NCBI GenBank assembly: GCA_013141175.1
Contig: JABFRN010000001.1
Location: 372,001-436,000 of the forward strand
DNA: 64,000 bases
Direction: 5' to 3'
Origin: Lysobacter sp.
GTDB lineage: Bacteria > Pseudomonadota > Gammaproteobacteria > Xanthomonadales > Xanthomonadaceae
Shown in pieces: positions 1-64,000 of the stretch. The position numbers and the translations under genes are program-made. Position 1 is the stretch's first letter. The number at the start of each line of letters is the position of its first letter. Below the pieces are notes generated by a model. That model was not told the DNA's origin and made no database searches. It saw nothing but the letters and a program-made list of their open reading frames with translations.

Positions 1-430
1 CGAGGTCGCCGCTTTTTTTCTGGACCAACGCCTGCACCGCATGAAACAACCGCTTGCCCCTTGCTCTCACAACGGGGCCATTGACCTGGGCGAAATCGGA
101 ATACTGCTGCAGCTCCCATTCGAGGGCCGAAAGCATCGACGTGACCTCGTTCAATCCCGCGATGACCCTGTTGGCGCCATCGATATCGTCGTCTTCGTTG
201 ACGCACCGGGCTAGCAGCGCCATCGATGTGACGATCCTGGTCGCACAACCATTGAAATCGTTGGCGACGCGCAGGAAAGCGCTCGCCCAGTACGATTCCC
301 ACTCTCTTTCCTTCGACATCCGTGCTTTCGCATACTCCAGCTTGCGGTTGATCACCAGACCCAGCACCAGGACGGCAAGCGGTGTCAGCAGGCTCGCGGA
401 GAGTTTGACCCACTCGAATGCATCGACCAT
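1..430 (-). CDS. Partial membrane protein of unknown function (3' end off the window)
   Basis: This reading frame starts with ATG at 430 and is still open at the left edge, giving 143 visible residues. The N-terminus has one hydrophobic segment at about residues 9-27 (LSASLLTPLAVLVLGLVINR), followed by a charged helical stretch (KLEYAKARMSKEREWESYWA). This looks like an N-terminally anchored protein with a cytoplasmic helical domain. I do not recognise the family. The frame has good local codon use and no competing frame explains the stretch. It lies upstream in orientation of nothing else visible, so its operon context is unknown. Confidence 0.6.
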   Translation of the reverse strand, partial: MVDAFEWVKLSASLLTPLAVLVLGLVINRKLEYAKARMSKEREWESYWASAFLRVANDFNGCATRIVTSMALLARCVNEDDDIDGANRVIAGLNEVTSMLSALEWELQQYSDFAQVNGPVVRARGKRLFHAVQALVQKKSGDL

Positions 431-522
431 CGCGCACCTCGTCCGGAATCAGCCGAAGAACACGCCCGCGTCCGGGCCGAAGCGCACGGTCTTCACATGC
501 ATCAACGGCAAACGACCAGGAC

Positions 523-936
523 CTAGGTCAGGTGGACCCGCATCCGCAGATCGTCGACATCACGCTTCCAGTCGTCCAGCCGCTCGGAATCGTCCCAAAG
601 CTCGAGAATCTCCGAGTCCGCGCCGAGGATCCGATCGATCGCGGCATGCGCTTTCAGCGCCAGCGTCGCAGACGGCTGCAGCTTGACCTTTTCGACCCAT
701 GCATCGACGTTCGCGGTGTAGCTGTTGCGTACGCCCCAGTGGCCCTGCAACCGTGCGATGGTTTCGATCGCAGCGAGCGCTTCTTCCGCATCGGAGGCGT
801 CCAGATACTCGCCGCCCGCCGCGAGCACCGTGTCGAGCGTGCGCTCGATCAGCGCCAGATCGCCTTGTTCTTCCAGTCCATACGCCCAATCGCAGGCCGT
901 ATCGTTGTCGAAAACACCCGTGCCCCATGCGCCCAT
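523..936 (-). CDS. DUF4259 domain protein
   Basis: A 137-residue protein starting MGAWGTGVFDNDTACDW, the signature N-terminus of the DUF4259 family (GxWGxGxFxND..DW). The rest is a helical repeat-like domain with paired Ala/Glu-rich helices. The frame extends 17 codons upstream, but those codons come from a small ATGATGGAA tandem repeat (MGSIISIISII), so the conserved MGAWG methionine is chosen as the start. The function of DUF4259 is not established. It has no signal peptide and is probably cytoplasmic. It lies 87 bases downstream of lgt on the same strand and may be read from the same transcript. Confidence 0.8.
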   Translation of the reverse strand: MGAWGTGVFDNDTACDWAYGLEEQGDLALIERTLDTVLAAGGEYLDASDAEEALAAIETIARLQGHWGVRNSYTANVDAWVEKVKLQPSATLALKAHAAIDRILGADSEILELWDDSERLDDWKRDVDDLRMRVHLT

Positions 937-955
937 GATCGTCCTTCGCAATCGA

Positions 956-981
956 ATGATGGAAATGATGGAAATGATGGA
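956..981. repeat. Short tandem repeat, unit ATGATGGAA, about 2.9 copies
   Basis: Three consecutive 9-base units (956-964, 965-973, 974-981) sit just upstream of the DUF4259 start codon, between it and lgt. In the minus strand this places TTCCATCAT repeats in the probable 5' leader of the DUF4259 gene. Confidence 0.8.
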
Positions 982-1023
982 TCCCAAAATAGTCGAATCC
1001 AGCGCCGCTGGACATCCTTCGAC

Positions 1024-1812
1024 TCAAGGCCGCGGGGACCGCCGCATCGCCCTCATCACCATGACGACACCCATCATCACGAAGGGCAGGCTCAGATACT
1101 GGCCGACACTGAACGACTGACCGGCCTCGTATGCTGCTTGCGGTGTCTTGAAGAATTCGACGAGGATGCGCGCCGAGAACACCAGCGCCATCAACACCCC
1201 GAACAGCAGGCCTTCCGGCGTTCGCTTGCCGCTGCGGCGATAGATGGCCCACAGCACGACAAAGATCAAGGCGTAAGCGATCGCCTCGTACAACTGCGCG
1301 GGATGACGCGGCAAGGCGTCGACGGACTCGAACACCACGCCCCATCGGCCCGATGTGGGAATGCCGACGATCTCGGAGTTTAGGAAATTCGCGACGCGCA
1401 CGAACACCGCACCGAGCGCGGCGGGCATCGATACCCGGTCGATCAACCAGAGAAACGGCAACCCGGGCCGTGTCGTGCGCGCTGCGAACCAGAGCGCCAG
1501 CAGCATGCCCAGCGCACCGCCGTGACTCGCCAACCCACCCTCCCAGATGCGCAGGATCGCCAACGGATGCGACAGGTAATACCCGGGCTCGTAGAACAGA
1601 CAGTGCACCAGTCGCGCGCCGATGACGGCGCCGAGCAGCGCATGGATCATCAAGCGCTCCGCGTTCTCACGGGGCACGCCCTCGGCCGCAAAAATGCGGC
1701 CGAGCATCCATTGTCCGACCAGGAACGCGCCCACGAACAGCAGGCCATACCAGCGGATCGCCAATGGCCCGGCGGAGAACAGGATGGGGTCGAATGTCCA
1801 ATGGATCAGCAT
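1024..1812 (-). CDS. lgt: Prolipoprotein diacylglyceryl transferase
   Basis: Lgt moves the diacylglyceryl group of phosphatidylglycerol onto the lipobox cysteine of prolipoproteins, the first step of lipoprotein maturation in the inner membrane. The 262-residue product has the usual length and about seven hydrophobic segments. The Lgt signature RVANFLNSEIVG is at residues 139-150, and the catalytic-site histidine motif ASHGG is at 95-99 (His97). GARLVHCLFY at 65-74 matches the conserved loop after the second membrane segment. The ATG at 1812 gives MLIHWTFDPI, close to the family N-terminus. Confidence 0.97.
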   Translation of the reverse strand: MLIHWTFDPILFSAGPLAIRWYGLLFVGAFLVGQWMLGRIFAAEGVPRENAERLMIHALLGAVIGARLVHCLFYEPGYYLSHPLAILRIWEGGLASHGGALGMLLALWFAARTTRPGLPFLWLIDRVSMPAALGAVFVRVANFLNSEIVGIPTSGRWGVVFESVDALPRHPAQLYEAIAYALIFVVLWAIYRRSGKRTPEGLLFGVLMALVFSARILVEFFKTPQAAYEAGQSFSVGQYLSLPFVMMGVVMVMRAMRRSPRP

Positions 1813-2221
1813 GGTCTTTGCGCTGCGCGGCAGCGCCGGGCGGAACGTGCAACCACGATCAATGCGCCGTGGTCGCGGTGGAATATCCGCACCATGGGCT
1901 TGCGCACCGGTCCGGTCATGTTTGCGTCGCCATCGATTCGCTGCATGGCGCAGTCTGTGGCCGGATCACCCCTTCGTCAATCGAACGGGACTTCCGGCCC
2001 ATGCGGCGCGCGACGTCTCGCAGGATGATCGGCCGGGCATCGGATTGACTCACTGCACTACATCTCGCGCATCCGCAGCGGATGCATGCATGGCACGACG
2101 ACCGACAGTCGCGGCTCCGGCCCCGGTCACATTTTTCGACGGCCGCCGTCATGGTCGCATGCGATCGGGAAAACGCACTTCGGATCGCAGCAGTTCCCTC
2201 TCTTTCCTGGAACCTTCGCTC
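1813..2221. other. Intergenic region, lgt / S41 peptidase divergent promoters
   Basis: About 400 bases between divergently transcribed lgt and the S41 peptidase gene. Short open frames exist on both strands, but none has a plausible start site, composition or recognisable product. I see no tRNA, repeat or clear terminator. It presumably holds promoters for both neighbours, but I cannot point to convincing -35/-10 pairs. Confidence 0.4.
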
Positions 2222-3523
2222 ATGAAACTCGTTGCAACCTCGCTCCTGTCGCTATCGCTTTCGCTCGCTCCGCTCTGCGCGAACGCGGACGAACTGCGTG
2301 CGAAGGAAACCTTCGCCGTGGTCTGGGAACGGCTGCAGAACAGCGGTTTCAACGGCAAGCAGGAAAGCCCCGACTGGACCGCACTCAAGGCCGAGCATCA
2401 ATCCGATATCGAAAGCGCGAAGGATATCGACGCTCTGCGCCGCGAGATCTCGGAATTGCTGGAAGCGCTGAAAGCGTCGCACCTCGAACTGATTCCATCC
2501 AGCGCTTTTCCGAAGAAGGGTGAAGCCCCGAAATCGGGCAACGCCGAGCTCGGCCTGCGCCTTGCGGTCATCGACAACCACCTCATGGTCGAACGCACCA
2601 TCCCCGGTCATGCGGCCTCATCCGCCGGGATTCGACCCGGCTGGATCGTGGAGAAAATCGGCAACTTCGATCTGGCCGGAGTCCTCGCAAAAAAGCACGC
2701 CGGCAAGTCGCTCAAACCGCGCGGACTCACCGTCCTGCAGCTGACCGTCAATGGCATGGTCAGCGCCATCGCACCGGGCACCACGCTGGATCTGCAGTTG
2801 CGCGATGCCGACGGCGGACTGCGCATGGTGGCCCTGACCGCCCGCGAGAACGCGCAGACGCAGACCGTGCTGCTGCCCAATCTTCCACCGCTGCCGCTGC
2901 GCTTCGAATCGCACAGGCTACCGGTTGCCGGCGGCTGCGTGCTGCAGGTGGAATACAGCCAGTGGGCGATGCCGGCCTACGACCAGTTGATGCAGACGTT
3001 GCGCGAGCACGGCGACTGCCGCGGCGTGATCATCGATCTGCGCGGCAACAGCGGCGGCCTGATCGCTTCGCTGAGCGCCATCAGCGGCCTGTTCGTCGAC
3101 AAGCCCGTGTCGCTGGGCACCATGATCACCACCGGCGGCGACCTCAAACTCACCGCGCTGCCGCGCGTGGTCGACAACGACGGCAAGGACATCCGCCGCT
3201 TCTCCGGCCCCCTTGCCATCCTCACCGATCGCGGTTCGGCCAGTTGCTCCGATATTTTCGCCGGTGGCCTGCAGGCACTCGGTCGCGCCCGCATCTTCGG
3301 CGATACCAGCGCCGGCATGGCGCTGGTATCGGCCAGCATCCCGTTGCCCTCGGGCGATCATCTGCTCTACCCGACCGCCGATTTCGTCGATCCCAACGGC
3401 CGCCGTATCGAAGGCGTCGGCGTGATTCCCGACACACCCAGCCCGCCGACCGCCCGCGCTCTGCGTGACGGTCGCGATCCCGCATTGGAAGCTGCTCTCG
3501 CCTGGATCGATACCTCGGCGTGA
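2222..3523 (+). CDS. Secreted S41-family peptidase with PDZ-like domain
   Basis: A 433-residue protein with a signal peptide (MKLVATSLLSLSLSLAPLCANA), so periplasmic or exported. A PDZ-like stretch lies around residues 110-210 (LMVERTIPGHAASSAGIRPG), followed by an S41/tail-specific protease core at about 235-410. The core contains GVIIDLRGNSGG (268-279) and the nucleophile region DRGSASCSDIFAGGLQ (336-351, probable Ser341). The GKG lysine motif that completes the Ser/Lys dyad in CtpA/Prc is not obvious: the equivalent stretch reads GDTSAGMALVS. It may therefore be a tricorn/IRBP-like S41 member or less active. The start is the ATG before the signal sequence; the open frame upstream is intergenic. 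Confidence 0.85.
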   Translation: MKLVATSLLSLSLSLAPLCANADELRAKETFAVVWERLQNSGFNGKQESPDWTALKAEHQSDIESAKDIDALRREISELLEALKASHLELIPSSAFPKKGEAPKSGNAELGLRLAVIDNHLMVERTIPGHAASSAGIRPGWIVEKIGNFDLAGVLAKKHAGKSLKPRGLTVLQLTVNGMVSAIAPGTTLDLQLRDADGGLRMVALTARENAQTQTVLLPNLPPLPLRFESHRLPVAGGCVLQVEYSQWAMPAYDQLMQTLREHGDCRGVIIDLRGNSGGLIASLSAISGLFVDKPVSLGTMITTGGDLKLTALPRVVDNDGKDIRRFSGPLAILTDRGSASCSDIFAGGLQALGRARIFGDTSAGMALVSASIPLPSGDHLLYPTADFVDPNGRRIEGVGVIPDTPSPPTARALRDGRDPALEAALAWIDTSA

Positions 3524-3576
3524 TGCGCAAGCCTTATCATCCTTTCCGCTTCACTTTCACGATATCGGAGTCGCAC

Positions 3577-4368
3577 ATGACACTGTTGAACCGTACCACC
3601 ATGGCCGTCGGCCTCGCGCTCGCCCTCTCGCCGCTCGCTCATGCAACCGAAATGCCGGCCACCGCGCTACCGGCCGCACGCAGTCTGATCGATGCGCATA
3701 TCGCCGCGTCCGGTGGTGCCGAAGCCTATGCCAAGAGCGGCGACGGCACCACCAAAGTCCAGATGGAGATCGTCGAGAACGGCATGAAGCTGGACATGAC
3801 GATGTACGGACGCGGCAGCGACCGCGCATCGCTGATGGCGATCCCGGGCGCTGGCGACTTCCGTAGCGGCTACACCGGCGGCGTCGCGTGGTCGATGGAC
3901 CCGATGAACGGTCCGCGCCTGCTCGACGGCAGGGAGCGCGAACAGATCGTCGAACAGGGCGATCCCAGGATCAGCATGCGCGACCCCGGCTTGGTCGCTT
4001 CGGCAACGACAGTCGCCCTGTCGGAATCGGAAGGCCGCCCGTGCTACCGCGTCGAAATCAAATGGACATCGGGCCGCGAAACCATCGACTGCTACGGCAC
4101 CGAGGACGGCCTGCTGTTGTCGACCGAATCGGTGATCGCATCCCCGATGGGCGATATGAAGCAGGTCAGCCACATGTCCGAGTACAAAAGTTTCGGCGCG
4201 GTCAAACTGCCCAGCAAGATGAAAGGCAAGGCGGCAGGCATGACCCAGCTCATCACGATCCAGTCTTACGATCCTGCGGCGCCGGCAGCCGAAGTATTCG
4301 CTCTGCCGACGGCGATCGAGGCGCTGGTCAAGAAATCGGCCACCGCGACGTCGACACAATCGAACTGA
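3577..4368 (+). CDS. Secreted protein of unknown function, LolA-like fold possible
   Basis: A 263-residue protein with a signal peptide (MTLLNRTTMAVGLALALSPLAHA), starting at the ATG at 3577, 53 bases after the S41 gene. The mature part starts with a helix (ARSLIDAHIAASGGAEAYAK), then alternates short strands such as TKVQMEIVENGMKLDMTMYG and IDCYGTEDGLLLSTESV. This resembles the half-barrel of LolA/LppX-type periplasmic proteins. No catalytic motif is visible. It is probably co-transcribed with the S41 peptidase and ends before a strong terminator. The LolA-like idea is an inference from strand pattern only. Confidence 0.75.
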   Translation: MTLLNRTTMAVGLALALSPLAHATEMPATALPAARSLIDAHIAASGGAEAYAKSGDGTTKVQMEIVENGMKLDMTMYGRGSDRASLMAIPGAGDFRSGYTGGVAWSMDPMNGPRLLDGREREQIVEQGDPRISMRDPGLVASATTVALSESEGRPCYRVEIKWTSGRETIDCYGTEDGLLLSTESVIASPMGDMKQVSHMSEYKSFGAVKLPSKMKGKAAGMTQLITIQSYDPAAPAAEVFALPTAIEALVKKSATATSTQSN

Positions 4369-4394
4369 CGCGAACCGCAAGCATCGTCGAAACG

Positions 4395-4421
4395 AAGAGG
4401 CCCGCACGACGCGGGCCTCTT
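4395..4421. terminator. Bidirectional rho-independent terminator between convergent genes
   Basis: A perfect 11-base-pair stem (AAGAGGCCCGC / GCGGGCCTCTT) with a 5-base loop lies between the plus-strand secreted protein gene and the minus-strand DAHP synthase gene. The A- and T-rich ends allow it to work for both. Confidence 0.85.
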
Positions 4422-4458
4422 ATTGTCATCGTCTGGGCATCTGCGCCCGACTCGGAAC

Positions 4459-5859
4459 TCAGAGCATCGTCGGCGCATTGATCTGCGCCTGCTTGCGCAC
4501 GATCAGCATTGCGATTTCCAGCGCCTGCTCGTAGTTGAGCCGTGGATCGACCGTAGTGCGATAGGCACGCTCCAGATCGATCTCGGTGAGATCGCGCGCG
4601 CCGCCGGTGCATTCGGTCACGTCCTCTCCGGTGAGTTCCAGATGTACGCCGCCGAGACGCGTGCCCACCGCCGCATGCAGCTCGAACGCCTGCTCCAACT
4701 CGCTGCGGATGTTGGCGAAACGGCGGGTCTTGAAGCCGTTGCTGGTGGACTCGGTATTGCCGTGCATCGGGTCGCAGATCCACAGCACGCGGCGTCCATC
4801 GCGCTTCATCGCTTCCAGCAACGGCGGCAATTTCTCGGCGATCGACCCGGCGCTCATGCGATGGATCAGGCTGAGGCGACCGGGCTCGTCGTTCGGGTTG
4901 AGCACGTCGATCAAGCGCAGCAACTGATCCGGCGACACCGATGGACCGACCTTGATCGCGATCGGATTGCGGATGCCGCGGAAATATTCGGTATGCGCGC
5001 CATCGACTGCGGCGGTGCGCATACCGATCCACGGAAAATGCGTGCCGAGGTTGAACCAGCCGGATTGGCGCGGCACCTGGCGGGTCACGCCTTCCTCGTA
5101 CGGCAGCAACAGCGCTTCATGCGACGTGTAGAACTCGACGCTGCGCAGATTGTGCAGCGACGACCCCGACAGCGTCTCCATGAAACGCACGGCATCGCCG
5201 ATGCCGGCCACCATCTTCTGATACTCCTCGGCGAGCGGCGAATGGCCGACCCAACCGAGATTCCAGTATTCGGGGTGATGCAGATCGGCGAATCCGTCGT
5301 CGATCAGCGCGCGAATGAAGTTCATCGTCATCGCCGAACGCGCATGGGCTTTGATCATGCGACGCGGGTCCGCGACACGGGCTTCCGATGTGAATTCCGG
5401 CCCGTTGACGATATCTCCGCGATAGCTGGGCAATATCACGCCATCCCGGGTTTCCATATCGGCCGAGCGCGGCTTGGCATACTGGCCCGCGAAACGACCG
5501 ACGCGTACCACCGGCAACCGCAGGCCGTGGACGAGCACCAGGCTCATCTGCAGCAACACCTTGAGGCGGTTGGAAATCACTTCCGGTGTGCAGTCGTCGA
5601 AAATCTCGGCGCAGTCGCCTCCCTGCAGCAGGAAGCGCTTGCCTTCCTGCGCTTCCGCCAATTGCTGGCGCAGATTCATCACTTCGCGTGAAGTGACCAG
5701 CGGCGGCAGCGCGTGAAGTTCGCCCAGCACGCCTTCAAGCTGTTGCGCGTCGCCGTAAGCCGGTTGCTGCAGCGCCTGGCGATCGCGCCAACTGGCGGGA
5801 GTCCAGCCTTCTGGTGGCAAGACGGCGGATTGGAGTGCTTCGGAGCGTATGCGGGGCAT
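4459..5859 (-). CDS. Class II 3-deoxy-7-phosphoheptulonate (DAHP) synthase
   Basis: This enzyme condenses phosphoenolpyruvate and erythrose 4-phosphate to DAHP, the first step of the shikimate pathway. The product of about 466 residues has class II (plant/AroAII) features: GWTPASWRDRQALQQPAY near the N-terminus, LLQGGDCAE, GQYAKPRS, RGDIVNGPEFT, the SHEALLLPYE region and DPMHGNT. These cover metal and substrate ligands including the conserved Cys, Arg/Lys and His. Length fits the family. A TTG at 5868 would add three residues, but an AGG element lies 9 bases before the ATG at 5859, so that ATG is preferred. It is a single gene facing a shared terminator. Confidence 0.95.
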   Translation of the reverse strand: MPRIRSEALQSAVLPPEGWTPASWRDRQALQQPAYGDAQQLEGVLGELHALPPLVTSREVMNLRQQLAEAQEGKRFLLQGGDCAEIFDDCTPEVISNRLKVLLQMSLVLVHGLRLPVVRVGRFAGQYAKPRSADMETRDGVILPSYRGDIVNGPEFTSEARVADPRRMIKAHARSAMTMNFIRALIDDGFADLHHPEYWNLGWVGHSPLAEEYQKMVAGIGDAVRFMETLSGSSLHNLRSVEFYTSHEALLLPYEEGVTRQVPRQSGWFNLGTHFPWIGMRTAAVDGAHTEYFRGIRNPIAIKVGPSVSPDQLLRLIDVLNPNDEPGRLSLIHRMSAGSIAEKLPPLLEAMKRDGRRVLWICDPMHGNTESTSNGFKTRRFANIRSELEQAFELHAAVGTRLGGVHLELTGEDVTECTGGARDLTEIDLERAYRTTVDPRLNYEQALEIAMLIVRKQAQINAPTML

Positions 5860-6001
5860 CTTCTTCAACCTGACGAACGAATCGATTTCAATGAACGGCT
5901 TTCAGTGTGCGGCAGTGAGTGGCATTACGGTCAAATCCAGGCAGGCCTGCACGATCCAGGCCGGCGACGCCACAAGTTCCTCGATGAAGCTCGTTGGCGC
6001 A

Positions 6002-6517
6002 TCAAGCCGCATCACGTCGCTTGAACGCAGCCAGCAGCGCCCAGGCAGTGAGCCCCACGAAACACAACAAGCTCCACGCCGGCATCGACAGTCCCAGGAA
6101 CGTCCAATCGACCTTGGCGCATTCGCCGGAGCCGGTCAGCACTTTGCGGACAACGTCGGTGAGTGGATTGGTTTCCATCATGAACTGGAGCGGTGGCCCG
6201 CACTCCGGGACCTGATCCTCGGGCAGCGTGGTCAGCCAGACATGGCGCCCGGCGATACCGAGCCCGATGCCGGCGGGAATGAGCGCAAGCAGACCGTAGA
6301 TCCTGCGTCCCCAGATACCCTTGGGGGCATGCAGCCCGCCGAGCAGAAAAACAACGCCGAGACCCGCGAATGCGATGCGCTGGAAGATGCACAGCGGACA
6401 GGGATTGAGCCCCCACCAGTCCTGGGACAGGACCGCAAAACCGATCAAGCCCATACAGACCACGAAACCCAGCAGGCACTGGGAACGGAACGACCAGCGG
6501 AAGAGATTCAGTTGCAT
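6002..6517 (-). CDS. dsbB: Disulfide bond formation protein B
   Basis: DsbB re-oxidises periplasmic DsbA and passes electrons to quinone in the inner membrane. The 171-residue protein has four hydrophobic segments. The first periplasmic loop carries the redox pair CPLC (Cys40, Cys43) in NPCPLCIFQR. The second periplasmic loop carries Cys106 (PECGPP) and Cys133 (GECAKVDW). The start chosen is the ATG giving MQLNLFRW; an upstream in-frame extension has no conserved residues. It stands alone between the DAHP synthase gene and the alpha operon terminator. Confidence 0.95.
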   Translation of the reverse strand: MQLNLFRWSFRSQCLLGFVVCMGLIGFAVLSQDWWGLNPCPLCIFQRIAFAGLGVVFLLGGLHAPKGIWGRRIYGLLALIPAGIGLGIAGRHVWLTTLPEDQVPECGPPLQFMMETNPLTDVVRKVLTGSGECAKVDWTFLGLSMPAWSLLCFVGLTAWALLAAFKRRDAA

Positions 6518-6624
6518 GCGTGAGGGCGCGTCGGCGCAGGGTGAGGACGGTATGACAAGGACCTGCATCAGCCGGTGGAGTTCCAGATCCGTGATGCGGG
6601 GGCTTTACCCGGAGCCAAGATAGC

Positions 6625-6648
6625 AAAAACCCCGACAAATGCCGGGGT
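6625..6648 (-). terminator. Rho-independent terminator of the alpha (rpsM-rplQ) operon
   Basis: Reading the minus strand, ACCCCG...CGGGGT forms a stem followed by five T residues, about 75 bases after the rplQ stop. It is well placed to end the long ribosomal transcript before dsbB. Confidence 0.8.
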
Positions 6649-6722
6649 CTTCGTCATAACAACCGCTCAGGTACTGATGCCCCGTACGGCGACCATCCAT
6701 GAGAACGGTCGACCGGACGCGA

Positions 6723-7094
6723 TCAGGCCGCTGCTTCGGGACGATCGACCAGCTCGACATACGCCATCGGGGCATTGTCGCCGTCGCGGAAGCCGCACTT
6801 CAGGATGCGCAGATAACCGCCCGGGCGCTCGCGGTACCGCGGGCCGAGGGTGGTGAACAACGTACCCACCGCTTCCTTGTCGCGCAGACGCGAGAAAGCG
6901 AGGCGGCGATTGGCGACGCCGTCGATCTTCGACAACGTGATCAGCGGCTCGGCGACGCGACGGAGTTCCTTCGCTTTCGGCAGCGTGGTGCGGATCAGGC
7001 CGTGCTTGATCAGCGAGGAAGCCATATTGCGGAACATCGCTTCGCGATGAGCGCTGGTGCGGCTGAATTTGCGTCCGGATTTCAGGTGGCGCAT
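6723..7094 (-). CDS. rplQ: 50S ribosomal protein L17
   Basis: A 123-residue protein starting [20 protein letters not shown], the hallmark of bacterial L17, with the conserved [18 protein letters not shown] segment. L17 sits near the peptide exit region of the large subunit. It is the last gene of the alpha operon, 65 bases after rpoA, and is followed by a terminator. The length matches the family. Confidence 0.98.
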
Positions 7095-7159
7095 GGTCGT
7101 GATTCCTGGTTATCCCCGGCACCCGGTGCCGGGATCATGATTCGTGTTCTAGCGAAGAC

Positions 7160-8158
7160 TCAGCCCAGCATGCCGTGGGCGGCGATACCGGCGGGCGGCC
7201 AATTTTCGAGCTTCATGCCGAGCGACAAACCGCGCTGGGCAAGGACTTCCTTGATCTCGGTCAGCGATTTCTTGCCAAGATTCGGGGTCTTCAGCAGCTC
7301 GACCTCGGTTTTCTGGATCAGGTCGCCGACGTAATAGATGCTCTCGGCCTTAAGGCAGTTGGCCGAACGCACCGTCAGTTCGAGATCGTCGATCGGACGC
7401 AGCAGGATCGGGTCGACCCCGGTCGCGGCCGGCTTGGCGGCGCCACGGTCGCGGTGCGTGAAGTCGCCGAATACCGACAACTGGTCGGTCAGGATGTCGG
7501 CAGCGGTGCGCACCGCTTCCTCGGCGTCGATCGTGCCGTTGGTTTCGATATCGAGGACCAGCTTGTCGAGGTCGGTGCGCTGTTCGACGCGGGCCGCTTC
7601 GACTTCATAGGCAACGCGGCGAACCGGCGAGAACGATGCATCCAGCATCAGGCGACCGATCGCACGGGTCTCTTCGTCCGGGCGGCGACGGGCAGCGGCC
7701 GGCTGATAGCCGAAGCCGCGCTCGATCTTCAGGCGCATGTTCAGCGCAGCGTCTTTGGTCAAATGCGCGATCACGTGGTCGGTGTTGAGGATCTCGACGT
7801 TGTGGTCGGTCTTGATGTCGCCTGCGGTGACCACGCCCGGGCCTTGCTTGTTCAGGCTCAGGGTGGCGACCTCGCCAGTACCCATGCGAATCGCGACATC
7901 CTTGAGATTCAGCAGCACTTCCAGTACATCTTCCTGCAAGCCTTCGACCGTGGTGTACTCGTGCAGCACGCCATCCATCTCGACTTCGGTGATTGCGAAG
8001 CCGGGGATCGAAGACAGCAGCACTCGGCGAAGCGCATTGCCGAGGGTGTGGCCGTAGCCACGTTCCAGCGGTTCGATCACAACCTTGGCGCGGTTGCCGG
8101 CAAGGCGCTCGATCTGCGGAGCGCGCGGACGCAGGACCTGGTTGGCGGATACCGTCAT
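7160..8158 (-). CDS. rpoA: DNA-directed RNA polymerase subunit alpha
   Basis: A 332-residue protein. The N-terminal assembly domain includes [20 protein letters not shown] and the dimerisation and beta/beta' contact surfaces. After a short linker comes the C-terminal domain for UP elements and activators ([18 protein letters not shown], then [20 protein letters not shown]). It starts at [17 protein letters not shown]; the in-frame upstream codons are intergenic. It lies between rpsD and rplQ as in other gammaproteobacteria. Confidence 0.98.
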
Positions 8159-8307
8159 CTTTTGATGTCTCCTGGAGCCGGGGCCTCGCGGCCTCAGCGG
8201 TGTTTCGGGGGCCTCCCCGGGCAAGGGAGGCGGCCGGTGCGCGACGCGCGACGACCGTGGGGGTGGGAGTCTCGCTGCCGGTGGTACCGGCAGCGTCTCG
8301 CCGTCGC

Positions 8308-8934
8308 TTACTTCGAATACAACTCGACGATCAGCGCTTCATTGATATCAGCCGGCAAATCGCCGCGATCCGGCACAGCCTTGAACACGCCAGCGAATTT
8401 CTTGCTGTCGACTTCGATCCAACCCGGGGTCAGATCCATGGTCGAAGCGACATTCAGCGCTTCCTGCACGCACATCTGCTTCTGCGCGCGCTCGGACAGA
8501 GTGATCGCGTCGCCTGCCTTGACCTGGTAGGACGGCAGGTTCACCGACTTGCCATTGACCAATACACCGCGATGCGACACCAGCTGCCGTGCAGCCGGGC
8601 GCGTCACCGCAAAGCCCATGCGATAGATGACGTTGTCGAGACGGGTCTCGAGCAATTGCAGCAAGTTCTCGCCGGTGTTGCCTTTCTTCGTCGAGGCTTT
8701 CTTGTAGTAATTGCGGAACTGGCGTTCCAGCAGACCGTAGATACGCTTGACCTTCTGCTTTTCGCGCAGCTGGGTGGCGTAATCGGACAGCTTGCCCTTG
8801 CGCGAAGCGCCGTGCTGGCCGGGCTTCTGCTCGAGCTTGCACTTCGAGTCGAGCGCGCGGGCGGGCGACTTCAGACTGAGGTCGGCGCCCTCGCGACGGG
8901 CGAGTTTGCAGGTGGGACCGATATAACGAGCCAT
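8308..8934 (-). CDS. rpsD: 30S ribosomal protein S4
   Basis: A 208-residue protein starting [19 protein letters not shown], with the S4 RNA-binding domain in the second half ([34 protein letters not shown]). S4 nucleates 30S assembly by binding 16S rRNA. In E. coli it also represses translation of the alpha operon; the same regulation here is only an inference from gene order. The 149-base gap before rpoA contains no obvious terminator. Confidence 0.98.
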
Positions 8935-8962
8935 GGTGGTTTCTGCTCCTCAGGCCGTCGCG

Positions 8963-9355
8963 TTAAACGCGACGCTTTTTCGGCGGACGGCACCCGTTGT
9001 GCGGGATGGGCGTCACGTCGATGATGTTGATGATCTTGTAGCCGACGCTGTTCAACGAACGCACGGCCGATTCGCGACCCGGGCCCGGGCCCTTGATCCG
9101 CACTTCCAACGCCTTCAGCCCGTAATCGAGCGCGGCCTTTCCGGCCTTTTCGGCAGCGACCTGCGCGGCGAACGGCGTCGACTTGCGCGAACCACGAAAA
9201 CCCGCGCCGCCCGACGTTGCCCACGAGAGCGCATTGCCTTGGCGATCGGTGATCGTGACGATGGTGTTGTTGAACGAAGCATGGACGTGGGCGATGCCGT
9301 CGGTGACGACCCGCTTGATCTTCTTCTTGGTTTTGTTTGCTGCCGGCTTGGCCAT
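8963..9355 (-). CDS. rpsK: 30S ribosomal protein S11
   Basis: A 130-residue protein with [37 protein letters not shown] and the basic end [10 protein letters not shown] typical of S11, which lines the platform near the mRNA exit. It is 12 bases downstream of rpsM in the alpha operon. Confidence 0.98.
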
Positions 9356-9367
9356 GATCGTTGCCCC

Positions 9368-9724
9368 TTACTTCTTGATGGCCTTGCGCGGACCCTTGCG
9401 GGTACGTGCATTGGTCCGGGTACGCTGGCCGCGGAGCGGCAGGCCACGACGATGACGCAAGCCGCGGTAGCAGCCCAGGTCCATCAGGCGTTTGATAGCC
9501 ATGCCCACTTCACGACGGAGGTCGCCCTCGACCGTGATCTTGCCGATTTCGGCGCGGAGACGCTCGACCTCGGATTCGGACAGGTCGCGGATCTTGGTGC
9601 TCGAAGTGACGCCTGCAGCCTCGCAGACCTGCTTCGAACGGGTACGGCCAATGCCGTAGATGCTTTGCAGCCCGACCCAGACGTGTTTCTGGGCAGGCAG
9701 GTTGACACCTGCAATACGCGCCAT
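9368..9724 (-). CDS. rpsM: 30S ribosomal protein S13
   Basis: A 118-residue protein starting [20 protein letters not shown], with the C-terminal [18 protein letters not shown] tail that contacts tRNA in the P site and intersubunit bridges. The open frame runs 42 codons further upstream into non-coding leader; the conserved MARIAGV methionine is the start. It is the first gene of the alpha operon, separated from secY by a 424-base gap that has its own terminator and a candidate promoter. Confidence 0.98.
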
Positions 9725-9795
9725 GCGCGAATCTCCAACTGGTTTGGCGACCGGGTAACCCCGGCGGATAGGGCACTTGGATAAGTGAACTCGAA

Positions 9796-9824
9796 ATTCT
9801 AACAGGGCCTCGATCTTGAGGGAA
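9796..9824 (-). promoter_or_regulatory. Candidate promoter for the rpsM (alpha) operon
   Basis: On the minus strand a -10 like TAGAAT lies at 9796-9801, with a weak -35 (TTCCCT, 9819-9824) 17 bases upstream, about 70 bases before the rpsM start and just after the secY terminator. The -35 match is poor, so this is tentative. Confidence 0.4.
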
Positions 9825-9835
9825 GAGGCAGCGCC

Positions 9836-9855
9836 AAAAACGCCGCCCAACGGCG
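9836..9855 (-). terminator. Rho-independent terminator downstream of secY
   Basis: On the minus strand CGCCG-TTGGG-CGGCG is followed directly by TTTTT. It lies 290 bases after secY and 110 bases before rpsM, so it separates the spc and alpha units or ends a short leader or small RNA. Confidence 0.65.
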
Positions 9856-10148
9856 CCCCCGAAAGGGAACCATCAGCTCTTCCGGCATGGGGAGAGTGCC
9901 CATGCTCCGGCGATGGACCCGGGTTGATGGAGCAGAACCGCTTCTTGTCAAAGCGACCCTACCCAGCGACCAGCACTCCTCAAGTGCCGGTACAGACCCG
10001 GGCCCACCTGCGCTCGAGACCGCCGCGCAGGTCGCCCATCTTGCTTTCCCGTGAGAGCGGGAAAGCGGAAATACAGTGTTGCCATCCTTGGTTCGGGCCA
10101 GCAGGCCCGCGGTGTATCGGATCACTGGAAACAAGCGACTTGCGTCGA

Positions 10149-11498
10149 TCAACGTCCCCGTGACCCTCCTTTCAAATTCGCCTTTTTCAACAGACTTTCA
10201 TACTGATGGGACATCAGATGCGCTTGGATTTGAGCGATGAAGTCCATGACCACGACCACAACGATCAGCAGTGAGGTCCCCCCGAAATAGAACGAGGTAC
10301 CAAGCTCGGTCTGCATGAACGTCGGCAGCAGGCAAACGATCACCAGGTAAATCGCACCTGCCATCGTCAGCCGCGTCAATACCGCATCGATATAGTCGGC
10401 AGTCGCTTTGCCGGGACGAATACCCGGAATCAAAGCGCCCGATTTCTTAAGATTGTCGGCAGTTTCCTGCGAATTGAACACCAGCGCAGTATAGAAAAAC
10501 GCGAAACCGATGATCAATGCCGCGAACAGGATCATATACAGCGGCTCGCCGGGAGAAAGCGCTTGGGCAACCTTCTGAAGCACGCTGACGTTGCCGCTGG
10601 CACTGAACCAGGTGGAAGCAGTGGCCGGGAACATGATGATGGACGAAGCGAAAATCGCCGGGATGACGCCAGACATGTTGAGCTTGAGCGGCAGGAATGA
10701 CGTCTGGTTCATGTAGGCGTTGCGACCGCCCTGACGGCGCGCATAGTTCACCGTGATCCGACGTTGACCACGCTCCACGAACACCACGAAATAAGTGAAC
10801 GCCAAGACGATGACGATGATCGCAATGACCGTGAGTGGGCTCATGTCACCTTTGCTGGCCTGATCGAGGGTGTTGAGCACGGCGCCCGGCAAACCCGCAA
10901 CAATGCCAGCGAAGATGATCAACGAAACGCCGTTGCCGATGCCGCGCTCGGTCACCTGTTCGCCGAGCCACATCAGGAACATCGTGCCTGCGGTCAGCGA
11001 AACGACTGCGGTCAGCACGAACCCCATGCCCGGCGAATACACCACAGGTATGCCGTTGTTGGCTCCCGAGGCCTGCAGAGCCGTAGCGATACCTGCCGCC
11101 TGGAACATCGCCAATGGAATCGCACCGATACGCGACCACTGGGTGATGCGACGCCGACCGGATTCGCCTTCCTTCTGGATGGCTTTCAGGCTCGGAACGA
11201 TCTGTACCAGCAACTGCACGATGATCGATGCCGAGATATACGGCACAACGTTCAACGCGAACAGGCTGAAGCGCTGCAACGCACCGCCGGAAAACATGTT
11301 GAACATGTCGACGATGGTGCCCTTCTGGGACTCCATCAACTGCAGCATGGCCTCGGGGTTGACGCCCGGCACTGGGATATAACAACCAATGCGGTAAACG
11401 ATCAACGCCCCCACCACGAACAGCAGCCGGGAGCGCAGCTCGGTGAATTTACCGAGCCCGCCGCCGACGCCAGCCATTGCATTCGCGCTTCGCGCCAT
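10149..11498 (-). CDS. secY: Preprotein translocase subunit SecY
   Basis: A 449-residue channel protein with about ten membrane segments. Visible SecY hallmarks are [59 protein letters not shown] (the cytosolic loop that contacts ribosome and SecA) and [15 protein letters not shown]. The start at [13 protein letters not shown] lies 7 bases after the rplO stop; the open frame further upstream overlaps rplO and is ignored. It is the last gene of the spc operon. Confidence 0.97.
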
Positions 11499-11505
11499 GC
11501 CCGGA

Positions 11506-11940
11506 TTACTCCTCGAAACTGCCGCCGGCGGCTTCGATCTCCGCACGCGCGCCAGCAGTCGCCAGAATGCCTTTGAGCACGAGCTTTTTGCTCAGCTCAC
11601 CTTTCTTCACGACCTTGACCTTCTTCACGCCGGGCGGCACCAGCTTGGCGGCACGAAGAACCTCGAGATCGATGATGCCTTCAAGCTTTTCCAGTTGGTA
11701 GAGCAGCACTTCAGCGGTGTCTTTCGACATCTTCGAGCGGAAGCCGATCTTCGGCAGGCGGCGCTGCATGGGCATCTGACCGCCTTCGAAACCGGCCTTG
11801 ATCTTGCCCTTGCCCGCGCGAGCGAAAGAACCCTTGTGGCCGCGACCCGCTGTTTTGCCGAGACCGGAACCGATGCCACGACCGACGCGGGTGCGCTCTT
11901 TGCGGGCGCCGTCGGCGGGCTTGAGTGTATTCAGGCGCAT
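11506..11940 (-). CDS. rplO: 50S ribosomal protein L15
   Basis: A 144-residue protein with the basic glycine-rich N-terminus [20 protein letters not shown], followed by [14 protein letters not shown], which threads into 23S rRNA, and a folded C-terminal half ending [12 protein letters not shown]. It sits between rpmD and secY in the spc operon with 4- and 7-base gaps. Confidence 0.98.
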
Positions 11941-11944
11941 ACGA

Positions 11945-12139
11945 TTACTCCTCTACGCGAACGAGATAGTGCAACTGCGTGATAAGACCACGCACCTGCG
12001 GACTGTCCTTGAGTTCACGGACATCATTCAATTTGTTCAGGCCCAGCGCCTTCACCGAAAGACGGTGACGCGCCTGGGTACCGCGCAGGCCTTTGACCAG
12101 ACGAACCTTGATCGTGCCGCCATTGCTGGAATTAGCCAT
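11945..12139 (-). CDS. rpmD: 50S ribosomal protein L30
   Basis: A 64-residue protein with [18 protein letters not shown] and the [17 protein letters not shown] signature of L30. Its ATG overlaps the end of rpsE by 8 bases, suggesting translational coupling. Confidence 0.97.
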
Positions 12140-12671
12140 GCTGGATCTCCTCGGTCTTCTTGCCGCGCTTGGCCGCGATGCGGGTCGGCGACTGCATGGC
12201 TTCGAGGCCCCTGAGCGTGGCGCGCACCAGATTGATCGGATTACGCGAACCGGTGGCCTTGGCCAACACGTTCTTCACGCCGACCGCTTCGAGGACGGCG
12301 CGCATCGCGCCACCGGCGATGACGCCAGTACCTTCGGAAGCAGGCTGCATGTACACATGGGCAGCACCGTGACCCGACTTGACGGCATGCCAAAGGGTAC
12401 CGTTGTTCAGGTCGACATTACTCATGTTCTTGCGCGCGTATTCCATCGATTTCTGGATCGCGACCGGCACTTCGCGTGCCTTGCCATAACCGAAGCCGAC
12501 CTTGCCGGAACCATCGCCCACCACCGTCAAAGCGGTGAAGGTGAACTGGCGACCGCCCTTGACGGTCTTGCTGACGCGGTTGACCGCGATCAGCTTTTCG
12601 ATCATGCCATCATCGACTTCTTCGCGGTTGCGATCACGATCGCGTCCGCGCGATTCACGTTGCTCTGCCAT
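12132..12671 (-). CDS. rpsE: 30S ribosomal protein S5
   Basis: A 179-residue protein with an Arg/Asp-rich N-terminal tail ([20 protein letters not shown]), the double-stranded RNA-binding-like domain ([20 protein letters not shown]) and the C-terminal domain ([20 protein letters not shown]). S5 contributes to decoding accuracy and mRNA entry. The start is at MAEQRES; codons upstream lie in the leader between rplR and rpsE. The N-terminal tail is more charged than in E. coli S5. Confidence 0.98.
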
Positions 12672-12800
12672 TTCGATATCTCGTTTGAGTTTGGGAAAAT
12701 TGCGGCTTCGCCGCTTATGATTGTGATGTGCATCGGATGTATCACGCCGCCCGGAACCGGAGAGCGCGCCCGGTGTCTGCCACACCGGCGGGTGAAACAC

Positions 12801-12822
12801 GGGTGGGGACGAGCCCCCACCC
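12801..12822. other. GC-rich hairpin between rplR and rpsE
   Basis: GGGTGGGG and CCCCACCC form an 8-base-pair stem with a 6-base loop in the 164-base gap between rplR and rpsE. There is no T-tract on the minus strand, so it is more likely a processing or stabilising structure than a terminator. Confidence 0.5.
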
Positions 12823-12835
12823 TTTCAACACCAGC

Positions 12836-13195
12836 TCAGAACTTCAGACCGCCTTCGCGAGCCGCTTCAGCGAGCGCCTTGATACGGCCGTGATAGCGGT
12901 AACCCGACCGATCGAATGCGATCTTCTCGATACCGGCGGCGCGCGCTTTCTCGGCGATCATGCGACCCACTTTCGCGGCTGCCTCGCTGTTCTTCTTGCT
13001 CTTGAGACCGTCGCCCACGTCGGTCTGCATCGTGTTGGCGGCTGCCAGCACTTTGGAGCCATCGGCGGTGAAAACCTGGGCGTACAGGTGCTGCCCCGTG
13101 CGCAGCACGGTCAGGCGGGGCACGCCGAGTTCGCGGATGTGCGCGCGCGTTGATTTGGCGCGGCGCAGGCGGGCGGTGTTCTTGATGCTGCTCAT
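12836..13195 (-). CDS. rplR: 50S ribosomal protein L18
   Basis: A 119-residue protein with a basic N-terminus ([19 protein letters not shown]), then [15 protein letters not shown] and [20 protein letters not shown], as in L18, one of the 5S rRNA-binding proteins of the central protuberance. It is in the spc operon between rplF and rpsE. Confidence 0.98.
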
Positions 13196-13226
13196 GTTCT
13201 TGATCCTTGGGAAGCGGATAGGCCGA

Positions 13227-13754
13227 TCAGGCCTTCTTGGCTTCCTTGCGAATGATGGTTTCGTCGGAGTACTTCACGCCTTTGCCCTTGTAGGGTTCCG
13301 GTGGGCGGAATGCGCGGATCTTTGCCGCGACTTCGCCGACGCGCTGCTTGTCGGCACCCGAGACCAGGATTTCGGTCTGGGTCGGCGTGGCGATGGTGAT
13401 GCCTTCGGGCGCCGGAAACACGACGGGATGCGAGAAGCCGAGCGACAGGTTCAGATCGCTGCCCTGCATCGAGGCGCGGTAACCGACGCCGACGAGATCG
13501 AGCTTGCGAACGAAACCCTCGCTGACGCCATGCACCATGTTCGCGATGATCGCGCGCAGGGTGCCGGTCAGCGGAATCAGTGCATCTTCGTTGGCCGAAA
13601 GCTGGGCAGTGCCATCTTCGATCTTGACTTCGATACCGGCAGGCTTCGCGATCGACAAGGTGCCCTTGGGGCCCTTGACGCTCACGCTGTCGGATTGGAT
13701 GTTGAATTCGATGCCTTTCGGGAAGGCGATCGGTTTTTTGGCGACACGAGACAT
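13227..13754 (-). CDS. rplF: 50S ribosomal protein L6
   Basis: A 175-residue protein starting [17 protein letters not shown], with the two related domains of L6 and the C-terminal [19 protein letters not shown] signature that binds near the GTPase centre. The 13 in-frame codons before the methionine overlap the rpsH end and are excluded. It is 13 bases after rpsH. Confidence 0.98.
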
Positions 13755-13767
13755 GGGCGAGCTCTCC

Positions 13768-14163
13768 TTACGCCACGAAGCACAGGACTTCACCGCCGAC
13801 GCCCTGTTGGCGTGCCTGCGTGTCGGTCATGATGCCCTTGGAGGTTGAAATGATGGCGACGCCGAGACCGCCGAGCACTTTCGGCAGCGCGTCCTTGCCA
13901 CGATACTGGCGCAGGCCAGAACGCGACACGCGGTGCAGGCGCTCGATGACCGGCTTGCCCTCGTAGTATTTCAGTGCGATTTCGAGGGTCGCCTTGGCGC
14001 CTTCCTCGGTCACGCGGATATCGCCGATATAGCCTTCCGTCTTGAGGACGTTGGCGATCGCGACTTTCGTCTTCGACGACGGCATTTTCACCGTCTGCTT
14101 GCCGACTGCGGCCGCATTTCTGATGCGGACCAGCATGTCGGCGATGGGATCAGTCATGCTCAT
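13768..14163 (-). CDS. rpsH: 30S ribosomal protein S8
   Basis: A 131-residue protein starting [17 protein letters not shown] and ending with [11 protein letters not shown], typical of S8, a central-domain 16S rRNA binder. In E. coli S8 represses spc operon translation at an rplE site; whether this holds here cannot be judged. A 206-base gap with two hairpins separates it from rpsN. Confidence 0.98.
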
Positions 14164-14223
14164 TGAGAGTCACCTTATGAGTAGCACCGATATCCGCTTT
14201 CGCGAAATCTGTATGTTTTGAGC

Positions 14224-14319
14224 GGCAGGTATAAACCTGCCAAGGAAGCCCGGTCGCCCGGGGCGGTACATTTGAAGCCTGCCGCCGGAGACGGCTGCAG
14301 GCCGGACGAACCGGCCTGC
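14224..14319. other. Two hairpins in the rpsN-rpsH gap
   Basis: The unusually wide 206-base gap inside the spc operon has a small hairpin (GGCAGGT / ACCTGCC, 14224-14241) and a strong one (GCAGGCCGG / CCGGCCTGC, 14297-14319). Neither has a T-tract on the minus strand. They may be RNA processing or protection elements. Confidence 0.5.
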
Positions 14320-14369
14320 GGAATCACTTGATCTAACAGCCGGCTAGTCTAACAGCCCAGAAGGGTTGC

Positions 14370-14675
14370 TTACCAGCTGGCCTTGCGCAGGCCCGGCACG
14401 TCACCGCGCATGGTGGCTTCGCGCAGCTTGTTGCGGCCGAGGCCGAACTTGCGATACACGCCGCGCGGACGGCCGGTCAGCACGCAGCGCAGGGTCTGCC
14501 GGGACGGCGAAGAGTCGCGCGGCAACTTCTGCAGCTTGGTGGCCGCTGCCATCTTCTCTTCGAAATCGCCGTCCTGGCTGTTGATGATCTTCTTGAGCGC
14601 GTCACGCTTGGCCGCAAATTTCTTCGCGAGCTTCTTCCGCTTGACTTCGCGGTTCACCATTGAGGTCTTTGCCAT
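14370..14675 (-). CDS. rpsN: 30S ribosomal protein S14 (zinc-free type)
   Basis: A 101-residue protein starting [20 protein letters not shown] and ending [11 protein letters not shown]. It lacks the CxxC zinc ribbon, so it is the long zinc-independent form usual in gammaproteobacteria. It lies 18 bases after rplE. Confidence 0.98.
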
Positions 14676-14693
14676 GGGATGCCTGTCCTGGAA

Positions 14694-15236
14694 TCAGTTG
14701 CGGAACGGGAAGCGGAAGGCTTCCAGCAAAGCCTTCGCTTCAGCGTCGGTCTTCGCGGTGGTGGTGATGGCGATATCCATGCCGCGAACCGCGTCGACGG
14801 CGTCGAAATCGATTTCCGGGAAGATGATCTGTTCCTTCACACCCATGTTGTAGTTGCCGCGGCCATCGAACGCGCGGCCCGACACGCCACGGAAGTCGCG
14901 GACGCGCGGCAGCGAGATGTTCACCAGGCGATCGAGGAACTCGTACATCTTGGCGCGACGCAGCGTGGTCTTGCAGCCGATCGGCCAACCATCGCGGATC
15001 TTGAAGGACGCGACCGAGACGCGAGCCTTGGTGACCACCGGCTTCTGGCCGGAGATCTTCGCCATATCGGCGACCGCGTTCTCGAGCACTTTCTTGTTCG
15101 CCGCTGCTTCGCCCACGCCCATGTTGAGCGTGATCTTCACCAGCTTCGGCACCTGCATCGGATTGGTGTAACCGAACTGCTTCATCAGCTTCGGCACCAC
15201 TTCATCCTTGTAGAACTGTTCCAGACGTGTCGTCAT
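14694..15236 (-). CDS. rplE: 50S ribosomal protein L5
   Basis: A 180-residue protein with [15 protein letters not shown] and [17 protein letters not shown], diagnostic of L5, a 5S rRNA binder in the central protuberance. It is 11 bases downstream of rplX. Confidence 0.98.
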
Positions 15237-15247
15237 TTTTGCATTCC

Positions 15248-15562
15248 TCAGGCGTCAACCGCCTCACCGCTGGAGCGGAACACACGCAGTTTGCGTCCAT
15301 CCTCCAGCTCTTTGATACCGATGCGCTCGCCCTTGCCTGAGGCCGGGTTGAACAGCATGACGTTGGAAATATGGATCGAAGCTTCGCGCTCGATCACGCC
15401 GCCGGGCTGACCCGCTTGCGGGTTCGGCTTTGTGTGGCGCTTGATGATGTTGATGTTGGCAACGACCACGCGGTCGCCGGCAACGCTCATGACATCACCC
15501 TGCTTGCCCTTGTCCTTGCCTGCGGTGACGACCACACGGTCGCCCTTTTTGATGCGATTCAT
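15248..15562 (-). CDS. rplX: 50S ribosomal protein L24
   Basis: A 104-residue protein starting [20 protein letters not shown], the KOW motif of L24, which initiates 50S assembly. It is followed by the family segments [18 protein letters not shown] and [11 protein letters not shown]. It lies between rplN and rplE. Confidence 0.98.
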
Positions 15563-15576
15563 GTCTATTCCTCCGC

Positions 15577-15945
15577 TCAGAGCACTTCGGGCGCGAGCGA
15601 GACGATCTTCATGAACTTCTCGGAACGCAGCTCGCGCGTTACCGGTCCGAAGATACGTGTGCCGATCGGTTCATGTTTGTTGTTCAACAGCACTGCAGCG
15701 TTGGTGTCGAAGCGGATCAGCGATCCGTCGGCACGACGCACGCCCTTGCGGGTGCGCACCACAACGGCGTTGTACACCTCGCCCTTCTTGACCTTGCCGC
15801 GCGGGATGGCGTCCTTGATCGACACCTTGATGATGTCGCCAATGTGGGCGTAGCGGCGCTTTGAACCGCCAAGCACCTTGATACACATCACTTCTTTGGC
15901 GCCGGAATTGTCAGCCACTTCGAGATGGCTCTGCATCTGGATCAT
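15577..15945 (-). CDS. rplN: 50S ribosomal protein L14
   Basis: A 122-residue protein starting [20 protein letters not shown], with the L14 signature region ([20 protein letters not shown]) and the intersubunit bridge C-terminus. It is the first gene of the spc group, only 16 bases after rpsQ with no visible terminator, so the S10 and spc units may be read together. Confidence 0.98.
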
Positions 15946-15961
15946 GATTCAGCCTCCTCGG

Positions 15962-16240
15962 TTATTCGGCTGCACGTTCGACGATTTCGACGACGCGCCA
16001 GTTCTTGGTTTTCGACATCGGGGCGCACTCGGCGACACGTACCACATCGCCTTCCTTGCAGCTGTTCTCTGCGTCGTGGGCGTGCAGCTTGGTCGACCGG
16101 CGGATGTACTTGCCGTACAGCTCATGCTTGACCTGGCGTTCGACCAGCACAGTGACGGTTTTATCCATCTTGTTGCTGACAACACGGCCCTGCACAGTGC
16201 GCTGCTTCTTTTCGGTATCCGGCTTGATTTCAATATTCAT
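15962..16240 (-). CDS. rpsQ: 30S ribosomal protein S17
   Basis: A 92-residue protein with [36 protein letters not shown] and the [20 protein letters not shown] signature. S17 is an OB-fold primary binder of 16S rRNA. It is the last gene of the S10 operon. Confidence 0.98.
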
Positions 16241-16252
16241 GGTCGTCGGTCC

Positions 16253-16438
16253 TTACTTCTTCATACCGAGCAACATGTTGACGCGGGCGATTTCACGGCG
16301 CACGCGACGAATGTCGTGGGTCTTGGCGAGCTGGCCGGTCGCTTTCTGCATGCGGAGCGAGAAACGCTCTTTCTGCAGATCGAGCAGGTGGCTCTTCAGC
16401 TCATCGGCCGACTTGGCACGGAGTTGTTTGAGTTCCAT
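16253..16438 (-). CDS. rpmC: 50S ribosomal protein L29
   Basis: A 61-residue two-helix protein ([20 protein letters not shown], then [20 protein letters not shown]). L29 lies beside the exit tunnel near L23. Its ATG shares one base with the rplP stop (TGATG), indicating coupled translation. Confidence 0.98.
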
Positions 16439-16851
16439 CAGCGCACCGTCCGGGTCACGAAAGTGGTGGTGACCGAGAGCTTGGCGGCGGCGAGACGGAA
16501 AGCCTCGCGCGCGGTCGCCTCGTCGACGCCCTCGATCTCGTAGATCATGCGGCCGGGCTGGATCTGCGCGACCCAGTACTCGACGTTGCCCTTACCGGAG
16601 CCCATGCGGACTTCGATCGGCTTCTGCGTGATCGGCTTGTCGGGAAACACGCGGATCCACATCTTGCCGCCGCGCTTGACGTAGCGGCTGATGGTCCGAC
16701 GCGCGGCTTCGATTTGACGGGCGGTCAGACGGCCGGTCGCGGTCGCCTTCAGGCCGTACTGGCCGAAGCTGACCGCATTTGCGCTCCAGCTCAGACCGTC
16801 GTTACGGCCTTTGAAGAGCTTGCGGTATTTGGTTCGCTTGGGTTGCAACAT
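16438..16851 (-). CDS. rplP: 50S ribosomal protein L16
   Basis: A 137-residue protein starting [20 protein letters not shown], with [19 protein letters not shown] and [14 protein letters not shown], the L16 signatures near the A-site tRNA. It is two bases downstream of rpsC and overlaps rpmC. Confidence 0.98.
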
Positions 16852-16853
16852 GA

Positions 16854-17603
16854 TTAGTCCCTCGCCTCGCGATCACGACGCGGGCCACGCGGGCGGTCGC
16901 GATCATTGCGGTCGTTACGATCGCCACGCTCGCCGCGCGGAGAATCGTCTTGCTTCTCCTGGCCGACTTGGGAGAAATCGAAGATCTCGCCCTTGTAGAT
17001 CCAGGTCTTGATGCCGATGACGCCGTAGGTGGTATGCGCTTCGGCAAAACCATAATCGACGTCCGCGCGCAGGGTGTGCAGCGGCACGCGGCCTTCGCGA
17101 TACCACTCCGAACGGGCGATTTCGGCGCCGTTGAGGCGGCCAGCGACATTGACCTTGATGCCGAGCGCGCCGAGTCGGATCGCGTTGCCTACAGCGCGCT
17201 TCATCGCACGACGGAACATGATGCGGCGCTCGAGCTGCTGAGCGATCGATTCGGCCACCAGCTGCGCATCGAGCTCAGGCTTGCGGACTTCGGTGACGTT
17301 GATGTGCGCGGGAACGCCCATCACATCGCTGATTTCCTTGCGCAATTTCTCGATATCTTCGCCGCGCTTGCCGATCACCACGCCTGGGCGGGCGGTGTGC
17401 ACGGTCACGCGCGCGGTCTTGTTCGGACGCTCGATCAGGATCTTGCTGATTCCGGCAGCGGCGAGTTTCTTGCGCAGCATTTCGCGAACCTTGAGGTCTG
17501 CGGCCAGAAAACCGGCGAATTCCTTCTTGCCCGCGTACCACTTCGAATTCCAATCCTTGGAAATGCCGAGGCGGATACCGGTCGGATGTACTTTGTGGCC
17601 CAT
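16854..17603 (-). CDS. rpsC: 30S ribosomal protein S3 with charged C-terminal tail
   Basis: S3 lies at the mRNA entry site. The 249-residue protein starts [20 protein letters not shown]. It has the KH domain with [16 protein letters not shown] (GxxG loop) and the S3 C-terminal domain ([30 protein letters not shown]). After the conserved domain there is a tail of about 35 residues very rich in Arg and Asp ([20 protein letters not shown]), absent or shorter in E. coli S3 (233 residues). Confidence 0.98.
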
Positions 17604-17605
17604 AC

Positions 17606-17962
17606 TTATTTGCCCTCGCCCACGACCACGGTGATGTGGCTGGTGCGCTTCAGAATGCGGGTTCCGCGGCCTTTGGCGCGGGCCATGAAACGCTTCAGCA
17701 TCGGACCTTCATCGACCATGATGGCCTTGACCTTCAGCAGGTCGATGTCGGCGCCTTGGTTGTTCTCGGCATTCGCGATCGCCGATTCCACGACCTTGCG
17801 GATCATGGCGGCAGCCTTCTTGTCCGAGAACCGGAGCAGGTTGACGGCACGCTCGGCGGAGAGGCCACGGACCTGGTCGGCGACCAGTCGGGCTTTCTGC
17901 GGAGAGATGCGGGCTGTACGCAGGATCGCTTTCGCGTCGTTGCTATTGTTGATGGTCGCCAT
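17606..17962 (-). CDS. rplV: 50S ribosomal protein L22
   Basis: A 118-residue protein with [20 protein letters not shown] and the long beta-hairpin region ([20 protein letters not shown]) that lines the exit tunnel. It is two bases upstream of rpsC in the S10 operon. Confidence 0.98.
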
Positions 17963-17965
17963 GTC

Positions 17966-18232
17966 TTACTTGCCCTTCTTGTCGCCGCCGTGACCCTTGA
18001 AGGTCCGGGTGAGCGCGAACTCGCCGAGCTTGTGACCGACCATGTTCTCGTTGACCAGCACCGGCACGTGATTCTTGCCGTTGTGCACGGCGATCGTGAA
18101 CCCGATCATTTCCGGCAGGATGGTGGAACGACGCGACCAGGTCTTGATCGGCTTCTTGTTGTTGCCCGCAGTCTCCACCTTCTTGATGAGATGGTGGTCG
18201 ATGAACGGACCCTTCTTGAGTGAACGTGCCAT
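17966..18232 (-). CDS. rpsS: 30S ribosomal protein S19
   Basis: An 88-residue protein with [40 protein letters not shown] and the [15 protein letters not shown] end typical of S19, which pairs with S13 in the head. It lies between rplB and rplV. Confidence 0.98.
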
Positions 18233-18238
18233 GGTCGA

Positions 18239-19066
18239 TTAGCTCCTGCGGTCGCGCACGATGAACTTCTGCGTGCGCTTGTTCTTGCGGGTCTTGTAAC
18301 CCTTGGTCGGGACACCCCAGGGAGTGACCGGATGCGGGTTACCTTGGCCGGCCTTCGCCTCGCCGCCACCGTGCGGATGGTCGACCGGGTTCATGGCCGC
18401 GCCGCGAACGGTCGGCTTGATGCCGCGCCAGCGCTTGGCACCGGCCTTGCCGAGTTTCTCGAGGTTGTGCTCGGTGTTGCCGACTTCGCCGATGGTGGCG
18501 CAGCATTCGGCAGGCACCTTGCGCATTTCGCCCGAACGCAGGCGGAGCATCGCGTAAATACCTTCGCGGGCGACCAACTGGACGCCAGCACCGGCGGCGC
18601 GGGCGATCTGCGCGCCCTTGCCCGGCTTCATTTCGATGCAATGCACGGTCGAACCAACCGGAATATTGCGCAGCGGCAACGTATTGCCGGGTTTGATCGG
18701 CGCATCGTTGCCCGCGATCACCTGATCGCCGGCCTTCAGGCCCTTCGGCGCGATGATGTAGCGGCGCTCGCCATCGACATAGCACAGCAGCGCGATGTGC
18801 GCGGTGCGGTTGGGATCGTATTCGATCCGTTCGACCTTCGCCGCAATGCCGACCTTGTCGCGCTTGAAGTCGATGATGCGGTAGTGCTGCTTGTGGCCAC
18901 CGCCGATATGGCGGGTGGTGATGCGACCATGGTGGTTACGACCACCGGTCTTGCCCTGCTTCTCGACCAGCGCGGCATGCGGCGCGCCTTTGTGCAGGCC
19001 CGGCGTGACCACGCGGACAGCACTACGGCGGCCGGGAGAAGTGGGGTTGAATGTCATCAATGGCAT
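18239..19066 (-). CDS. rplB: 50S ribosomal protein L2
   Basis: A 275-residue protein with the [20 protein letters not shown] region, the SH3/OB RNA-binding core and the conserved [19 protein letters not shown] segment, whose histidine lies close to the peptidyl transferase centre. It is 10 bases downstream of rplW. Confidence 0.98.
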
Positions 19067-19076
19067 CGGTGAGTCC

Positions 19077-19385
19077 TCAGACCTTGACCGTGGTGACGTC
19101 GATCGACTGGCCTTCGGCCAGCGTCACGTAGGCTTTGCGCCAGTCGCCACGGCGACCGTTACGGTTACGGAAAGCCTTGTTCTTGCCCTTCACATTGAGC
19201 ACGTTGACCGACTCGACTTTCACGTCGAAAAGCTTTTCGACGGCAATCTTGATATCGGCCTTGGTAGCGTCTGTGGCGACTTCGAACGCGTACTGATTGG
19301 AAGTTTCCTGGGCGCGAACGGTCTTTTCGGACACGCGCGGCGCACGGATCACGCTATAGAGCTTGGCGTCGTTCATGCCAGCCAC
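19077..19385 (-). CDS. rplW: 50S ribosomal protein L23
   Basis: A 102-residue protein with [16 protein letters not shown] and [19 protein letters not shown], as in L23, the docking site for trigger factor and SRP at the tunnel exit. Its start overlaps the end of rplD by 13 bases. Confidence 0.98.
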
Positions 19386-19978
19386 TCCTCGATCTTCTTG
19401 ACCGCATCGGCGGTCATCAGGACGCTGTCAGCGCCGACCAGCGCAACCGGATCCAGACCCTGGACATCGCGCACCTGCACGTACGGCAGATTGCGGGCGG
19501 ACAGGAACAGGTTCTCGGATGCGTCTTCGGTGACGATCAGCGGACGCTTGCCGAGCTCGAAACCCTTGAGCTTCTCGATCAGCCCACTGGTCTTCGGGCC
19601 GTCGATATCGAAAGACTCGACGATCGTGATCCGACCCTGACGATTCAGCTCGGACAGAATCGCGGCGATCGCGGCGCGATACATCTTGCGATTGACCTTC
19701 TGCGCGAAGCTGCGCGGCTTCGCCGCGAACGCGCGGCCACCGCCGACGAAGATCGGAGCAGTCAGCGCGCCATGACGTGCGCCGCCGCCTTTCTGCTTCT
19801 TCGACTTCTTGGTGGTGCCGTTGACTTCGGCGCGGGTTTTCTGCGCCTTGGTCCCGGCGCGACCGGCATTGCGATAGGCGACCACGACCTGATGCACGAG
19901 GTCATGACTGAATTCGCGGCCGAAAACGGCGTCAGAGACCGAGACGGTCTTACTGCTGTTGTTGATGGCGAGTTCCAT
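19373..19978 (-). CDS. rplD: 50S ribosomal protein L4
   Basis: A 201-residue protein with the extended loop [20 protein letters not shown] and [16 protein letters not shown] that reaches into the exit tunnel. In E. coli L4 also controls the S10 operon by attenuation and translational repression; this is not shown by the sequence here. It overlaps rplW and follows rplC by 11 bases. Confidence 0.98.
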
Positions 19979-19989
19979 TGTCGTCTCCC

Positions 19990-20640
19990 TTACTTCGTCG
20001 TCGGACGGACAATGACGTCGCCGCCCGGAGCGCCCGGGACCGCGCCCTTGATCGCGATCAGGCCGCGCTCGGCGTCGACCTTGACCACTTCAAGACGCTG
20101 CGTCGTCTGCTGCTCGGCGCCCATGTGGCCGGACATCTTCTTACCCGGAAACACGCGGCCCGGCGTCTGGCGCTGGCCGATGGAGCCGGGCGAGCGATGC
20201 GACAGCGAGTTGCCGTGCGTCGCGTCGCCCATGGTGAAGTTCCAGCGCTTGATCGTGCCCTGGAAACCTTTGCCCTTGGTGATGCCCTGCACGTCAACGA
20301 TCTGGCCGACCTCGAAGATGTCGGCCTTGATTTCGCCGCCTACCTGGAAGTCGCCGATCTTGTCGGCTTCGACGCGCAGCTCCCACAGGCCGCGGCCAGC
20401 TTCAACCTTCGCCTTGGCGAGGTGACCAGCTTCCGGCTTGTTGATCAGCGCAGCGCGCTTGACGCCGGCGGTGATCTGCACGGCGCTGTAGCCGTCGGAT
20501 TCCGTGGTCTTGATCTGGACGATACGATTCGGCGTGGCTTCGATCAGTGTCACCGGGATGGACTTGCCGTCTTCGGTGAACAGTCGGCTCATGCCGGCCT
20601 TGCGGCCGACGATGCCCAACGAATATTTCTTCGCGGTCAT
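19990..20640 (-). CDS. rplC: 50S ribosomal protein L3
   Basis: A 216-residue protein with [20 protein letters not shown] and the loop [20 protein letters not shown] near the peptidyl transferase centre, including the glutamine methylated by PrmB in other bacteria. It is second in the S10 operon, 10 bases after rpsJ. Confidence 0.98.
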
Positions 20641-20650
20641 GGTGGCGGCC

Positions 20651-20962
20651 TCAGGTCAATTTGATCTGGACGTCGACGCCAGCCGCGAGCTCGAGCTTCA
20701 TCAGCGCGTCCACGGTCTTGTCGTTGGGGTCGACGATATCGAGCACGCGCTTGTGCGTGCGGGTTTCGTACTGGTCACGCGCGTCCTTGTCGACGTGCGG
20801 GGACACCAGGACGGTATAGCGTTCGATCTTGGTCGGAAGCGGAATCGGGCCGCGCACTTGTGCGCCGGTCCGCTTCGCTGTCTCGACGATCTCACTGGCC
20901 GAACGATCGATCAGACGATGATCGAATGCTTTCAGCCGGATCCGGATCTTTTGGTCCGCCAT
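20651..20962 (-). CDS. rpsJ: 30S ribosomal protein S10 (NusE)
   Basis: A 103-residue protein starting [20 protein letters not shown], with [21 protein letters not shown]10 is a head protein that also acts with NusB and NusG in antitermination. It is first in its operon, with a candidate promoter about 90 bases upstream. Confidence 0.98.
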
Positions 20963-21050
20963 GACGGAATTCCTCGTAGAAAGAGCGACAGGCCCGACGG
21001 CTAGGTGCGTCGAACCCCGTTGTTTTTATCGAAACAGCTGCAAACATCGA

Positions 21051-21083
21051 ACTATAAGTGCTTGAAAATCTTCAAATTTCAAG
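21051..21083 (-). promoter_or_regulatory. Candidate promoter of the S10 operon
   Basis: On the minus strand a good -10 box TATAGT lies at 21051-21056. TTGAAA/TTGAAG boxes upstream fall within an inverted repeat, but their spacing to the -10 is not ideal (13 or 20 bases). The site is between the tuf terminator and rpsJ, leaving a leader of about 85 bases. Confidence 0.5.
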
Positions 21084-21117
21084 GAGGCAATGACCTCCGA
21101 AAACTTATCCGAATCTC

Positions 21118-21147
21118 AAAAAAAAGCAGACCGGTTAACCGGTCCGC
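21118..21147 (-). terminator. Rho-independent terminator of the rpsL-tuf unit
   Basis: On the minus strand the palindrome GACCGGTTAACCGGTC, extended by GC pairs, is followed within a few bases by eight T residues (21118-21125). It would stop transcripts leaving tuf copy 1 before they reach the S10 promoter. Confidence 0.85.
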
Positions 21148-21493
21148 CAGAGAGGGAATCGAGGACGCGACTACATGCCCCTGCCGCAGTTGCCCCGAGT
21201 ATTCTCGGAGCGGGCGGGGGCGATGCCGTTGCGACGTTTCCCTGTCCGGCGAAGACGAAGCGCATCCAGCACTTCATTTCGCTTATCCGCGAACCGCCCG
21301 AGGGCAATTCGCGAAGTGGTCTTGCATTATAGAGGGGCTACAGCCGAGCTTGCAAGCCATCGACACCCTCTTTTTTGTTCCGGCTTGGACCGGTCCCGAG
21401 AATCCGGCCCGTCCCTGAAGTTGAAGCAGACGGACCCTCGCCTTCGTGGGGGCGAGGATCCGGTAAACCCGCGCCCTCGCGCAGGTCAAACCA

Positions 21494-22684
21494 TCACTTG
21501 ATGATCTTGGCGACGACGCCAGCGCCGACCGTACGGCCACCCTCGCGAATCGCGAAACGCAGACCTTCGTCCATCGCCACCGGGTTGATCAGGCTCACCA
21601 CCATCTTCACGTTGTCGCCAGGCATCACCATCTCCACGCCTTCCGGAAGCTCGCAAGCACCCGTGATGTCGGTCGTGCGGAAGTAGAACTGCGGACGGTA
21701 ACCCTTGAAGAACGGCGTATGACGGCCACCCTCGTCCTTCGACAGCACATACACCTCGGCCTCGAAGTCCGTGTGCGGCTTGATCGAACCGGGCTTGCAC
21801 AGCACCTGGCCACGCTCCACGTCGTCGCGCTTCGTGCCGCGCAGCAGGCAGCCGACGTTGTCGCCGGCCTCGCCGCTGTCCAGCAGCTTGCGGAACATCT
21901 CCACGCCCGTCACCGTCGTCTTCTGCGTCGGACGAATACCCACGATCTCGATTTCGTCGCCCACCTTCACGATGCCGCGCTCGATACGACCCGTCACCAC
22001 CGTGCCGCGACCCGAAATCGAGAACACGTCTTCCACCGGCATCAGGAACGCCTTGTCGATGTCGCGCTCCGGCTGCGGAATCCACGTGTCCAGCGCTTCC
22101 ACCAGCTTCAGGATCGACGGAACGCCAATCTCGCTCTGGTCGCCTTCCAGCGCCGAACGCGCCGAACCGGTCACGATCGGGGTGTCGTCGCCCGGAAACT
22201 CGTACTTGCTCAGCAGCTCGCGCACTTCCATCTCGACCAGCTCAAGCAGCTCCGCGTCGTCCACCAGGTCCGCCTTGTTCAGGTAGACGATGATGTACGG
22301 CACACCGACCTGACGGGCCAGCAGAATGTGCTCGCGCGTCTGCGGCATCGGACCGTCCGCCGCCGAACACACCAGGATCGCGCCGTCCATCTGCGCCGCA
22401 CCCGTGATCATGTTCTTCACGTAGTCCGCATGGCCCGGGCAATCCACGTGCGCGTAGTGACGGTTCGGGCTCTCGTATTCCACGTGCGCCGTCGAAATCG
22501 TGATACCGCGCGCCTTCTCTTCCGGCGCCGCGTCGATCTGGTCGTATGCCTTGAACTCGCCACCGAAACGTTCCGCGCCGATCTTCGTCAGCGCCGCCGT
22601 CAGCGTCGTCTTGCCGTGGTCAACGTGACCGATCGTGCCCACGTTCACGTGCGGCTTGGTGCGCTCGAACTTACCCTTTGCCAT
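21494..22684 (-). CDS. tuf: Elongation factor Tu (copy 1)
   Basis: EF-Tu delivers aminoacyl-tRNA to the ribosome. The 396-residue protein has the G motifs GHVDHGKT (19-26), DCPGH (81-85) and NKAD (136-139), then domains 2 and 3. It is downstream of fusA with a 78-base gap, as in the str operon, and is followed by a terminator. It is nearly identical to the second copy at 39219-40409 apart from a dense block of changes at codons 270-279 (here Ser270, Glu272, Val277, Cys279) and one silent base near 22505. Confidence 0.98.
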
Positions 22685-22762
22685 GATGTCTCTCTCTTTA
22701 TCTGGATGCTTGAATGATCTGAAATGCTGTGGAAAGCGAGGCCAGCCTCAGCCGGCCTCGAC

Positions 22763-24880
<2,118 letters not shown>

Positions 24881-24940
24881 GGTGATTCTCTCGTCTGGAT
24901 GCCCGGCATTCGGATTGGACGAATACACGGGCCTGAATGG

Positions 24941-24967
24941 CCGGACGCCGCCTTGCGGCGGCTCCGG
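24941..24967. other. Hairpin in the rpsG-fusA gap
   Basis: CCGGA-GCCGCC and GGCGGC-CCGG form a nearly perfect stem with a TTGC loop, about 60 bases before the fusA start. There is no T-tract on the minus strand, so it is likely a structural or processing element within the str operon. Confidence 0.5.
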
Positions 24968-25108
24968 AGTCTTGATCGCCGATGCACTGCGCTCGGTGAA
25001 GGAGCGGGCAGCATCGGAGTGGCGTCTGCGTGCTGCGGAGCAGGCGCCAGTCGAGGCGCCGTCGCCGACGCCTGCAGCGCGTGTTTGCGCGCTGCTACAG
25101 CAGTGTCA

Positions 25109-25576
25109 TCACCAGCGGTAGTGGGCGAACGCCTTGTTCGCTTCCGCCATGCGGTGGGTTTCTTCGCGCTTCTTGATTGCGCCGCCGCGGTTTTCCGAAG
25201 CGTCGATCAGCTCGGCTGCGAGCTTGCGCGGCATCGAGTTCTCGCCACGCTTGCGCGCGGATTCGATCAGCCAGCGCATGGCCAACGCCATGCGGCGGGA
25301 CGAACGCACCTCGACCGGCACCTGATAGGTGGCACCGCCGACGCGACGCGATTTCACTTCGACCGACGGGGCGACGTTGCCGAGCGCCTTTTCAACCAGT
25401 TCGAGCGAATTGGGATTCTTTTCGTTGATCACGTCCATCGCGCCGTAGACGATCTTCTCGGCGATGGACTTCTTGCCGCTCTGCATCACCATGTTGATGA
25501 AGCGGGCGATCGTTTCGCTGCCGTGCTTGGGGTCGGGCAGGACGGTACGCTGGGGAGTGGAGCCTTTACGGGACAT
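25109..25576 (-). CDS. rpsG: 30S ribosomal protein S7
   Basis: A 155-residue protein starting [20 protein letters not shown], with [20 protein letters not shown] and [20 protein letters not shown], as in S7, which organises the 3' major domain of 16S rRNA. It lies in the str operon after rpsL; the 95-base gap is mostly a palindromic repeat pair. Confidence 0.98.
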
Positions 25577-25592
25577 AGTCGATTACCGGTGT

Positions 25593-25651
25593 GTAGGGTG
25601 GGCCCTCGGCCCACCGTTATTGCGGTGCGGTGGGCCAAGGGCCCACCCTAC
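25593..25651. repeat. Inverted pair of GTAGGGTGGGCC-type palindromes
   Basis: Two REP-like units face each other: 25593-25616 (GTAGGGTGGGCCCTCGGC...) and 25628-25651 as its near-exact reverse complement (...GGGCCCACCCTAC). Each unit also folds on itself. The pair lies between rpsL and rpsG inside the str operon, and a related single unit occurs at 60746-60768. Confidence 0.85.
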
Positions 25652-25671
25652 GGAATGCTTGCGAGCGCCGA

Positions 25672-26046
25672 TTACGATTTCGGACGCTTGGCGCCGTACT
25701 TCGAACGGCTCTGACGACGCTTTGCGACACCGGCGGCATCGAGCGCGCCGCGCACGGTGTGGTAGCGCACGCCCGGCAGGTCCTTGACGCGACCGCCGCG
25801 GATCAGGACCACCGAGTGCTCCTGGAGGTTGTGGCCTTCGCCGCCGATGTACGAGATGACTTCGTAGCCATTGGTCAGGCGCACCTTGGCGACCTTGCGG
25901 AGCGCCGAGTTCGGCTTCTTCGGGGTCGTGGTGTAGACGCGGGTGCAGACGCCGCGACGCTGCGGGCAGTTGGCGAGCGCCGGCGAGGTGCTCTTGTAGA
26001 CTTCTGGGTTGCGCGGCTTACGCACGAGCTGGTTGATCGTTGCCAT
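25672..26046 (-). CDS. rpsL: 30S ribosomal protein S12
   Basis: A 124-residue protein starting [19 protein letters not shown], with [20 protein letters not shown] and [13 protein letters not shown]. The residues at which streptomycin-resistance changes usually occur (the lysines in PKKPNS, and the GGRVKD loop) are wild type. S12 monitors decoding in the A site. It is the first gene of the str operon. Confidence 0.98.
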
Positions 26047-26111
26047 CAGAGTATGGGTCGCTGGTTGGTCTATGAGCCGAGCCGCAGCACCCTGACGGAT
26101 ACCGCGACGAC

Positions 26112-26146
26112 AAAAAACGCCGGCAGACCGGAATCCCGACCTGCCG
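26112..26146 (-). terminator. T-tailed hairpin upstream of rpsL
   Basis: On the minus strand CGGCAG...CTGCCG, with an inner CGG/CCG pair, is followed by GCG and TTTTTT (26112-26117). It lies 66 bases before rpsL, so it could be a second terminator, an attenuator in the rpsL leader or the end of a small RNA. Confidence 0.65.
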
Positions 26147-26310
26147 ACACGCTTATGCTTTGCCCGCTACGGCTTGGTGAGCCGTTGCGGTCCCGGAATC
26201 GCACGCTGCACAAGACGGCCGCGCTCCCGGACTTTCCCGCCCTCCTGGGCCGAATACGAGGCACATCCTGTAGCCTCATTTCGTGATCTGGGCGGCGAAC
26301 CGCCTAAAGA

Positions 26311-26339
26311 GGCGCGCAGTCTACAGCAGACTGCGCGCC
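26311..26339 (-). terminator. Terminator downstream of rpoC
   Basis: A perfect 12-base-pair stem (GGCGCGCAGTCT / AGACTGCGCGCC) with a 5-base loop lies 9 bases after the rpoC stop, followed on the minus strand by TCTTT. It is a strong hairpin with a moderate T-tract. Confidence 0.75.
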
Positions 26340-26348
26340 GATGCCAAC

Positions 26349-30641
<4,293 letters not shown>

Positions 30642-30765
30642 TTGATTTCTCCGGGAATCAGGAAGAGGTCATTGACGTTGGCGGCCAGCGTGTTCGTCGC
30701 CCCGGATTTCGCGGTGAATCTGATGTCGACAGATTCACCGCCTCGTCCGGAACGACCAGCCTTCG

Positions 30766-34935
<4,170 letters not shown>

Positions 34936-35293
34936 GGGAGATAAGGCCTCTCAGCTTGAATGTCGTTGTCTCCGGCGCGGCATTGCAATGCACGGCTGCG
35001 GCCGGGTGGGACGGGGTTCGTGGGGAACCGTCGTCCCGGTTAAATCGCCAGTGGGAAGTCGCTGGTATTGCCGGCACCAGCACGCCTTCTCCCGCTACTT
35101 CCGACTGTCGACTCGCTTTTCTTGCGCTTGAATCTTTCGAACTGTTGGAACGGACGAAGGCCGGGAGCTTTCGCCCCCAGCCCTGGTCTGCGGTCATTCC
35201 CGCCGAAGCGGAAATCCAACAGCTTCCGTTCCGAAGCCGTTGGACCCCGGAACACCGCACGTCCGCGCGATGCCCAGGATGACTGCGTGACGC
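34936..35293. other. rplL-rpoB intergenic leader
   Basis: A 358-base gap in the rplJL-rpoBC cluster. No coding frame is credible. It contains a palindromic repeat-like element (35192-35243). In E. coli this interval holds an attenuator and RNase III site that lower rpoBC expression; a similar role here is inferred only from position. Confidence 0.5.
35192..35243. repeat. dRS3-like and palindromic repeat element
   Basis: ATTCCCGCCGAAGCGGAAAT (35196-35215) resembles the ATTCCC-N8-GGGAAT repeat type. It is joined to an imperfect palindrome CCAACAGCTTCC...GAAGCCGTTGG (35216-35243). It probably forms a double hairpin in the rpoB leader and may occur elsewhere in the genome. Confidence 0.5.
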
Positions 35294-35665
35294 TTACTTG
35301 ATTTCGACCTGCGCGCCAGCGGCTTCCAGATCTTTCTTGAACTTCGCGGCATCGTCCTTCGACACGGCATCCTTGACGGTCTGCGGAGCGCCTTCGACGA
35401 GGTCCTTCGCTTCCTTCAAGCCCAGGCCGGTGATGGCGCGGACGGCCTTGATGACCTCGACCTTCTTCTCGCCGACGGCCTTCAGGACGACGGTGAATTC
35501 GGTCTGTTCTTCGACCGGAGCCGCGTCGGCGGCCGGACCGGCCATCATCACGGGAGCCGCGGCGGTGACGCCGAACTTTTCTTCGATGGCCTTGACCAGC
35601 TCCATCACTTCCATCAGGGTCTTGCCGGCAACGGCGTCGACGATCTGTTCGTTGGTAAGAGACAT
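35294..35665 (-). CDS. rplL: 50S ribosomal protein L7/L12
   Basis: A 123-residue acidic stalk protein. The N-terminal dimerisation helices are at about 1-33, a flexible Ala-rich hinge follows ([15 protein letters not shown]), and the C-terminal factor-binding domain ([36 protein letters not shown]) ends at VEIK. It lies 78 bases after rplJ. Confidence 0.98.
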
Positions 35666-35743
35666 TGTTGATTACCTCTGGATTTGATTTTCGGTATTGG
35701 GTTTCGCAGGCATCAGCGCCGCGGAACCGTCAGGACATCGAAC

Positions 35744-36298
35744 TCAGACTTCGGCCGGGGCTTCGGCAGCCGGCGCTTCAGGGGCTGCCTCGGCCGGAGC
35801 GGCGTCGCCGCCACCCTGCTTGTCGGTAACCGCCTTGATGGCGCGGGCCAGCATGCTCGCCGGTTCGGCCAGAACACGCGCCAACATGGCGAGGGCCTGA
35901 TCACGGGTCGGCAGCGATGCCAGCACTTCGACGTGACTGCCGGGGTAGAGCTGACCGCCGACGGCGACCACCTTGGCCTGCAGCTTGTCGTTGCCCTTGG
36001 CGAACTCCTTGATCAGACGACCGGCAGCGCCGGGCTCGTCGATCGAAAACGCATACAGCAGCGGACCGACGAGTTTGTCCTGGACAACCTCGTATTCGGT
36101 TCCCGCCACGGCGCGCGAGGCCAGCGTGTTCTTGACGACTTTCAAGTACACGCCGCTTTCGCGCGCTTTCTTGCGCATCGCGGTCATCTGGGAGACCGTG
36201 GTGCCTGCGTATTCGGCTGCGATCAAGGAGTGCGCCTTCGCGGCGATTTCCGCCACTTCGGCCACTACGTCTTGCTTCTGGGTGAGATTCAGAGCCAT
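35744..36298 (-). CDS. rplJ: 50S ribosomal protein L10
   Basis: A 184-residue protein starting [20 protein letters not shown]. It has the rRNA-binding N-terminal domain ([20 protein letters not shown]) and the C-terminal helix that carries L12 dimers, followed by an Ala/Pro/Glu-rich tail ([19 protein letters not shown]). A methionine two codons upstream is also possible. Confidence 0.97.
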
Positions 36299-36653
36299 GT
36301 GCACTCCTCATGTGAACTCCGCTTACGGCTCCTGCCGCTTGCGGTCCCGGACGGCATCGATCCTTCGACGCCGGGGACGCGGAATGCGTCCCGGTGGCGG
36401 CCCTTCACAGAGTTTCAAATCGCGAAACATCCAGAGGGGGCGGCACCATCTGCGCAGGTCGGTCCCCGAAAGGACACGATTAAGCGACCCCGCTTGCGAC
36501 CCCACGTATCCATGCCTTGTCGACGACCGCTGGAGTGATCCGGCGGAACGAGCTTCCTTGCCCGTGGGTGTCGCGCGCTGACCGCGCCTGCGGTCTTTGA
36601 CGGCGATCGCTTCGGAGCGGACTCCTCGGCGATGCCCTCAAAATTTGATTTCT
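36299..36653 (-). promoter_or_regulatory. Leader region of rplJ (probable L10-L12 leader)
   Basis: The gap from rplA to rplJ has no credible gene. In related bacteria this interval carries a promoter and an L10-binding mRNA leader. Here a structured stretch with CCTTTCGGGGACC and CGGGACGC...GCGTCCC motifs fits that role. The assignment rests on position and folding potential, not on a verified motif. Confidence 0.4.
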
Positions 36654-36704
36654 CGGGACTGAAGTCCCTCCTACACAACGATGTAGGAGCGGCTTCAGCC
36701 GCGA
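36654..36704. repeat. Inverted pair of REP palindromes
   Basis: Two REP units face each other: CGGGACTGAAGTCCCTCC.. (36654-36675) and TGTAGGAGCGGCTTCAGCCG.. (36682-36704). They lie 5 bases beyond the rplA stop. The unit (GTAGGAGCGGCTTCAGCCGCGA type) resembles the REPs beside the RAYT gene at 57.7-58.5 kb, with substitutions. Confidence 0.85.
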
Positions 36705-36709
36705 ATCAT

Positions 36710-37408
36710 TTATTTCAACGTAAGCGACGACTGATCGACGGTGACACCAGGGCCCATCGTCGAGCTGACCGACACCTTCTGCAGGTACGTGCCCTTGGAG
36801 GTCGCCGGCTTGGCCTTGATCAGGTCGAGCAACAGCGCCTGCAGGTTTTCCTTCAGCTTGTCGCTGTCGAAATCGGCCTTGCCGATGGTGCAGTGGATGA
36901 TGCCGGCCTTGTCGGTGCGGTAACGCACCTGGCCACCCTTGGCGTTCTTCACGGCCTCACCCGGGTTCGGCGATACGGTGCCGACCTTCGGATTCGGCAT
37001 CAGGCCACGCGGGCCAAGCACCTGACCGAGCTTGCCGACGACGCGCATGGCGTCCGGGGTCGCGATCACGACGTCATAGTTCAGATCGCCGGCCTGCATC
37101 TTCTCGGCGAGGTCGTCCATACCGACGATATCGGCGCCGGCGGCCAGAGCTTCCTCGGCCTTCGCGCCGGCCGGGCAGAATACGGCCACACGCACCGACT
37201 TGCCGGTGCCGGCGGGCAGCACGGTGGAACCGCGCACCTGCTGGTCGGACTTCTTGGCATCGACGCCGAGGCGCACGGCCACGTCGATCGATTCGACGAA
37301 CTTGGCCTTGGTGGCCGTCTTCACGATCTTGATCGCGTCGTCGAAGGGATAGGTTTTGCCCGGCGCAACGGCACCGAGAATCGCTTTCTGTCGCTTGTTC
37401 ATCGCCAT
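36710..37408 (-). CDS. rplA: 50S ribosomal protein L1
   Basis: A 232-residue protein starting [20 protein letters not shown], with [20 protein letters not shown] and [31 protein letters not shown]1 forms the mobile stalk near the E site and in E. coli represses the rplKA mRNA. It is 4 bases after rplK. Confidence 0.98.
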
Positions 37409-37412
37409 GACC

Positions 37413-37841
37413 TCAGCCCTCTACCACGAGACCCATCGAACGGGCGGAGCCCGCGATGGTCTTCACTGCCGCATCGAGGTCGGCCGCCGTCAGATCCGCT
37501 TCCTTCGCCTTGGCGATGTCTTCGAGCTGCTTGCGGGTGACCTTGCCCACCTTTTCGGTGTTCGGACGCTTCGATCCGGACTGGATACCGGCGGCCTTCT
37601 TCAGCAGCACCGATGCCGGCGTGCTCTTGGTGACGAAGGTGAAGGTACGGTCGGAGTAAGCGGTGATGATGACCGGCGTCGGGAGACCCGGTTCCAACTT
37701 GGAGGTCGCCGCGTTGAACGCTTTGCAGAACTCCATGATGTTCAGGCCGCGCTGACCGAGCGCGGGACCGACCGGCGGCGAGGGGTTGGCCTGACCGGCC
37801 TTCACCTGCAGCTTGATGTAACCGACAACTTTCTTTGCCAT
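37413..37841 (-). CDS. rplK: 50S ribosomal protein L11
   Basis: A 142-residue protein starting [20 protein letters not shown], with [20 protein letters not shown] (thiostrepton and GTPase-centre binding) and the C-terminal domain [13 protein letters not shown]. It lies between nusG and rplA. Confidence 0.98.
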
Positions 37842-37953
37842 GGGATATCTCCTGGAGTCTTAGCGCCTGCACGCCTTGCGGCTGCGGGGCTCCTCCATCG
37901 TTGTTGCGCGCTGCGGATGCGGCGCGCGGGTGAAGGTCATGATCGTGAAAGGC

Positions 37954-38541
37954 TTAGGCTTTCTCGACCTGACCGAATTCCAGTTCCACCGGCGTGGCGC
38001 GACCGAAGATCAGCACCGAGACGCGCAGGCGGCTCTTTTCGTAATTCACTTCTTCGACCACGCCGTTGAAGTCGTTGAACGGGCCATCGACCACACGGAC
38101 CATCTGGCCCGGCTCGAACAGCACCTTCGGCTTCGGCTTCTCGACGCCGTCCTGCACGCGCTGCAGGATCGCATCGGCCTCGGTGTCCCGGATCGGCAAC
38201 GGGCGGTCGGCGGTGCCGCCGATGAAGCCCATCACCTTCGGCGTCTCCTTCACCAGATGCCAGCTTTCGCTGTCCATCCGCGGAATGCCGGCTTCGTCGT
38301 GGGTCGCGATCTGCACCAGTACATAGCCCGGGAAGAACTTGCGCTCGGAACGGCGCTTCTGGCCGGAGCGCATTTCGATCACTTCTTCGGTCGGGACCAG
38401 TACTTCGCCGAACTTGTCCTCCATCCCGGTACGGGCAATGCGGTCGCGCAGTGCCTGGGCCACCGATTTCTCGAAGCCGGAATAGGCATGGACAACGTAC
38501 CAGCGCTTGAGGACGTCTGAATTGCTCACTTGGATCTCCAT
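37954..38541 (-). CDS. nusG: Transcription termination/antitermination protein NusG
   Basis: NusG bridges RNA polymerase to Rho, S10 and the ribosome. The 195-residue protein has the NGN domain ([46 protein letters not shown]) and a C-terminal KOW domain ([20 protein letters not shown]). The start ATG (38541) shares a base with the secE stop (TGATG), so translation is coupled. Longer upstream frames lie inside secE. Confidence 0.97.
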
Positions 38542-38924
38542 CAGGTCCCGAGGAGCGCCTTCACGCCCAATTGAATCAGCCAGTCGAACAGCGCCAGGAT
38601 CAGGCTCATGATGATCACGACCACGATCACCACCCACGTGGTGCGCGTCGTCTCCTGACGGGTCGGCCACACGACCTTGCGCAGTTCGAAGCGCGATTCG
38701 CCGAGGAAGTCCCGGGTCTCCGCGCCTTTCGCAGTGGTCATGAACAGGATGGCGCCGGCAACGAGACCGCCGATCACCGACATCACGCGGGCCACCGCCG
38801 GCCACTGACCGTTGAACCAATAGAACGCGAAGATGCCAGCCGCCACGAGCAGCAGCGCCAGCGCGTACTTCACGATATCGCCCGCCGATCCGCCGGACTT
38901 AGGTTGTTCGACTCTGCTATTCAA
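38541..38924 (-). CDS. secE: Preprotein translocase subunit SecE
   Basis: A protein of about 127 residues with three hydrophobic segments ([57 protein letters not shown]) and the SecE core [19 protein letters not shown]. The open frame runs upstream through the tRNA-Trp gene, so that part cannot be coding. A TTG at 38924 gives [12 protein letters not shown], matching the short N-terminus of xanthomonad SecE. Strong coupling with nusG. Confidence 0.9.
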
Positions 38925-39005
38925 GTCTTTGTCGCCCTGTTGCGGCGCGCACCGCGCGAGCCACCGGTCGATAGACCGGAAATCTCGCGGGACGTTCCGC
39001 TGGTG

Positions 39006-39081
<76 letters not shown>

Positions 39082-39177
39082 GTATTTGAAAATGTGCGTC
39101 TGGAATATCGGTTTTCTGATACGTCGACGGCGAGCCGTCACCGACTCGCCTGTTCGTCACCGCTTTGAACTTCGCGG

Positions 39178-39204
39178 CGGGAGCCGCGGAACCCGCGACT
39201 CCCG
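39178..39204. other. Hairpin downstream of tuf copy 2
   Basis: CGGGAG-CGCGG and CCGCG-CTCCCG form a strong stem with a short loop 14 bases after the tuf stop. There is no T-tract on the minus strand, so it may be a processing or stabilising structure between tuf and the tRNA-Trp gene rather than a full terminator. Confidence 0.5.
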
Positions 39205-39218
39205 AACGAAGCGTTGGA

Positions 39219-40409
39219 TCACTTGATGATCTTGGCGACGACGCCAGCGCCGACCGTACGGCCACCCTCGCGAATCGCGAAACGCAGACCTTCGTCCATC
39301 GCCACCGGGTTGATCAGGCTCACCACCATCTTCACGTTGTCGCCAGGCATCACCATCTCCACGCCTTCCGGAAGCTCGCAAGCACCCGTGATGTCGGTCG
39401 TGCGGAAGTAGAACTGCGGACGGTAACCCTTGAAGAACGGCGTATGACGGCCACCCTCGTCCTTCGACAGCACATACACCTCGGCCTCGAAGTCCGTGTG
39501 CGGCTTGATCGAACCGGGCTTGCACAGCACCTGGCCACGCTCCACGTCGTCGCGCTTCGTGCCGCGCAGCAACAGACCCGCGTTGTCGCCCGCCTGGCCC
39601 TGATCCAGCAGCTTGCGGAACATCTCCACGCCCGTCACCGTCGTCTTCTGCGTCGGACGAATACCCACGATCTCGATTTCGTCGCCCACCTTCACGATGC
39701 CGCGCTCGATACGACCCGTCACCACCGTGCCGCGACCCGAAATCGAGAACACGTCTTCCACCGGCATCAGGAACGCCTTGTCGATGTCGCGCTCCGGCTG
39801 CGGAATCCACGTGTCCAGCGCTTCCACCAGCTTCAGGATCGACGGAACGCCAATCTCGCTCTGGTCGCCTTCCAGCGCCGAACGCGCCGAACCGGTCACG
39901 ATCGGGGTGTCGTCGCCCGGAAACTCGTACTTGCTCAGCAGCTCGCGCACTTCCATCTCGACCAGCTCAAGCAGCTCCGCGTCGTCCACCAGGTCCGCCT
40001 TGTTCAGGTAGACGATGATGTACGGCACACCGACCTGACGGGCCAGCAGAATGTGCTCGCGCGTCTGCGGCATCGGACCGTCCGCCGCCGAACACACCAG
40101 GATCGCGCCGTCCATCTGCGCCGCACCCGTGATCATGTTCTTCACGTAGTCCGCATGGCCCGGGCAATCCACGTGCGCGTAGTGACGGTTCGGGCTCTCG
40201 TATTCCACGTGCGCCGTCGAAATCGTGATCCCGCGCGCCTTCTCTTCCGGCGCCGCGTCGATCTGGTCGTATGCCTTGAACTCGCCACCGAAACGTTCCG
40301 CGCCGATCTTCGTCAGCGCCGCCGTCAGCGTCGTCTTGCCGTGGTCAACGTGACCGATCGTGCCCACGTTCACGTGCGGCTTGGTGCGCTCGAACTTACC
40401 CTTTGCCAT
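39219..40409 (-). CDS. tuf: Elongation factor Tu (copy 2)
   Basis: A 396-residue EF-Tu, equal in length to copy 1 and with the same G motifs. It is embedded in the tRNA-Tyr-Gly-Thr - tuf - tRNA-Trp cluster (tufB position). It differs from copy 1 at Gln270, Gln272, Ala277 and Leu279, encoded by a 32-base block (39572-39603), plus a silent base at 40230; the rest appears identical. That pattern fits gene conversion with one block escaping. Confidence 0.98.
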
Positions 40410-40467
40410 GGCTGCTTCTCTGTATGAACTGAAGTGGAGAACTGGATTGGAACGACGACTTGCAGGG

Positions 40468-40543
40468 TGGTGCTCACGAAAGGAATCGAACCTTCGACCT
40501 CCTCCTTACCAAGGAGGTGCTCTACCGACTGAGCTACGTGAGC
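40468..40543 (-). tRNA. tRNA-Thr (GGT)
   Basis: A 76-base cloverleaf on the minus strand with acceptor GCTCACG / CGTGAGC, encoded CCA, anticodon loop TTGGTAA (anticodon GGT) and T-arm AAGGTTCGATTCCTT. It lies 58 bases before tuf copy 2. Confidence 0.97.
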
Positions 40544-40588
40544 AACGATGTGATCCGCCGAACGGGATGTCCTCAGGTACTGCCGCAA

Positions 40589-40662
40589 TGGAGCGGGAGA
40601 CGGGAATCGAACCCGCACCATCAGCTTGGAAGGCTGAGGTTCTACCGTTGAACTACTCCCGC
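40589..40662 (-). tRNA. tRNA-Gly (TCC)
   Basis: A 74-base cloverleaf on the minus strand with acceptor GCGGGAG / CTCCCGC, encoded CCA, anticodon loop CTTCCAA (anticodon TCC) and T-arm GCGGGTTCGATTCCCGT. It lies between tRNA-Tyr and tRNA-Thr. Confidence 0.97.
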
Positions 40663-40704
40663 GTCTTGCGGAACGGAACGCGACCTGAAGATATCGATCC
40701 AAGA

Positions 40705-40790
40705 TGGTGGAGGGAGGTGGATTCGAACCACCGAAGGCGTAAGCCAGCAGATTTACAGTCTGCCCCCGTTGGCCGCTTGGGTATCCCTCC
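40705..40790 (-). tRNA. tRNA-Tyr (GTA)
   Basis: An 86-base class II tRNA on the minus strand with acceptor GGAGGGA / TCCCTCC, encoded CCA, anticodon loop CTGTAAA (anticodon GTA), a long variable arm (TGGCTTACGCC) and T-arm GGTGGTTCGAATCCACC. It is the first gene of the tRNA-tuf cluster. Confidence 0.97.
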
Positions 40791-40822
40791 AGTCGAAATC
40801 AACTGGTCAACGATCCGGTAAA

Positions 40823-40828
40823 ACTATA
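40823..40828 (-). promoter_or_regulatory. Candidate -10 of the tRNA-Tyr/Gly/Thr-tuf operon
   Basis: TATAGT on the minus strand, about 32 bases before the mature tRNA-Tyr 5' end. A TTGCGG box lies 15 bases upstream of it, a short spacing, so only the -10 is well supported. Confidence 0.5.
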
Positions 40829-40913
40829 CAAGGTGAAAACAGCCCGCAATTCTGACGGCACTCGGTTTTACTGTCAACGTTTGCGACCGCCTTCCGACGG
40901 AACCCCTGCTGAT

Positions 40914-42884
40914 TCAGGGGGCCGGGGCGACGGGTAGCGGCAACGGATCTTCGGCGTAGATGGCGATATGCGGCACGCCATCGGCATCGATCCAGCCGCG
41001 GAACATGCCCTCGGTGTTGAATGGAAAGCCGATCCGGCCGTCGGCACCGATCACGATAGCGCCACCATCGCCGCCCAGCGCAGGCACATCGACGTTGATC
41101 ACGGCATGACCCGCTTCGGCCGGGCCCTCGTTCAGGTAGCGCATACGGGCGCAGACCTCGTGGGCAGCTGCGGAGCGGATGTAGAACTCGCCCCACCCGG
41201 TGCCGGAAAAGGCGCAGCGGTCGTCGGCCCATGTGCCTGCGCCGATGATCGGCGAATCCCCGACCCGTCCGTACCGCTTGTCGGTCATGCCACCGGTGGA
41301 GGTGCCAGCGGCAAGTCCGCCATGGCCGTCCAGGGCTACCGCACCGACCGTACCGGTGTAGCGGCGGCCGGGGCGGCCGTCATCGATGGCGCCCTGCTGC
41401 TTTTCGCGAAGCCGGCGCTGGAGTTGCTGCCAGCGCTTTTCGGTCCGGAACCACGATGGATCGACCAGTTCGATGCCCTGCTCCGCCGCGAACACTTCGG
41501 CACCGTCGCCGACCATCATCACGTGCTCGGAGCGCTCCATGATCGCCCGGGCGAGCAGGATCGGGTTCTTGACCCGATGCAGGCCGGCCGCCGCACCGGC
41601 TTTCCGGGTCCTGCCGTCCATGATCGAGGTATCCAGCTCGTTGCGGCCGTCGTGGGTGAATACCGCGCCGCGGCCCGCGTTGAAATGCGGGTCGTCCTCC
41701 AGCACGGTGATCGCTGCGGTGACCGCATCGACGGCGGACTTGCCCGCCTTCAGCTCGGCGTGGCCGCGGCGCAGCGCCATTTCCAGCGCGGCGCGGGCAT
41801 CGCGCTCATCATCCGGCGTCATGTCGCGGCGCTCGACACCCGCACCGCCGTGGATCGCGAGCATCATCGGCGCAACCTCCTGCAGGCGGCCATTGTCCAC
41901 CCGATACGTGCGCTGGAACACCGGCGCCTCCACACGCCCTTCCGGCAGATGGACCACCGAGCCCGCGCCGATGCCGGTGACGTCGACCCGGCGCAATCCG
42001 AGCGGCTTGCCTGTGGCCTGCTTGTCCGGGAAACCGCCGCGCACCAGCCAGGCACCGCCGGCAGGGTCGGTGGCGTAGATCCGGCTGCTACCGTCGGCTT
42101 CGACCGCCAGTGCCGCGCTTTCGTCGACGCCCAACCCGATCAGCGGACGCATGGGCGTGCCGGTCAGGGTTTCAGCCTTGGCGACAAAGGCGAACAGGCG
42201 GCCGAGGCGGTCGCGCTCCTTGAAATGGGTGTCGGTGACGATGCCCTTCAGCCGGTCGACATGCAGAAAATCCTGCTCGATGGTGACTGCGGCCCCCAGC
42301 GGATCGGCCAACGCCTCCGGGCTGCGGATGCTGCCGTCGTCCATTGCGCCGTAGAGATATTCACCCAGGATGGCCAGCCCGGCACTGGTGCCGCCGATCG
42401 GCTTGCCGGCGCGGAGATGGGCATCGAGCGCCACAGCGACGGGCGTTCCCTTCCAGAAGCGGACGTAACGTGCCTGATCGCCGCCGGCGATGAAGATGCC
42501 ATCGGCCTTGGCAAGGCTGGCAAGGATTTTCGGATCGTTGGAGGACCCTGGCCCGCTGAACACGAAGGTTTCGACCGACGCGATTCCGCCGACATCGCGG
42601 TAGAACTCTTCGGCGACCTCATTGCCTTGCGAGGCCCGCAGCACGACCAGGTGGCCATTGCCCGCTTTCTTCAGGAACCAGCGCAGGGCATCGAAATTGC
42701 GATCGCCGCCGCCCATCAGCAGCAGACCGGGGCTGACCTGGCCCGGCGTGGGTGCATCCGGATTGCCGATGATGTAGCGCTTGTGGTCGCGGGCCGTCGC
42801 CGGAAAGACGACGGCGGCCAGCAGCGACATCAGCAATACGAGCGTGAACGGACGGAGCCCGCGCCGGGCAACGGGGTGTTTCAT
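40914..42884 (-). CDS. Secreted fusion of cyanophycinase-like S51 peptidase and isoaspartyl peptidase/L-asparaginase
   Basis: A 656-residue protein with a signal peptide (about 1-31, RPFTLVLLMSLLAAVVFPAT). Residues 50-335 match the S51 cyanophycinase family: GGDQ at 134-137, nucleophile Ser167 in GGTSAGLAILG, catalytic His220 in VTDTHFKERDRLGRL, then LGVDESAALAV. Residues 340-656 match the Ntn-hydrolase isoaspartyl peptidase IaaA: IHGGAG, NAGRGAVFT, the autocleavage site YTGTVGAVALDG with Thr512 as the new N-terminal nucleophile, and GGMTDKRYGRVGDSPIIGAG. Cyanophycinase cuts cyanophycin to beta-Asp-Arg dipeptides and IaaA-type enzymes split isoaspartyl dipeptides, so the fusion joins consecutive steps. 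A GAGGAG ribosome site precedes the ATG. Divergent from a sigma/anti-sigma/TonB receptor module. The true substrate is inferred. Confidence 0.9.
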   Translation of the reverse strand: MKHPVARRGLRPFTLVLLMSLLAAVVFPATARDHKRYIIGNPDAPTPGQVSPGLLLMGGGDRNFDALRWFLKKAGNGHLVVLRASQGNEVAEEFYRDVGGIASVETFVFSGPGSSNDPKILASLAKADGIFIAGGDQARYVRFWKGTPVAVALDAHLRAGKPIGGTSAGLAILGEYLYGAMDDGSIRSPEALADPLGAAVTIEQDFLHVDRLKGIVTDTHFKERDRLGRLFAFVAKAETLTGTPMRPLIGLGVDESAALAVEADGSSRIYATDPAGGAWLVRGGFPDKQATGKPLGLRRVDVTGIGAGSVVHLPEGRVEAPVFQRTYRVDNGRLQEVAPMMLAIHGGAGVERRDMTPDDERDARAALEMALRRGHAELKAGKSAVDAVTAAITVLEDDPHFNAGRGAVFTHDGRNELDTSIMDGRTRKAGAAAGLHRVKNPILLARAIMERSEHVMMVGDGAEVFAAEQGIELVDPSWFRTEKRWQQLQRRLREKQQGAIDDGRPGRRYTGTVGAVALDGHGGLAAGTSTGGMTDKRYGRVGDSPIIGAGTWADDRCAFSGTGWGEFYIRSAAAHEVCARMRYLNEGPAEAGHAVINVDVPALGGDGGAIVIGADGRIGFPFNTEGMFRGWIDADGVPHIAIYAEDPLPLPVAPAP

Positions 42885-43027
42885 GCGGTTTTTCTCCTCG
42901 AAAACAGGGCGGGCGGCAAACCGGTCGCGCCGGGCGCAGCATTGGAAGGGTAGACGAATGGGCGGCCGACTTCCCTACACGACCACATCCGCCGGACGAT
43001 CGCGCTGCGATCCGCTATGGTTCAGGG

Positions 43028-43633
43028 ATGCGCAACCCGCTCGACGATTGGTTCGTCCGTGAAATCCTCATCCACGAGGAGGCTTTGACGCGCTATCTGC
43101 AGCGCTGCTGGCCGCATCGGGACGATCTCCACGACCTGCGCCAGGAGGTCTATATCCGGGTGTATGAAGCCGCATCGGGCACCCTGCCGAACTCTCCGAA
43201 AGCCTTCCTGTTCACCAGCGCCCGCAATCTGATCACCGACCGCCTGCGCCGCAGCCGGGTGGTATCGATCGAGACGATGGGTGATCTGGAGCCCTTGAAC
43301 GTCTTGGTGGATGAGGTGTCACCGGAACGCAGGTTCGGCGGGCGCCAGGCACTGCGGCGGCTCAGCGAGGCCTTCGATCGCCTGCCCGACCGCTGCCGGC
43401 AGGTGATGTGGCTGCGGCGGGTCGAGGAGTTGCCGCAGAAAGTCGTGGCTTTACAACTGGGCATCAGCGAGAAAACCGTGGAAAAGCATGTCGCCAATGG
43501 CATCCGCCTGATCGCCGATCACTACTACGGCGGCGCGCACGCGTCGACGGGCACCGACAGCGCAGCCGCTCCGGCCAGACGAGGGCGTCACCACGGACAC
43601 GGACATGAACAAGACCGGCAACAAACGGATTGA
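43028..43633 (+). CDS. ECF RNA polymerase sigma factor (FecI-like)
   Basis: A 201-residue sigma-70 family protein. Region 2 spans about 20-80 ([40 protein letters not shown]), and region 4 with its helix-turn-helix spans about 110-170 (LSEAFDRLPDRCRQVMWLRR, ALQLGISEKTVEKHVANGI). The tail is low-complexity (Ala/Arg/His-rich). It overlaps the FecR-like gene by 29 bases and precedes a TonB receptor with an STN domain: the classic FecI-FecR-FecA arrangement for cell-surface signalling. A TATGGT box lies 7 bases before the start codon. Confidence 0.93.
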   Translation: MRNPLDDWFVREILIHEEALTRYLQRCWPHRDDLHDLRQEVYIRVYEAASGTLPNSPKAFLFTSARNLITDRLRRSRVVSIETMGDLEPLNVLVDEVSPERRFGGRQALRRLSEAFDRLPDRCRQVMWLRRVEELPQKVVALQLGISEKTVEKHVANGIRLIADHYYGGAHASTGTDSAAAPARRGRHHGHGHEQDRQQTD

Positions 43634-44699
43634 GCTGGCGGCGTCGGAATGGCTGGCGCGTCGCGAAAGCGACGATTGGTCGGACAACGACCGCGCCGGA
43701 CTCGATGCCTGGCTGGCCGAATCCACCGCACATCGCGTGGCGTTCCTGCGATTGGAGTCGGCGTGGATCGAGAGCGCGCGTCTCAAAGCCTTGGCGGCCG
43801 GCCGGACGGGTGCCGGACCACCGCCACGCGGGCCCTGGGTGCAGCCGCCGCACATCACCGCGGAAGCGCCAGTGGCGGATGAGGCCGCCGGAGCATCGCG
43901 AGTCGAAGCGCTTGGCGCCCTGAGGTTCGCCGCCCGTGAGACCGTACCGCCACGGCGGCGTGCGCTGGTTGGCGGACTGACAGCAGCAGCGGTCGCACTG
44001 TGCGGCGTACTGGCGTACTGGGGCTGGCGCACGCACACCGCTGTCGATACCGCGTCCTACGCCAGTGGTGTCGGCACCCTGCGTACGGTGGCGCTGACCG
44101 ATGGCTCCCACGCCACGCTCAGCAGCGGCAGCCGGATCGAAGTGGCGATGTCGCGCGGCGAACGTTGGGTCGATCTGCGCAGCGGCGAGGCCTTCTTCGA
44201 GGCGGCCAAGGACCGCGCGCGTCCGTTCATCGTCAGTGCCGATGCGCGCCGGGTGGTCGCGGTGGGTACGAAATTCTCGGTGCGTCGCGATGGTGCAGAC
44301 CTGCGCGTGGTGGTGACCGAAGGCCTGGTCCGGCTGGAGTCAGCCCACATGCCGGGGCAACCGCCCGCGCCGGTCACGCTGCTGCCCGCCGGCAGTACCG
44401 CGTTGGCCACCCGCAGCGGCGTACTGGTGCGCACGGGCACCGTGGTCGACGCCGAGCGCGCGCTGGAGTGGCGCGGCGGCTATCTGCACTTCGACGACAC
44501 GCCATTGGCCGAGGCCGCGATCGAATTCAACCGCTACGGCGGGCCGAAACTGGTGATGGGCGACAGCGATGCCGCCGCCTTGCGCATCGGCGGCAATGTG
44601 CGCTGGTCGAACGTGGATGGTTTCGTGCGCCTGCTCGAACAGGGATTCGGCGTCCGTGCCGAGCAGCGCGGCGGGATCATCGTGTTGCACAGCCACTGA
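43605..44699 (+). CDS. FecR-like anti-sigma factor / signal transducer
   Basis: A 364-residue single-pass inner-membrane protein. The N-terminal cytoplasmic DUF4880-type segment (IELAASEWLARRESDDWSDN) binds the sigma factor. The membrane span lies at about 119-140 (ALVGGLTAAAVALCGVLAYW). The periplasmic FecR domain follows (TVALTDGSHATLSSGSRIEV, VGTKFSVRRDGADLRVVVTE), then a C-terminal STN-like end (FVRLLEQGFGVRAEQRGGII). It should relay occupancy of the adjacent TonB receptor to the sigma factor. Confidence 0.93.
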   Translation: MNKTGNKRIELAASEWLARRESDDWSDNDRAGLDAWLAESTAHRVAFLRLESAWIESARLKALAAGRTGAGPPPRGPWVQPPHITAEAPVADEAAGASRVEALGALRFAARETVPPRRRALVGGLTAAAVALCGVLAYWGWRTHTAVDTASYASGVGTLRTVALTDGSHATLSSGSRIEVAMSRGERWVDLRSGEAFFEAAKDRARPFIVSADARRVVAVGTKFSVRRDGADLRVVVTEGLVRLESAHMPGQPPAPVTLLPAGSTALATRSGVLVRTGTVVDAERALEWRGGYLHFDDTPLAEAAIEFNRYGGPKLVMGDSDAAALRIGGNVRWSNVDGFVRLLEQGFGVRAEQRGGIIVLHSH

Positions 44700-44813
44700 C
44701 GTGCCGTTGACGTCGCCAAGCGGCGATGCGAGTGGGGATTGCCCCGGCTCGCTCGTCTTGTTGATGTTGGGTGGCGCGCGTTTCGCGTGCCGGAAATTCA
44801 AAGGGGATACCTG

Positions 44814-47800
44814 ATGCTGAGACCGTTACGTCTGCTGTTGTTGAGCGCGGCCTGTACTGCGGCGCTGCATGCGCACGCCCAGGGGGCCTCGGACCCGGCC
44901 ACCGGTCCGATCACCGTACCGGCGGGGGAATTGCGTTCCGCGCTCGATGCCCTGGCACGACAGTCCGGCACGCAACTGGTCTACCGCTCCGATCAGATCA
45001 AGGGGCTGCGCACCCCCGGCGTGCAGGGCGCGCCTTCCGCCGATGCCGCACTGGAAGGTCTGCTGCAGGGCAGCGGGTTCGCGCCGCGTCGCGACCCGTC
45101 GTCAGGCGCGGTGGTCATCGTCAAGCGCGACCTGCCCAAGCGCGCGACTGCCGCCGCAGCACAGGATGAGCCTTCCGGCGGTGCCGTGGCGCCCCCGCCC
45201 GCGCCGCAGGAAACGCTGGAAACCATCGAAGTCACCGGTTCGCGGATTCCCCGCACGCAGGTCGAGGGCCCGGCGCCGGTCACGGTGATCAGTGCCCGCG
45301 ACATCAAGGAAGGCGGCTTCACCACGACCCCGGACGTGCTGCGCGCGATCACCCAGAACAGCGGCGAAACCCAGAGCCAGCAGTCCGCCAGCGGCGCCGA
45401 TTTCTCGCCCGGCGCCCAGCAGGTCGACCTGCGCGGCCTCGGCCCGAACCACACCCTCGTGCTGGTCAACGGCCGCCGCATCGCCGACTTCCCGATGCCG
45501 TTCAAGGGCCGCAGCAACTTCACCGATATTTCCAACATCCCGCTGGGCATGGTCGACCGGATCGAAGTGCTGACCGGCAGCGCCTCCGCCGTCTACGGCT
45601 CCGACGCCATCTCCGGCGTCGTCAATTTCATCCTGAAGAAACAGGCAGACGGGACCACCGTCGACCTGCGCTACGGCGACACCAGCCGCGGCGGCGGCGA
45701 GTCCTACAATCTCAGCGTGTCCTCCGGCATCGAACGCGGCAACTTCAACGCGGTGTTCGGCGCCGAAGTGCAGATCCAGCGCCCGCTGTGGGCCTACGAC
45801 CGCAACATCCAGGATTCCACCCTCGACGGCCCCACCGAGCGTTCGCGTATTGCGCGCCGCGCATTCCTGCGCACCGACTATTACGACACCTATCTCGATC
45901 CGGGCGCCGACACCTGCGCCGGCCTCGCCGACCTCAACCGCGGCTCGACGATCTACGCGTCGCGCCCCGGTTTCGGCGACTACGACCCGGATCTCGACGA
46001 CTACGGCCCGGGCTACTACTGCGGCAGCACCGAGTCGATCGGCTACGGCACCGTGATCAGCGAGCGCAAGGGCATCAACGCCTACGGCACGTTCAACTAC
46101 CAGATGGACAACGGCATGTCGTGGTTCGCCGACGTGCAGTTGGGCTATCACAAGCTCGGCCTGTTCCGCGACGTGACGGCGTGGAGCTACCAGGCGCCCG
46201 ACGGCAACGAGGACGGCTATTTCTTCAACCAGGCCACCGACCAGATCGAATACTGGCAGCGCCAGTTCAGCCCGGAGGAAATGGGCGGCCTGGGCAGCGG
46301 CATGATCCGCAACACCCAGAAGACCTTCAGCGTGACCAGTGGATTCGCCGGCAACTTCGGACAGGACTGGGATTACGAAGCGGCACTCAGCCATTCGCAG
46401 TACAAGGCCACCATCGGCTGGCCGCAGATCGTGGCGGCGCGCGCCAACGCGCTGTTTCTCGGGCCGCAGTTGGGCGTGGACGCCGACGGCTTCCCGATCT
46501 TCAACGCCGACCCGGACCGACTCTACACGCCGCTGACCCGCGCCGAATACGACTCGATCGCCGCGCGCACCACGTATCACCCGCAGTCGCGCACCGATAC
46601 CCTGTCGTTCACCTTGAACAACACGGATCTGTTCTCACTGCCGGCCGGCCCGGTGGGCTTCGCGGGCGTGGTCGAATTCGGCAACCAGTCCTACGACCTC
46701 AACCCCGATCCGCTGGCGACCCAGTACTACTACTACAGCTGGAAGGATTCCGACGGCCACGGCAGCCGCAACCGCTGGGCTTTGGCCGGCGAGTTGCGTG
46801 CGCCGCTGCACGAGACCGTGAATCTCAGCGTCGCCGGCCGTTACGACCAGTACCGTTATTCCGGCAGCAACCCCGGCAAACTCACCTACAGCGCCGGCCT
46901 TGAATGGCGTCCGCTGGAATCGCTGCTGGTGCGCGGTTCGTACGGCACCGCGTTCCGCGCTGCGGATCTGCACTATGTCTACGCGGGCCTGGGCAACGAT
47001 GAGACTTCGGGTATCGACTACTACACCTGTCTCAGCGACGACCCGGGCGCCAGCGACTGCTCCGACTACGAGGAAGGCCTGATCCGCACCCGCGAAGGCA
47101 ACCGCGATCTCGATCCCGAGACCAGCAAGTCGTGGACGGCAGGCTTCGTGTGGTCGCCGACGACCAACTTCGATGTGTCGCTGGACTACTTCGACATCCG
47201 CATGCGCGACCAGGTGCAGGACATGAGCGTGGCCGAGATCCTGCGCGACGAGGCCAGCTGCCGGTTGGGCGATCTCGACCCCGCCTCGCCGACCTGCGTT
47301 GATGCGCTTGCGCGGATCACCCGGATCGACGACCGGCTGTACGGCATCTTCGTCAACCCGATCAACGTCGCCCGCGAGAACACCAGCGGCGTCGACATGA
47401 GCGCGCACTACAAACTGGACACGCGGTTCGGCGATTTCCGCTTCGGCGCCAACCACAGCTGGGTGCGCGAGCACGACTTCCAGCAGTACGACGGCGACCC
47501 GGTGGAAGATCAGTTCGCGGTGAACGGCGGCTTCGATATCCCGCGCACCAAGACCAGCGCGAACCTGGGCTGGAGCCTCGACCGCTGGTCGGCCAGCCTG
47601 CAGGGCACGCGCCTGGGCAAGCTGCCGAACTCCGACTCCTACGACCAGGTCTACGACCCTGCGGACGGCGGCAGCCCGTGGATCGGCGCGACCTGGCGCT
47701 ACAACCTCGCGGCCGGCTACCGTTTCAACGATGCGATGCAAGTGTCGCTGGCGGTCAACAATCTGTTCGACAAGATGCCACCGAAGGATCCGACCTACAC

Positions 47801-47894
47801 CGCCTATCCGTACTACGACACCTCGTGGTTCGATTCGGTCGGTCGCAGCGTGTACGTGAACTTCACCTACAAGTTCGGCGGCGACACCCCGTAA
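44814..47894 (+). CDS. TonB-dependent receptor with N-terminal STN signalling domain
   Basis: A 1026-residue outer-membrane receptor. Signal peptide about 1-23; STN (secretin/TonB short N-terminus) domain at about 38-104 (AGELRSALDALARQSGTQLV, YRSDQIKGL), which contacts FecR-type regulators. A TonB-box-like ETLETIEVTGSR follows at 133-144, then the plug (APVTVISARDIKEGGF, VLVNGRRIADFPM, IEVLTGSASAVYGSDAISG) and a 22-strand barrel rich in aromatic residues to the C-terminus (SVYVNFTYKF plus five residues). The start at 44814 has GGGG 7 bases before it. The ligand is unknown; the divergent cyanophycinase fusion suggests a peptide-type substrate. Confidence 0.93.
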   Translation: MLRPLRLLLLSAACTAALHAHAQGASDPATGPITVPAGELRSALDALARQSGTQLVYRSDQIKGLRTPGVQGAPSADAALEGLLQGSGFAPRRDPSSGAVVIVKRDLPKRATAAAAQDEPSGGAVAPPPAPQETLETIEVTGSRIPRTQVEGPAPVTVISARDIKEGGFTTTPDVLRAITQNSGETQSQQSASGADFSPGAQQVDLRGLGPNHTLVLVNGRRIADFPMPFKGRSNFTDISNIPLGMVDRIEVLTGSASAVYGSDAISGVVNFILKKQADGTTVDLRYGDTSRGGGESYNLSVSSGIERGNFNAVFGAEVQIQRPLWAYDRNIQDSTLDGPTERSRIARRAFLRTDYYDTYLDPGADTCAGLADLNRGSTIYASRPGFGDYDPDLDDYGPGYYCGSTESIGYGTVISERKGINAYGTFNYQMDNGMSWFADVQLGYHKLGLFRDVTAWSYQAPDGNEDGYFFNQATDQIEYWQRQFSPEEMGGLGSGMIRNTQKTFSVTSGFAGNFGQDWDYEAALSHSQYKATIGWPQIVAARANALFLGPQLGVDADGFPIFNADPDRLYTPLTRAEYDSIAARTTYHPQSRTDTLSFTLNNTDLFSLPAGPVGFAGVVEFGNQSYDLNPDPLATQYYYYSWKDSDGHGSRNRWALAGELRAPLHETVNLSVAGRYDQYRYSGSNPGKLTYSAGLEWRPLESLLVRGSYGTAFRAADLHYVYAGLGNDETSGIDYYTCLSDDPGASDCSDYEEGLIRTREGNRDLDPETSKSWTAGFVWSPTTNFDVSLDYFDIRMRDQVQDMSVAEILRDEASCRLGDLDPASPTCVDALARITRIDDRLYGIFVNPINVARENTSGVDMSAHYKLDTRFGDFRFGANHSWVREHDFQQYDGDPVEDQFAVNGGFDIPRTKTSANLGWSLDRWSASLQGTRLGKLPNSDSYDQVYDPADGGSPWIGATWRYNLAAGYRFNDAMQVSLAVNNLFDKMPPKDPTYTAYPYYDTSWFDSVGRSVYVNFTYKFGGDTP

Positions 47895-47919
47895 CCCACG
47901 ACGCGCATCCGGATGCGCG

Positions 47920-47951
47920 AAGGCCCTCCCGTCGCCGGGAGGGCCTTTGTG
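47920..47951. terminator. Rho-independent terminator between TonB receptor gene and ychF
   Basis: A perfect 12-base-pair stem (AAGGCCCTCCCG / CGGGAGGGCCTT) with a 4-base loop is followed by TGTGTTTT on the plus strand. It serves the receptor gene and possibly the convergent ychF transcript. Confidence 0.85.
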
Positions 47952-47987
47952 TTTTCAGACGTGCGACGGCTGCGATGTGGTTGAAGA

Positions 47988-49079
47988 TCAGACGTTGAAG
48001 CGGAAGTGCAGCACGTCGCCTTCCTGCACGCGGTATTCCTTGCCTTCCAGACGCAGACGGCCGGCGTCGCGCGCACCGGATTCGCCGCGATACTTGAGGA
48101 AGTCGTCGTAGGCGATGGTTTCGGCGCGGATGAAGCCCTTCTCGAAATCGGTATGGATCACCGCTGCCGCCTGCGGCGCGGTCGAGCCGGCCTTGACCGT
48201 CCAAGCCCGCACTTCCTTGACCCCGGCGGTGAAGTACGTCTGCAGGCCCAACAGCTTGTAAGCGGCGCGGATCACCCGGTTCAGACCCGGCTCGTCCAGA
48301 CCGAGGTCGGCCAGGAACGTGTCGCGGTCGTCATCCTCGAGCTGGCTGAGCTCTTCCTCGATGGCCGCCGACACCGGCACCACTTCGGCGCCCTCGGTCA
48401 CTGCGCGGGCGCGCACGGCGTCCAGATGCGCGTTGTTCTCGAAGCCATCCTCCAGCACGTTGGCCACGTACATGACCGGCTTGAGCGTGAGCAGGAACAG
48501 ATCGCGAACCGCCAGCTTGTCGTCGTCGGACAAGCCCAGCGCGCGCGCCGGCGTGCCCGCATCCAGCCCGGCGCGAACCCGGCCCAACACCTCGGCACGG
48601 GCCTTGGCGTCCTTGTCGCCGGTCTTCGCGGCGCGTTCGGCGCGCTGAAAGGCTTTTTCGACCGATTCCAGGTCGGCCAGCGCCAGTTCGGTATCGATGG
48701 TTTCGATATCGGCGATCGGATCGACCTTGTTGTTGACGTGGATGACGTCCGGGTTTTCGAAGCAGCGGACCACGTGGGTGATCGCGTCCACTTCACGGAT
48801 ATGGGCGAGGAATTTGTTGCCCAGGCCCTCGCCGCTGGCCGCACCGGCCACCAGGCCGGCGATGTCGACGAACTCGACCGCCGTCGGAATGCACTTCTGC
48901 GGTTTGACGATCTCGGCCAGCGCATTCAGGCGCGGATCCGGCACCGGCACCACGCCGACGTTCGGCTCGATCGTGCAGAACGGAAAGTTGGCCGCAGCGA
49001 TACCCGCCTTGGTCAATGCGTTGAAGAGAGTCGATTTGCCGACGTTCGGCAGACCGACGATGCCGCATTTGATGCCCAT
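47988..49079 (-). CDS. ychF: Redox-regulated ATPase YchF (OLA1 family)
   Basis: A 363-residue Obg-type P-loop protein that prefers ATP and associates with ribosomes. It starts [20 protein letters not shown], with Walker [29 protein letters not shown], a coiled-coil insertion and a C-terminal TGS domain ([20 protein letters not shown] to HFRFNV). The start has AGGAAA 5 bases before it. It is last in the prs-rplY-pth-ychF group and is separated from pth by heptamer repeats. Confidence 0.97.
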
Positions 49080-49088
49080 TGTGTTTCC

Positions 49089-49152
49089 TGTCAAAGGTCA
49101 AAGGTCAAAGGTCAAAAGATCTGGATTGATCTTTGACGTTTGACGTTTGACG
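49089..49152. repeat. GTCAAAG heptamer repeats with inverted TTTGACG repeats
   Basis: Four copies of GTCAAAG (49090-49117, the last with an extra A) are followed after ATCTGGATTGAT by three copies of TTTGACG (49132-49152). The two arrays are inverted and can form a hairpin (GTCAAAAGATC / GATCTTTGAC). They fill the 75-base gap between pth and ychF. Confidence 0.9.
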
Positions 49153-49154
49153 CC

Positions 49155-49733
49155 TCACTTCGGCGTATGCAGCTTCGTCATCGCATCCATGTGGTTGCCT
49201 GCGACCGCCAGCGGCAGCGCTGCGAGTGCGTCGTCGATGGCGCGATGGATCAGGATTTCGTCGTCCTTGCCCGGGCGACCCAGCACCCACGGCGTGACCT
49301 TGTCCTTGTGCCCGGGATGGCCGATGGCGACCCGCAGGCGGTGGAATTGGCCATGGCCCAGCAGCCGGACGATATCGCGCAGACCGTTCTGGCCGCCGTG
49401 GCCGCCATCGAACTTGAAGCGCGCGACGCCGGGCGGGAGATCCAGCTCGTCGTGGGCGACCAGCATTTCCTCCGGCTCGATCTTCCAGTAGCGCAGCGCG
49501 GCAGCAACCGACTTGCCGCTGAGATTCATGAACGTGGCCGGCTTCAGCAGCCAGACCGTCTGCCCGGCGATGTCGGCCTTCGCGGTTTCGCCGAACAGTT
49601 TGCTTTCCAGACCGAAACGCGCGCCGGTGTGTTCCGCCAAAGCGTCCACAAACCAGAACCCGGCGTTGTGCCGGGTTCTGGCGTGTTCGGGCCCCGGATT
49701 TCCGAGCCCGACGATGAGACGCAAACCAGCCAT
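49155..49733 (-). CDS. pth: Peptidyl-tRNA hydrolase
   Basis: Pth releases tRNA from prematurely dropped peptidyl-tRNA. The 192-residue protein starts MAGLRLIVGLGNPGPEHART, with catalytic-site Asn12 and His22 (ARTRHNAGFWF), the LLKPATFMNLSGKSV segment and VAHDELDLPPGVARFKFDGG, followed by GGQNGLRDI. It lies between rplY and ychF, a common order. Confidence 0.97.
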   Translation of the reverse strand: MAGLRLIVGLGNPGPEHARTRHNAGFWFVDALAEHTGARFGLESKLFGETAKADIAGQTVWLLKPATFMNLSGKSVAAALRYWKIEPEEMLVAHDELDLPPGVARFKFDGGHGGQNGLRDIVRLLGHGQFHRLRVAIGHPGHKDKVTPWVLGRPGKDDEILIHRAIDDALAALPLAVAGNHMDAMTKLHTPK

Positions 49734-49790
49734 CGCAGGAGAACCGTATCGCCGATCCGGAACGCCCGAAAGCGCTCCGGACCGGAACGA

Positions 49791-50444
49791 TTACTTCTGG
49801 TCCTTCTTCGTGACCTTGGCGGCCGGCACTTCGGCGGCGGGAGCTGCCGCTTCGGCCTCTTCCTTGCCGTGCTTGGCGATGACCACCGCCAGATCGTGCT
49901 CCTTGCCCAGCTTCAGTTCCGGGATGGAGACGCCGGTCGGCAGCTTGATGTCGGACATGTGCAGGATCGTACCGACGGCCAGTTCGGACAGATCGACTTC
50001 GATGAACTCCGGCAGATCCTTCGGCAGGCAGCTGATTTCGATTTCGTTGAGCTCGTGGGTGACCACGACCTCGACCGACTTGCCCGCCGGGGACGTGTCT
50101 TCGTTGATGAAGTGCAGCGGCACCGACGTGCGCAGCGCTTCGTTCTCGTTCACGCGCTGGAAGTCCAGGTGCATGATCTGCTGCTTGAACGGGTGACGCT
50201 GCATATCGCGCAGCAGCACCTTCTGTACGTCGCCGCCCAGACTCAGGTCGAGGATCGACGAATAGAACCACTCGTGCTGGCTGGCCAGCCAGATGGCCTC
50301 GTGCTCGATCTGGATGCTGACCGGCTTGAGTTCGCTGCCACCGTAGACGATGGCGGGGATCTTGGCGGCATGGCGAAGGCGGCGGCTCGCACCCTTCCCT
50401 TCGTCCGTGCGGCGTTCGACCTTGATTTCGTGGGTTTTTGCCAT
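49791..50444 (-). CDS. rplY: 50S ribosomal protein L25 (Ctc/TL5 type)
   Basis: A 217-residue long-form L25. The 5S-binding N-terminal domain (IKVERRTDEGKGASRRLRHA, KIPAIVYGGS) is followed by a TL5-type C-terminal beta domain (PLHFINEDTSPAGKSVEVVV, CLPKDLPEFIEVDLSELAVG) and a charged/Ala-rich tail ending KVTKKDQK. It lies between prs and pth. Confidence 0.96.
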   Translation of the reverse strand: MAKTHEIKVERRTDEGKGASRRLRHAAKIPAIVYGGSELKPVSIQIEHEAIWLASQHEWFYSSILDLSLGGDVQKVLLRDMQRHPFKQQIMHLDFQRVNENEALRTSVPLHFINEDTSPAGKSVEVVVTHELNEIEISCLPKDLPEFIEVDLSELAVGTILHMSDIKLPTGVSIPELKLGKEHDLAVVIAKHGKEEAEAAAPAAEVPAAKVTKKDQK

Positions 50445-50605
50445 TTCGATATCTCACTTTCTTGCGAATGAACCGCCTCGCGGCGGCGATGCGACTTCTC
50501 CGCGACCAGAGAAGCCGTTTTTGCTATCCGGCCAACACCGGAAAGCGTAGTCACGGCCCGGCACAAGGATGTGCCGGCGCAGACGACGCCGGAGGCGGCG
50601 ACTGC

Positions 50606-50640
50606 GGTGCGATCGTGCGGCTTGGCCGTGCGATCGCACC
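50606..50640. other. Long hairpin between prs and rplY
   Basis: GGTGCGATCG and CGATCGCACC form a 10-base-pair outer stem, with inner complementary TGCGGC/GCCG bases, about 40 bases after the prs stop. There is no T-tract on the minus strand. It may set differential expression of prs and rplY. Confidence 0.5.
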
Positions 50641-50678
50641 TGCGGGCGGCGGCAGGATGCCCCCGTTCCGCAGTACAA

Positions 50679-51638
50679 CTAATCCACGTAAAGCGAACTG
50701 ACCGATTCGCCGAACGCGACCCGACGGATCGTTTCGGCGAGCAGCTCGGCGACGCTGAGCTGACGGATGCGGCTGCAGTTGCGCGCCGCCTCCGACAACG
50801 GAATGGTGTCGGTGACCACCAGCTCGTCGAGCTGCGATTTGTTGACGTTGTCGATCGCCGGTCCCGACAGCACCGGGTGGGTGCAGTAGGCGATCACCCG
50901 CTGCGCGCCCTGCGCCTTCAGTGCCGCCGCGGCGGCGCAGAGGGTGCCGGCGGTGTCGACGATGTCGTCCACCAGCACGCAGGTCTTGCCGGACACGTCG
51001 CCGATGATGTTCATCACCGTGGCGACGTTGGCACGCGGACGACGCTTGTCGATGATCGCCAGTTCGGCATCGTCGAGTCGCTTGGCGATGGCGCGGGCGC
51101 GAACCACGCCGCCCACGTCCGGCGACACCACGATGATGTTGTCGGTGCCGTAGGCACGCCAGATGTCGGCAAGCAGCAGCGGCGACGAGTACACGTTGTC
51201 GACCGGGATATCGAAAAAGCCCTGGATCTGGTCGGCGTGCAGATCGACCGTCAACACGCCGTCTGCGCCAGCGGCGGTGAACATCTTGGCCGCGACCTTC
51301 GCCGTGATCGCCACCCGCGACGAGCGCGGCCGACGGTCCTGGCGGGCATAGCCGAAGTACGGCACCACTGCGGTGACGCTGGCGGCCGACGCGCGCTTCA
51401 GCGCATCGATGATCACCAGCAGTTCCATCAGGTTCTCGCCGCTCGGCGCGCAGGTCGGCTGGACCACGAACACTTCCTGACGACGCACGTTCTCTTCGAT
51501 CTCGACCTGGGCTTCGCCGTCCGAGAACTTGGACACCAGCGCTTTGCCCGGGCGGATCCCCAACTCCTTGCAGACCGCGTCGGCCAGAGGCCGGTTGGCG
51601 TTGCCGGAGAAGATCAACAACTGACGATCGTCCTGCAT
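50679..51638 (-). CDS. prs: Ribose-phosphate pyrophosphokinase (PRPP synthetase)
   Basis: Makes PRPP from ribose 5-phosphate and ATP for nucleotide, His and Trp synthesis. The 319-residue class I enzyme has [15 protein letters not shown], the ATP loop [15 protein letters not shown], the PRPP synthetase signature [17 protein letters not shown] and the PRPP-binding motif [14 protein letters not shown]. It lies between tRNA-Gln and rplY. Confidence 0.97.
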
Positions 51639-51704
51639 ATCGACTCCGCTTCGCTCTGACCGTGGCGGGTGGCGGAACCCCGCGAAGCGGAATTCCGTTG
51701 TGTG

Positions 51705-51780
51705 TGGCAGGGGCGGAAGGATTCGAACCTACGAATGCCGGGATCAAAACCCGGTGCCTTAACCACTTGGCGACGCCCCT
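51705..51780 (-). tRNA. tRNA-Gln (TTG)
   Basis: A 76-base cloverleaf on the minus strand with acceptor AGGGGCG / CGCCCCT, encoded CCA, anticodon loop TTTTGAT (anticodon TTG) and T-arm TAGGTTCGAATCCTT. It lies between ispE and prs, the usual gammaproteobacterial position. Confidence 0.96.
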
Positions 51781-51867
51781 TCGGTGAGGTCGGTTCGTTC
51801 GACGGCGCGTTGTTTTTCAACGTGCCGTCGTTCTTGCCAGCCCCGGACAGCCCGCTCGCGCGGCCCA

Positions 51868-52764
51868 TCACTTCGTTTCGAGCGCATCCAGCAACGGCGA
51901 GCGCGGCGCACCGGCGGCGATCCAGGCAATGACACCTGAAGGCAGCGGCTTGGCCAGCCCGTCGAGCGCGCGTTCGGCGGATTCGCGGTCTGCGAATTCG
52001 ACGAAACACACGCTGCCCGAGCCGGTCAGTCGCGCAGTGCCAGCGCTGCGTAACGCGGCGAAGACCGCTTCGATGGCGGGTTCGCGGCGACGCAGGACCG
52101 GCTCGAACGCGTTGCCGAGCGCCTGCCCTTGCAGGAATGGGTCCGAAACGAAGTCGGGCATTGTCGCGGCTGCAGCATTTCGCGTCAATTCAGCGGCTTG
52201 GAATAATTCGGCGGTGGCGGCATGGATGCCCGGCGCGACCAAGAGATACCAGGCCGGCGGCAGGTCGATCGGGGTCAACTGCTCGCCCAGTCCCTCGGCC
52301 CAGGCATTCTCGCCACGCACGAAGACCGGGACATCCGCCCCCAGACGCAGACCGAGCTCGGCCAGGGTGCCCGCCCCCAGATTGCAACCCCAGAGCCGAT
52401 CCAGCGCACGCAACACGGTGGCGGCATCGCTGGAGCCACCGCCAAGGCCGCCACCGGATGGGATTCGTTTTTCGATGGCGATATCCGCACCTTGAGCGAT
52501 CTTCGCCGTCGATTGCAGTAATTTTGCGGCGCGCACGGTCAAGTCATCGGCTTCGGCGACGCCCGGTGCCGACTCGCCATGCCGGACGATTCGGCCGTCG
52601 TCGCGCAGACGGATCGCAATCGTGTCGCCCCAGTCGAGGATCCGGAACGCCGTCTGCAGCAGGTGATAGCCGTCGGCCCGGCGGCCGACGATGCGCAGGA
52701 ACAGGTTCAGCTTGGCCGGGGCCGGCCAGACCGACCACCCGGCATCCGCGTTCGCCGCGCTCAT
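51868..52764 (-). CDS. ispE: 4-diphosphocytidyl-2-C-methyl-D-erythritol kinase
   Basis: IspE phosphorylates CDP-methylerythritol in the non-mevalonate isoprenoid pathway. The 298-residue GHMP kinase starts [20 protein letters not shown], with the [12 protein letters not shown] substrate motif, [11 protein letters not shown], the ATP loop [16 protein letters not shown] and the C-terminal [12 protein letters not shown] motif. The start overlaps the lolB stop by four bases (ATGA), so the genes are coupled. Confidence 0.96.
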
Positions 52765-53402
52765 GGCGAGGCGAAGGTCCAGTCTTCGATCGCCAGCCGG
52801 ACCCGGGCGTCGCCGGCTTCGGCTTCGATCTTCGCCGGCAGATCCGGCGCGCCGGTGGGGCCCGGGCGCCAAGCGGTGTAGCGGACCGTCCAGCCGGCCT
52901 GCTGGAAGCTGGCCGGCCGGCCTTCCGCGTCGTACACGATCGCCTGCACCGGGTACTCCGCCGCCGGTGCGCCGCGCACCCAACTGCCGAGCTGCTGCAG
53001 CGGCACCGCCCAACCCGTGGTTTCGAGCAGCAGGTCTTCGGCGAACTCGCCGTCGCGCGGGCCGCCTTCCAGACCTTCGATCCGCCCGGCTTCGGAATGC
53101 AGATCGCCGATCAGGCGCCAGCTCTGGCGGGTGACCGGCGCGCTCAAGGCGATCTCGTACCGCCTCCGATCCTGCTGCTGCCATTCGATGCGGCCACTGC
53201 CGCCCTTGTCGCCCTTGCTGACCGCAGCACGGCCGGAGAACGACCATGCGTCGTACTGCGCCAGGAATTCCTGGCGTGCCTGCAGACGGGACGCGAGTGC
53301 TTCGGTCGACAGCGCCGGTACGCGGCGGGCGGGCACGGTCGTCGCGCAGCCTGTGAGGACGGCAGCGATCGCAAGCGTCGCCGCTAACGCACGCAGATTC
53401 AT
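52761..53402 (-). CDS. lolB: Outer-membrane lipoprotein LolB
   Basis: LolB accepts lipoproteins from LolA and inserts them into the outer membrane. The 213-residue precursor has a lipobox LTGC with Cys19, then [20 protein letters not shown], a typical LolB strand region, and [20 protein letters not shown]. It overlaps ispE and the upstream TPR gene by four bases each, a tightly coupled operon. Confidence 0.93.
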
Positions 53403-55078
53403 GCGCCCGCCTTCTCCGGCAACGGCGGCAGCACCACGCCGGTGTTCTCGATGGCGCGCTTCAGCGAACGATTGTCCGCATCGATCTTGCGCGACTCCTC
53501 GAAATACTTCCGCGATTCATCCTTCTGGCCAAGCACCCACAGTACTTCGGCCAGATGCGCAGCGATTTCGGCATCCTTCTGCTTGGTGAAGGCGCGACGC
53601 AGTTCGGTCAGCGCTTCGTCCTTGCGACCGAGGCGATACAGCACCCAGCCGTAACTGTCGATGATCGCGGCGCTGTCGGGCTGCGCGGCGATCGCGCGCG
53701 CGATCAGCTCCAGCGCTTCCTGATGGCGATCGGTGCGGTCGGCCAAGGTATAGCCGAGGGCGTTGAGCGCGTTCACGTCTTCGGCGTCGATGGCCAGGAT
53801 CTTGCGGAAATCGGCCTCTGCGCGCGTGATGTCGTCGCGTCGCTCCCACATCAGGGCGCGGGCGTACAGCAGCTGCTTTTCGTCGGGGAATGCGCCGAGT
53901 GCGCGCGCATAGGTGTCGAGTTCGCCATCGAAATCGGTATCGTCCTTGCGCAGTTCGGCTTCCAGCAGGTACGCGTCGCGTCGCGTCTCCTCATCGGCAT
54001 CGCCATCGGCCTGCAGCTCGCGCAATCGCGCATAGGCTTCATCCGCACGCTTGAGTTTGTGCAATACCGTGGACGAACGCAGTCGCGCCTGCCAACGCTG
54101 GGGGCCGCCGGGCACGCCCGCGTACCACTCCAGCGCTTCCTCATGACGCTCGATGAACTCGGCGATCTGACCCAGCAACAGGCGGCGGCCGGGATCCGGC
54201 GCGGCGGAGTCGCGCTTCAGTTCGTCATAGACCTTGGCCACGCCGACTTTGTCTTCGGCCTGGGCCAGGTACGCGGCACGGAAGATGTAGCTGCGGTCGC
54301 TCTGCGGGCCGCGCGCCAGCACGGCCGCCGCCTGGGCGTTGTCGCCCATCTCGCTGTATTCGTTGGCCACGGCGAAACCCAGCTCCGGCGACAGCAGCGA
54401 CGGCTCGCCCAGCTCACTCAGGACCTTGCGCGCCTCGTCGGTCTTGCCGGCTTCACGCAATTGGCTGGCATGCAGCAGCGCAACCGCCGGCTCGTCGGGA
54501 AATTTGGCGACGACTCTCGTGACGATCTTTTCGGCCAGATCGTTGCGCTGCAGCTGCTGGGAGAATTCGCCGAACGCCAGCCAGGCCTCGAGCTGGTCGG
54601 GAATCGAATCGATCAGTTGACCCAGCAACCGCCCGGTCAGCTTCGGATCGCCGGAGCCGGCATCGAGCGCCACCAGGGCGTAGCGCCAGCCGTCCTTTTC
54701 GCCGCCACGCATCAATGCCTGCAGTTCGCGGCGTGCGGTGCGTTCATCCTTGCGGCGCAGGGCCAGCGTCGCCTCGGCGTTGCGCATCGACGGCGAGCGC
54801 TTGGCCCGGGTGCGCCACAGTTCCAGCGCCTCGGCGGCGTTGGCGTCGTTCTTGGCCAGCAGCGCGATCCGGGTGGCGCGCTCGGCCAGGACGGCATCGC
54901 CGTCGGCGGCCTTTGCGGCATCGAGATACCAGCGCGCGGCCTCGTCCAGTTTGCCGGCCTGCAGCGCGTACTCGGCAGCCATGGTCGGCGTCAGCGGATC
55001 GGGGACCGGCGCAGTGGTCGGTCCCGCCAGCGCAGCGCCTGCGGACAGCGCCAGAAGCCATGCCAGCAGCCACGTCAT
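53399..55078 (-). CDS. Secreted tetratricopeptide-repeat protein
   Basis: A 559-residue protein with an N-terminal signal sequence ([18 protein letters not shown]) and many TPR-like helix pairs, for example [40 protein letters not shown] and [20 protein letters not shown]. The start at 55078 precedes the signal sequence; the frame continues upstream without conservation. TPR proteins scaffold complexes. Its position directly before lolB, with a four-base overlap, hints at a role in the envelope, but the partner is unknown. Confidence 0.88.
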
Positions 55079-55207
55079 GAACGTGCCGGACAGTGGCGAT
55101 GGCCGGCGAATAATGATCGAAATTGCGGGCATCGGCGTGATGGGCCGTAAACTATGGAATTGTCGTCAGCTTACCCCAACCATCTGAACGCACCTCCGCC
55201 GGTCGTC

Positions 55208-56572
55208 ATGCCCCACCTCATCGCCCTCGGCATCAACCACCAGACCGCGCCGGTATCCCTGCGCGAGCGGGTCGCGTTCTCCGAAGAAGCGCTGCCGGCG
55301 ACCCTGTCCGCGCTGCGTGCGCTGCCGGGCGTGGAGGAAGTGGCGCTGCTTTCCACCTGCAACCGCACCGAGGTCTACGCCCTCACCGGCGGCGACGGCG
55401 ACGCCCTGGTCGAATGGCTGGCCGCGCATCCGCAGGAGGGCGGTTCGTCGGGTGGACGGTCACCGCTGGCACTGCACGATTATCTGTATCGGCATCGCGG
55501 CGACGATGCGGTGCGTCATCTCTTCCGGGTCGCCACCGGGCTGGACTCGCTGGTCCTGGGCGAACCGCAGATCCTCGGCCAGGTGAAACAGGCCTGGTCG
55601 GCCGCGCGCGGCGCCGGCACCCTCGGCAACCGCCTCGACCGTCTGTTCCAGCACGCCTTCGTGACCGCCAAGCGCGCGCGCACCGACACCCGCATCGGCG
55701 CGAACCCGGTCTCGGTGGCATCGGCGGCGGTGCGGATGGCCGAAGAAGCCTTCGCCCGGCCGGCCGATTGCACCATCCTGTTGATCGGCGCCGGCGAAAC
55801 CATCGAACTCACCGCGCTGCATCTGGTGCAAGCGAAGGCCAAGCGCCTGCTGTTCGCCAACCGCACCCTCGCCCACGCCCAGGAACTCGCGACCCGCCAC
55901 GGCGGCGTCGCCCTGCCGCTGACCGAACTCGACCGCCATCTGGCCGAAGCCGACATCGTGTTCTCGGCCACCGCCAGCCGCGAACCGATCCTGCATCGCG
56001 ACACGGTCCAGGCCGCGCTGCGCAAGCGCCGGCATCGGCCGATGCTGCTGCTCGACCTGGCGGTGCCGCGCGACATCGCGCCGGATGTGGCCGAACTCGC
56101 CGACGTCTTTCTGTACACCGTCGACGATCTGGAGCGCGTGATCGAAGACAACCGCAACAGCCGCCGCGAGGCCGCCGCCGCCGCCGAAGCCATCATCGAG
56201 ATGCAGGTGTCGCGCTACGTCGAAACCGTGAACGCCAGCGCCCATCACGGCTCGCTGAAACAACTCCGTGCGCATGGCGAAGCCGCCCGCGACGAATCGC
56301 TGGCGAAAGCGCATCTGTTGCTCGCCGCCGGCCACGACCCGGCCGACGTCCTGCAACAGCTTGCGCACGCACTGACCAATCGCCTGCTGCACGCGCCCAC
56401 CGCCGCGCTGCGCGAAGCGGCGCTCAACGGCGATGTCGATGTCGTGCGCGCCGCGGAGCGGCTGTTCCCGCGCCACGCGCCCGCACACAACCGCCTGGCC
56501 GACGCGGTCGATCATCAGCTCCATCCCGAACACACGCCCGACGGCCGCAATGACGCCGACCCTGCGCCGTAA
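55208..56572 (+). CDS. hemA: Glutamyl-tRNA reductase
   Basis: HemA reduces glutamyl-tRNA to glutamate-1-semialdehyde, the first step of C5 tetrapyrrole synthesis. The 454-residue protein starts [20 protein letters not shown]. Catalytic Cys51 lies in [32 protein letters not shown], the NADPH loop [16 protein letters not shown] and the C-terminal dimerisation helices follow. A longer start at 55154 lacks conservation. It overlaps prfA by 23 bases and diverges from the TPR-lolB-ispE operon. Confidence 0.97.
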
Positions 56573-57635
56573 GCTGGAGGCGCTGGCCGAGCGCCGCGAG
56601 GAAATCGAACGCCTGCTCGCCGATCCTGCGACGGTGAACGATGCCGCGCGCTATCGCGGGCTGATGCGCGAGTTCTCGCAGCTCGAACCGATCGCCGAAG
56701 GCCTCGCGGCGGAGCGCCAGGCGCGCACGGACCTCTCCGCCGCCGAAGCGATGCGCAGCGACCCGGAACTGGCGGAACTGGCCGAAGAGGAAATCGCCGC
56801 CGTGCACGCGCGACTGCTCGAGCTGGACACCGCGCTGATGGCGCAACTGGTGCCGAAGGACCCGCGCGACGATGGCGGCCTGTATCTGGAAGTGCGCGCC
56901 GGCACCGGCGGCGACGAAGCCGCGATCTTCGCAGGCGATCTGTTCCGCATGTACTCGCGTTACGCCGAGCGCCAGGGCTGGAAAGTCGAAGTGGAATCCG
57001 CAAGCCCGGGCGAACACGGCGGCTTCAAGGAAATCATCGCCCGCGTCGACGGTCGCGGCGCGTATTCGAAACTGAAATTCGAATCCGGCACCCATCGCGT
57101 TCAGCGCGTGCCGGAAACCGAATCGCAGGGCCGCATCCACACCTCCGCCGCGACGGTCGCGATCATCGGCGAAGACAGCGGCGAGATCGACATCGAGATC
57201 AATCCCGCCGATCTGCGCGTCGATACCTTCCGCTCCAGCGGCGCCGGCGGCCAGCACGTCAACAAGACCGAATCCGCGATCCGCATCACCCACGTACCCA
57301 GCGGCGTGGTCGTGGAATCGCAGACCGAGCGCAGCCAGCACGCCAACCGCGACAAAGCGATGAAGCGGCTGAAGGCGATGCTGCTCGAAGCCGAAACCGC
57401 CAAACGCGAAGCCGCGCAGGCGCAGGAACGCAAACTGCAGGTCGGCAGCGGCGACCGCAGCCAGCGCATCCGCACCTACAACTTCCCGCAGGGCCGGATC
57501 ACCGATCACCGCGTCGAAGGCCTGACCCTCTACGATCTGCCGAACATCATCCAGGGCAACATCGACGATCTCATCGAACGCCTGGCCCGCGAGCACCAGG
57601 CCGATGAACTCGCGCGGTTGACCCAAGGCGGTTGA
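56550..57635 (+). CDS. prfA: Peptide chain release factor 1
   Basis: RF1 terminates translation at UAA and UAG. The 361-residue protein has the anticodon-like PET motif (188-190, [16 protein letters not shown]) of the PxT class and the GGQ motif (233-235, [18 protein letters not shown]) whose glutamine is methylated by PrmC. The start at MTPTLRRK lies within the last codons of hemA. A REP unit follows 25 bases after the stop. Confidence 0.97.
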
Positions 57636-57660
57636 GAGCAACGTTGTTGGCAAGCCACTT

Positions 57661-57683
57661 GTGGGAGGGGCTTCAGCCCCGAC
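57661..57683 (+). repeat. REP palindrome (forward unit 1)
   Basis: GTGGGAGGGGCTTCAGCCCC plus GAC. The core GGGGCTTCAGCCCC is self-complementary. It lies between prfA and the RAYT gene and is the same unit as those at 58267, 58332 and 58449. Confidence 0.9.
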
Positions 57684-57764
57684 AGGGTTGCATCGGACTT
57701 CTCCGACAGCACAACCGCATGAATCCCGATAGACCGCATGCAAAGCATCGTCAACACTGTTTCG

Positions 57765-58277
57765 ATGAAAAGCGGCTACCAACGACTTCGCGCAGGGCGT
57801 TGGTCCGCCAATGGCCATATCTATTTCGTCACCTTCAATACATACGACCGCAGAAAGTTATTCTCTGATCCGGCGATCGCCACGGACGCTGCTCGACTGA
57901 TCCATGAGACCGGGCAACGACTGGATGGCGCAGTGATCGCATGGGTACTGATGCCGGATCATTTTCATGGATTGATCGAGGTCGGCACTGGGATATCTTT
58001 GTCCGCGTACGTCGGCAGACTGAAAGGCGCTGTCTCGCGTCGGCTGAGGCTTCTGCATCCGCATCTACCCGTGGTCTGGCAGGATGGCTTCCATGATCGC
58101 GCAATTCGCGGCGCCGAATCGATCGACAGCGTCGCGTGCTATCTGCTGATGAATCCTATCCGCGCGGGCCTGGTTGCGGATTTTTCACATTACCCATATT
58201 GGCATTGCGCATGGCCCGTGCCGAACATTTCGATGGCAGCGATCGATCCATTCGCCGATTCGAGCAGTCGGGGCTGA
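57765..58277 (+). CDS. REP-associated tyrosine transposase (RAYT)
   Basis: A 170-residue Y1-type transposase of the IS200/IS605-like RAYT family. The N-terminus is typical (YQRLRAGRWSANGHIYFVTF). The metal-binding HUH-type motif is PDHFHGL (His66, His68), and the catalytic Tyr126 lies in VACYLLMNPIRAGLV. RAYTs bind and cut single-stranded REP hairpins. The start at 57765 (MKSGYQR) fits the family; an ATG at 57738 would add nine residues. Its last codons and stop (SRG then TGA) lie inside a REP unit, and four REPs surround it in alternating orientation. Confidence 0.93.
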   Translation: MKSGYQRLRAGRWSANGHIYFVTFNTYDRRKLFSDPAIATDAARLIHETGQRLDGAVIAWVLMPDHFHGLIEVGTGISLSAYVGRLKGAVSRRLRLLHPHLPVVWQDGFHDRAIRGAESIDSVACYLLMNPIRAGLVADFSHYPYWHCAWPVPNISMAAIDPFADSSSRG

Positions 58278-58289
58278 AGCCCCTCCCAC
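58267..58289 (-). repeat. REP palindrome (inverted unit 2)
   Basis: Reverse complement of the 57661 unit (GTCGGGGCTGAAGCCCCTCC...). It overlaps the last 11 bases of the RAYT gene and supplies its stop codon. Confidence 0.9.
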
Positions 58290-58331
58290 ACAGGACATGC
58301 ATCATGCTCCTCTGCGAAAGGGGATTCGTTT

Positions 58332-58354
58332 GTGGGAGGGGCTTCAGCCCCGAC
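58332..58354 (+). repeat. REP palindrome (forward unit 3)
   Basis: Identical in sequence to the unit at 57661. With unit 2 it forms an inverted pair separated by 42 bases. Confidence 0.9.
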
Positions 58355-58448
58355 GCTGTGGTATCGGATGATCCTCATGACTACAACGATGCGAAAGCCT
58401 GTCCCGAATCATTGATCGGTATAGCCAAGCCATACCGCAAATTGTACT

Positions 58449-58471
58449 GTCGGGGCTGAAGCCCCTCCCAC
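58449..58471 (-). repeat. REP palindrome (inverted unit 4)
   Basis: Identical to the unit at 58267 and inverted to unit 3, with about 95 bases between them. The spacer has no gene. It lies 55 bases before the GNAT gene. Confidence 0.9.
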
Positions 58472-58526
58472 AGAAGGCAAGCAGCGACCGCTTGCACTAA
58501 TCTTTCTCGACTGCTCACGGCCCCCC

Positions 58527-58994
58527 ATGCCCGTCACCACCCGCCGCGCCACCCTCGACGACCTTGGCGAACTCGTGCCGCTGTTTTCCGATTACCGCAG
58601 CTTCTACGCGCAGCGGCAGGATCCGGAAACCGCGCGCCGGTTCCTCTACGAACGCCTGAGCCGCAACGAATCCACGATCCTGCTCGCGCATTTCGACGGC
58701 CTTCACGAGGCGGCACCGGTCGGCTTCACCCAGCTGTATCCGATGTTCTCCTCGGTGAGCGCAGCGCGGGTGTTCGTGCTCAACGATCTGTTCGTGGCCG
58801 AACACGCACGTCGTCGTGGCGTCGCGCTGGCGCTGCTGTCGGCGGCGGCGGACTACGGTCAGGCCGAAGGCGCGATCCGGCTCGACCTGGAAACCATGCC
58901 CGACAACCACGCCGCGCAGGCGCTGTACCGCTCGCAGGGCTGGCGCCGGAACGACGAGACGCTGCGTTTCCAGCTGCCGTTGGCGGCGCGCTGA
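58527..58994 (+). CDS. GNAT-family N-acetyltransferase
   Basis: A 155-residue acetyltransferase. Motif A is visible as VLNDLFVAEHARRRGVALAL (pyrophosphate-binding loop RRRGVA), and motif B as LDLETMPDNHAAQALYRSQG. The N-terminal part is TTRRATLDDLGELVPLFSDY. The acceptor substrate is unknown. It stands alone between the REP cluster and moaB. Confidence 0.9.
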   Translation: MPVTTRRATLDDLGELVPLFSDYRSFYAQRQDPETARRFLYERLSRNESTILLAHFDGLHEAAPVGFTQLYPMFSSVSAARVFVLNDLFVAEHARRRGVALALLSAAADYGQAEGAIRLDLETMPDNHAAQALYRSQGWRRNDETLRFQLPLAAR

Positions 58995-59035
58995 CCGGCT
59001 CGCCGGGCGCGGGCGAAAGCGTTACCCTGCGGCCC

Positions 59036-59554
59036 ATGACCGCAGCCCACGATTTCATTCCCCTCTCGCTGTGCGTGCTGACCGTGTCCGACACGCGCAG
59101 CCTCGCCGACGACAGCTCCGGCGACCATCTCGCCACCGCATTGGCCGACGCCGGCCACCGTCTGCACGATCGCGCCCTGCTGCCCGACGACCGCTACAAG
59201 CTTCGGGCGCTGGTATCGCAGTGGATCGCCGACCCGGCGGTCGACGGCATCCTCGTCACCGGCGGAACCGGCTTCACCGGCCGCGATTCCACCCCGGAAG
59301 CGCTGCTGCCGCTGCTCGACAAGCAGATGCCGGGCTTCGGCGAACTGTTCCGCGCGCTGAGCTTCGAGGAGATCGGCACCTCGACGCTGCAGTCGCGCGC
59401 GTTCGCCGGCCTCGCCAACGGCACCTTCCTGTTCGCCCTCCCCGGCTCCACCTCGGCCTGCCGCACCGCCTGGGAGAAGATCGTGCGCGCCCAGCTCGAC
59501 GCGCGTACCAAGCCCTGCAATCTCGCCACGCTGCGCCCGCGGCTCAAGGAGTGA
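59036..59554 (+). CDS. moaB: Molybdenum cofactor biosynthesis protein B
   Basis: MoaB/MogA-family proteins adenylylate molybdopterin. The 172-residue product has [40 protein letters not shown] and [18 protein letters not shown], as in MoaB. The stop overlaps the next start (TGATG), linking it to a small regulator and ppk2. Confidence 0.93.
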
Positions 59555-59958
59555 TGAACATGTCCATCGGCACCACTTTGCGATTGCTCACCAAGGCCAC
59601 CGGCCTGACCGTGACCGACCTCGCCACCGCCATCCCGCGCGCGGGCGTCAACACCGTCAGCGCATGGCTGAAGGACGAGAAGCTGCCCGGCCGCGACCAG
59701 ATCGACGCGCTCGCCCGCACCTTCGGCGTGCCGGCAGGCGCGCTGCTGTCGGAACTCGCCAGCACCTTCGATCCCGCGCGCACCAAGGGCGAACACGAAC
59801 TGCTGGCCTCGTATCGCGCGCTCAACAGCAAGCAGCAAGGCGCGCTGCTGGAAGTCGCCCGCAGCATGGCCGCTGGCGTGCCCGATGATGAAGAAGCACC
59901 CGCTCGTCCTTCGCGCAAACGCGCATCCGCGAAACGCAGCCGCAAGGTGAGCGCATGA
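59554..59958 (+). CDS. XRE-type helix-turn-helix protein
   Basis: A 134-residue protein with a lambda-repressor-like helix-turn-helix at about 17-66 ([37 protein letters not shown]) and a basic Ala/Arg/Lys tail ([16 protein letters not shown]). An ATG two codons later could also be the start. It overlaps moaB by one base and ppk2 by four, so it is probably co-translated with them. Its target is unknown. Confidence 0.8.
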
Positions 59959-60731
59959 GCAAGCTCAAGCGCAAGGAATACGAGGAACTGCTGGAGCCGA
60001 TGCAGCGTGAGCTCGCACAGATGGCGCGCTGGGCAGCGCACAGCGGGCAACGCATCCTCGTCATCATCGAAGGCCGCGACACCGCCGGCAAAGGCGGCGT
60101 GATCGATGCGATCAGCGCGCACATCAACCCGCGCCAGAGTCGCATCGTCGCCCTGCCCAAGCCGAACGACCGCGAACGCACCCAGTGGTATTTCCAGCGC
60201 TACATGCCGCATCTGCCCGCCGCTGGCGAACTCGTGCTGTTCGACCGCAGCTGGTACAACCGCGCCGGCGTCGAGAAGGTCATGGGCTTCGCCGACGACA
60301 AACAGGTGAAGGCCTTCCTCAAGCAGGCGCCGATCTTCGAACAGATGCTGGTCGACGACGGCATCCTGCTGTTCAAGTACTGGTTGTGCTGCGACCAGGA
60401 AGAACAGGAAAAGCGTTTCGCCGAACGCCGCGAAGACCCGCTCAAGGGCTGGAAGCTGTCGCCGATCGATCTGGAAGCCCGCACGAAATACGGCGAGTAC
60501 ACCAAAGCGCGCGAGGCGATGCTCAAGGCCACGCATACCAAACATGCGCCGTGGACGCTGGTGGATTTCAACGACCAGAAAATCGGCAGACTGACCTTGA
60601 TCCGCGACCTACTGGATCGTTTGCCGGATACCGAAACCAAGACCGAACCGCTTGAGTTTCTGCCGCTGGAAGGGAAGCTGCAGAAGGAAAAGTATTCGGT
60701 GGTGGAGCCGTTGGATGCCTTCGAGACGTAG
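59955..60731 (+). CDS. ppk2: Polyphosphate kinase 2
   Basis: PPK2 transfers phosphate between polyphosphate and nucleoside diphosphates. The 258-residue class I-type protein has the Walker A loop [37 protein letters not shown], Walker [18 protein letters not shown] and the [20 protein letters not shown] helix. It overlaps the HTH gene by four bases (ATGA). Confidence 0.95.
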
Positions 60732-60745
60732 CCCCCAAGGTCTTT

Positions 60746-60768
60746 GTAGGGCGGGCCTTGCACCCGCC
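60746..60768. repeat. Single GTAGGGCGGGCC-type palindrome
   Basis: GTAGGGCGGGCCTTGCACCC plus GCC folds on itself (GGCGGG... / ...CCCGCC type) and resembles the pair between rpsL and rpsG. It lies 14 bases after ppk2, before the A+T-richer segment. The gap to 60906 shows nothing else. Confidence 0.75.
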
Positions 60769-60906
60769 GATCGGCGAACAACGACTTCCTCACCGAGAGT
60801 GTCGTAAATGTCGATAGTGTGGCTGATGCGAAGCCGATTGTCTTATTCGATAGGCGGATACAAGATCCACCTTACGGGTTGATCTTTGAGGCTCTGTTAT
60901 TTTCAT

Positions 60907-63663
60907 CTATGGCTTGAATGAAAGTTCGTGCTGGGGATGCTCCCAAGACTCCTCGTTCTTGAACAAGACCAAGTGTTCTCTGCTCCACAGCAATTCTTGC
61001 TTCGGAATTGGCTGATTGATGGCGGAGAGCACCCTTACACCGAAAATATTGGAAGCGCTCGTGCCCTTGGCTTTCTCAAAGACTGATCCCTCCCTTTCTT
61101 GGTAAGCATCGCCCTCGCTCACACTTCTGGTTCTTTTTTGCGAGCTGGTTTTCCTTCTTTCCAGATAGGGGTCGATCTCGAAAGTGAAATCCGTCTTTTG
61201 GATCAACGCATGCCGCAAGGGCTCGGATCGCTTGTCGTCAAGCCGGTAACTTTCTTCACCTCCCCCTTGCATCAAGAAGGTCGTATGTGTGCTGATCACC
61301 GTAACTGCGCGCGCGCGCAAAGCAGCGAAAAATTGCGCCCAGAACAATGTGTATGCCTCGATCTCAGGGAATTGTAGATATATATTGTGCAGTCCATCGA
61401 TCACCACACAACTGTAGGGCACTCCTTGAAGCTCTGCAGCATCGAGCTCCCATTCGACCCTGTTGAACAATTGATCGGCACGATAATTCCCGGGATACAA
61501 GTGAACGACTTTGATTTCCGGGCGTAGTTGGTGTTTCTTTATTCCATATTCTCGCCACCTGACTTCAAGCAACTTACTCAGTACGTTCCGATAATATCCA
61601 CTCGGATAAAGAAACGAAATCACAAGGATTCTTTCTGGCCGATCAATACGGCGCCCAACATGGGTAAACAAGTCGCCACTTCGCAAACGCGACGGTTTGC
61701 CTGTTAGTTCAAACGAAGGCGATATTGCGATTTTGAGGGCAAGCGCAGCTTTTCCACCCGAACCCTCTCCGTTTAGGAAAATATTCGCGCCACTGAACAG
61801 GATCGGGGCATCCTCCTGCTGCTCGAACCCGCGATTCTGTTCGAAAGTGCTATACCTAGAGACGTAGATCTGCTCGTAGGAATACCGCGAAAGAGCAATC
61901 CCCATGGACGTTTTGCCAGCCCTCATGTCTGGAAGCGGCGTTTTCCACAACGCCTTGTGATCGAGCTGATAATTGATTTGCGGGGAGAAGCGGACCCCTT
62001 TGACGCCGGAAATCTGCAAACCATGAGCGCCGGCCGCGCATAGTTGGTGCCTAGCCTTCGAAATCGTGATCATCCTGTCGGGCTTACGCCCATATACGTC
62101 AACATTTTCAAGGCTCAACCTAATGGCCACATCTACCAGATAATCGAGCGCGGGCTGACCTTCCCAGTCCTCACCCGTCGTAATGATGACCAACGCCTTG
62201 GATTTTCGATACAGCGCGATTGCGCTACGCATCGCTTGGGCGAGCGGATGTTTTTCGTTATAGTCACTCGCCGACATAATCAAGTCGTGCACGCCATCAA
62301 GGACGATGATGGCGCGGCAGGTTTTGGGAATTCCATCGAGATCGATACCAGCGCTTTCATGCTGAGAAGCGAGCGCTTTGGTGATCGTTTCGAACGTCTC
62401 ACTGACAGCATCCATATATCGATGACGGCCCTTTTTCTGGTCCTCGTCATCATCCAAGCGCTGTAGGTATAACCAATCCTCGCTTGGCGAGAAAGACAAT
62501 TGCCGGATCTCGCTGGTGAGCAGCATCTTGGCTTTTTCCCTGAGATCGCGCTCGCCTTCTTCCGCTGTGATGAAGAGGGTCTTGACCCCGAAAGGCGCCA
62601 GCAAAGCGCCGAGCGAAAGCGCGACCGTGGTCTTACCCGTACCCGGGCCACCATGCAGAGCGACCACCAGACCACCCTCAGCAGAAAACTTTAGACCACC
62701 GCGGAACAGTGTATCGGCGCCGCGTATTGGGATTGGGAGGCCCCATAAAGCATTGACGATTTCGCCGAGTTCGGGCAATCGCTCCAATGCGGGAGGTAAC
62801 GAGAAGCGATAAGGATCACCATTTCCTAAAGTCAGACCGTCACCGGCCTGCGACGGTACGCATGCGTTTGAAAGGAAGGACTCGGCGTCCGTGCGATTGT
62901 CGAAAGCCTGCCATAGCAGCCCTTGTGCCGACAGGAAGTGATTCAGCACGTCTTCGGCAGCGGAACGCGCCGCGAACGAACGCAACTGGACCGCATCGGA
63001 TACACCGCGCACACGCAACGCCGCCTGGATATTGAAATGCGCACGTTCAATATCGGAAACCTCGAAAGATTGCCAATCGCCTTCGTGCGATGACGAATTG
63101 TTCGGAACGACACCGAAGGTCTCGAAAAGAAAATTCCTCAATGTTAGTAAGGCGTACGCCCGCGACCCCGGCATCTCCGGTATGGTCAGAAAATTGAAGG
63201 CCACACTCAAAGGCGAACGAATGCAGAACTCCGGCGCAGGCTTCTTCTCAACCGATGCGTCCCACATGCGGCCAAGGGCAGCTATATCGTCGAAAAGCGC
63301 CAATGAATGCTTGACGAGCTGAGAAATGCGTGTCGGCTTGTCTTGAACCCATTCAATAGGCTCCAGCGGCAATGCGCCTCGGTCATTCATCGCTTGGCGG
63401 ATATCTTCAGGCAGCGCTTGTAGATCGTAAAGCGCATCCGTACGCAGAGAGTGCGCGTCGTCCAATGTCTTGAACAAGTGGCTATTGATACCATCGGGAT
63501 AGACGGCGCACAACCAACTAAAATGACGATTGATTAGCGCATCCAATAGCAAAGCATCCGACACACCACCCGACACCGTACGTATGACTTCAGCCTGTGC
63601 TCGCATCACAGACTGCACGAGTGGACTGAAGACTTCGCCGTAGGGAGTGGGTGAACCATCCAT
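60907..63663 (-). CDS. Large protein with two KaiC/RecA-like ATPase domains
   Basis: About 918 residues; ATG at 63663 chosen because AAGG lies 9 bases upstream, with ATG 63669 and TTG 63672 also possible. Residues 1-300 form a helical region of unknown fold. The first KaiC-like domain (about 305-560) has Walker A GGPGTGKTT (338-346), a KaiC-type glutamate pair TAEEGERDLREKAKML (Glu368, Glu369) and Walker B AIIVLDG (Asp456). The second domain (about 610-840) has a weakened P-loop GEGSGGKAA and Walker B VVIDG (Asp756). The region is more A+T-rich than its neighbours. The gene upstream ends 13 bases before it, suggesting an operon. Function unknown; a conflict or defence role is only an inference. 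Confidence 0.8.
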   Translation of the reverse strand: MDGSPTPYGEVFSPLVQSVMRAQAEVIRTVSGGVSDALLLDALINRHFSWLCAVYPDGINSHLFKTLDDAHSLRTDALYDLQALPEDIRQAMNDRGALPLEPIEWVQDKPTRISQLVKHSLALFDDIAALGRMWDASVEKKPAPEFCIRSPLSVAFNFLTIPEMPGSRAYALLTLRNFLFETFGVVPNNSSSHEGDWQSFEVSDIERAHFNIQAALRVRGVSDAVQLRSFAARSAAEDVLNHFLSAQGLLWQAFDNRTDAESFLSNACVPSQAGDGLTLGNGDPYRFSLPPALERLPELGEIVNALWGLPIPIRGADTLFRGGLKFSAEGGLVVALHGGPGTGKTTVALSLGALLAPFGVKTLFITAEEGERDLREKAKMLLTSEIRQLSFSPSEDWLYLQRLDDDEDQKKGRHRYMDAVSETFETITKALASQHESAGIDLDGIPKTCRAIIVLDGVHDLIMSASDYNEKHPLAQAMRSAIALYRKSKALVIITTGEDWEGQPALDYLVDVAIRLSLENVDVYGRKPDRMITISKARHQLCAAGAHGLQISGVKGVRFSPQINYQLDHKALWKTPLPDMRAGKTSMGIALSRYSYEQIYVSRYSTFEQNRGFEQQEDAPILFSGANIFLNGEGSGGKAALALKIAISPSFELTGKPSRLRSGDLFTHVGRRIDRPERILVISFLYPSGYYRNVLSKLLEVRWREYGIKKHQLRPEIKVVHLYPGNYRADQLFNRVEWELDAAELQGVPYSCVVIDGLHNIYLQFPEIEAYTLFWAQFFAALRARAVTVISTHTTFLMQGGGEESYRLDDKRSEPLRHALIQKTDFTFEIDPYLERRKTSSQKRTRSVSEGDAYQEREGSVFEKAKGTSASNIFGVRVLSAINQPIPKQELLWSREHLVLFKNEESWEHPQHELSFKP

Positions 63664-63685
63664 GGTCATCAACCTTAATCTGAAA

Positions 63686-64000
63686 TTATGCGGTCAGCTT
63701 CGTTCTACGAGTATCGGAGACAGATATAGGCCGAATCACTGGATCGTAGTTTCTTGAAGACTGAGCAATTTGCAGGCCGTAACTCACTTGACCCCGCCGG
63801 GCAGAAACATTCACCATCATTGGCCCAAGTGTATGGGAATTGTGCTCAGCGACGTTACTTGTGGTCGCAAGCATGAATCCACGCTCGGCAAGGAAAGTTT
63901 CTGCGGGAACTACCATGTAAATCGTTTCATTTGCTGCCGCTACGAAACCAGCCAACCGACCCGAATCAGTCATGACGGGAGCACCGATGCATTTTTTGAT
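63686..64000 (-). CDS. Partial gene, C-terminal part of a possible trypsin-fold peptidase
   Basis: The frame is open at the right edge: 104 visible residues starting IKKCIGAPVMTDSGRLAGFV, continuing AANETIYMVVPAETFLAERG and ending SDTRRTKLTA. The G-x-P-V...G-x-L-x-G-F pattern followed by VVPAETFL resembles the last strands of chymotrypsin-fold peptidases (GxSGxPV...GxVxG...). The usual serine position would be Ile here, so it may be inactive or a different fold. The true start is outside the window; an internal ATG at 63973 is not taken as the start. It lies 22 bases before the KaiC-like gene. Confidence 0.5.
   Translation of the reverse strand: MKKCIGAPVMTDSGRLAGFVAAANETIYMVVPAETFLAERGFMLATTSNVAEHNSHTLGPMMVNVSARRGQVSYGLQIAQSSRNYDPVIRPISVSDTRRTKLTA

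Follow-up and report, generated by a model that had tools for sequence, protein, structure and literature searches.

A protein predicted to be exported joins an S51 cyanophycinase-like domain to an isoaspartyl peptidase beside a divergent sigma-FecR-TonB gene set in Lysobacter

The window is a stretch of 64,000 nucleotides from a Lysobacter sp. genome (contig JABFRN010000001.1, positions 372,001 to 436,000). An open reading frame of 656 codons plus a stop lies on its minus strand at 40914..42884 and contains no internal stops. The encoded 656-residue protein begins with a signal-peptide-like N-terminus (residues 1-31, 42792..42884), continues with an S51 cyanophycinase-like domain (residues 33-338, 41871..42788) and ends with an Ntn isoaspartyl peptidase domain that resembles IaaA (residues 341-645, 40950..41864). 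The original prediction held that one polypeptide combines the two enzymes, and a domain search agreed, matching Peptidase_S51 (PF03575) and then Asparaginase_2 (PF01112) from the N-terminus to the C-terminus. The motifs are located where they had been placed: GGDQ at residues 134-137, GGTSAG at 164-169 with Ser167, DTHFKERDRLGRL with His220, and the Gly511-Thr512 pair. In an alignment to the solved cyanophycinase 3en0, the predicted nucleophile Ser167 (codon 42384..42386) corresponds to CphB Ser132, and His220 (42225..42227) to CphB His174. Alignment to solved beta chains identifies Thr512 (41349..41351), after Gly511, as the predicted autocleavage site and nucleophile of the second domain. 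The catalytic residues claimed for both domains are therefore present in alignments to solved relatives. Glu255 (42120..42122), aligned with CphB Glu201, had not been mentioned in the original prediction.

A divergent intergenic region of 143 bp (42885..43027) separates the fusion gene from three genes on the plus strand. The first encodes an ECF-type RNA polymerase sigma factor (43028..43633) with Pfam matches to Sigma70_r2 and Sigma70_r4_2 and a TIGR02937 score of 80.9 bits against a cut-off of 42.9. It is followed by a FecR-like regulator (43605..44699; FecR E 9.8e-18, DUF4880 E 1.4e-8) and by a TonB-dependent receptor (44739..47894; barrel E 9e-39, Plug E 8e-22). The receptor frame is listed from a TTG codon, and its likely start, judged by eye, is the ATG at 44814. 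Its match to the STN signalling domain is weak, at 24.3 bits under a cut-off of 28.4. Together the three genes form a FecI-FecR-type gene set beside the fusion. No inner-membrane transporter was found among the neighbour genes examined next to the fusion. The original prediction had overlooked this trio, as it had an iadA-cphB-cphA1 cluster elsewhere in the genome and an S51 score under the NCBI cut-off.

The fusion is a recurrent structure. A search for related loci found 450, and among the best 80 named loci 76 carry the two domains in a single frame and four carry two adjacent genes; fused cases are over-represented in this sample because only the best 80 of the 450 were taken. Both halves are under purifying selection, with dN/dS values of 0.06-0.21 against three relatives (0.08-0.21 for the S51 half and 0.06-0.15 for the Ntn half). 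The in-frame fusions at 76 of these best 80 loci rule out a sequencing error that falsely joined two genes, and with the dN/dS values they exclude chance or an assembly error. Fused hosts among the best 80 of 450 include Lysobacter, Pseudoxanthomonas, Xanthomonas, Luteimonas, Thermomonas, Arenimonas, Dokdonella, Vulcaniibacterium, Steroidobacteraceae MAGs, Asticcacaulis and Sphingomonas. Two records of Novosphingobium plasmids align with more than 90% of the query; the one checked by Pfam, and locus L111 from a remote member of the phylum, have both domains in one frame. The architecture had been called unusual, and this stands across the phylum, where the fusion occurs in 3 of 398 genomes in a survey that scored up to three candidates per genome. 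Among relatives, in contrast, the architecture is common, with the fusion carried in a single frame by 19 of 148 genomes, the window's own included, and the two genes adjacent in at least nine more. Within the genus of the window, 6 of 11 genomes have the fusion, and two of the five that lack it are less than 90% complete.

Export is suggested by the N-terminus. A short basic stretch precedes a strongly hydrophobic 13-mer at residues 15-27 (mean hydropathy 3.0), which is followed by ATA at 29-31. Residues 1-31 contain no cysteine, and hence no lipobox. Inspection by eye and hydropathy, on which the call of a signal peptide is based, bear out the export-like signal of the original prediction, and the fusion protein is most likely exported to the periplasm.

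The C-terminal half is a complete IaaA-type isoaspartyl peptidase domain near E. coli IaaA. The Asparaginase_2 match (residues 341-643, E 3.2e-104) scores 348.8 bits against a cut-off of 27 and covers positions 2-309 of the 309 in the profile; the score against the NCBIfam beta-aspartyl-peptidase model PRK10226 is 304.3 bits, under its curated cut-off of 567. The full-length predicted model is moderately confident (pLDDT 83.2, pTM 0.67), with low-confidence stretches at 179-182, 500-505, 537-539 and both ends. Its top solved fold is the E. coli IaaA precursor 2zak, at 48% identity and a TM-score of 0.95 by target. The beta chains of solved relatives start at the residue aligned with Thr512. 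Gly511, Thr512, N402, T530, R540, D543, T562 and G563 are invariant in all 77 rows of the alignment used for residue conservation. We take Gly511-Thr512 to be the scissile bond, Thr512 the nucleophile, and Arg540 and Asp543 the substrate-binding residues. The full-profile match and the invariant pair uphold the claim of a complete Ntn peptidase with its predicted cleavage site.

The N-terminal half is a more distant member of its family. Its Peptidase_S51 match (residues 119-188, E 4.9e-9) lies above the Pfam cut-off, at 36.6 bits against 23.9. Against the cyanophycinase model TIGR02069 it scores 81.6 bits, under the curated cut-off of 126.6, and the CphB encoded elsewhere in the same genome scores 251.8. 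Modelled alone with AlphaFold2, the half is predicted confidently (pLDDT 92.2, pTM 0.91), and its nearest solved folds are the cyanophycinases 7uqw and 3en0 (E about 1e-18). The nine best Foldseek matches are all chains of CphB or pseudo-CphB (E 1e-18 to 2e-15; TM-scores by target 0.72-0.79), and the weaker matches include an S51 peptidase from an actinobacterium (5e-10) and chains of dipeptidase E (3e-8 and beyond). In structural alignments the half is 22-23% identical to solved cyanophycinases. We take the substrate pocket of CphB to consist of Gln101, Asp172, Gln173, Arg178, Arg180 and Arg183. Five of these six residues are retained, and the position of Gln173 is Thr or Ser in the exported clade. 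The own-genome CphB and three CphBs annotated in cphA operons share GG(D/N)Q, GTSAG, D-x-HF-x2-R-x-R-x2-RL and GxDE with the S51 half. The proposal of a complete cyanophycinase-like core is thus sustained by the triad and the predicted fold, but it is qualified by the low score and identity, by the Thr or Ser at Gln173 and by the deep separation of the clade.

Conservation and comparison with the dipeptidase PepE bear on what this half may do. Ser167, His220 and Glu255 are conserved in 76, 76 and 77 of the 77 rows, and Gln137, Asp218 and Arg224 in 77, 76 and 76. The exceptional row for Ser167 and His220 is L101, which has an apparent out-of-frame stretch within its S51 half. That stretch, together with the somewhat faster evolution of the S51 half, is what could be said for an S51 domain with little or no catalysis, serving binding or oligomerisation in what would in effect be an exported isoaspartyl peptidase. 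The triad and pocket persist in 76 of 77 rows, even among the distant members from Sphingomonas and Asticcacaulis, and we regard such a domain as very improbable. The triad does not discriminate in favour of cyanophycinase, since PepE has it too. The two PepE sequences compared, which come from two of four PepE loci considered, also share Arg at the positions of Arg226 and Arg229 (CphB Arg180 and Arg183), and they have Thr, Asn and Glu in place of Gln137, Asp218 and Arg224, and GWSAG where the S51 half has GTSAG. A PepE-like dipeptidase is disfavoured by the fold and by these three replaced pocket positions, although the triad and two motif arginines are common to both. Another member of the family, MccG, is described in a passage of PMC9239234 as an S51 peptidase acting within the cell; a resistance peptidase of that type was set aside because the fusion protein looks exported.

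The arginine motif is likewise no proof of a cyanophycin substrate, because a pseudo-CphB has all three of its arginines and PepE two. The pseudo-CphB in question, 7uqv from Pseudobacteroides, is a solved structure among the best matches. It lends itself to a reading in which a dedicated TonB receptor brings in some other beta-aspartyl polymer or natural product, built on a beta-Asp backbone whose side residue is not Arg. The Thr or Ser at the Gln173 position and the long branch that separates the exported clade point the same way, whereas the retention of five of the six CphB pocket residues, by the list we assume, does not. We give this reading little credence.

The same genome holds a separate cluster (L110) in which iadA, cphB and cphA1 are adjacent, together with a cphA-like gene. 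CphA1 (1113 bits), CphB (251.8 bits) and IadA (388 bits) all score above their curated cut-offs. The CphB of this cluster has no hydrophobic signal-like stretch near its start (maximum hydropathy 1.4), and for this reason the likeliest task of the fusion is to deal with polymer from outside, not with the store of the cell itself. No second IaaA-type gene was found in the genome at E <= 0.001, and a query with the whole fusion matched only itself and CphB. On its gene content, the genome seems to handle its own store by one route and to possess a second, exported one.

Among the 148 genomes of relatives, CphA1 occurs in 52: in 10 of the 19 with the fusion and in 42 of the 129 others. The association between the fusion and an own synthetase is not significant in this set (p 0.12), and two of the nine fused genomes that lack a CphA1 match are only 75% and 86% complete. 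These nine genomes are compatible with a broader role, in which a broad exported aspartyl exopeptidase and a broad isoaspartyl dipeptidase act on isoaspartyl peptides from damaged proteins or peptide debris. The score of the S51 half under the cyanophycinase cut-off and the partial likeness of PepE fit such a role, as does the promiscuity of IaaA enzymes even in cyanophycin clusters, reported in passages of PMC10206079. The near-invariance of Gln137, Asp218 and Arg224, which are replaced in both PepE sequences, argues against it, and so does the finding that cyanophycinases rather than PepE are the nearest solved folds. We consider a role in peptide debris unlikely, though worth keeping in view.

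The divergent gene set is conserved with the fusion. Counted as tblastn matches at E <= 1e-8, some of them partial at contig ends, a sigma factor, FecR and TonB receptor lie divergently at 60 of the best 80 of 450 loci (56 fused and four separate). Three loci have sigma and FecR and a contig end nearby, and 11, including Sphingomonas and Asticcacaulis, have a divergent TonB receptor match without sigma or FecR, which at one of them (L044) is a fragment of 38 residues. A Novosphingobium locus (L127) has a divergent TonB receptor as well. At six of the 76 fused loci all three genes are absent from the examined flank, which for five of them extends 7 kb upstream. Catabolism of lasso peptides or other isopeptides, whose loci also carry TonB, FecI and FecR genes, is a further candidate role.

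At the four two-gene loci (L094, L095, L098 and L099) both products have signal-like N-termini. Genes that resemble ychF and tuf, named by eye, flank three of these split loci (L095, L098 and L099) and five fused ones (L022, L034, L035, L064 and L066), as they do in the window; since these flanks are common to both forms, fused and split forms interchange at one chromosomal site. Both trees of the domains are quick and long-branched and were built from stretches bounded by tblastn. They omit duplicates of named loci (L003-L019 and L021) as well as L002 and L102. In a 57-row alignment the window is joined by the four separate loci and by 52 of the 75 fused named loci that remain; L101, with its apparent out-of-frame stretch, is excluded from this alignment and from both trees. 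In the S51 tree, for which the program warns of long-branch effects, the fused and split exported proteins group with one another, and a long branch divides them from the own-genome CphB and the three operon CphBs. The exported S51 half is, on this tree, a deep clade separate from CphB. Fused and split forms are more intermixed in the IaaA tree, and the two trees agree incompletely. A single clean fusion origin finds no support in these quick trees: the fused label needs two changes on the S51 tree and five on the IaaA tree.

We think it probable, if well short of certain, that the gene product is an exported two-enzyme protein, most likely located in the periplasm, and that it belongs to an inducible TonB-dependent locus for the use of cyanophycin or of a beta-aspartyl polymer closely related to it. 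From the sequence we infer the activities of the protein, its autocleavage, location and substrate, as well as its induction and what the receptor does. Soluble polymer or oligomers from lysed cells would be bound by the outer-membrane receptor, whose signal, relayed by FecR and the ECF sigma factor, would raise expression. Oligomers would then pass into the periplasm, where the S51 domain (Ser167-His220-Glu255) would strip beta-Asp-X dipeptides off the end of the chain. Self-cleavage before Thr512 would activate the Ntn domain, which would split these dipeptides into Asp and X, with X being Arg if the polymer is cyanophycin, and the cell would take up both. Joining the two domains would place both activities in one compartment at a fixed ratio. 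Cyanophycin dissolves poorly at neutral pH, which makes TonB uptake of long chains awkward. The original view that the two steps are consecutive agrees with passages of PMC10206079, according to which cyanophycinase yields beta-Asp-Arg and IaaA can cleave it.

This reading draws on the detection of both domains, the predicted S51 and IaaA folds, the conserved active-site sets, the conserved divergent sigma-FecR-TonB set and the occurrence of the fusion with and without CphA1. Weighing against it are the S51 score below the cyanophycinase cut-off, the long branch from CphB and the Thr or Ser for Gln173. The six of 76 fused loci without the trio, the receptor STN match under its cut-off, the lack of a significant tie to an own synthetase, the disagreement of the trees and the moderate full-length model count on the same side. 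More tentatively, we put forward a dedicated TonB uptake system, in which a signalling receptor would import beta-aspartyl polymer fragments and a self-processing periplasmic fusion would release two free amino acids. Some hosts would also store cytoplasmic cyanophycin. The substrate of such a system may be cyanophycin, or else a so far undescribed relative that carries a different side residue and to which the exported S51 proteins would be adapted.

The pieces of this locus have known counterparts. CphB (MEROPS S51; TIGR02069; 3en0, 7uqw) is, together with the extracellular CphE, among the nearest counterparts of the S51 half; CphB shares with the fusion the Ser-His-Glu triad, the GG(D/N)Q, arginine and GxDE motifs and the fold. 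The fusion differs from it in its TIGR02069 score, its 22-23% identity, the replacement of Gln173, its second enzyme and its signal-like N-terminus. IaaA, or EcAIII (Asparaginase_2; 2zak; 8dqm), shares the whole Ntn domain with its Gly-Thr site and its catalytic and substrate-binding residues; in the fusion this domain follows an S51 domain within a single chain that has a signal-like N-terminus. In cphA-iaaA-cyanophycinase operons of Deinococcus deserti, Pelagibacterium and Mesorhizobium plasmids, IaaA-family and cyanophycinase genes are also adjacent, but there IaaA comes first, the genes are separate, the sequences are distant (25-40% identity) and the synthetase is present.

Pairs of cyanophycinase and IaaA genes, separate but close together and often near transporters, are interpreted as scavenging in passages of Sharon and Schmeing (2023, PMC10206079), as are clusters of cyanophycinase and isoaspartyl dipeptidase genes in genomes that lack cphA1. 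The same two steps are present here, but on one exported polypeptide and with the sigma-FecR-TonB trio. The words "fusion" and "fused" are absent from the main text of that paper. A "cyanophycin utilization locus" consists of a cyanophycinase, an isoaspartyl dipeptidase and a transporter (Ben Hania et al., as cited in a passage of PMC10206079). The window locus has all three kinds conserved together, with an S51 half that is only cyanophycinase-like. In Citromicrobium sp. JLT1363, a TonB receptor lies close to a cyanophycinase gene (Tang et al. 2012, PMC3400609), a similar proximity, although the passage has no isoaspartyl domain or fusion and the main text contains neither "isoaspartyl" nor "asparaginase". 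A passage of PMC4742617 notes cphA-cphB in the Lysobacter capsici genome. No description of the fusion was found in open-licence PMC literature by title and abstract opening; domain databases may well list the architecture. The pieces are already known, and the exported fusion with a surface-signalling receptor set is undescribed as far as the literature search reaches.

If the preferred reading is true, the fusion would be a one-polypeptide form of a two-enzyme pathway that is retained across Xanthomonadaceae-type bacteria as well as certain alphaproteobacteria and is linked to one particular outer-membrane receptor. A single enzyme of this kind could be useful for converting cyanophycin into arginine and aspartate. 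We know of no substrate for such a sigma-FecR-TonB receptor set, and one would be assigned to it. The locus would then represent a route by which Gram-negative bacteria harvest cyanophycin, the nitrogen reserve of cyanobacteria and other microbes.

The fused cyanophycinase-like and isoaspartyl peptidase gene lies in a locus (window 39006-49094) flanked by tRNA genes together with a tuf-like and a ychF-like gene, both named by eye. In relatives, the site between the tuf-like and ychF-like genes is occupied by fused or split versions. The fusion is also present in five Steroidobacteraceae-type MAG loci (L070, L073, L074, L076 and L077), where no matches to the TonB-dependent receptor, sigma factor or FecR-like regulator were found in the examined flank, 7 kb upstream. 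Downstream of the fusion in L070 are purL-like and histidine ammonia-lyase-like genes, likewise named by eye. In the copy from Pseudoxanthomonas sp. NC8 (L101:7001-8857), an apparent out-of-frame stretch spans the S51 active site before the reading frame is restored further on; judging from the sequence, this stretch may reflect either a sequencing error or decay.

At one end of the window (60001-64000), G+C content falls to 0.54, compared with 0.61-0.68 in the remaining 4-kb blocks. Within this region, a 921-residue ORF that matches a KaiC/AAA-type ATPase adjoins a PPK2 gene (window 59955-60731).

Apart from the fusion locus, the same genome carries an iadA-cphB-cphA1 cluster and a cphA-like gene (L110:4443-11368, corresponding to C1 3670442-3677367). 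From the gene content of this cluster, the organism appears to have the capacity for both synthesis and degradation of cyanophycin in the cytoplasm.
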